From positions 1-29,471 of IMG/VR virus record IMGVR_UViG_3300048550_000035: a DNA stretch of 29,471 bases. One strand, written 5' to 3'. Shown here in pieces: positions 1 through 29,471 of the stretch. The translations under genes were made by a program, and so were the position numbers. A model generated the notes under the pieces. The model was given only the letters and a program-made list of their open reading frames with translations. It searched no databases and was not told the origin of the DNA. The first letter of the stretch is position 1; every line of letters starts with the position of its first letter. The stretch is from a virus.

Positions 1-657
1 CTCTGTCTCAAACTCTTCACGTACGCTATTGAGTACGTCAAGATTAACCTTGAACCCACGTTGATAGATACGTGCAAGACATACAGCCACTTGATCAGTC
101 AACTCTGCAGTATCTCTTAGCCCTGCATTGTCTGCTTCGTTGTACCTACGCATTAGGTTATGGTACACATCTTTAGTTGCCGATAGATCAGCACGTAAAT
201 ACTCACACAGTTCTGCATGTGGTATGTCACGTGTGCTGTAGCCCTTGGCAAAGTATTCTTTAAGGGTGTCCTGTTTAGGAGTAGCCCCATATCGTTCAGC
301 ACAAGCTTGAAGAGATAGCGGTTCTTTCACGCCACGTTGTAAGACATACTCATTAAGCATAGTATCATACACTTCACCCTTATAAACGAAACCTGATTCC
401 CATAGCCACAGTAAATCATATGCAATATTGTGACCAATTAATAAAGTTGTTTGATCTAATGTCATTTGTAATTCTTCCTTACCATTAAAGGTGGGTTCAA
501 TATCTGCATGATCAAATGTGTATATGCGAGGAAGAGAATCCTGTTCCACCCCCTGTACACCCACCATAACCAGAGTGTTGTCAGACTCAAATGGATCAAG
601 GTGCATCTTGCCATCACGTTTGGTTACTGTGTTCTCTACATCAAGTACTAGTTTCAT
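1..657 (-). CDS. DNA polymerase, family A, N-terminal 3'-5' exonuclease part (truncated by window edge)
   Basis: The reading frame starts at an ATG at 657 and is still open at base 1, giving 219 N-terminal residues. A proofreading exonuclease fold is visible. Motif Exo I is LVLDVENT at residues 3-10 with the D-x-E metal ligands, Exo II is IGHNIAYDLLWLW with N and D, and Exo III is CEYLRADLSATKDVY with the Y-x3-D pattern. This arrangement is that of T7-like and other phage family A replicative polymerases; the polymerase domain itself lies beyond the window. The start overlaps the end of the GIY-YIG gene by 17 bases, so it is the last visible gene of the leftward replication operon. The exonuclease domain is clear; assignment to family A rather than a free-standing exonuclease is inferred from the helicase and primase beside it. 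Confidence 0.85.
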   Translation of the reverse strand, partial: MKLVLDVENTVTKRDGKMHLDPFESDNTLVMVGVQGVEQDSLPRIYTFDHADIEPTFNGKEELQMTLDQTTLLIGHNIAYDLLWLWESGFVYKGEVYDTMLNEYVLQRGVKEPLSLQACAERYGATPKQDTLKEYFAKGYSTRDIPHAELCEYLRADLSATKDVYHNLMRRYNEADNAGLRDTAELTDQVAVCLARIYQRGFKVNLDVLNSVREEFETE

Positions 658-1108
658 CGGTCACTCCTTCTATTACAGTGATAGCGTCATGCTTACTCAT
701 CTTAAACCACTCACCATTACTGTCACTTGCTAGTCTACGTGCGTTGTGGTGTGCCGTTTTTTCTGCTACTCCTTTATCGTCAAACATTTTACAGAACTCT
801 AACACATAATCTCGCAGAGGTGAAGAGGTTTGATAGCTTGAACATCTATCTTCTGCATCAACTGCCATGCCTATCTTGATCCAACCTGGCCACGCTTGAT
901 TAGAGATAGCGTACACATACCCTTCTTTAATTTTATTGTATGCTTTTATTGTATTGTTAGACAGTAATTTTACTGTACGTCTTAACGCATTTTGCCTGTC
1001 CACTATGGCTGCACACTTGTTGCACTTGTATTGTTTAGTTTTCTGGTTGGCTAGATACCAATTCTCATCGACTAATTTTATTCCACAGAATCTACAGTCT
1101 TTGCTCAT
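641..1108 (-). CDS. GIY-YIG (T5orf172-type) nuclease-like protein with N-terminal zinc ribbon
   Basis: This is a 155-residue protein. Residues 6-9 (CRFC) and 29-32 (CNKC) form a four-cysteine zinc ribbon. Residues about 63-148 match the T5orf172/MUG113 branch of GIY-YIG: GYVYAIS replaces the GIY strand, WIKIG replaces the YIG strand, an arginine follows in AEDRCSSYQTSSP, a glutamate is in the AEKTAHH helix, and GEWF is near the end. Proteins of this branch are often phage-borne and some are homing-type nucleases, but activity cannot be assumed. The ATG overlaps the helicase stop by four bases (ATGA) and the stop overlaps the polymerase start, so it is co-translated within the replication operon. 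Confidence 0.8.
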   Translation of the reverse strand: MSKDCRFCGIKLVDENWYLANQKTKQYKCNKCAAIVDRQNALRRTVKLLSNNTIKAYNKIKEGYVYAISNQAWPGWIKIGMAVDAEDRCSSYQTSSPLRDYVLEFCKMFDDKGVAEKTAHHNARRLASDSNGEWFKMSKHDAITVIEGVTDETST

Positions 1109-2328
1109 GCCATATACCTCGCTGTCTTGTAGTCAAGTTCACAATGAATGACACCATGCCATCCTGTGAGTTTGTTCTTGACTAGGTTTAAATGTCGTTG
1201 GTTGTCCTCTTCATCCTGCCCCTCGACTACAGGATTCTTTGCAATCAATAGCATCAGGTCTGCTTCCGCAGCCTTACCTGTACGTGAACCTTCCATCATA
1301 CTTTGATTGAGTAGCACCTTACCCTCTGCTTCTGCAGATAGTTGTGACATGTAAAAGATAGCACAACCTTGTTGCTTTGCTATACTACGTGCATGTATTG
1401 CATTGGCCTTGAGTGCCTCGTCTTGTCGGGCAAAGCCACTAGTCACAGCAAACTTGTCACCCATGTCAAGCACTACAATGTCAGGCTTGTATGCTTTGCA
1501 TACGCTCTCTACCCACGACATGTCTCTGCCTGTAGCGTCACGCAATCGTATGTTCTTACGTACAGGTTCATACTTGTCGTGTGCTAGTTTAGGATTCTGC
1601 TTTACCTCTTGCATCGTCATGCCTGTGGCAGCGGTGAGATACCTAGCACCCACTCGGTGCGTACCTTCCTCATTACACAAGACAATACACTTAGCACCTT
1701 GTCTAGCGAATCCATTGGGAGATGCAATCAAACTGGCATGGAAGGAAGTCTTTCCTGTGTTAGGTCTAGCTCCTATCTCAACAAGGTGTCCTTCATTCAC
1801 ACCCTCAAGCTTACGTACGAGTGTAGGTATATTGAATGTCCATCGTGCTTCAAGATCATTCCTCTCTAGCAATGTGCTTATGTCAATGTCATCCCACTGT
1901 ATATTTAGATTGGGTGTAAAGTCATCGCCATACTGTTCAAGCAGATTACGTATAGGCTCAAGGCTAGTCTTCGTACCATTGACATAATCAAATCCTAAGT
2001 TGGCTATGTCTTCTCCCACTACCTGTTGGAATAACTTAGACAATACTTCTTGTGCAATGTCTGATCCCATAGGTTGCTCACGCTTGATCCTATCAAATAG
2101 GGAAGAGTAAGCAGTCTTCTGTGCGGTAGTCATGGAAGGGTTGCTTGATATAAACAAAGCTTCCACTTCATCTGGTGTAACAGTACGCTCGTACCTCTGC
2201 ATGCAAGAGTCAACAATTGATTTGATCTTCTGTGCATCTTTAGTGAACAGTCTGTTAGGACACTTAGCACCTCTATGATCGTCATAAAATTGCTTGTCCA
2301 TTAGGCTACGTAGTAATGATAGTTCCAT
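1105..2328 (-). CDS. replicative DNA helicase, DnaB/T7 gp4-like RecA-fold ATPase
   Basis: This 407-residue protein should unwind the replication fork. Walker A is GARPNTGKTS at about 186-195. Walker B is IVVLDMGDKF at about 284-293. A sensor-like FYMSQLSAEAEGK segment follows, then EGSRTGKAAEADLMLLI, where DnaB-like proteins carry motif H4 and the arginine finger. The N-terminal 150 residues are helical and carry no zinc finger or TOPRIM, consistent with a separate primase gene upstream. The ATG at 2328 follows GGAGTATAAT and lies one base after the primase stop. The helicase class is clear; the exact subfamily is not. Confidence 0.9.
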   Translation of the reverse strand: MELSLLRSLMDKQFYDDHRGAKCPNRLFTKDAQKIKSIVDSCMQRYERTVTPDEVEALFISSNPSMTTAQKTAYSSLFDRIKREQPMGSDIAQEVLSKLFQQVVGEDIANLGFDYVNGTKTSLEPIRNLLEQYGDDFTPNLNIQWDDIDISTLLERNDLEARWTFNIPTLVRKLEGVNEGHLVEIGARPNTGKTSFHASLIASPNGFARQGAKCIVLCNEEGTHRVGARYLTAATGMTMQEVKQNPKLAHDKYEPVRKNIRLRDATGRDMSWVESVCKAYKPDIVVLDMGDKFAVTSGFARQDEALKANAIHARSIAKQQGCAIFYMSQLSAEAEGKVLLNQSMMEGSRTGKAAEADLMLLIAKNPVVEGQDEEDNQRHLNLVKNKLTGWHGVIHCELDYKTARYMA

Positions 2329-2329
2329 A

Positions 2330-3082
2330 TTATACTCCTATGTTGGTTAGGTTTTCTATATCTATTTCGTTTCTATACTTCAAGTCATCGGTCAACTTCA
2401 ATACACCCACCTTGTCTACGTGTTGGCGTAGCTCTTTGGCAAACTGCATTGTCTTTGGTAACGCATCGGGGTCTAACGCTACGATTGCTGTTGAGAACTG
2501 CGACAAGTACTTCTTGTGTGCTTCTGAGAGTGACGTACCCAACACAGCCACCCCAACGTATACATCAATCTCGCCTACAACTACAGCACTGACGCAATCC
2601 TCAACAACTACAGCAACACTACCACATCCATATGTATATGGCAAGTCACTATTCCCATACCTTTTCCATTTAGGTAATCGCTTACTGTCAATGGCTCTGC
2701 CTATTGCATCCACACACTTCCACGATTTCCATATGGTGAACACGACACGATCTTCCTTAACATCATACATCAATTCTAAATCGGTAGGCAGTTGGTATTG
2801 ATCTACAAACTTCTGCGTATAGGGTGGGTGGTATATGATGTTGCTAGGCATATTCCACGCTACCTCTGTCAGTCTTTCCTGTGGAGATAGGGATGTTCTA
2901 ATGTCATTGGCACTCAAACGCACACGCTTACCCCCACCCACATCACACGTAGCCTTGTAGCAATTCCACATCAGGCTACCCATGTTGTTTGTAATGGTAA
3001 ATGTTTTCCTACCCTTACATGCAGGGCAGTCAACACGTTTAGTCTCACCATTTCTAACATCAAAATCATCCACACTCCACAT
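2330..3082 (-). CDS. DNA primase, zinc ribbon plus TOPRIM
   Basis: This is a 250-residue protein. A zinc-binding region is seen at C19-P-A-C22 and C41-x4-C46. A TOPRIM-like region spans about residues 155-240, with the acidic residue in VVEDC and the D-P-D motif in VALDPDA. It resembles the primase half of T7 gp4 as a separate polypeptide. I chose the ATG at 3082 because AGGAAG precedes it at a proper distance and it begins just after the integrase stop (TAGTATG); the in-frame GTG at 3091 sits too close to that site. It acts with the helicase encoded immediately downstream. Confidence 0.85.
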   Translation of the reverse strand: MWSVDDFDVRNGETKRVDCPACKGRKTFTITNNMGSLMWNCYKATCDVGGGKRVRLSANDIRTSLSPQERLTEVAWNMPSNIIYHPPYTQKFVDQYQLPTDLELMYDVKEDRVVFTIWKSWKCVDAIGRAIDSKRLPKWKRYGNSDLPYTYGCGSVAVVVEDCVSAVVVGEIDVYVGVAVLGTSLSEAHKKYLSQFSTAIVALDPDALPKTMQFAKELRQHVDKVGVLKLTDDLKYRNEIDIENLTNIGV

Positions 3083-3083
3083 A

Positions 3084-4196
3084 CTATACACCTTCCTGTT
3101 GCTTCAACGCAGATGATACCCATGTTTTTCTAGTTGTCAAGGCATTTGTTGCAGACGCTAGAGTATTTTTCATATAGGGTTTTACTGACGCAGGGTTAGA
3201 ATGCCCACTGACCGACATGATTTGAGGTAATGGCACACCCCCATCAACCATCTCCATGATGCCTGTCCTACGTAAGTCCATCAGCCGTTTGTGTTTAGGT
3301 ATACCATTCCTTTCCATTAGCAATCTACCTCTTTTGGATAGGCTTTCTAGTGTGTAAGGTAGGTACTCCCCATCAATAGGATATACTCTTGGTGCTACGT
3401 ACTGTTGAAAGCCAAAGTCTTTCTTCTGTTGTAGTAGCATCTCTCGTAGGTCATCCTCTACAGGTATCTCCACCTTTGCTCTACGTTTAGACTGCTGCAA
3501 ATATAACACAGCCATGTCATCACTTAGACTATCCCATTTTAAATTACGCATGTCACCTAACCTCTGACAAAACTCAAGAGCCATGTGTATGATTAAGCCT
3601 ATGTTACGTGTGTACCAATTGGAATAGGCATCATCAAGAACGGCTCTTACTTCTTGCCTAGTCCATACATCAGTACGCTTGAGTGCAGTCACACGTTTGA
3701 TACGTGAGAAAGGATTAACTAACACTAACTCTAGGTTAAATGCCCAGTTATATACTGTAGACATACAACTAGTAATGTGATTAGCTTGTGTAACACCCTG
3801 CTCAAGCCACAGTTGATAGTGTTTCTTAGCAAGCTTAGTGCCTATGGCCTTTACTTTGTACCTACCTAGTGTCTTTTGTGCAACACTTAGAAAGTATTTA
3901 TAGTCCTTCTGTGTTTTAGGTCTTAACATTTTCCAAGCTTGCGAGTGGCAGTAAGCATCAATCAGGTGAGTCAAGGTACTACTTGCATTTGCTTTTATTA
4001 CTGTTGCATTTTTGTCATACCAGTCATTTATCCTTTGGTTATCTTCACGTACAAGCTTGCGTACCTGCTTGAGATCAGACCCAAACTGTCTGCGTGTGAC
4101 AACACCTGCATCGACTAGCTTCTGTGGTGGGTTGAATCTGTACTCAACCACACCATATGCCGTAGTCCTAGCTTGTATATATCTAGGCAATGCCAT
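3084..4196 (-). CDS. int: tyrosine recombinase / phage integrase
   Basis: This 370-residue protein has an N-terminal arm region, a SAM-like core-binding domain at about 75-165 and a catalytic domain at about 175-345. Recognisable catalytic positions are R212 in CQRLGDMRNLKW, a probable K237, R309 in LMDLRRTG, H332 in SGHSN and the nucleophile Y341 in KPYMK. The position that is usually His in the H-x-L-R box is Met306 here, a tolerated but less common variant. The start codon overlaps the DUF932 stop by one base (TAATG) and the stop is followed directly by primase. Integrase is thus embedded inside the replication operon rather than beside an obvious attachment site. It implies a temperate or recently temperate phage. 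Confidence 0.9.
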   Translation of the reverse strand: MALPRYIQARTTAYGVVEYRFNPPQKLVDAGVVTRRQFGSDLKQVRKLVREDNQRINDWYDKNATVIKANASSTLTHLIDAYCHSQAWKMLRPKTQKDYKYFLSVAQKTLGRYKVKAIGTKLAKKHYQLWLEQGVTQANHITSCMSTVYNWAFNLELVLVNPFSRIKRVTALKRTDVWTRQEVRAVLDDAYSNWYTRNIGLIIHMALEFCQRLGDMRNLKWDSLSDDMAVLYLQQSKRRAKVEIPVEDDLREMLLQQKKDFGFQQYVAPRVYPIDGEYLPYTLESLSKRGRLLMERNGIPKHKRLMDLRRTGIMEMVDGGVPLPQIMSVSGHSNPASVKPYMKNTLASATNALTTRKTWVSSALKQQEGV

Positions 4197-5086
4197 TATT
4201 TACCCCACTTGCCTGTAACCTTAGAATCAAAACTTGAATTTACTAAGTCATTCCATATAGGAGAGTCAACCCACTTGGCTACCTCTTGCTCACGCTTCCA
4301 CATGGTCACGGCTTTGGTATCGTTACCTGTGTTACGTACTGTGAATCCATTACGTTCATCACCATACGTAGCGTAGTTAGTGAACGCACTGTACAATGCA
4401 AAGAGATTCTCGCCACGCTTACGTGTCTCTTCTCTGTATAGGGCAAGCATCTTGTCTGCTTTCTTTTCGTTACCCATCATGTAATCAAGCACAGACTTAA
4501 CACACAAGGCTCTTGTATTTATGGATGCCCATGTCTGTATCTTCTCTGCTTCACCTTCAAAGTTTACAACTGAATCAGCTATCTCACCTTGAAAGATATC
4601 TACGTTAAACAACGCAGTGTTCTTTTTCTTGAGGTAGTTGTGATCACCAGTGACAGTACCATTCGTACAGAACATATCAATCAAACCATAGAACACTTGG
4701 TTAGAACATCTGCCATCTACACCATGTAGTGCAACCATTCTTTTGAAGAGTTCTGTTTGATGTGTGTCATCGGCTGTTGTGATAGTGATACTGTCATCTT
4801 TAAAGATAGCATCAAGCATTACGAATGCACCATTACGTGCTGATCGCCATCTCTTATCTGCCAAGAGACAGTTCTCTTGACCTAGTGTTTCCTCTGCTAC
4901 TGACCACACTTTGTTGAAGTATTCACCATGACTAGTGAGTGCATAGCTATCACCTACTATACCTAGATACTCACCATCATACTCATTGACAACGTAAGAT
5001 TGTCCTTGAAATTTAGTGGGTTCTTTGCTTACCTTAAAGTCATAACGATAAGGTATGTCTACATTACTTATATAATCTAAAGCCAT
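4196..5086 (-). CDS. DUF932 family protein
   Basis: This 296-residue protein resembles the DUF932 (phage/plasmid-like) family. Supporting segments are YLGIVGDSYALTSHGEYF near the N-terminus, GRWRSARNGAF-like text at about 79-88 (KRWRSARNGAF), VDGRCSNQVFYGLIDMFCTNG in the middle, and a long helical C-terminal part. The function of DUF932 is not established; it is common on plasmids and phages beside replication and recombination genes. The ATG at 5086 follows GGAGAATAAAAA. It is the first gene after a consensus promoter at 5125-5153 and overlaps integrase by one base, so it probably heads the DUF932-integrase-primase-helicase-polymerase transcript. Confidence 0.8.
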   Translation of the reverse strand: MALDYISNVDIPYRYDFKVSKEPTKFQGQSYVVNEYDGEYLGIVGDSYALTSHGEYFNKVWSVAEETLGQENCLLADKRWRSARNGAFVMLDAIFKDDSITITTADDTHQTELFKRMVALHGVDGRCSNQVFYGLIDMFCTNGTVTGDHNYLKKKNTALFNVDIFQGEIADSVVNFEGEAEKIQTWASINTRALCVKSVLDYMMGNEKKADKMLALYREETRKRGENLFALYSAFTNYATYGDERNGFTVRNTGNDTKAVTMWKREQEVAKWVDSPIWNDLVNSSFDSKVTGKWGK

Positions 5087-5124
5087 TTTTTATTCTCCTT
5101 TTCTACTATTGCAACTGATAGCTA

Positions 5125-5153
5125 GTTATACCATGTATACTAACTAGAGTCAA
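5125..5153 (-). promoter_or_regulatory. sigma70-type promoter for the replication operon
   Basis: On the minus strand TTGACT (5153-5148) is followed by a 17-base spacer and TATAAC (5130-5125). Transcription would start near 5118, about 32 bases before the DUF932 ATG. The -35 box includes the TGA stop codon of the upstream nuclease gene. The spacer and -10 contain CTAGTTA...TAACTAG (5122-5128 and 5141-5147), a 7-bp inverted repeat that could be an operator. Confidence 0.65.
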
Positions 5154-5461
5154 GCTAATACTAATCTATTATTGTCATTCATATAACGTACCTTACCATC
5201 TCTGATAGTGGCACATCTTACTCCTAGTTTTTCTTGCCACTTGTTAGGTGTCAATGTTTCTTTTGACTTACCTGTTTTCATGTCAAGATACAGGTAGTCT
5301 TTCTTGTTGGGCCTGTATACAATCATGTCTATCTTACCAATGCATGATGCATTTCTGAATACCTCATACCCTTTGTCAAGTAAGATACTTGTTGCCATAA
5401 TTTCTGTTATGTCACCCTGTCTGTTAGGTGCATGTTTACTTTGATATTTTTTCTTACGCAT
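5150..5461 (-). CDS. small PD-(D/E)XK nuclease (endonuclease/Holliday-resolvase-like)
   Basis: This is a 103-residue protein. The pattern of a PD-(D/E)XK core is visible: E20 in GDITEIMATSILLDKGY (first helix), D45 in IGKIDMIVY (second strand), and D60-M-K62 in YLYLDMKTGK (third strand). The length and order fit single-domain archaeal-resolvase-like and VSR-like phage nucleases. A role in recombination or in processing replication intermediates is inferred from its position between lysis/nucleotide genes and the replication operon. The start has AAGGGAATAAC before it. The stop lies inside the -35 box of the next promoter. Confidence 0.75.
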   Translation of the reverse strand: MRKKKYQSKHAPNRQGDITEIMATSILLDKGYEVFRNASCIGKIDMIVYRPNKKDYLYLDMKTGKSKETLTPNKWQEKLGVRCATIRDGKVRYMNDNNRLVLA

Positions 5462-5471
5462 GTTATTCCCT

Positions 5472-5864
5472 TCACTTGTAAAATATGTGATCCCCTACCT
5501 GCTTGACAACTCGTAAGCTATCTGCCCAATAGGGGTTTACTTCTGTGGTGTGATAATGTGTCGCACCATTCACTACATCTATAGTGTTGTCATCATCTAG
5601 CATCATGGCTGCCAACATCATAGACTTCTCCCATGCCTTATTCTCATGCGGTGTGTCACTTGCACCATCACATGTCCAAGAAAAAGCACAGATGCTCTTA
5701 CCTTTTTGATACACTACATCACATACTGTATCAGGATAGTGTTTGCTATCCACCCTGTTGACAGTTACCTGTGCCACTGCCAACTGGCCTGCCGTACTCT
5801 GATCACGTGCTTCGTGATAGATGTTTAGGGCGAGGCAGACCAATGCACTCTTGAGTAATACCAT
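5472..5864 (-). CDS. SleB/CwlJ-type cell wall hydrolase
   Basis: This 130-residue protein covers the whole Hydrolase_2 domain. LALNIYHEARDQS carries the catalytic Glu at about residue 18. QLAVAQVTVNRV and the aromatic ICAFSWTCDG segment follow, then GATHYHTTEVNPYWADSL near the end. Family members are lytic transglycosylase-like enzymes acting on peptidoglycan. The N-terminus is hydrophobic but is part of the domain, so no separate signal peptide is evident; export would need a holin or the overlapping membrane peptide. The gene lies in the leftward block, far from the M15 endolysin on the other strand, so it may act in lysis or at another stage. Confidence 0.85.
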   Translation of the reverse strand: MVLLKSALVCLALNIYHEARDQSTAGQLAVAQVTVNRVDSKHYPDTVCDVVYQKGKSICAFSWTCDGASDTPHENKAWEKSMMLAAMMLDDDNTIDVVNGATHYHTTEVNPYWADSLRVVKQVGDHIFYK

Positions 5865-5944
5865 TTACTTGTAAACCTTTCTTCAATAAATACTTCCCAA
5901 GTATATCCTAAAGATATAATCAGGAAGAAGATTGCGTTTCTCAT
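5825..5944 (-). CDS. 39-residue membrane micro-protein
   Basis: A short frame begins MRNAIFFLIISLGYTWEVFI and continues with a basic, aromatic tail. It has one hydrophobic segment. The ATG at 5944 starts one base after the HAD gene stop (TAGTATG) and is preceded by GGAG inside that gene. Its end overlaps the SleB hydrolase by 40 bases in another frame. Placement directly before a cell-wall hydrolase makes a holin-like or anchoring role conceivable, but this is inference only. Confidence 0.5.
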   Translation of the reverse strand: MRNAIFFLIISLGYTWEVFIEERFTSKWYYSRVHWSASP

Positions 5945-5945
5945 A

Positions 5946-6482
5946 CTAAAAATCTCCTCGTACTTTTTGTATAAGCTTAATTGCTTTATGCAATTCTTCT
6001 TCTAGCCTAGAGATCTTATCTCTGTTAGCTTGCCATAGAATACCTATCCCACCTGCATCTGTCCACTGCTTTACATTAGTGTGCTTGTCATCAATAAGAA
6101 TGTTGGGTGTACCATCTATCCTATCAGTAGCAAACTTGTGCTTGGTGTGGGTAAAGATCAGCCTATGTTTAGGTGGCATTAGACCATGCGATTCCAACCA
6201 TCTACGTTTCCAATAGACACAGTTATCTCTGTCATTACGCAATGGTGTAGAACATATGCCCCAACCTAAGTGAGGATACTTGTACGTCAACTCTTTGATG
6301 TGACCCACAAGATGATAGGTTGTATCAAATGCTTTTAGATTCCAAAAGAAATTGGTATCCTTTAATTGAGCAAGAGCTTCATTAATATCTTTGATATCTT
6401 TCCAATGAGCCACATCAAAGTGTGCTTCTAGCCCACCAAAGAAGTCAGCTAACACACCATCCATATCTAAATATATAATCAT
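5946..6482 (-). CDS. HAD-superfamily 5'(3')-deoxyribonucleotidase-like phosphatase
   Basis: This is a 178-residue protein. Motif I is YLDMDGVLADF with the nucleophile D6 and acid/base D8, followed by the NT5C-type pattern. Motif II is in GICSTP (S78 or T79). A lysine lies in THTKHKFA, and motif IV is ILIDDK (D131, D132). This matches the NT5C/YorS group, which dephosphorylates deoxynucleoside monophosphates, so a role in nucleotide pool control is likely. The start overlaps the methyltransferase stop by four bases (ATGA), showing translational coupling. Confidence 0.8.
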   Translation of the reverse strand: MIIYLDMDGVLADFFGGLEAHFDVAHWKDIKDINEALAQLKDTNFFWNLKAFDTTYHLVGHIKELTYKYPHLGWGICSTPLRNDRDNCVYWKRRWLESHGLMPPKHRLIFTHTKHKFATDRIDGTPNILIDDKHTNVKQWTDAGGIGILWQANRDKISRLEEELHKAIKLIQKVRGDF

Positions 6483-7465
6483 CTCTTTACTCCTTTCAAT
6501 GCTTGGTATCCACAGCCACAGCCATCAAACAAACTAACGACAGTACCCAACTTATCTTGTGGTATGCCATTGAGTATGTGCTTGATAACATCCACTGTCC
6601 AACCATTGCCAATCATCTTGTACCGCCTTGAATTGCTTATCTCTTTCATGGGTTTAGTAAGACCATCAGCATCGTGCATGTCACCATACTTTGTGTACCC
6701 ATCAGGCATAGTCTGCAATCGTTCACACTCAAGAGGTGTCAATGCTCTCCAACGCAAGTCACCATCCTCAACCTTCGGCATGCGCCACCCACCTTGCATG
6801 GTGGTCAGGCCAGAGGACTTAGCTTTGCGAGAGTAGACACGCTTGATAATGTCATAGCCTTTGAGGTTAGCTTCACCCACTTGTCTACACTGAGTGTGCT
6901 TGTTGAACACCACTTGTCTACGTGACTTCTCAAAGTACATCTTCATAGATCCACCCTTGAAATAGTTAGCGTCTACACAGTAGGCTTTCTCCCTGTCGGT
7001 CATGCTCTCATCCTCAAGGATATCCTCAAGGTTGATACCAAGATCAGGCAGATCGTCATGGGGTATGTTAGTCCAATACAATCTCTTCCTGTTCTGTGCA
7101 GACACAGACGCAGAGTTATGTACTCTAGGTTCACACCCAAACTCATGTGAGAATATGTCTTGATACTCCTTCTTCATAGGTGTCTCTTCAATTAGGAAGT
7201 ACTTAGGCTTCCACTGGTGAAACAATCTGAAGAACTCTATCGTTGGCTTGGCTCTCTCGTCATTGAAGTTAAGCTGATTACCTGCAAAGGAGAAGGGTTG
7301 ACAAGGTGGGCCTGCCATTAGCAGGTCTATACCTTTGTGTACATACATAGGATGCTTGTGCATATCAAGTACGCTACCCATCTGCTTTACCATAGGATGA
7401 TTGTAGTGAGCGACCCCCATAGAGTAGGGGTCTATCTCACTTGCGAATGCTTGTTGGTATTGCAT
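6479..7465 (-). CDS. DNA cytosine-5 methyltransferase, circularly permuted
   Basis: This 328-residue enzyme should methylate cytosine in DNA with AdoMet. Motifs in order are: a motif II-like segment (FASEIDPYS, 7-15), motif IV with catalytic Cys55 (GPPCQPFSFAG), motif VI position LIEETPM (E-E-T instead of the usual E-N-V), motif VIII QNRKRLYW (124-131), a variable target-recognition stretch to about 235, motif IX LTPLECERLQTMPDGYT (242-258), motif X GNGWTVDVI (286-294), and finally motif I VVSLFDGCGCGYQALKG (309-325). Motif I is normally first. The ATG overlaps the upstream stop (TAATG), and an in-frame TAA two codons earlier rules out an upstream motif I. A palindromic repeat lies 24 bases upstream. 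The motifs are clear; activity and target are unknown. Confidence 0.9.
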   Translation of the reverse strand: MQYQQAFASEIDPYSMGVAHYNHPMVKQMGSVLDMHKHPMYVHKGIDLLMAGPPCQPFSFAGNQLNFNDERAKPTIEFFRLFHQWKPKYFLIEETPMKKEYQDIFSHEFGCEPRVHNSASVSAQNRKRLYWTNIPHDDLPDLGINLEDILEDESMTDREKAYCVDANYFKGGSMKMYFEKSRRQVVFNKHTQCRQVGEANLKGYDIIKRVYSRKAKSSGLTTMQGGWRMPKVEDGDLRWRALTPLECERLQTMPDGYTKYGDMHDADGLTKPMKEISNSRRYKMIGNGWTVDVIKHILNGIPQDKLGTVVSLFDGCGCGYQALKGVKR

Positions 7466-7794
7466 TAACCATTAACCTTTCTCTTGGACTGTCCAACGTT
7501 GGACACTTTGTGAGTACCTTTATCGATCGTAACACCACGCTTGAATACAATGGTATCAGGGTGATTCTTTTGTAGGAAAGCTACACGATACGCAATCCTA
7601 TTCTTGGACTCGTTAAGTATAGATGCGGTCTGCTTGATGGTGTATTCGTCATACATTTCCATCAGTATACCATCAATGATAGCGTAGTTGTAGGTGAAAG
7701 GCATAGCCTTTTTGAAATGCTTAGTGTGCGTTGAATAGTCCACGACATTTATTGCAGGGTTTTCGTTCTTAATTGTGTTGGTTTCTTTTGTCAT
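7465..7794 (-). CDS. small probable helix-turn-helix protein
   Basis: This 109-residue protein is not assigned to a named family. Residues about 44-76, YDEYTIKQTASILNESKNRI onward, have the spacing of a helix-turn-helix (alanine in the first helix, LNES turn, RIAYRV recognition-type helix). The basic C-terminus, ending near SNVGQSKRK, is encoded across a copy of the 16-bp palindrome. The protein sits between two overlapping genes (4 bases upstream, 1 base downstream). It is a candidate regulator that might bind the palindrome, but no evidence beyond position and fold guess supports this. Confidence 0.6.
   Translation of the reverse strand: MTKETNTIKNENPAINVVDYSTHTKHFKKAMPFTYNYAIIDGILMEMYDEYTIKQTASILNESKNRIAYRVAFLQKNHPDTIVFKRGVTIDKGTHKVSNVGQSKRKVNG
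7490..7505. repeat. 16-bp palindrome, copy 1 (exact)
   Basis: TGTCCAACGTTGGACA, a perfect palindrome. It lies inside the 3' end of the HTH gene, where it helps encode SNVGQS, and 24 bases before the methyltransferase ATG. Confidence 0.85.
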
Positions 7795-8048
7795 ATCAAG
7801 TTCTCCTTATCATATGATGTTGCGTCTTGGGGTTGGTGTATGTAACCTAGATTACTAGGCTCATCTTCAATCTCGTACTCTTTTACGAAATCAAATTCGG
7901 TGGTGAAGGTAGGGTAGAATAGTTTTGCTAGTCGCATCACATGATCTACCGCATCCTTCCAATCTTTTACAGGTGTAGCATTGCTATCTAGTGTCACGAT
8001 AGATGGTTGCTTTTCTATTGATATACCTATCTCGTAATAAGTTGCCAT
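7791..8048 (-). CDS. hypothetical 85-residue protein
   Basis: I do not recognise this protein. It starts MATYYEIGISIEKQP, has a predicted strand-helix pattern with a KDWKDAVDHVMRLAK helix, and ends in an acidic, polar tail. The ATG at 8048 is chosen because GAAGGAGATGAC lies just before it; an upstream in-frame start at 8069 would ignore that site. The stop overlaps the next start (ATGA). Confidence 0.65.
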   Translation of the reverse strand: MATYYEIGISIEKQPSIVTLDSNATPVKDWKDAVDHVMRLAKLFYPTFTTEFDFVKEYEIEDEPSNLGYIHQPQDATSYDKENLI

Positions 8049-8049
8049 G

Positions 8050-8169
8050 TCATCTCCTTCGTTTAGCAAGGCTATCTATCTTAGCGATAAGCCAACCTGT
8101 TATGAAGCATGCATATCCAAATACACATGCCATGAAAAACCACATATAAATTTCTGGTATCTGTTCCAT
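8050..8169 (-). CDS. 39-residue single-pass membrane protein
   Basis: The peptide begins MEQIPEIYMWFFMACVFGYA and continues with CFITGWLIA, then KIDSLAKRRR. It has one transmembrane segment and a basic C-terminus, so an outside-to-inside orientation with the tail in the cytoplasm is predicted. Its ATG overlaps the stop of the upstream basic peptide (TGATG), and its stop is one base from the next start. It is too short to assign; the hydrophobic pattern and tight coupling support that it is real. Confidence 0.6.
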   Translation of the reverse strand: MEQIPEIYMWFFMACVFGYACFITGWLIAKIDSLAKRRR

Positions 8170-8315
8170 CACGCATATCTCCTTTTGTTCTTGCGTTCCT
8201 GTCTGTACACATTGCCATGTCTCGTCTTGTCTCTGAGGTTAAGCTTCTTCTTCTGCTTGAACTTCTCAAAGTTCTTTACTTCGTAGTGCGTTACGTTTCT
8301 CTTTTGCTCTGTCAT
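8169..8315 (-). CDS. 48-residue basic peptide
   Basis: The peptide begins MTEQKRNVTHYEVKNFEKF and is rich in Lys and Arg throughout. AAAGG lies about six bases before the ATG. It overlaps the preceding 51-residue gene by 50 bases in a different frame and shares TGATG with the following membrane peptide. No family is recognised. The overlap makes it less certain than its neighbours. Confidence 0.5.
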   Translation of the reverse strand: MTEQKRNVTHYEVKNFEKFKQKKKLNLRDKTRHGNVYRQERKNKRRYA

Positions 8316-8421
8316 AGCTACCTTTTCCTTTCTTAGGTTTAACAGTTTGTATTGGTTTACGTAGCATAAGCAAAGCTTTTGCCACAGGATTAACTCTTGT
8401 AATTGTAAGTTTCTTTTTCAT
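8266..8421 (-). CDS. 51-residue basic peptide
   Basis: The peptide begins MKKKLTITRVNPVAKALLML and continues RKPIQTVKPKKGKGSYDR. Its start overlaps the upstream stop by four bases (ATGA). The KPKKGKGSYDR-type segment resembles short basic proteins often found among early genes of small tailed phages, so I regard it as a true gene. No biochemical role is known to me. Confidence 0.6.
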   Translation of the reverse strand: MKKKLTITRVNPVAKALLMLRKPIQTVKPKKGKGSYDRAKEKRNALRSKEL

Positions 8422-9152
8422 GCTACCCACTTCTTTCCTGTACCATGTGCAGGTATCAGTATGGACTTGGCATTGATCTTCATGCCACTACACAGCTTGC
8501 ACTTGTCACATGTCGTACGTCTACCTGCTTCCTCACTTGCAGGACAGAGTACCTCTTTGTCTTTCACCATAGAAGTAAGGTGGCCTACCCTGAAGGTACG
8601 CTCACCCTTTGACCATGCTTCACGTGCTTCTTCCACTGTGTCAGCACTACGCATACACACAGTAGGATCGTAGTCAGCACCAACTGTATTAGCTTGGTGA
8701 CTGTAAGCTGTATGTGCTTTAGCATGCTTGATCCATAGCTTGTTATTTCTCTTAGGCACACAAGCAGGATCACCATACATACCTAGACGTACAGTCCTAT
8801 CCTTTGTCATCTCAACAAAGTCAACTGTCTTGATGCGAGGGTATTTACCTGCCTTGTATGCTTTGTACACACCTAGTATACCTAGCAACATGACATAGCA
8901 TCCACGTTCATCAGCCGTAGCACGATCATCTCTGTCATGTGCCTTGCCACGTAAATGACAAGTGCCACAGATAGAGTAGTCCTCACCACTCTTGTTGGCA
9001 GAGATAGGATCAATGTCACTGCGTATATATAGGATTTGTATCATCTTACCTGTCTTGCTATTGCTACTACCCATTAGAGCTATCGCTACAATAGGCTTGC
9101 CATCAAGTAAGCTTGTACCTTCCCATAGTGTGTATCCATTTGGCTTAGTCAT
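8418..9152 (-). CDS. conserved phage protein with several Cys pairs, function unknown
   Basis: This is a 245-residue protein. It opens with GYTLWEGTSLLDGKPIVAIA and has cysteine groups at C62-G-T-C65, C85-Y, a single cysteine in TVCM, and a C-terminal group in CPASEE...CDKCKLCSG, which suggests bound zinc or an iron-sulfur cluster. I recall similar proteins in many phages without a known function. I start at the ATG at 9152 because AAAGG precedes it; the upstream TTG at 9167 would place that site inside the gene. A palindromic repeat lies 21 bases upstream. Confidence 0.75.
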   Translation of the reverse strand: MTKPNGYTLWEGTSLLDGKPIVAIALMGSSNSKTGKMIQILYIRSDIDPISANKSGEDYSICGTCHLRGKAHDRDDRATADERGCYVMLLGILGVYKAYKAGKYPRIKTVDFVEMTKDRTVRLGMYGDPACVPKRNNKLWIKHAKAHTAYSHQANTVGADYDPTVCMRSADTVEEAREAWSKGERTFRVGHLTSMVKDKEVLCPASEEAGRRTTCDKCKLCSGMKINAKSILIPAHGTGKKWVA

Positions 9153-9173
9153 CTTATTACCTTTCAATTAAAG

Positions 9174-9189
9174 TGTCCAACGTTGGACA
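9174..9189. repeat. 16-bp palindrome, copy 2 (exact)
   Basis: TGTCCAACGTTGGACA in the gap between two leftward genes. It lies 21 bases before the ATG at 9152 and one base after the stop codon of the gene upstream. Confidence 0.9.
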
Positions 9190-9190
9190 G

Positions 9191-9436
9191 TTACCCTTCG
9201 TTACCACAGAGGCTATCCCATTCGGCAGGTGTAACACCTGTCATAATGAACTCTCGCTGATCTGCACTAAGGGCAGGGAATACGTCTTGAACGCATTCAT
9301 TCCCAACGTAGTAGCGATCAAGCATACCTTGAGTGACAGGTAGCACCATTGAGTTCACATTACCTGTGAAGTCTGATGAACGAGTGAGTTCTACTGAACC
9401 CTCTGATACATGAGTACAATTCCAATTAGTATACAT
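9191..9436 (-). CDS. hypothetical protein with PALSADQREFIMTGVTPAEWD motif
   Basis: This is an 81-residue protein. The C-terminal part reads FPALSADQREFIMTG followed by VTPAEWD. Similar short motifs occur in many phage and plasmid proteins of unknown function, which supports a real gene. The N-terminus (MYTNWNC...) is less conserved-looking. AAAGG precedes the ATG, and a palindromic repeat lies 21 bases upstream. Its stop codon is one base from the next palindrome copy. Confidence 0.7.
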   Translation of the reverse strand: MYTNWNCTHVSEGSVELTRSSDFTGNVNSMVLPVTQGMLDRYYVGNECVQDVFPALSADQREFIMTGVTPAEWDSLCGNEG

Positions 9437-9457
9437 TTAAAAACCTTTCAGTTAGGG

Positions 9458-9473
9458 TGTCCAACGTTGGACA
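9458..9473. repeat. 16-bp palindrome, copy 3 (exact)
   Basis: TGTCCAACGTTGGACA, 21 bases before the ATG at 9436. The flanks (GTGTCC... and ...ACAGTTTCAAT on the plus strand) match copy 4 as well. Confidence 0.9.
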
Positions 9474-9495
9474 GTTTCAATTTATCTTTACTATA

Positions 9496-9550
9496 ATACA
9501 CTAGTTATATAACACTTTCATATATATTTCAAGTGTTATATAACGTGTAT
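9496..9550. repeat. large AT-rich inverted repeat
   Basis: GTTATATAACACTT (9504-9517) is repeated in inverse as AAGTGTTATATAAC (9531-9544), a perfect 14-bp match around a 13-base loop. Outside it ATACAC (9496-9501) pairs with GTGTAT (9545-9550) after a two-base bulge. No T-run follows on either strand, so a simple terminator is unlikely. It occupies most of the gap between two leftward genes. Confidence 0.75.
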
Positions 9551-9558
9551 ATAGTATA

Positions 9559-9858
9559 CTAGGAGAAGCGATGCAAGGTTGCCATCAAAGTTCGTGTCCT
9601 TTTTTGCAAGGCTTTACACCTGTCAAAAACGTCACGTGACCTGTCATCTGACTGCAAGTCGCTCAAGCATTCATCCAAGCTATCGAATACGTGTTCGAAA
9701 TCAGTGTCGAACATGTTGCCATGTACACCTTCACCGAACAAGGTATTGAACTCTCGGCTTGCTTGCGTCATAGCTTCACCCAATTCACCCAAGCTATTCG
9801 CTAACTCTTGCATGACGGCTCTATTTATTTGATCTTCAGTCAATTTAAACTTATCCAT
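9559..9858 (-). CDS. hypothetical helical protein
   Basis: This 99-residue protein is acidic and largely helical (LTEDQINRAVMQELANSLGE near the start; LDECLSDLQSDDRSRD in the middle). No family is recognised. AAGGAATAAAA precedes the ATG. The variant palindrome at 9879-9894 is 20 bases upstream, and a large inverted repeat follows the stop. Confidence 0.6.
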   Translation of the reverse strand: MDKFKLTEDQINRAVMQELANSLGELGEAMTQASREFNTLFGEGVHGNMFDTDFEHVFDSLDECLSDLQSDDRSRDVFDRCKALQKRTRTLMATLHRFS

Positions 9859-9878
9859 TTTTATTCCTTCAAGTTAAG

Positions 9879-9894
9879 TGTCCAATGTTGGACA
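9879..9894. repeat. 16-bp palindrome, copy 4 (one change)
   Basis: TGTCCAATGTTGGACA, 20 bases before the ATG at 9858. The only change is C to T in the central CG step. It lies three bases from the stop codon of the upstream gene. Confidence 0.85.
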
Positions 9895-9897
9895 GTT

Positions 9898-10128
9898 TCA
9901 ATCTAGGTCTAAGACCCATTCGCCATTACGATACCACGCTAGGTATTCGTAGGAAACCATATGCCCCTTGACCCATTCGCCTACAGCACCTTCCTCGACC
10001 CACTCTTTAACTTTAATTGTGGGTACACCATCTAAGCTTACAACCTTTACGACTTCGCACTCTATATGCCCATAGTCTGTGCCGTAGCCTGAGTTGATCT
10101 TGTGACATGTTACTTTCATACCTTGCAT
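9898..10128 (-). CDS. hypothetical protein, small beta-rich
   Basis: This 76-residue protein appears to be a small beta barrel (CEVVKVVSLDGVPTIKVKEW, then LAWYRNGEWVLDLD). It has no motif I can name. AAGGATAAAATC precedes the ATG at 10128; an inner ATG three codons on is possible. A degenerate relative of the palindrome (CCAAGGTTGG) lies about 35 bases upstream. Confidence 0.55.
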   Translation of the reverse strand: MQGMKVTCHKINSGYGTDYGHIECEVVKVVSLDGVPTIKVKEWVEEGAVGEWVKGHMVSYEYLAWYRNGEWVLDLD

Positions 10129-10165
10129 GATTTTATCCTTATAAAATTTGAGTTACTGTAGACCC

Positions 10166-10227
10166 AAGGTTGGTAATTTCTTTCTGTTAATTCAGAGAAT
10201 TCAGTTACGTAAATTCCAACCAACCTT
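10166..10227. repeat. imperfect inverted repeat in intergenic gap
   Basis: AAGGTTGGT (10166-10174) faces ACCAACCTT (10219-10227), and the arms continue with AATTT after a three-base insertion in one arm. AAGGTTGGT recurs at 11025-11033. The left arm is part of CCAAGGTTGG, which resembles the core of the 16-bp palindrome. Confidence 0.45.
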
Positions 10228-10229
10228 AG

Positions 10230-10253
10230 TAAAAGTTACCTAGAAAGGTAACT
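10230..10253 (-). terminator. weak hairpin at the end of the first leftward gene
   Basis: On the minus strand AGTTACC (10253-10247) pairs with GGTAACT (10240-10234) around a six-base loop containing the TAG stop, followed by a short T-run (TTTT). It could attenuate transcription, but the U-run is short. Confidence 0.4.
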
Positions 10254-10917
10254 CTTCGTTTGTGATGTTCTTGACTTGAACTTTCTTTATTCCTTCAAGA
10301 TCTGTCTTGACTAAGATAGTCTCTTGAAAATCATCTACAGGATCTTTTCCTTCCGCAACTTCTAACATCCAATCGGCAATGTCTAAGACCGATTTGTTGT
10401 GAACATCAGCCCAAAGTTTAAGAGCTTGCATGACGCTCTCTTTTGAACTTCCAAGAGAGATCTGATCTGTCTTTACCTCTGGTTTTACTTTGGCTTCAGA
10501 CTGTCCAACGTTGGACTCTTTGGAAGTTTCTTTTGAACCTTCAACTTCAGAAGGTACTTCCGTAGATTTCTTCCAAGCTTTAAGCAAAGCGGTAATGTTC
10601 GTGAATCCTTTCTTTGAGGATTTGCAAAACTCTCTGAGTTCAACAATGTTATCGAAAACTTTCAGAGCTTCATTCAATCTCCTTCTATCTATAGTGGAGA
10701 TACCTACCCTGATCTTCTGATCTCTACCGACTATTCCTTGGTCGGAAGGGCTTTCGGCTCTAAGCTGTGCCATAACTTTGCCAAGTCTAAGATCAAACCC
10801 TTTGTCAGAGATACAAGTCTTGACATTGTTAGTCTGCTTCCAGATCCTAGCAAGAGTTTTGCCCTCTTTGGCTAGATCAGCAATCGAAAGTGGAGAAAAT
10901 GTGATTTGATTTTGCAT
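10240..10917 (-). CDS. first gene of the leftward block, unknown function
   Basis: This is a 225-residue protein not recognised by me. The N-terminal 110 residues appear globular (SIADLAKEGKTLARIWKQTN; ISTIDRRRLNEALKVFDNIV). A polar Ser/Glu/Lys linker follows at about 118-158, then a helical segment (VMQALKLWADVHNKSVLDIA) and a short tail ending EELPF. The linker includes ESNVGQS, encoded by a palindrome copy. AAGGA lies upstream of the ATG. As the promoter-proximal gene next to the divergent control region it could be a regulator or an early takeover protein; this is inference from position only. Confidence 0.7.
   Translation of the reverse strand: MQNQITFSPLSIADLAKEGKTLARIWKQTNNVKTCISDKGFDLRLGKVMAQLRAESPSDQGIVGRDQKIRVGISTIDRRRLNEALKVFDNIVELREFCKSSKKGFTNITALLKAWKKSTEVPSEVEGSKETSKESNVGQSEAKVKPEVKTDQISLGSSKESVMQALKLWADVHNKSVLDIADWMLEVAEGKDPVDDFQETILVKTDLEGIKKVQVKNITNEELPF
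10502..10517. repeat. 16-bp palindrome, copy 5 (one change, within coding sequence)
   Basis: TGTCCAACGTTGGACT, inside the 225-residue gene, where it encodes part of ESNVGQS. The last base differs from the others. No start codon follows it at the usual distance. Confidence 0.8.
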
Positions 10918-10960
10918 TTGAACTTATTCCTTTTTCATTTTTTATTGTAATTTTAAGAGA

Positions 10961-10994
10961 AATTATATCTCTCACAAATAAGTGAGATATAATT
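10961..10994. repeat. inverted repeat with back-to-back TATAAT elements
   Basis: AATTATATCTC (10961-10971) faces GAGATATAATT (10984-10994), a perfect 11-bp match around a 12-base centre. Each arm reads TATAAT on one strand (minus 10967-10962, plus 10988-10993). The minus-strand TATAAT lies about 45 bases before the 10917 ATG and is the best leftward -10 candidate, but no good -35 is spaced from it. Confidence 0.55.
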
Positions 10995-11139
10995 TATCTG
11001 AATTACTAGTAATAAAAAATGGTTAAGGTTGGTCGGCCTTTTGTGTAGCGTATGTGATCCTCTGCTCCTGCCGTTTCCCACGTGACTGCAAGTATCTACG
11101 ATACTGAAGTTCGTGCGTGAAACTCGTGAGGATTTTTGG

Positions 11140-11155
11140 TGTCCAACGTTGGACA
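11140..11155. repeat. 16-bp palindrome, copy 6 (exact)
   Basis: TGTCCAACGTTGGACA in the divergent control region, about 220 bases before the first leftward gene and about 350 bases before the rightward promoter. Confidence 0.9.
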
Positions 11156-11508
11156 GTGGTTATGGTGCATCGGCAACCTCAAATCGGTACTGTTTTGGTG
11201 GTGTTGCTAATCTGTAACACTTTGACTGTGGCAACTGATGTGATAACAGCTACCAATGAACCTTTAAGTGCCTTGTTTTGCTGAGTTTCTGTGTGTAATG
11301 GGTGAGTGTATACATCCACAATGCATCCACCACCGATGAGTGACTGCCCAATGCATGCCTAATGCACCTGATCGATGGGTGGGTGCGAGGGCCACCCCAC
11401 ATGCGTACGTATATATCTACATATCTATACACAGATCAGGTAAATCACTTGTTAACCACATTATATGTATCATAAATACCACACACCTAGTATAATCGTA
11501 TATACACG

Positions 11509-11537
11509 TTGACTGCCCTATTGTTTTGTGATATAAT
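11509..11537 (+). promoter_or_regulatory. sigma70-type promoter for the rightward block
   Basis: TTGACT (11509-11514), a 17-base spacer, then TATAAT (11532-11537). Transcription would start near 11544 and give a leader of about 130 bases before the first ATG at 11674. It is among the best promoter matches seen in the window. Confidence 0.75.
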
Positions 11538-11560
11538 TATATATAGATAGAACGAACGGT

Positions 11561-11635
11561 ACACTTTAACTGTTAACACTCTAACTATATATTCACTTAA
11601 AATATAAATACACTTTAAATGCTAAACACTTAAAC
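11561..11635 (+). repeat. five phased ACACTTTAA-like direct repeats
   Basis: Related decamers start at 11561 (ACACTTTAAC), 11576 (ACACTCTAAC), 11593 (TCACTTAAAA), 11610 (ACACTTTAAA) and 11626 (ACACTTAAAC). Spacing is 15, 17, 17 and 16 bases. They lie in the leader downstream of the rightward promoter. Confidence 0.6.
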
Positions 11636-11673
11636 TGTATAGTATTCGTACTTTTTTAAAAAAGGTATTGACA

Positions 11674-11880
11674 ATGGCTAAAAAATCAGTAAAACTATAT
11701 ACAGACAATGTTATAGAAGAGTTCTATAAAGCTATAGCTAACAATAGTCTACATAAACTCCACATACCTCACAGTGATGTATTCTACGTGCGAAAGGCAG
11801 TAGAGTCTCACTATGGTAGGTCTTTTTCACTTAAAGAAGTGGAAGAAGCAATGATCGCTGAAGGGTGGTCTGGTAATTAA
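11674..11880 (+). CDS. hypothetical 68-residue protein, first gene of rightward block
   Basis: The protein starts MAKKSVKLYTDNVIEEFYKA and has a helix-rich C-terminus (YVRKAVESHYGRSFSLKEVE). No family is recognised; a small DNA-binding role is possible. I choose the ATG at 11674 over the TTG at 11668. The ribosome site AAAAAAGG overlaps a perfect 14-bp palindrome (11651-11664), which could hide it in the mRNA. Confidence 0.65.
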   Translation: MAKKSVKLYTDNVIEEFYKAIANNSLHKLHIPHSDVFYVRKAVESHYGRSFSLKEVEEAMIAEGWSGN

Positions 11881-11900
11881 AGTATAAGGGAACTTTAAAT

Positions 11901-12776
11901 ATGGCAAGAGATTACAGTACTAATAGATATAAAAAGAAGATTAAAGAGATACAAAAGCAGAAAAGAACTGCAGAAGATAAACGAAAGTCAGTAACAGACC
12001 TAAAGAAAGAAGTACGTAGCAATAAAGCTATCGGTGCTTATAACAAGGGTAAGAAAGCAAATGAAGCCTTTGGTAAAAGAGTACAGTCTATACTAGATGC
12101 ATTCAAACCTAAGAAGAAAGCCAAGCCCGGTGTTAGGTCAGGTATAAAAACAAATACTAAAGTTGGTGGCAGTTCTGCTGTAGGAACATCTGGTATGGGA
12201 ACACGTAGTGGAGTAAAGACAGGCATAGATCGTGCAGGGCCAAAGGGCTATAGAAGAAAGCCTAGAAAACAAGAAGAGGCAGATGCAGGTTACAGATATG
12301 GTTTAACTACAATGCGACCAAATATGCCTAAGTCAAGAGCAACCCCCGGCACATCTGGTATGGGAGATCGTGCAGGGCCTAAGACAGGTGGCAGGAAGCC
12401 TAAGACTTTAACTGAATCTCAAAAGAAAGCAATACGAGATACAAAGCAAGTAACAGTTAAGAGTGGGGATACCCTAACCGATATAGCTAAAAAGAATGGT
12501 ACAACTGTAGCTAATCTTAAAAAGATCAATCCTCAAATTAAAGACCTTAATAAGATTAAGCCCGGACAGAAGATCAGAGTCGGTGGATCAGATGCTTATC
12601 AAAAGAGAATTGGACAAGTGTCTAAATCTCCCGATAAGCCACGTACAATAGCACAAGCACAGAAGATGGGAAAGAAATATTTTTTCGATAAGAACGGCAA
12701 GCGTAAGGTAGCCGTAACTGCAGAGCAGCTTAAGAAGTCAGGTCTAACCCTGTCTCAATGGCTTAAAAAGAAATAG
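11901..12776 (+). CDS. LysM-domain protein, probable virion or cell-envelope associated
   Basis: This 291-residue protein has a basic N-terminus. The Gly-rich middle carries two copies of a TSGMG...RAGPK module (about 95-115 and 150-161). A LysM domain lies at about 183-228 (VTVKSGDTLTDIAKKNGTTV, then NLKKINPQIKDLNKIKPGQK). The C-terminus, AVTAEQLKKSGLTLSQWLKKK, resembles a tail motif I have seen on other marine-phage proteins. LysM binds N-acetylglucosamine-containing polymers such as peptidoglycan. There is no catalytic domain, so it is not a lysin by itself. AAGGGA precedes the ATG. Confidence 0.75.
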   Translation: MARDYSTNRYKKKIKEIQKQKRTAEDKRKSVTDLKKEVRSNKAIGAYNKGKKANEAFGKRVQSILDAFKPKKKAKPGVRSGIKTNTKVGGSSAVGTSGMGTRSGVKTGIDRAGPKGYRRKPRKQEEADAGYRYGLTTMRPNMPKSRATPGTSGMGDRAGPKTGGRKPKTLTESQKKAIRDTKQVTVKSGDTLTDIAKKNGTTVANLKKINPQIKDLNKIKPGQKIRVGGSDAYQKRIGQVSKSPDKPRTIAQAQKMGKKYFFDKNGKRKVAVTAEQLKKSGLTLSQWLKKK

Positions 12777-12787
12777 GGAGATAGATC

Positions 12788-13567
12788 ATGGCAACAAGAG
12801 GAGTAGCTAAAGGGCTTAAAAAATACAAAAGCAAAAAACTAACAGGTAGAGCCAAAGGTTCTACAATGCAGAAGAAGCAACAGGATCAGCGTATAAATAA
12901 AAACGTAGGTAAAGCAGGTTCTAACGAAAGTATGGGAACGAAGGGATCTTTCTATCGTGTGCTTTCATCTAAAAAGGCAGGTACTGTTCAGGGTAAAGTA
13001 TCAAAGGCTAGAGAAGATAAGATAATGAAGACAGGTAAAACTTCTAAATCTTCTGAACAAAAGGAAGCTATTAAAGAACGTAAAGCCATTGAAGCTGTAC
13101 CAACAGAACTTAGTAAGGTTAGAAGACAGATAGAAAAACTTATGAAGATAAGTAAGCTGACAGACTCGGAACGCAAACTACTAGAGAAGCTACGTGCTAA
13201 AAGAGATGCGTTGCAAGATAAAGGCAAGAAAAGACAGGGCGTAGGAAGTAAAAAAGTAAAAGTAGCTTCCCCTAGTGGTCGAGGTAAAACTATTACTGTA
13301 GGCGGTAGAGAAGCCAAAGATGCAGCACGTTCTAGATTAAATCAAGGTGTTAGTACTGACGCTAAGAATCGTAGGCTGAAAGAAGCTAGAGAGAAAAAAG
13401 AAGCAGCTGTAAAGAAAGCTGAAGATGCAAAAAAAGCAGCTAAAGCTAGGTTTGATAGCCTCATATCTAAATTTAACGAAAAAGCACCTAGAGGTAAAAA
13501 GATTCAAAGAGCTAAGAAATTTACAGGTGCTAGAAAAACAGCATACGAAAAAAGAAAGGGTAAATAA
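12788..13567 (+). CDS. very basic, Lys-rich protein
   Basis: This 259-residue protein is dominated by Lys, Arg and Ala. Its N-terminus, MATRGVAKGLKK, is nearly repeated by the protein at 17172 (MAIRGIAKGLKK). A coiled-coil-prone stretch lies at about 104-140 (ELSKVRRQIEKLMKISKLTD) and another at about 195-225. GGAG precedes the ATG. Nucleic-acid condensation or an internal virion role is possible; no family is recognised. Confidence 0.65.
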   Translation: MATRGVAKGLKKYKSKKLTGRAKGSTMQKKQQDQRINKNVGKAGSNESMGTKGSFYRVLSSKKAGTVQGKVSKAREDKIMKTGKTSKSSEQKEAIKERKAIEAVPTELSKVRRQIEKLMKISKLTDSERKLLEKLRAKRDALQDKGKKRQGVGSKKVKVASPSGRGKTITVGGREAKDAARSRLNQGVSTDAKNRRLKEAREKKEAAVKKAEDAKKAAKARFDSLISKFNEKAPRGKKIQRAKKFTGARKTAYEKRKGK

Positions 13568-13569
13568 TC

Positions 13570-13902
13570 ATGCCAAGCAGTAGAGTAAAGTCAATGACTA
13601 AAGCAGAGTTTAATAAACTCAGCAATAAACAAATAGCAAATCTATCAAATGATGATGCCTCATATTTAATGAGCAAGTTTATGAAAGGATTTGCAGGTGG
13701 TGATGAGAGTGACATATCCATGCGAAGAAAAGGTGGCATGGCTGAAAAAGCTAAAGTAGGTAAGTACGCCTATGGTGGTATGTCAAAGAAAGCCAAGGTC
13801 GGTAAGTATGGTCATGGTGGTATGTCAATGGCAGGCGTAAGTTCTGCAGGTAAACGTAAAGGACATACCGATATGCGTAAGGGTGGCATGTTTAAAAAAT
13901 GA
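13570..13902 (+). CDS. small protein with KAKVGKY-x-x-GGMS repeats
   Basis: This 110-residue protein has an N-terminal helical part (SMTKAEFNKLSNKQIANLSN). Its C-terminal half carries repeated KAKVGKYAYGGMS and KAKVGKYGHGGMS modules and ends KGGMFKK. Repeats of Gly-Gly-Met with Lys are shared with other basic proteins of this cluster. AAAGGG lies before the ATG. Function unknown. Confidence 0.65.
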   Translation: MPSSRVKSMTKAEFNKLSNKQIANLSNDDASYLMSKFMKGFAGGDESDISMRRKGGMAEKAKVGKYAYGGMSKKAKVGKYGHGGMSMAGVSSAGKRKGHTDMRKGGMFKK

Positions 13903-14141
13903 TTACGCCTGAAAAGTTAGACGCTTGGCGTATTGTACCAAGGGCGTTGATACTAGCTTATATGATTGTCTTTTACCAAACGTGTAATTGGTTTATGAAT
14001 CTATCTGATCCTAACAACGCACAGGCAGGATTTGTGTCTGTCGTTGTGGGAGCAGGTGCCGCTTGGTTTGGGCTGTATGTTAATGGTGGAAAGTCTAGAG
14101 TAGAGGTTTCATCTAGAGTAGAGCAAAGGGAGACTATATAA
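13899..14141 (+). CDS. two-pass membrane protein, holin-like
   Basis: This is an 80-residue protein. Hydrophobic segments lie at about residues 13-33 (IVPRALILAYMIVFYQTCNW) and 43-62 (GFVSVVVGAGAAWFGLYVNG), with a polar, charged tail. The size and the place among lysis genes fit a holin or holin-like protein. The start overlaps the previous stop (ATGA). Confidence 0.65.
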   Translation: MITPEKLDAWRIVPRALILAYMIVFYQTCNWFMNLSDPNNAQAGFVSVVVGAGAAWFGLYVNGGKSRVEVSSRVEQRETI

Positions 14142-14281
14142 TGTGGGGAAGAGTAGTAAGTTTTTTTAGTGAGCGTGGTGAAGGTACTGCGTGGGATTTA
14201 GATTACGGCAAAATTATAATTATAGCTTTGTGTATTTACATAGCTGTAATGGTTAGTGGTTGTCATTCAATAGGTGCTTAA
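14141..14281 (+). CDS. 46-residue membrane peptide with lipobox-like end
   Basis: The peptide starts MWGRVVSFFSERGEGTAWDL and has one hydrophobic segment (KIIIIALCIYIAVMVSGC). V-S-G-C is lipobox-like, but it lies near the C-terminus, so lipid modification is doubtful. It overlaps both neighbours through TAATG junctions, which supports it being translated. Confidence 0.55.
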   Translation: MWGRVVSFFSERGEGTAWDLDYGKIIIIALCIYIAVMVSGCHSIGA

Positions 14282-14499
14282 TGAATAGCATGAAACATAT
14301 AACAGTAATGATTCTAGCTTTAGGTCTGATGGGTTTATTAGGACTTATTGTTGTAGATGAATTTATGATGGCTACAGAGCATGGTGGTAAATTCGATGAG
14401 GGCATCTTAGCCCTACTGAATAATGCTCTTGTAGGTATTGTAGGTATCGTGGCAGGGTATGTCACAGGAAGTAATAGTAAAGGATGTAACTGCAAATGA
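14281..14499 (+). CDS. two-pass membrane protein, holin candidate
   Basis: This is a 72-residue protein. Hydrophobic segments are at about 6-26 (HITVMILALGLMGLLGLIVV) and 46-63 (LLNNALVGIVGIVAGYVTG), followed by a short tail with two cysteines (CNCK). The ATG at 14281 overlaps the previous stop; an inner ATG at 14290 is also possible. Two segments, small size and a polar tail fit a class II holin. Confidence 0.6.
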   Translation: MNSMKHITVMILALGLMGLLGLIVVDEFMMATEHGGKFDEGILALLNNALVGIVGIVAGYVTGSNSKGCNCK

Positions 14500-14600
14500 T
14501 AAACTCACCTAAATGGCCTTATCCAATTCCTTGTCCATCTTGTAAGACTCATGTAGAATGCAGAGATGGCAATAAGTGCAAAACTTACGATAAGGAGTAG
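14496..14600 (+). CDS. 34-residue zinc-ribbon-like peptide
   Basis: The peptide starts MINSPKWPYPIPCPSCKTHV and has four cysteines (CPSC, then C-x5-C), a minimal zinc-binding pattern. The ATG overlaps the upstream stop by four bases. The cysteine spacing and coupling support a real gene. Confidence 0.5.
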   Translation: MINSPKWPYPIPCPSCKTHVECRDGNKCKTYDKE

Positions 14601-14602
14601 GT

Positions 14603-14857
14603 ATGGCTATGGCCTTAAAAAAACCAACACCAATTCAAAAGGGATTAAAAAAGTTACCGACTACTGTACGTAATAAAATGGGATACATGAAGAAAGGTGG
14701 ATCTGTTAAAAAGAAATCAGGATCTAAACCTAGCAATCCTAAACTATATGCGTCAGTTAAATCTGAAGCTAAAAAAAAGTTTAAAGTATATCCAAGTGCC
14801 TATGCTAATGCTTGGCTTGTAAAAACTTACAAGTCACGTGGCGGTGGTTATGCGTAA
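14603..14857 (+). CDS. small basic conserved phage protein (YPSAYANAWLVKTYKSRGG type)
   Basis: This is an 84-residue protein. The conserved C-terminal part reads KLYASVKSEAKKKFKVYPS, then AYANAWLVKTYKSRGGGY, a segment I recall from phage and large DNA virus proteins of unknown function. The N-terminus is basic with QKGLKKLP. AAGGAG is correctly spaced before the ATG at 14603. Confidence 0.7.
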   Translation: MAMALKKPTPIQKGLKKLPTTVRNKMGYMKKGGSVKKKSGSKPSNPKLYASVKSEAKKKFKVYPSAYANAWLVKTYKSRGGGYA

Positions 14858-15104
14858 GGCCCTTAAAAAGGGCGGCCTAACTAAATGGTTTGCTGAAGAT
14901 TGGCGAGATGTAAAGACAGGTAAGAAGTGTGGTCGGTCTGGTAAGAAAGACAAAGGTAGACCATACCCTGCCTGTAGACCTGCTGCTGTAGCTAAAAAGA
15001 TTACTAAGTCTGAAGCGAGTAAGAAGACAGGCCCTAAAAGAGTTAAGTGGTCTGTAACTGCATCAGGAAAAAAGAGGAGAAGCACCAGTGCCAAAAAAGG
15101 GTAG
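14850..15104 (+). CDS. small basic conserved phage protein (GGLTKWFAEDWRDV type)
   Basis: This is an 84-residue protein. GGLTKWFAEDWRDVKTGKKC and RPYPACRPAA resemble a viral domain of unknown function (DUF5872 is my tentative recollection). Two cysteines may pair or bind metal. The ATG at 14850 overlaps the previous gene by eight bases; a GTG at 14838 is an alternative. The tail is Lys/Ser-rich. Confidence 0.65.
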   Translation: MRKALKKGGLTKWFAEDWRDVKTGKKCGRSGKKDKGRPYPACRPAAVAKKITKSEASKKTGPKRVKWSVTASGKKRRSTSAKKG

Positions 15105-15372
15105 CATGAAAGGACACACAATAGGTGGTGGACACAAACGTCCTACCAAGTCAGGTGCAGGTATGACAGCTAAAGGGGTAGCTAAATATCGTAAAGATAA
15201 CCCTGGTTCAAAGTTAAAGACTGCAGTAACAGAATCTAAACCCACAGGTAAGAGAGCTACCCGAAGAAAGTCTTATTGTGCTAGATCTGCAGGACAAATG
15301 AAGAAGTTTCCTAAAGCAGCTAAAGATCCAAATAGTAGATTAAGACAAGCAAGGAGAAGATGGAAGTGTTAA
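15088..15372 (+). CDS. small basic conserved phage protein (TAKGVAKYR...CARSAGQMKK type)
   Basis: This 94-residue protein includes GAGMTAKGVAKYRKDNPGSK, KRATRRKSYCARSAGQMKK and a C-terminal DPNSRLRQARRRWKC. The same order of segments occurs in viral proteins I tentatively recall as DUF6321. The GTG at 15088 has AGGAG before it; the ATG at 15106 is possible. It overlaps the upstream gene by 17 bases. Confidence 0.65.
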   Translation: MPKKGSMKGHTIGGGHKRPTKSGAGMTAKGVAKYRKDNPGSKLKTAVTESKPTGKRATRRKSYCARSAGQMKKFPKAAKDPNSRLRQARRRWKC

Positions 15373-15459
15373 ATGATTACAACTTTTATCATTATATATT
15401 ATGTAGCGTTAGTTTATATGGTAGCAGTATTAGCTTGGATATGGTTATTTGATGATTAG
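15373..15459 (+). CDS. 28-residue transmembrane peptide
   Basis: The peptide is MITTFIIIYYVALVYMVAVL plus AWIWLFDD, almost wholly one membrane segment. The ATG begins immediately after the previous stop, and the end overlaps the 3TM holin-like gene. Such peptides are common in phage lysis regions; the function is unknown. Confidence 0.45.
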   Translation: MITTFIIIYYVALVYMVAVLAWIWLFDD

Positions 15460-15820
15460 TGGATTAACAACAATACTAAGTTCAGTCGGTGGACTCGCAA
15501 CATCTTGGATAGATGGGAAGACTGCGGTACAAAAGGCTGAAGCACAGATTCGTATGAAGGAAGCAACAGGTGAAATTGATTGGGAGCTTGCTGCTATAAG
15601 AGCGACACAAAATTCGTGGAAAGATGAATGGTTAACTATAATTTTTACACTACCATTAATCCTTTCATTCTGTGGTGATTGGGGAAGACAGATCGTGCAT
15701 GATGGGTTTCTTTCACTGCAACAGATGCCTGATTGGTATCAGATAAGCTTGGGAGCGATAGTGGCCGCATCGTTTGGGATACGATCTGTGAGTAAGTTTT
15801 TTGGTAGAAAAAGTAAGTAA
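15452..15820 (+). CDS. 3TM-type holin-like membrane protein (GTA_holin_3TM-like)
   Basis: This is a 122-residue protein. An amphipathic N-terminus (LTTILSSVGGLATSWIDGKT) is followed by a soluble helix with AQIRMKEATGEIDWELAAIR. Hydrophobic segments follow at about 58-75 (WLTIIFTLPLILSFCGDW) and 96-114, with PDWYQISLGAIVAASFGIRS. The W-K-D-E-W...P-D-W-Y-Q pattern resembles the holin family named for gene-transfer-agent release. It lies in the lysis cluster upstream of the endolysin. Confidence 0.7.
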   Translation: MISGLTTILSSVGGLATSWIDGKTAVQKAEAQIRMKEATGEIDWELAAIRATQNSWKDEWLTIIFTLPLILSFCGDWGRQIVHDGFLSLQQMPDWYQISLGAIVAASFGIRSVSKFFGRKSK

Positions 15821-16022
15821 CATTATATTATACATAGTGTTAATACTATTTATAAATTTTTTTATAATGATGTTGTTGGCTGTTATTATTGATATGAATG
15901 GCTATGGAGATTATTTAGTTTGGAATGAAAAGAAAAATGCATTTGGATTATATCTAGTACTATTACCAATGGTGTCTTATTATGTCTACAGAAAAAAAGC
16001 ATTTAATCTCGTACAAGCCTGA
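15801..16022 (+). CDS. two-pass membrane protein, uncertain start
   Basis: This frame of up to 73 residues has two hydrophobic segments (IILYIVLILFINFFIMMLLA and FGLYLVLLPMVSYYVY). The only start near the front is a TTG at 15801 without a clear ribosome site; later GTG or ATG starts would remove part of the first segment. It overlaps both neighbours in other frames. Confidence 0.4.
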   Translation: MVEKVSNIILYIVLILFINFFIMMLLAVIIDMNGYGDYLVWNEKKNAFGLYLVLLPMVSYYVYRKKAFNLVQA

Positions 16023-16194
16023 ATACATAGGCAATAGAAGATACCCACTAGAAAGCTTGAAGCACACAAGCCAGTGGGTAAAGAAAAGGAAAGAAGAACA
16101 TGAGTTATACATTAAGTTCAAGAAGCTTGAGCAAATTAGAAGGCGTACACGAATCCTTAGTGAGTATCGTAAAAGAAGCAATAACCCTGACTAA
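15982..16194 (+). CDS. small basic helical protein, uncertain
   Basis: The frame gives 70 residues rich in Lys, Arg and Glu (SQWVKKRKEEHELYIKFKKL) with helix-forming composition. It overlaps the endolysin by 95 bases and the membrane gene by 41 bases. No ribosome site is evident. It is kept because it covers the otherwise empty 16023-16099 stretch. Confidence 0.35.
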   Translation: MSTEKKHLISYKPEYIGNRRYPLESLKHTSQWVKKRKEEHELYIKFKKLEQIRRRTRILSEYRKRSNNPD

Positions 16195-16573
16195 GGTAGA
16201 CTTTGGAGTGATTTGCGGCACCCGGACACACAGTGAACAAGCTGCGTTAGTTCAGTCAGGTGCATCGAAAACAATGAATAGCAAACACATGATACAAGCA
16301 TCTACAGGTAAGTCACATGCTGTGGATCTTATGGCCTACATTGGTTCAAGGGGAAGTTGGGAATTAAATCTGTATGATGATATTGCTGATGCAATCAAAG
16401 CTGCGGCAGTTATACAGGGTCATCCTGTAACATGGGGTGGTGCATGGCACAAGAAACTTAATGATTGGAAAGACACATCTGAAGAATTGATGAATGAGTA
16501 TATTGATTTGCGGCGTAGCCAAGGTAGAAAACCTTTTATAGATGGCCCCCATTTTCAATTGGAGATAAACTAA
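16100..16573 (+). CDS. M15-family peptidase endolysin
   Basis: This is a 157-residue protein. It resembles L-Ala-D-Glu or D-Ala-D-Ala carboxypeptidase-type endolysins that cut peptidoglycan stem peptides. Visible features are ICGTRTHSEQAALVQSGASK with the conserved Arg, GKSHAVDLMAYIG with zinc ligands H73 and D76, TWGGAW, and the final DGPHFQLE with the third zinc ligand H151. A purine-rich site (AAGGAAAG) precedes the ATG. Together with the holin-like genes just upstream it forms the main lysis unit. Confidence 0.88.
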   Translation: MSYTLSSRSLSKLEGVHESLVSIVKEAITLTKVDFGVICGTRTHSEQAALVQSGASKTMNSKHMIQASTGKSHAVDLMAYIGSRGSWELNLYDDIADAIKAAAVIQGHPVTWGGAWHKKLNDWKDTSEELMNEYIDLRRSQGRKPFIDGPHFQLEIN

Positions 16574-16800
16574 TGGGATTATGGTTGCCAATAATACTAC
16601 TATGTTCTGCACCCTATGCAGAAAGTTGTGTAGTAATAACAGGAAATGAGTTAGTAAAAACAAAAGAACAATGTTTTGCAAACTCAGTAGGCAAAGCAAA
16701 GATTGCTATGAAGAGTCCTCAAGTCTTTCAGGCTAAACCAATGTGTCAAGTTGTACCTAATATAGTATTACCAGAAGAAGCAAAAGGAAAAGATATATAA
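16573..16800 (+). CDS. small exported Cys-containing protein
   Basis: This 75-residue protein has an N-terminal signal-like segment (MGLWLPIILLCSAPYAESC). Cysteines in SCVV, EQCF and MCQV could form disulfides in the periplasm. It overlaps the endolysin and the small terminase gene through TAATG-type junctions. A spanin-like or endolysin-accessory role is conceivable from position, but no family is recognised. Confidence 0.6.
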   Translation: MGLWLPIILLCSAPYAESCVVITGNELVKTKEQCFANSVGKAKIAMKSPQVFQAKPMCQVVPNIVLPEEAKGKDI

Positions 16801-17168
16801 TGGCTAGACAGTTAACTGAAATGCAACAACGTTTTCTTGATGTTCTGTTTGAAGAAGCAGGTGGTAATGTTGTTACCGCTAAAAAACTTGCAGGGTATTC
16901 TGAGTCAAGCAGTACTAGCGATATTACCAAGGGCTTAAAGGATGAAATCCTAGAAGCGACACAGCTATACTTAGCACGTAACGCACCACAAGCTGCCGTT
17001 GCGATTGCAGGTAGTTTATCTGATCCTACACAACTGGGTATAAGAGATAAGCTGTCAGCAGCTAAAGAGCTATTAGATCGTACAGGTTTAATTAAAACCG
17101 AGAAGGTACAGGTTGAAGCAAGTGGTGGGGTTATATTAATGCCACCTAAGAATAATGAAGAGGATTAA
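16800..17168 (+). CDS. terS: terminase small subunit
   Basis: This 122-residue protein should recognise the packaging start and hand DNA to the large subunit. The N-terminal part has the terminase-small HTH layout: LTEMQQRFLDVLFEEAGGN, then TAKKLAGYSESSSTSDITKG. A central helix (LYLARNAPQAAVAIAG) and AAKELLDRTGL follow, and the tail is polar. The layout matches phage small terminases, and the large subunit lies two genes downstream. Confidence 0.75.
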   Translation: MARQLTEMQQRFLDVLFEEAGGNVVTAKKLAGYSESSSTSDITKGLKDEILEATQLYLARNAPQAAVAIAGSLSDPTQLGIRDKLSAAKELLDRTGLIKTEKVQVEASGGVILMPPKNNEED

Positions 17169-17171
17169 TAA

Positions 17172-17684
17172 ATGGCGATACGAGGAATAGCAAAAGGGTT
17201 AAAAAAAGGTCTAAAGGGTAGGAAGCCCCTATCGGCAGTAGAGAAAAAAGCTAGAGAATTGAAACGTGCTAAGACAAAGACTCCTGCAACTTATGAATCG
17301 GAAGTAAAAAAAGTACGTCAGATGACTTTAACAGATGAAATGAGAAAAAGCAAATTAGCAAAACTTGCTGCAAAATATGGTAAACCTAAACCTAAAACGG
17401 CAATGACAGGTGGGCCTAGACCTGCACCTAAAAAGAAACCTATGGCAAAAGAACCCCCTGCAGTCGCATTGTCGATGGGAAAGGGTGGCCCTGATAAAGT
17501 AAGAGCATTGTACGCAGTGCAAGCTACAATCAGAGAGAAAGCTAAAAAAGCAGGAATGTCGGTAAAAAGATTTCGTCAGTTAAACCCGAATGATCCTAGT
17601 GTTAAAAAACTATATACGTTAAATAAAACTATTAAATACGAAGATGACGTACGTAAATTTAAACAAGCTAAAAAGAAAAAATGA
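17172..17684 (+). CDS. very basic protein related at its N-terminus to the 12788 protein
   Basis: This 170-residue protein starts MAIRGIAKGLKKGLKGRKP, close to MATRGVAKGLKK of the protein at 12788. The centre is Lys/Pro-rich (PRPAPKKKPMAKEPPA). The C-terminal part appears folded (LYAVQATIREKAKKAGMSVK; RQLNPNDPSVKKLYTLNKTI) and ends in poly-Lys. GAGG precedes the ATG. It sits between the terminase genes, so a DNA-binding packaging accessory is possible. Confidence 0.65.
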   Translation: MAIRGIAKGLKKGLKGRKPLSAVEKKARELKRAKTKTPATYESEVKKVRQMTLTDEMRKSKLAKLAAKYGKPKPKTAMTGGPRPAPKKKPMAKEPPAVALSMGKGGPDKVRALYAVQATIREKAKKAGMSVKRFRQLNPNDPSVKKLYTLNKTIKYEDDVRKFKQAKKKK

Positions 17685-18097
17685 ACCGATCATTAGGCAA
17701 ATGGAAGTTACCACAGCCTACCGATATTAAAGAAGATAATGAGTGGCAACCAATACCACGAATAGCTAGGACTATACCCTTTGGATATAAACAAGATGAA
17801 ACCGATCTTGAGTTACTTGTTCCTATAGAGGATCAACTAAATAAGTTAGAAATGGCACGTAAGTACGTAGACCAGTATTCATATAGAGAAGTATCAAACT
17901 GGCTTAGTAAAGAAACTGATAGGTACATTTCTCACGTAGGTTTGAGAAAAAGATTAGAGAATGAACGACAGCGTAAAAACAAAGCTAGAAGCCTACGCAA
18001 GTGGGCAGAGTATGCAGAAAAGGCGATCACCAAAGCGAAAGAGATCGAAGCCAAAAGAACAGGTGCAAGCGAAAGTACAGACCACGCCAGTAATTAA
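17681..18097 (+). CDS. conserved phage protein upstream of terminase large subunit
   Basis: This is a 138-residue protein. It contains ARTIPFGYKQDETDLELLVP, a helical YSYREVSNWLSKETDRYISH-VGLRKRL segment that looks like an HTH, and a long charged C-terminal helix. Genes of this type often lie directly before the large terminase in podovirus-like marine phages. A DNA-recognition role in packaging is plausible. The start overlaps the previous stop (ATGA); the end overlaps terL by 137 bases in another frame. Confidence 0.7.
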   Translation: MNRSLGKWKLPQPTDIKEDNEWQPIPRIARTIPFGYKQDETDLELLVPIEDQLNKLEMARKYVDQYSYREVSNWLSKETDRYISHVGLRKRLENERQRKNKARSLRKWAEYAEKAITKAKEIEAKRTGASESTDHASN

Positions 18098-19517
18098 AAG
18101 AGATGAGGTAAAGGTTCAAGAGAAACACAATGTAGTGTTTAAGCCTAACGAAGGGCCTCAAACTAATTTTTTAGCGAGTGGTGAACGAGAAGTTCTTTAT
18201 GGTGGAAGTGCAGGTGGCGGCAAGAGTTATGCAATGTTAGCTGATCCACTAAGGTATTTACAACACCCACAATTTAGTGGACTACTTTTACGACATACAA
18301 CAGAAGAACTTAGAGAACTTGTGTGGAAGTCACAAGAACTATACCCTAAAGTTATACCAAATATAAAATGGTCAGAGAGAAAAATGCAATGGGTTACACC
18401 TTCAGGTGGTAGATTGTGGTTCTCTTATTTAGATAGAGAAGAAGATGTATTACGTTATCAGGGTTTAGCATTTACATGGATAGGCTTTGACGAACTTACA
18501 CAGTGGCCTACACCTTTTGCTTGGAACTATTTAAGATCACGTTTACGTACTGCAAGTTCTAACTTACCTATCTTTATGAGAGCAACAACAAACCCCGGTG
18601 GAAGAGGGCATGCTTGGGTAAAGAAAATGTTTATTGATCCTGCACCTGCAGGTAATTCATTTTGGGCAACAGATATTGAAACAAATGAAACACTTAGTTA
18701 CCCCACAGGACATTCAAAAGAAGGTCAACCACTATTTAAACGCAGGTTTATTCCTGCGAGACTATTTGATAATCCTTATCTTGCAGAGCAAGGTGATTAC
18801 GAGTCTATGCTCTTGTCCTTGCCTGAACAACAAAGAAGACAACTTCTTGATGGAGATTGGGATATCAAAGAAGGTGCTGCGTTTACAGAGTTTAATCGTG
18901 ATATACATGTCATCGAACCTTTTGATATACCGACAGCTTGGACAAAGTTTCGGGCATGTGACTATGGATACGGAAGTAAATCTGCAGTTGTATGGTTTGC
19001 TATTTCTCCTGACGAGCAGCTTGTTGTATATAGGGAGTTGTATGTTTCCAAAGTATTAGCTACTGACTTAGCCGATATGATATTGGAGGTAGAACAACAT
19101 GACGGAACTATTAATTACGGTGTGCTTGATAGTTCTCTTTGGCATAGGCGTGGTGATACTGGCCCATCACTCGCAGAACAGATGATTCAAAGAGGATGTA
19201 GATGGAGGCCATCAGATAGGAGTAAGGGAAGTAGAGTAGCAGGTAAGAATGAAATACATAGACGATTACAAGTTGATGACTTTACAGAAGAACCAAGATT
19301 AGTATTTTTTAATAACTGTACAAATATAGTTTCTCAACTTCCCTCAATTCCTTTAGATAAAAAAAATTCAGAAGATATAGACACACAATCAGAAGATCAC
19401 TTGTATGATGCATTAAGATATGGTATAATGTCAAGACCACGATTTAGTATTTTTGACTATGAACCTAATAAACAAAATCATGGGCATCAGATAGCAGATC
19501 AAACATTTGGGTATTAA
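17961..19517 (+). CDS. terL: terminase large subunit
   Basis: This is the 518-residue packaging motor. Walker A is GGSAGGGKSY at 81-90. Walker B is FTWIGFDELTQW with D177 and E178. The nuclease domain shows D334 in ACDYGYGSK, D390 in GVLDSSLW and an acidic residue near 483 in EDHLYDALRYG, fitting an RNase H-fold nuclease. The first 60 residues are basic and not conserved-looking; starts at 18012 (ATG) or near 18063 (GTG) are possible and would shorten the long overlap with the upstream gene. The portal start follows one base after the stop. Confidence 0.93.
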   Translation: MNDSVKTKLEAYASGQSMQKRRSPKRKRSKPKEQVQAKVQTTPVIKRDEVKVQEKHNVVFKPNEGPQTNFLASGEREVLYGGSAGGGKSYAMLADPLRYLQHPQFSGLLLRHTTEELRELVWKSQELYPKVIPNIKWSERKMQWVTPSGGRLWFSYLDREEDVLRYQGLAFTWIGFDELTQWPTPFAWNYLRSRLRTASSNLPIFMRATTNPGGRGHAWVKKMFIDPAPAGNSFWATDIETNETLSYPTGHSKEGQPLFKRRFIPARLFDNPYLAEQGDYESMLLSLPEQQRRQLLDGDWDIKEGAAFTEFNRDIHVIEPFDIPTAWTKFRACDYGYGSKSAVVWFAISPDEQLVVYRELYVSKVLATDLADMILEVEQHDGTINYGVLDSSLWHRRGDTGPSLAEQMIQRGCRWRPSDRSKGSRVAGKNEIHRRLQVDDFTEEPRLVFFNNCTNIVSQLPSIPLDKKNSEDIDTQSEDHLYDALRYGIMSRPRFSIFDYEPNKQNHGHQIADQTFGY

Positions 19518-19518
19518 T

Positions 19519-21612
19519 ATGGAAGATAATGACGAAGTTTTAGTTGATGATACATCAATGGCTCTAGAAGAGTCTGAAGATAGTAATATCAAAGTAATCT
19601 ATCATATAATGGATAAGTATAAAAAGGCAGAAACTAATCGTGAACAAGATGAGATACGATGGTTAAAGTCTTATAAAAATTATAGAGGTTTGTATGATTC
19701 CGATGTACAATTTACTGAGGCTGAAAAGTCAAGAATATTTATTAAAGTTACTAAGACCAAGACACTAGCAGCCTATGGACAGATAGCTGATGTTTTATTT
19801 GCTGCGAATAAGTTTCCTATTACTATAGAGCCTACAGAATTACCTGAAGGAGTTATAGAAAGTGTTAGTCTTGATCCTCAAAAGCCTGAACAAGTTAAAC
19901 GTGATCCTAACGAGAGTCCTTATGGATTTGCAGGAGATGGTAAAGATATACCTGCAGGTGCAACAGAACAAACTCTAATGGATAACTTAGGCCCCCTGAG
20001 TGAAAAGTTAAAAGATGTAGAAGGGCTAGAGCAAGGGGCAGGTAAAACTCCCACAGCTATAACCTTTCATCCTGCAATGATTGCAGCTAAGAAGATGGAA
20101 AAGAAAATACATGATCAGTTACAAGAATCAAATGCCAATACACATTTACGAAATACCGCATTTGAAATGGCATTATTTGGAACAGGTATTATTAAAGGCC
20201 CATTTGCTTTAGATAAAGAATATCCTAATTGGTCTGATGAAGGTGAGTATGAGCCATTATTTAAAACTGTACCTTTAGTATCCCATGTATCTATATGGAA
20301 CTTCTTTCCAGATCCAGACGCAAACAATATGGAAGAAGCACAATACGTATTTGAGCGACATAAAATGTCTAGATCTCAACTGCGTGGACTAAAGAAAAGA
20401 CCCTACTTTATATCTCAAGCTATTGATGATTGTGTTACTATGGGAGAGAACTACCAAAAACAATCTTGGGAAGATGATCTATCTGATTACACTAATTCTG
20501 AAGAGATTAATAGATTTGAAGTATTTGAATACTGGGGTATGCTAGATGTAGAAATGTTAGAAGAACATGGTTTAGATATACCTAAAGAACTAAAAGCCTA
20601 CGATGAAGTACAGGTTAATGCGTGGATATGTAATGATAGATTACTAAGACTTGTTGTTAATCCTTTTAAACCTATGAAGATACCATACATGTCTGCACCC
20701 TATGAGCTTAATCCTTATAGCTTTTTTGGTATAGGTATTGCTGAAAACATGGATGATACACAGACTTTAATGAATGGTTTTATGCGTATGGCTGTAGATA
20801 ATGCTGTACTATCAGGCAATCTACTTATTGAGGTAGATGAAACTAACTTAGTTCCCGGCCAAGACCTTAGTGTATATCCCGGTAAAGTCTTTCGTAGACA
20901 GGGCGGCGCTCCCGGTCAGGCTATCTTTGGAACTAAATTTCCCAATGTATCAAACGAAAACTTACAACTCTTTGATAAGGCTAGAGTCTTAGCAGATGAG
21001 TCTACAGGCTTTCCTTCCTTTGCACATGGACAGACAGGTGTATCAGGTGTAGGTAGGACAGCTAGTGGTATCTCTATGCTTATGAATGCTGCGTCAGGTG
21101 GGGTTAAGACTGTTATTAAAAATATAGATGACTATATACTTAGACCATTAGGTGAAGGTATGTTTAGATTTAATATGCAGTTTGACTTTGATCCTGAGAT
21201 AAAAGGAGATCTAGAAGTAAAGGCAAGAGGTACAGAAAGCCTAATGGCTAACGAAGTACGTAGTCAAAGGCTTATGCAATTTTTGCAAGTATCCTCTAAT
21301 CCTGCACTTGCACCCTTTGCTAAGATGGATTATATCATACGTGAAATTGCTAAGTCACTTGATCTTGATCCTGAGAAGGTTACAAATGATAAAGCAGAAG
21401 CAATGTTAGCTGCTGAACTAATGAAGAGTTTTCAACAGCAACAACCTCAACCACAAGGACAGCCTCCTGCAGGAGCAAACCCAAATGATCCAACAGGAGC
21501 AGGTGGGGGTACTATAGGTACAGGAGTTGCTCCCGGCCCACAAGAACAAGGATTTACAGGTAATGCACAACCACAAGGAACTCCTCAACCACCTCAAACC
21601 CCTATGCAATAA
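19519..21612 (+). CDS. portal protein
   Basis: This is a 697-residue protein forming the DNA-entry ring. After an acidic N-terminus come IRWLKSYKNYRGLYDS, AYGQIADVLFAANKFPITIE and an insertion, then the conserved core: AFEMALFGTGIIKGPF, SHVSIWNFFPDPDANNMEEA, FEYWGMLDVEML, YMSAPYELNPYSFFGIG, MDDTQTLMNGFMRMAVDNAV and QTGVSGVGRTASGISMLMNA. This is the pattern of large portal proteins of podovirus-like phages. The final 60 residues are Pro/Gln/Gly-rich. The ATG at 19519 is one base after the terL stop; the in-frame TTG at 19507 lies inside terL. Confidence 0.88.
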   Translation: MEDNDEVLVDDTSMALEESEDSNIKVIYHIMDKYKKAETNREQDEIRWLKSYKNYRGLYDSDVQFTEAEKSRIFIKVTKTKTLAAYGQIADVLFAANKFPITIEPTELPEGVIESVSLDPQKPEQVKRDPNESPYGFAGDGKDIPAGATEQTLMDNLGPLSEKLKDVEGLEQGAGKTPTAITFHPAMIAAKKMEKKIHDQLQESNANTHLRNTAFEMALFGTGIIKGPFALDKEYPNWSDEGEYEPLFKTVPLVSHVSIWNFFPDPDANNMEEAQYVFERHKMSRSQLRGLKKRPYFISQAIDDCVTMGENYQKQSWEDDLSDYTNSEEINRFEVFEYWGMLDVEMLEEHGLDIPKELKAYDEVQVNAWICNDRLLRLVVNPFKPMKIPYMSAPYELNPYSFFGIGIAENMDDTQTLMNGFMRMAVDNAVLSGNLLIEVDETNLVPGQDLSVYPGKVFRRQGGAPGQAIFGTKFPNVSNENLQLFDKARVLADESTGFPSFAHGQTGVSGVGRTASGISMLMNAASGGVKTVIKNIDDYILRPLGEGMFRFNMQFDFDPEIKGDLEVKARGTESLMANEVRSQRLMQFLQVSSNPALAPFAKMDYIIREIAKSLDLDPEKVTNDKAEAMLAAELMKSFQQQQPQPQGQPPAGANPNDPTGAGGGTIGTGVAPGPQEQGFTGNAQPQGTPQPPQTPMQ

Positions 21613-21787
21613 TCCAAAGCTATGGGATGCGTTTGTTGAGTATTTAGAATATCATATACAAAATCATACTAGAATAATGGAACAGACAGATAATCAAGAT
21701 CTGTGGAAAAGATCACAAGGATCATTAGCTATACTTAGAAAGCTACACTCACTTAGGGAAGAAGTAAATGTTAAAGAAATCTCGTAA
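21563..21787 (+). CDS. small protein between portal and virion protein genes
   Basis: This 74-residue protein contains NNPKLWDAFVEYLEYHIQNH and GSLAILRKLHSLREEVN, largely helical. Small helical genes with this kind of sequence often follow the portal gene in related marine phages; their function is not known to me. The start at 21563 overlaps the portal by 50 bases with AGG close before it, and the end overlaps the next gene by 20 bases. Confidence 0.6.
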   Translation: MHNHKELLNHLKPLCNNPKLWDAFVEYLEYHIQNHTRIMEQTDNQDLWKRSQGSLAILRKLHSLREEVNVKEIS

Positions 21788-24533
21788 GAAGGTTGGCAAA
21801 CCCACAGGAGAAACAACAAAATCAGGTAGGCCTGTATATATAGATGATGATACAGGTGAAAGACGTTCAGAATTTTCTAGAACTATTAAATTAAAAAATG
21901 GTAAATGGATTAATATTCCTAGTATACATAATGGTCATTATTATACAGAAGATGAATTAAAAGAAGCTGTAGAAGATAATCGTATGATTCCTACTAGTGA
22001 ACATGACAATTTTAATGAAGCTATAGCAGCTACAAAAAAAAGGAGTAAGGAATTGAAACAGGGTGGAGTATTAAAAGCACATCAAGGCACAGTTGTAAAT
22101 GGTCAGATAGTCTATCCACAGACTTCTCAAGCACCATCTGATCCCAACCCAATAGCTGATCCTTTTTTAACTGATCCTAACACAATTCCACCACAACAAA
22201 TAACAACACCTATGATAAAAAAAGCTGCCGATATAGGACAAGAAAGTGTAATATATGAAAAACCTATGAGTGCATACGATCAAACGCATCAAGATGGGGG
22301 GCATAAAGTATTTACTAAAAATGATATGGGTGATCCTGCAGAAGATTTTGTTAAACATGATGATACTTCAGGACTTCATGGTAGTCAACCTGTTAAAAGT
22401 TATGATTTTTCAACAGTCAGTACTCCACTTCAAGGAGGAATGACACAAGCAAACTTAGAAGCAACAGGAAAAGCATCACAACCTGCAGAACAGAAACCAC
22501 AATATACAAGTCTTAAAGAGTTTCTTAGTGGTAAAACTAATACCTTACAAGATTATTTAGATCAAAACAATAGAGCTAAATTAGTACAACAGTTTAGTAA
22601 GGATTTTAACTTAGATCAAAAAGGCAGAAACATAGCAATGCCTATGATAGAAAAAATGGAAAGTATAAAAGCAAAATATGAACCTAAATTGCTTGAGTTA
22701 CAATTTAAACTTGAAAATAATCAAATTGATCCAAAAGAAGCTCAAAATCAAATGAATACTGTTTATGCGTTACAAATGGCAGAACAACAACAAGTAGGAA
22801 AAAACAATGCATCTTTAAGTCAAGACATAGCAATGCAACAATCTAATCTAGAAAAACAATTTGAAGATGCTTTTTTTAAACAGTATAAACCTGTAGGACA
22901 GGGAAATACAATCAGTAAACCAATGGCGTTCAATGAAGGTGGTACAGTTATGGAAGAACAAATGGAATTATTTGATGAAGGTGGTATGAAAGATGATGGT
23001 GGGGAAAAAGATCCTGTATCAGGAAATGATGTACCATCAGGATCAATGGCAAAAGAAGTACGAGATGATGTGCCTGCTATGGTTAGCGAAGGTGAATTTA
23101 TTTTTCCTGCAGATGTAACACGCTTTATAGGTTTAAATAATTTAATGGAAATGCGACAAGATGCTAAGATGGGATTAAAGAAAATGGAAGCTATGGGTCA
23201 GTTAGGTAATCCTGAAGATGCTGACCTTCCTGATGATATTCCATTTGATGCTGCTGATATTCTTATTATGAGTGATATGGAAGAAGAAGAAGAAGTTGAA
23301 AAGAAAGCACAAGGCGGTGTATTTGGATATCAAGAAGGAACTGCAGGGCCTGAAGCAGCAGATAAGTATTTTAATATACAGAAAGAAGCAAACAAACAAT
23401 ACGCTAAAACATATGCATATTATAAAAATGATGCAGGTGATATGAAAGCTATACTGACTGACTATAGAGGACAGCCACTTGAACCTGTGCCATCTGGATA
23501 CAAGCTTATGTTAAATGAAGATGGATCTCCTGTAACAAAAAAACCTGAGAAAGCTCCTGACGATATTGAAGCAACTCAACCTGCACCTGCAGAACAAACA
23601 TCTAATAACGAGCGTGAGGCTGAACCTGATCCTATGTATTCATCTGAATATCTTGCTGATAAGTTTAAAGGAGATGTGATTACTGATAAGAATGGTAATC
23701 CTATTAGCATGACAGAGCAAGGATATAATGCAGTATTAACATCAGCACAAAGACTTGGACTGTCAGCTAATGACTATTTTAGTTTACCTATGTCTGCACG
23801 TATGGAGTTAGCAGGAGAAGAAATGAAAGCCTTGTTTGGTGGTACAGCCGATACTAAAAAAGCAAGTGATGTTTTAAGGCAAGTACAAAGTGGTGAATGG
23901 AAAGGTGGCAGTGGATTTTTAAGTAGTTTATTTGGCGGTATCTTTGATAAGATTACAGGTTTATTTAGTCCTGATGGAGCTACAGATGAACAAGCAATTC
24001 AAAGTCTGGATAAAGCTAAACGTAATATTGATCCTTTAGCTAATTCTTACTCTGCTAATGTTCCTAATAGAGACAGACAAGCTACTGCATCAGAAAAACA
24101 AGGTGCCGCAAATAGAATGAAAAACAAGTACACAGGCCCACTTACTAGAGAAAAAAGAAAAAATGATTTAGCAACACGCTATGGTTATGATTCAAGTCCC
24201 GGTACTAATATGGGAAGACAAGCAATGGCAAATGCTAGAACTTCTCAAAGTAATGAAAATAGAAGAGATCAAGGAGATAAAGGTTTTGCCTCAGAGAATG
24301 CTATAAAAAATAGAACAGATTCATCGGGCAAAAAAGCAGGAGATACAGGGTATAAAAGTGCATTAAGAGAAAGAAAAGAAAGAGATAAATCTGTTGCAAA
24401 GGCAACTTCTAGAAACATTGAAGAAGGAAGAAAAACAGGTAATTATAGAGGATTTGCATCAGGAACAATGGTAACTAAACCTAAAAAGAAACCAACACCC
24501 AAGAGGAAGACTTTAGTACAAAAGAAATCCTAA
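21768..24533 (+). CDS. large modular virion-associated protein, function unknown
   Basis: This is a 921-residue protein. An N-terminal module (about 15-95) includes SGRPVYIDDDTGERRSEFS, GKWINIPSIHNGHYYTEDE and NFNEAIAATKKR. A helical middle part follows (about 245-375). The next module, with MAKEVRDDVPAMVSEGEFIF, FPADVTRFIGLNNLMEMRQD and DLPDDIPFDAADILIMSDM, is of a type I recall as frequent in marine podovirus-like phages. Glycine motifs recur: KQGGVLKAHQGT, NEGGTVMEE, KAQGGVFGYQEGT and RGFASGTMV. The tail is basic. The position between portal and scaffold suggests a structural or ejected protein. No enzyme motif is visible. Confidence 0.7.
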   Translation: MLKKSRKKVGKPTGETTKSGRPVYIDDDTGERRSEFSRTIKLKNGKWINIPSIHNGHYYTEDELKEAVEDNRMIPTSEHDNFNEAIAATKKRSKELKQGGVLKAHQGTVVNGQIVYPQTSQAPSDPNPIADPFLTDPNTIPPQQITTPMIKKAADIGQESVIYEKPMSAYDQTHQDGGHKVFTKNDMGDPAEDFVKHDDTSGLHGSQPVKSYDFSTVSTPLQGGMTQANLEATGKASQPAEQKPQYTSLKEFLSGKTNTLQDYLDQNNRAKLVQQFSKDFNLDQKGRNIAMPMIEKMESIKAKYEPKLLELQFKLENNQIDPKEAQNQMNTVYALQMAEQQQVGKNNASLSQDIAMQQSNLEKQFEDAFFKQYKPVGQGNTISKPMAFNEGGTVMEEQMELFDEGGMKDDGGEKDPVSGNDVPSGSMAKEVRDDVPAMVSEGEFIFPADVTRFIGLNNLMEMRQDAKMGLKKMEAMGQLGNPEDADLPDDIPFDAADILIMSDMEEEEEVEKKAQGGVFGYQEGTAGPEAADKYFNIQKEANKQYAKTYAYYKNDAGDMKAILTDYRGQPLEPVPSGYKLMLNEDGSPVTKKPEKAPDDIEATQPAPAEQTSNNEREAEPDPMYSSEYLADKFKGDVITDKNGNPISMTEQGYNAVLTSAQRLGLSANDYFSLPMSARMELAGEEMKALFGGTADTKKASDVLRQVQSGEWKGGSGFLSSLFGGIFDKITGLFSPDGATDEQAIQSLDKAKRNIDPLANSYSANVPNRDRQATASEKQGAANRMKNKYTGPLTREKRKNDLATRYGYDSSPGTNMGRQAMANARTSQSNENRRDQGDKGFASENAIKNRTDSSGKKAGDTGYKSALRERKERDKSVAKATSRNIEEGRKTGNYRGFASGTMVTKPKKKPTPKRKTLVQKKS

Positions 24534-24575
24534 TTAGCTACTCACATATAGTGACCCTTGAAAGGAGAAATATCA

Positions 24576-25445
24576 ATGGAACAAGCAACTGTGGCAGGTG
24601 AAATGCAACCTGAAAAGAAAATGGCATTTACCAATCGAAAGTATAGCAACGAAGAGAAGTTGAAAAAAGAAGAAGAAGAATTACAACAACTCTTAGATGA
24701 ACAGAAAGGTGAAGTCAAGGAAGCAGAGGTTGAAGAAGATACTAAAAATTTATCTGCAGAAGAAAAGACATTTAAAAAACGCTATGGCGATTTACGTAGG
24801 CATCTTCAGAATAAAGAAAAAGAATTTGGAAGTCAGGTTGATGATTTAAAAAAACAACTAGACGAAGCCACACGTAAAGAAATAAATCTTCCTAAGACAG
24901 ATGAAGACATAGAAGCATGGGCAAAGAAGTATCCTGATGTGGCAGCAATAGTAGAAACAATTGCAATTAAAAAAGCACAGGAACAAGCTAAACACTTAGA
25001 GTCACGTGTACGAGAGATTGATGAGATGCAGTCTAATGTACATAGAGAGAAAGCTGAAGCACAGTTACTAGCACTACATCCTGATTTTAATGAGATTAAG
25101 GAAACAGATGCATTTCACGAATGGGCAGATGAACAACCTAAATGGGTTCAAGATGCTTTATATGAAAATGAAACTGATGCTAAGTCTGCTGCAAGAGCAA
25201 TTGATTTGTATAAAATTGATACAGGTATTGCTACAAAGCAAACAAAGAATACATCCAAAGATGCTGCTAAAAGTGTAATGACTAAAACAACTAAAGCTAG
25301 TCCAAACACTGCATCTGAAGGGATGTTTAGAGAATCAGATGTAAACAGTATGTCAGCACAAGAATACGAAAAGAATGCTGATATTATAATGGAAGCTATA
25401 CGTAGTGGAAAGTTTATATATGATATGTCAGGAAATGCAAGATAG
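24576..25445 (+). CDS. capsid scaffolding protein
   Basis: This 289-residue protein is highly charged and helical, typical of scaffolds: SNEEKLKKEEEELQQLLDEQ, FKKRYGDLRRHLQNKEKEFG, and coiled coil at about 75-110 and 140-165. A basic-acidic C-terminus with AQEYEKNADIIMEAIRSGKF could bind the shell. It lies directly before the major capsid gene. The ATG at 24576 has AAAGGAG before it; the upstream TTG at 24558 would include that site in the coding region. Confidence 0.8.
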   Translation: MEQATVAGEMQPEKKMAFTNRKYSNEEKLKKEEEELQQLLDEQKGEVKEAEVEEDTKNLSAEEKTFKKRYGDLRRHLQNKEKEFGSQVDDLKKQLDEATRKEINLPKTDEDIEAWAKKYPDVAAIVETIAIKKAQEQAKHLESRVREIDEMQSNVHREKAEAQLLALHPDFNEIKETDAFHEWADEQPKWVQDALYENETDAKSAARAIDLYKIDTGIATKQTKNTSKDAAKSVMTKTTKASPNTASEGMFRESDVNSMSAQEYEKNADIIMEAIRSGKFIYDMSGNAR

Positions 25446-25448
25446 TTC

Positions 25449-25476
25449 TTGACAATTAGATAGTTATTGATATAAC
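25449..25476 (+). promoter_or_regulatory. sigma70-type promoter for the capsid gene
   Basis: TTGACA (25449-25454), a 16-base spacer and TATAAC (25471-25476), just after the scaffold stop. It would give the capsid gene a separate transcript with a leader of about 170 bases. Confidence 0.65.
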
Positions 25477-25490
25477 TATAAGTACTAGGT

Positions 25491-25522
25491 AAAGTGTTAC
25501 CCGGAAACGACACTAACACTTT
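25491..25522 (+). promoter_or_regulatory. hairpin near the 5' end of the capsid transcript
   Basis: AAAGTGTTA (25491-25499) pairs with TAACACTTT (25514-25522) around a 14-base loop. It begins about 8 bases after the expected transcription start. No U-run follows, so it more likely protects or regulates the capsid mRNA than ends transcription. Confidence 0.5.
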
Positions 25523-25655
25523 ATATTCAACAAACACAAAATACTTATGGACTATCCAAATAAGTTTAAGCCGTTTATATCTACCTTAAACTGTTGGCCT
25601 CTTTATATAGTTTGTAGTTTGTATCTGTTTTGAAACTACTAAGGAGAATTTAATT

Positions 25656-26714
25656 ATGGCGTTTCAAAAAGCTGCAGGACACGGAAATTTACCTAATGGT
25701 AATTTTAGTCCTATTATCTACAGCAAACAGGTGCAACTTGCGTTTCGTAAGTCATCTATTGTTGAAGCGATTACAAACTCTGACTACTTTGGAGAGATCG
25801 CAAATATGGGCGATTCGGTGAAAATCATCAAAGAGCCTGAAATCACAGTAAAGGAGTATGCACGTGGTACGCAAATCACTCCTCAAGATCTAGACGATGA
25901 AGAGTTCTCTCTTACCATCGACAAAGCAAACTATTTTGCATTTAAAGTCGATGACATAGAAGAAGCTCACAGTCACATCAACTTTGGCTCACTTGCCAGT
26001 GATCGTGCTGCCTATCGACTAGGTGATCAATTTGACCAAGACGTACTAGGTTACTTAACAGGCTTCAAGCAAGGAGCTATGCATGGTAATCCTAATACTG
26101 CAAACACAACAACTAATGGTACAGTAGCTGTAGCAGGTGCAGGATCTGATGAACTTCTAGGATCAATGAAACTAGATGCAACAGATTTTGGCACTGGTGG
26201 TTCTGGTGGAAGTTCTGTTGGCTTAAAGCCAAGAGGATCTGAAGCTGCTCCAACTGCTGCGGCAACAGCTAATCCATTAACTGTTATAGCAAGAATGGCT
26301 CGTAAACTTGACCAACAAAATGTGGACACACAAGGTAGATGGTTAGTTGTAGATCCAGTATTCTGTGAATTATTAAAAGATGAGGACTCAAGATTGTTTA
26401 ACTCAGACTTTGGTGGTTCAGGACTACAAAATGGTCTAGTACTTAACAACCTACATGGTTTTAAAGTTTACATGTCAAACAATCTACCTTCAATAGGAAC
26501 TGGCCCTGCTACCACAGGTGGCACAAATGCTAGTAACTATGGAATGATTGTTGCAGGACATTCTTCAGCAGTCGCAACAGCCGAGCAAATAAACAAGACC
26601 GAAACTTATCGTGATCCTGATTCATTTGCAGATATTGTTCGTGGCATGCATCTGTACGGAAGAAAGATTCTCAGACCTGAGAGTCTTGTCAACTGTAAAT
26701 ACAACTTGATATAG
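25656..26714 (+). CDS. major capsid protein
   Basis: This 352-residue protein fits an HK97-fold capsid subunit. Visible segments are FSPIIYSKQVQLAFRKSSIV (N-arm), ITNSDYFGEIANMGDSVKII, TIDKANYFAFKVDDIEEAHS (E-loop/P-domain region), DQFDQDVLGYLTGFK, GRWLVVDPVFCELLKDEDSR and VRGMHLYGRKILRPESLVNC. The Gly/Thr/Ala-rich stretch at about 145-195 could be an insertion or surface loop. AAGGAG precedes the ATG. Order scaffold-capsid and its own promoter support the call. Confidence 0.88.
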   Translation: MAFQKAAGHGNLPNGNFSPIIYSKQVQLAFRKSSIVEAITNSDYFGEIANMGDSVKIIKEPEITVKEYARGTQITPQDLDDEEFSLTIDKANYFAFKVDDIEEAHSHINFGSLASDRAAYRLGDQFDQDVLGYLTGFKQGAMHGNPNTANTTTNGTVAVAGAGSDELLGSMKLDATDFGTGGSGGSSVGLKPRGSEAAPTAAATANPLTVIARMARKLDQQNVDTQGRWLVVDPVFCELLKDEDSRLFNSDFGGSGLQNGLVLNNLHGFKVYMSNNLPSIGTGPATTGGTNASNYGMIVAGHSSAVATAEQINKTETYRDPDSFADIVRGMHLYGRKILRPESLVNCKYNLI

Positions 26715-26724
26715 GGGGTGAATC

Positions 26725-27204
26725 ATGGCTACAATTACAGCAACGCTTGAAGCTGCACATGGTAATGGTTCTATCGGTAGAAACCCTTACATGGTGCAAA
26801 CTACTGTTGATCTAACGAAAAACAGTATTAACCCAAATGGTGACGTTGTTCAATGTCTCACTATTCCTGCCCACACTAAAATTATGGCGGCAGGTATGCA
26901 GGTTATGTCTAGTGCAACTATGAACACAGGTACTAACGCCACAGCTATCCTTGGTACAGGGGCAGATGACAATGAATATGTCGCTGCTTTTGATATTGAT
27001 GGGGCTGCTGATGGTGCTTATGCTCCTTGTGCTGCAGTTGCAGATGACTTAATCATCGGCACTGCCGACACATTAGATTTAACTTTAACAGGTGGAGGTG
27101 CATCTTTTACTGCAGGATCTATTCGTGTATGGGCAATGCTAATGGATGTTAGTGACATGGGTGACATGACCGCTGATATAGTTGTCAGAGATATGTTAGC
27201 ATAA
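26725..27204 (+). CDS. capsid-associated (decoration or head fibre-like) protein
   Basis: This 159-residue protein is rich in Ala, Gly, Thr and Asp and appears all-beta (VVQCLTIPAHTKIMAAGMQV; DDLIIGTADTLDLTLTGGGA; SIRVWAMLMDVSDM). It follows the capsid gene by 10 bases with GGGGGTGAATC before the ATG. Decoration proteins occupy this place in many phages. No family is recognised with certainty. Confidence 0.6.
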   Translation: MATITATLEAAHGNGSIGRNPYMVQTTVDLTKNSINPNGDVVQCLTIPAHTKIMAAGMQVMSSATMNTGTNATAILGTGADDNEYVAAFDIDGAADGAYAPCAAVADDLIIGTADTLDLTLTGGGASFTAGSIRVWAMLMDVSDMGDMTADIVVRDMLA

Positions 27205-27220
27205 TTAGCTAGTATTAGTT

Positions 27221-27246
27221 AAGGGGGCAGGGAAACTTGCCCTCTT
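27221..27246 (+). terminator. GC-rich hairpin after the capsid operon
   Basis: AAGGGGGCA (27221-27229) pairs with TGCCCTCTT (27238-27246) with one G-T pair and an eight-base loop. No T-run follows. It may stabilise the capsid transcript 3' end or cause a pause; a true intrinsic terminator is doubtful. Confidence 0.45.
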
Positions 27247-27269
27247 ACTGTATATAAAAGGAGACTACT

Positions 27270-27716
27270 ATGGGAATAACAACGGCACTCTGTAATACTT
27301 TTAAAAAAGAGTTATTGCAAGGTATCCATACATTTGGAACAGATACATTTAAATTAGCTTTAATTAAATCTGGTGAGTCAGGAACATATGATGCAACTAC
27401 AGCTAACTATTCTGCAGTCACAGGCAATAGTGATGAGATAGGCAACACAGGTAACTATAGTGCAGGTGGTGCAAGTTTAACATCAGTTACAGTAACAGGC
27501 GGTTCAAGTGCATCAGTTGCTTATGTAGACTTTGCTGATGTTCAGTTTACTACGGCTACTATAGACGCTAATGGAGCCATCATATATAACTCTTCAGAGA
27601 GTAATAAAGCTGTAGCTATTATTAGTTTTGGATCAACACAATCATCAGACAATGGTACATTTACAGTAACAATGCCAGCAGCAGGAACGAGTACAGCAAT
27701 TATCAGGATTAGCTAA
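27270..27716 (+). CDS. small structural protein, probably tail or fibre associated
   Basis: This 148-residue protein starts MGITTALCNTFKKELLQGIH, followed by TFKLALIKSGES; the rest is Ser/Thr/Gly-rich beta sequence. Proteins with the pattern of a short helix, FK-x-ELL-x-G-x-H, and then beta repeats commonly lie before tail fibre genes. AAAAGGAG precedes the ATG. The function is not known in detail. Confidence 0.65.
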   Translation: MGITTALCNTFKKELLQGIHTFGTDTFKLALIKSGESGTYDATTANYSAVTGNSDEIGNTGNYSAGGASLTSVTVTGGSSASVAYVDFADVQFTTATIDANGAIIYNSSESNKAVAIISFGSTQSSDNGTFTVTMPAAGTSTAIIRIS

Positions 27717-29471
27717 TGGCTCTAGTCTTAAAAGACAGAATTAAAGAAACATCAAATACCACAGGTCAGGGTACACTTACCCTAACTGGTGCTGTTGATG
27801 GTTTTCGTACCTTTGCCGACATAGGTAATACTAATACAACATATTATTGTATTACTGATGGAAATAACTTTGAAGTAGGTATAGGTACGTATACTGCTAG
27901 TGGTACAACTTTAGCTAGAACAACAGTGCTTCAAACATCTGCAGGTAATACAACTAAGATATCTTGCACAGGTAATCAAAAAGTATTTGTAACACAGCCT
28001 GCAAGTAAAGCTGCATATCTAGATGCAAGCAATGAATTGGTTGTTAATAATACTCCTCTTAGTACTATACAACAAAGATGGACAAAAACAGCTAGTAGCA
28101 ATCAAACGGCATTTAGTGGAGCTGCAGATAGCAGTGGCCCGACACTAGCTGTTAATTCTACTTCTCACGTATTTTTAAATGGTATATTTCTAAAAGAAAC
28201 AACTGACTATGCATTGTCAGGTGGCACTACAGTTACGCTTACTGCAGGTGCTACTCTAAATGACATAGTAGAGGTTATTACTTTTACACCTTTAACTACA
28301 GCAACTACAGGAATAACTAGTGGTAAAGTTCCTGTGTTTACTAGTGGTGTAGCTGATAATGACTTTCTCAAGATTGATGGTACATCTGTGGAAGGTAGGA
28401 GTGCTAGTGAAGTTAGAAGTGATCTTGGGCTTGGGTCATTAGCACTTTTGTCTCAAGTTGCTCAACCAAGTATGGCACTCAATACTGTTAATGAAGCAAT
28501 CCTTCAAGTAAGCAACACTCCCACTAACAATTATTTTTTACAAGCACAGTCTGGTAATACTGGTGGTCTGACTTGGGCTGAAGTTGATCTAAGCTCTTAT
28601 CTCACAAGCTCTACTGCATCATCTACTTATGCCCCATTAGCAGGGGCTACCTTTACAGGAGCGATTTCAGGAACTAACGCAACTTTATCTGGATACTTAC
28701 GTGGCCCCTCAAGTTTTACAATAGACCCTGCAGCACATGGCGATAACACAGGAACTGTAGTGATTGCAGGTAATCTTCAGGTAGATGGCACAACAACAAC
28801 GATCAATTCCACAACAGTAGCTATTGATGATTTGAACTTTTCAATTGCTACAGATGCAGCTGATTCAGCCGCGGCTAATGGTGCAGGCATTACCATAGGG
28901 GGTGCAGGGGCAACCTTTAATTATACTCATGCTGATACATCTTGGAATATGAACAAGTCTTTAAATATTACTGGTGCTGTAACTGCAACAACCACAATAA
29001 ATGCAGGATCAAATGGTGGTTTTTATTTAACCCAAGATAGCAGTGAAAGTGTTATTAGGTCAGAAAGCCAACCTATAATTTTACAAACTTTTGCGTCAAG
29101 TGCTTGGAATGATAGATTAACTGTGACGAATGGTGGTAATGTTGGCATTGGAATAACCCCTGCTACAAAACTTGACGTTTCTAATGGAACAGAAAGGCAT
29201 CAGGTATCTTTTGCTTCAGGTGAAGTATACTTAATGGCAAGAAATGCCAGTGCTTACATCACACAAGAATACATTGCTAATCAGCACGTATTTACAGGAT
29301 ATGGAGATAGTAGCAGTAACGAAGCTATGAGGATAGATGGCTCTGGGAATTTTATGGTGGGAACGCTTGATACTTCTCTTTACAACAATACTTCTGGTGG
29401 TGGTTTAGTATATCGGCCTGGTAATGAATTAACTATTGCAGCAGAAACTAGCCCCCAATTAATTGTTAATC
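27716..29471 (+). CDS. tail fibre or receptor-binding protein (truncated by window edge)
   Basis: At least 585 residues are encoded and the frame is open at the window end. The N-terminus MALVLKDRIKETSNTTGQGT, then GAVDGFRTFADIGNTNTTYY and GTYTASGTTLARTTVL, resembles the virion-attachment part of many marine phage fibres. A repeated pattern follows: TSSTASSTYAPLAGATFTGA (phage collar-like), GTVVIAGNLQVDGTTTTINS and NVGIGITPATKLDVSNGTER. These repeats form long beta-rich fibres, sometimes with a self-cleaving chaperone end beyond this window. The ATG overlaps the previous stop (TAATG). Confidence 0.85.
   Translation, partial: MALVLKDRIKETSNTTGQGTLTLTGAVDGFRTFADIGNTNTTYYCITDGNNFEVGIGTYTASGTTLARTTVLQTSAGNTTKISCTGNQKVFVTQPASKAAYLDASNELVVNNTPLSTIQQRWTKTASSNQTAFSGAADSSGPTLAVNSTSHVFLNGIFLKETTDYALSGGTTVTLTAGATLNDIVEVITFTPLTTATTGITSGKVPVFTSGVADNDFLKIDGTSVEGRSASEVRSDLGLGSLALLSQVAQPSMALNTVNEAILQVSNTPTNNYFLQAQSGNTGGLTWAEVDLSSYLTSSTASSTYAPLAGATFTGAISGTNATLSGYLRGPSSFTIDPAAHGDNTGTVVIAGNLQVDGTTTTINSTTVAIDDLNFSIATDAADSAAANGAGITIGGAGATFNYTHADTSWNMNKSLNITGAVTATTTINAGSNGGFYLTQDSSESVIRSESQPIILQTFASSAWNDRLTVTNGGNVGIGITPATKLDVSNGTERHQVSFASGEVYLMARNASAYITQEYIANQHVFTGYGDSSSNEAMRIDGSGNFMVGTLDTSLYNNTSGGGLVYRPGNELTIAAETSPQLIVN

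Follow-up and report, generated by a model that had tools for sequence, protein, structure and literature searches.

A phage cytosine-C5 DNA methyltransferase gene circularly permuted between motifs I and II

The gene described here encodes a predicted cytosine-C5 DNA methyltransferase whose chain opens with motif II and closes with motif I. It lies in a viral DNA stretch of 29,471 nucleotides (IMG/VR record IMGVR_UViG_3300048550_000035), the whole of which we call the window. A sequence-only reading of the window had described a permuted gene of this kind; our check of the open reading frames (ORFs) returned the same coordinates and added the strand, minus, which that reading had not given (Table 1).

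Motif order of the permuted gene

The ORF of 328 amino acids reads M-QYQQA-FASEIDP (motif II), GPPCQPFS (IV), IEET (VI) and SAQNRKRLYW (VIII), continues with LTPLECERLQT (IX) and GNGWTVDVI (X), and then gives VVSLFDGCGCGYQALKG (I), followed by VKR and the stop codon. Motif labels were assigned by similarity to conventional relatives. The order is II-IV-VI-VIII-IX-X-I, with motif I three residues before the stop and none ahead of motif II, which places the break between motifs I and II, Type A in the lettering of Albert et al. 2018 (PMC5944983). The N-terminus precedes motif II and does not lie in the variable region between VIII and IX, as it does in Type H. An in-frame TAA just 5' of the ATG, also the stop of the upstream gene, excludes a missed N-terminus, as had been claimed; it is found two codons before the ATG, and the stop-to-stop frame begins W-L-M. 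Both the circular permutation and the motif order are confirmed observations.

Table 1. Features of the permuted methyltransferase gene and its immediate neighbours in the window.
Feature	Position	Strand	Remarks
Circularly permuted C5 cytosine DNA methyltransferase, 328 aa	6479..7465	-	ATG at 7465, TGA at 6481-6479; PF00145 89.3 bits, gathering 22; predicted fold Z 21.4 to M.HhaI and DNMT3A
New N-terminus with motif II, residues 2-17, QYQQAFASEIDPYSMG	7415..7462	-	Aligned to motif II of conventional relatives
Motif IV region, catalytic Cys55, residues 45-65	7271..7333	-	C55 invariant in 39/39 aligned rows
Motif VI IEET, residues 92-95	7181..7192	-	Glu93 kept; Asn-Val of ENV replaced by Glu-Thr; EET in 8/8 close members
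Motif VIII SVSAQNRKRLYW, residues 120-131 (Q124, R126, R128)	7073..7108	-	Sequence and alignment
Target recognition domain, residues 137-238	6752..7057	-	77% aa / 75% nt identity to L018, same-locus conventional-order gene of related phages
Motif X, residues 276-300, ISNSRRYKMIGNGWTVDVIKHILNG	6566..6640	-	Sequence and alignment to relatives
Displaced motif I (beta-1 plus the helix after it), residues 307-328, GTVVSLFDGCGCGYQALKGVKR	6482..6547	-	25.3 bits against conventional motif I profile; model strand 305-312, helix 318-324
AAAGGAG, Shine-Dalgarno-like	6490..6496	-	7 nt before ATG of downstream gene, inside codons just after motif I; putative function
5'(3')-deoxyribonucleotidase-like protein (NT5C), 178 aa, downstream gene	5946..6482	-	PF06941 2.5e-07, phrog_2643 4.4e-22; ATGA overlap with methyltransferase stop
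Upstream gene, 109 aa, no assigned function	7465..7794	-	Its TAA overlaps methyltransferase ATG

The displaced motif I is far outside what chance would produce. A motif I profile built from 37 conventional relatives only, with all permuted sequences left out, scored the window tail at 25.3 bits, compared with 14.3 for the top score among 20,000 shuffled versions of the tail and 5.8 for the best of 5,622 tails from non-methyltransferase ORFs, and these two controls rule out a chance match. Pfam PF00145 aligned residues 4-301 with profile positions 23-322 of 324, that is, without motif I. When the sequence was rotated in silico to put motif I first, the Pfam score rose from 89.3 to 102.0 bits and coverage was extended to positions 2-322; joining the C-terminus to the N-terminus therefore restores an ordinary methyltransferase, as the sequence-only reading had proposed. 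The NCBIfam model TIGR00675 (dcm) scored the protein at 88.7 bits, below its cut-off of 100.65, and hence the protein is not filed in that family. Pfam detects permuted enzymes but cuts their matches short, and annotation based on cut-offs can miss them. A further family, phrog_17284 (unknown function), matches residues 231-323 (window 6497-6775, minus strand) at its positions 151-236 of 245; since this match covers the X-I part up to near the family's own end, phrog_17284 may consist of permuted methyltransferases.

A C-terminal motif I might instead be the remnant of a second, decayed gene, contributing nothing to a degenerate methyltransferase that has lost its N-terminal motif I. Tandem methyltransferase genes are frequent in viral contigs, which makes such a remnant plausible as an origin. 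However, the segment is in frame behind a 10-residue linker, ends where it would rejoin the new N-terminus almost without a gap, and is kept at the protein level in eight contigs and in a ninth of different sequence; we give this reading very little credence.

Predicted fold and catalytic residues

A first AlphaFold2 model, made with 39 sequences, had a pLDDT of 66.9 and a pTM of 0.71 and ended in a strand (306-313) followed by a helix. A second model, made with 31 sequences after compact Type C relatives (see below) had been added, reached a pLDDT of 76.2 and a pTM of 0.80, with the strand at 305-312 and the helix at 318-324. In this second model the ten-residue blocks from residue 301 had pLDDT values of 92, 83 and 82, and residues 154-192 fell below 50. 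VIA-align placed model residues 1-305 on M.HhaI 31-323 (Z 21.4, rmsd 3.4, 266 aligned) and on M.MpeI 31-392 (Z 21.1, rmsd 3.0, 272 aligned), and residues 1-306 on DNMT3A 655-911 (Z 21.4, rmsd 2.7, 232 aligned). The superposed part comprises all but the N-terminal part of each target, where the target's motif I sits, and the VIA-align ranges end at residue 306. The protein is thus predicted to have the C5-methyltransferase fold. The sequence-only reading had expected the motif I strand to lie beside the motif II strand; the model bears out a confident C-terminal strand and helix and a remainder that superposes on M.HhaI from residue 31, and from this fold we infer that the two strands would be adjacent. 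A search of predicted viral structures returned methyltransferases only, with partial or poor superposition.

The motifs of these enzymes carry characteristic residues, namely Pro-Cys in IV, Glu-Asn-Val in VI, QxRxR in VIII and GN in X. Residues P54, C55, E93, Q124, R126, R128, G286 and N287 were invariant in all 39 aligned rows, and F313, D314, G315, G317 and G319 of motif I were invariant within the close family. Motif VI reads EET rather than ENV in all eight close members, with Glu93 retained, and because of this replacement methyltransferase activity may be lost or altered. The protein would then be permuted and folded but dead or altered in catalysis, EET having abolished methylation, and kept as a DNA-binding or regulatory factor; the score under the NCBIfam cut-off points the same way. 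Against it stand the invariance of Cys55, Glu93 and the motif VIII residues, that of the five motif I residues within the family, and a whole-gene replacement-to-silent ratio against the window gene of 0.17-0.27 (uncorrected proportions, five relatives, L004-L008), and we regard it as unlikely. That the protein is an active or once-active C5-methyltransferase is our best reading.

Taken as a whole, the best explanation, to which we assign a probability of roughly 0.8, is a cytosine-C5 DNA methyltransferase permuted between motifs I and II, with the following proposed architecture, function and origin. The chain would begin at beta-strand 2 (motif II) and pass the catalytic region and the target-recognition region before reaching the helix of motif X; a 10-residue linker would then lead to beta-strand 1, the loop of motif I and, at the chain end, the first helix. 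Once folded, this last segment would complete the S-adenosylmethionine pocket from the C-terminal side, a region in which enzymes of this class natively have their two termini near each other, as reported for M.MpeI (PMC5944983). The enzyme is most likely an ordinary base-flipping C5-methyltransferase without a partner nuclease and would modify phage DNA, perhaps against host restriction. Its origin was most likely a tandem duplication with trimming at both ends, combined with a recognition-domain exchange with the same-locus methyltransferase of related phages.

Conservation, phage context and mosaic origin

An IMG/VR scan with the window protein yielded 79 loci from the best 80 of 423 stretches encoding a relative. 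Seven of the 79 loci listed (L002-L008; 70-100% identity) are permuted in the same way and end with motif I, and two further scans with the C-terminal junction recovered the same seven contigs. Two of them, L002 and L003, are two bases away from the window gene and may come from the same population as the window phage. By eye, the other 72 loci have a stretch resembling motif I ahead of motif II (L080 is truncated by the contig end), and 15 of these conventional loci carry a deviant motif I, SLCGGTDSAYLS or similar. No Type A member was seen among the 80 loci listed from the genome scan of cellular genomes.

A frameshift in related genomes had been named as one of two results that would undo the sequence-only reading. 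All of the sequences are metagenome contigs, and a ninth copy (below) contains 10 consecutive N within the gene, both of which favour an assembly or frameshift artefact. The same arrangement is, however, present in the window and in seven separate contigs of 70-100% identity, three of which (L005, L007, L008) have different immediate neighbours, and because those seven contigs agree the artefact is excluded; for the main permuted family we consider it refuted.

The ninth copy, from the second junction scan, lies on contig IMGVR_UViG_3300030109_003688, with a best match of 53% over residues 7-233. Its N-terminus is directly at motif II, it has an in-frame X-I fusion at the C-terminus (FDGMSCG), and its motif VI is the canonical ENV. 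Since the 10-N assembly gap separates its two halves it could be a mis-joined scaffold. It shares the recognition domain with the permuted family but has another scaffold and falls outside the family clade, and for this reason it may represent a second origin or a recombinant.

Within the C-terminal 26 codons each pair had between 0.5 and 5 silent changes and between 0 and 6 replacement changes, which are too few to show selection on this segment alone. The codons that directly follow motif I include AAAGGAG, seven bases ahead of the downstream gene's start codon; this stretch may serve two purposes, and conservation of the segment may be partly due to the ribosome-binding site of the downstream gene.

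The large terminase of the window shares 77% identity with each of its counterparts in Puniceispirillum phage HMO-2011 and Roseobacter phage CRP-1, and the integrase, primase and DnaB genes are consecutive as in HMO-2011 (GU557055). Judged from these genes, the window phage is of the HMO-2011 type and marine. No tRNA genes were found in the window. At the edge of the replication genes (641-1108, minus strand) there is a protein with a T5orf172/MUG113 domain, which we take to be GIY-YIG-like, and a 921-aa ORF without a PHROG match lies beside a portal-like gene (21768-24533, plus strand). The available text of a paper on HMO-2011-type phages (PMC9038755) contains no words beginning methylase or methyltransfer.

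Rather than being a lone phage enzyme, the methyltransferase might be the partner of a Type II restriction-modification system, as a 103-aa gene nearby downstream (5150-5461, minus strand) looks PD-(D/E)XK-like by eye. This gene matches no Pfam or PADLOC model, weakly matches two PHROG families of unknown function, and was not seen beside L005, L007 and L008, whose flanks do contain the two genes that border it. A restriction-modification role is thus highly improbable, and a methyltransferase acting without a partner nuclease is the reading that we prefer.

The 15 loci with a deviant motif I (within L009-L030) all have a homologue of the window gene at 7791-8069 upstream; 11 of them reach far enough to show homologues of the hydrolase, integrase, primase and DnaB genes downstream, and the other four end soon after the gene. 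These shared neighbours indicate that this position is occupied in related phages by a methyltransferase with the conventional motif order. In such same-locus genes (e.g. L018:5857-6894) motif I reads SLCGGTDSAYLS instead of SLFDGMSCGQIAL, and the other motifs are recognisable.

Comparison by region revealed a mosaic. Against L018, identity (% aa/nt) was 77/75 in the recognition domain and 84/79 in motif IX but 40/48 in II-III, 36/47 in IV-VI and 49/50 in VII-VIII; nucleotide identity of the recognition domain to the two same-locus genes L019 and L018 was 73-75%. Against a conventional marine gene, L046, the pattern was reversed, with 65/65 in IV-VI and 46/51 in the recognition domain. The C-terminal motif I is closest to conventional or compact Type C enzymes outside the same-locus group. 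The permuted gene is therefore a mosaic, its recognition domain being almost that of the conventional gene at the same locus of related phages. In whole-core trees the six distinct close members form one clade (99; 100/99), sister to the same-locus group (99; 100/97); the rows of these trees (112 and 59) are a hand-picked or random subset of the loci. Separate trees for each half showed that the sister placement rests on the recognition half. Despite this sisterhood, the possibility that the permuted gene is simply the rearranged same-locus gene was not supported once regions were compared separately, because outside the recognition domain it is closer to other marine methyltransferases. The recognition domain shared at one HMO-2011-type locus suggests that scaffold, motif order and specificity have been exchanged separately.

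Other permutants, tandem arrays and known systems

Searches with two other X-I junctions revealed two further kinds of natural permutant, again lettered as in PMC5944983. Type C (IV-X, I-III) was represented by 31 intact ORFs in the 80 viral loci listed (35 were counted, 4 being the window family again) and by 15 of the 80 loci listed from the genome scan, mostly in Clostridia; a compact Type C protein is encoded in the Petroclostridium sp. X23 chromosome (L162). Type B (III-X, I-II) gave 24 intact ORFs in the 80 viral loci listed (L322-L401), with three more open at the contig end, and at 53 of these 80 loci motif IV and the X-I part are not in one ORF. For Faecalibacterium phage FP_Toutatis (L086) the annotation gives two genes. 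These II/III and III/IV breaks are found in gut and rumen phages and in Clostridia; among such phages it is common for a break other than Type A to bring motif I close to the C-terminus. An 880-aa Type C ORF (L274) has what looks by eye like an intein-like insertion right after the catalytic Pro-Cys (GGSPC, then FSGDTLIYTSEGYKQIKDI), and in the oyster-associated phage T2S2 (L092:1500-1900) a stop codon lies within motif I of an otherwise conventional methyltransferase.

A DNA pattern for the C-terminal junction was found at 66 loci, with 94 matches as counted by script. Thirteen matches are intact permuted genes (6 of the window family, 7 compact Type C), two are open at a contig end (one of the window family, the other the ninth copy), one is a fused tandem (L446), and 78 are tandem gene junctions in 51 loci. 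A second fused tandem was found on a Lachnospiraceae contig (L206). In each of six viral contigs (L457, L421, L441, L449, L446, L437) C5-methyltransferase genes follow one another head to tail, giving 3 to 5 pattern matches per contig. Among hand-picked examples the X-to-I linker is 10 residues long in two members of the window family, in the ninth copy and in three compact Type C proteins; it measures 14 residues in one L132-like Type C protein and 12 in one fused tandem.

Type B forms a long separate branch in the tree (support 100). A single origin for both Type C groups was rejected by an AU test (p 2.5e-5) for a grouping chosen after the first tree. The compact Type C group is not clean, as its rows need three changes in the careful tree and the conventional row L179 groups with L430. 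We somewhat favour the view that phage C5-methyltransferases have been permuted repeatedly, with no fewer than four separate origins (one each for Type A and Type B, two for Type C) and perhaps five, fed by head-to-tail tandem arrays and exploring break points thought absent in nature; the count of origins is weakened by the recombination of scaffolds and recognition domains. Tandem duplication followed by trimming was reportedly proposed as a route to permutation by Jeltsch in 1999 (cited in PMC5944983). This route fits the window gene since tandem arrays and fused tandems occur; no duplication intermediate of the window gene itself was found in our scans of viral contigs and genomes. The natural permutants are ready test cases for permutation by duplication.

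According to the available text of Albert et al. 2018 (PMC5944983), a survey of 20,677 REBASE entries gave 27 permuted C5-methyltransferases, each with its break in the variable region. Those authors asked whether nature uses permutations outside that region and found none in REBASE; Type B was seemingly absent from nature, and evolutionary paths leaving both domains intact were proposed as favoured. The sequence-only reading had called the break between motifs I and II a rarer form, with a break point unlike that of M.BssHII, and as all 27 natural permutants are broken in the variable region it is rarer than that reading could know. Our searches covered open-access literature, with most subscription papers and REBASE outside their scope, and within it no natural prokaryotic Type A, B or C permutant was found; in the available text of two later papers citing Albert et al. 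2018 (PMC10899764, PMC10073500) the search term occurred only within the reference lists. As far as these searches show, the window protein would be the first natural C5-methyltransferase broken between motifs I and II, a break described until now in engineered enzymes only, and the Type A phage family would answer by example the question that Albert et al. had stated. Natural breaks inside the S-adenosylmethionine-binding part contradict, for phages, the favoured intact-domain paths.

Of the known systems, the Type H enzymes M.BssHII, M.Alw26I, M.Esp3I, M2.Eco31I and M2.BsaI are likewise permuted C5-methyltransferases. However, the chain of these enzymes starts in the variable region, with IX and X ahead of I-VIII (PMC5944983, available text), whereas in the window protein X precedes I and the break is between I and II; the sequence-only reading had already given M.BssHII a different break point. 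Plant DRM is also a natural permutation of the C5-methyltransferase motif order, but it is eukaryotic and has another break point, VI-X preceding I-IV (PMC3934875, available text). The same-locus conventional enzymes at the 15 loci share neighbourhood and recognition domain with the window gene but have the order I-X, a deviant motif I and 36% amino acid identity in IV-VI, and the natural Type B and Type C proteins have motif I after motif X like the window protein but are broken between II and III or III and IV. Closest in break point are two engineered enzymes, cp35M.MpeI and cp33M.SssI, both described as active in vivo, with cp35 poorly soluble; the native termini of M.MpeI are close together (PMC5944983, available text). 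From that text, the residue numbering and our VIA-align result, we infer that both are broken between I and II and would carry the letter A. The same inter-motif segment is arrived at by elimination, the Type B constructs of that study starting at residues 62/58, between II and III; residue 1 of our model aligns to M.MpeI residue 31, and the cp35M.MpeI cut would thus lie four residues from the equivalent point. Both of these enzymes are man-made, whereas the natural protein belongs to a separate phage lineage and has a linker and a recognition domain of its own.
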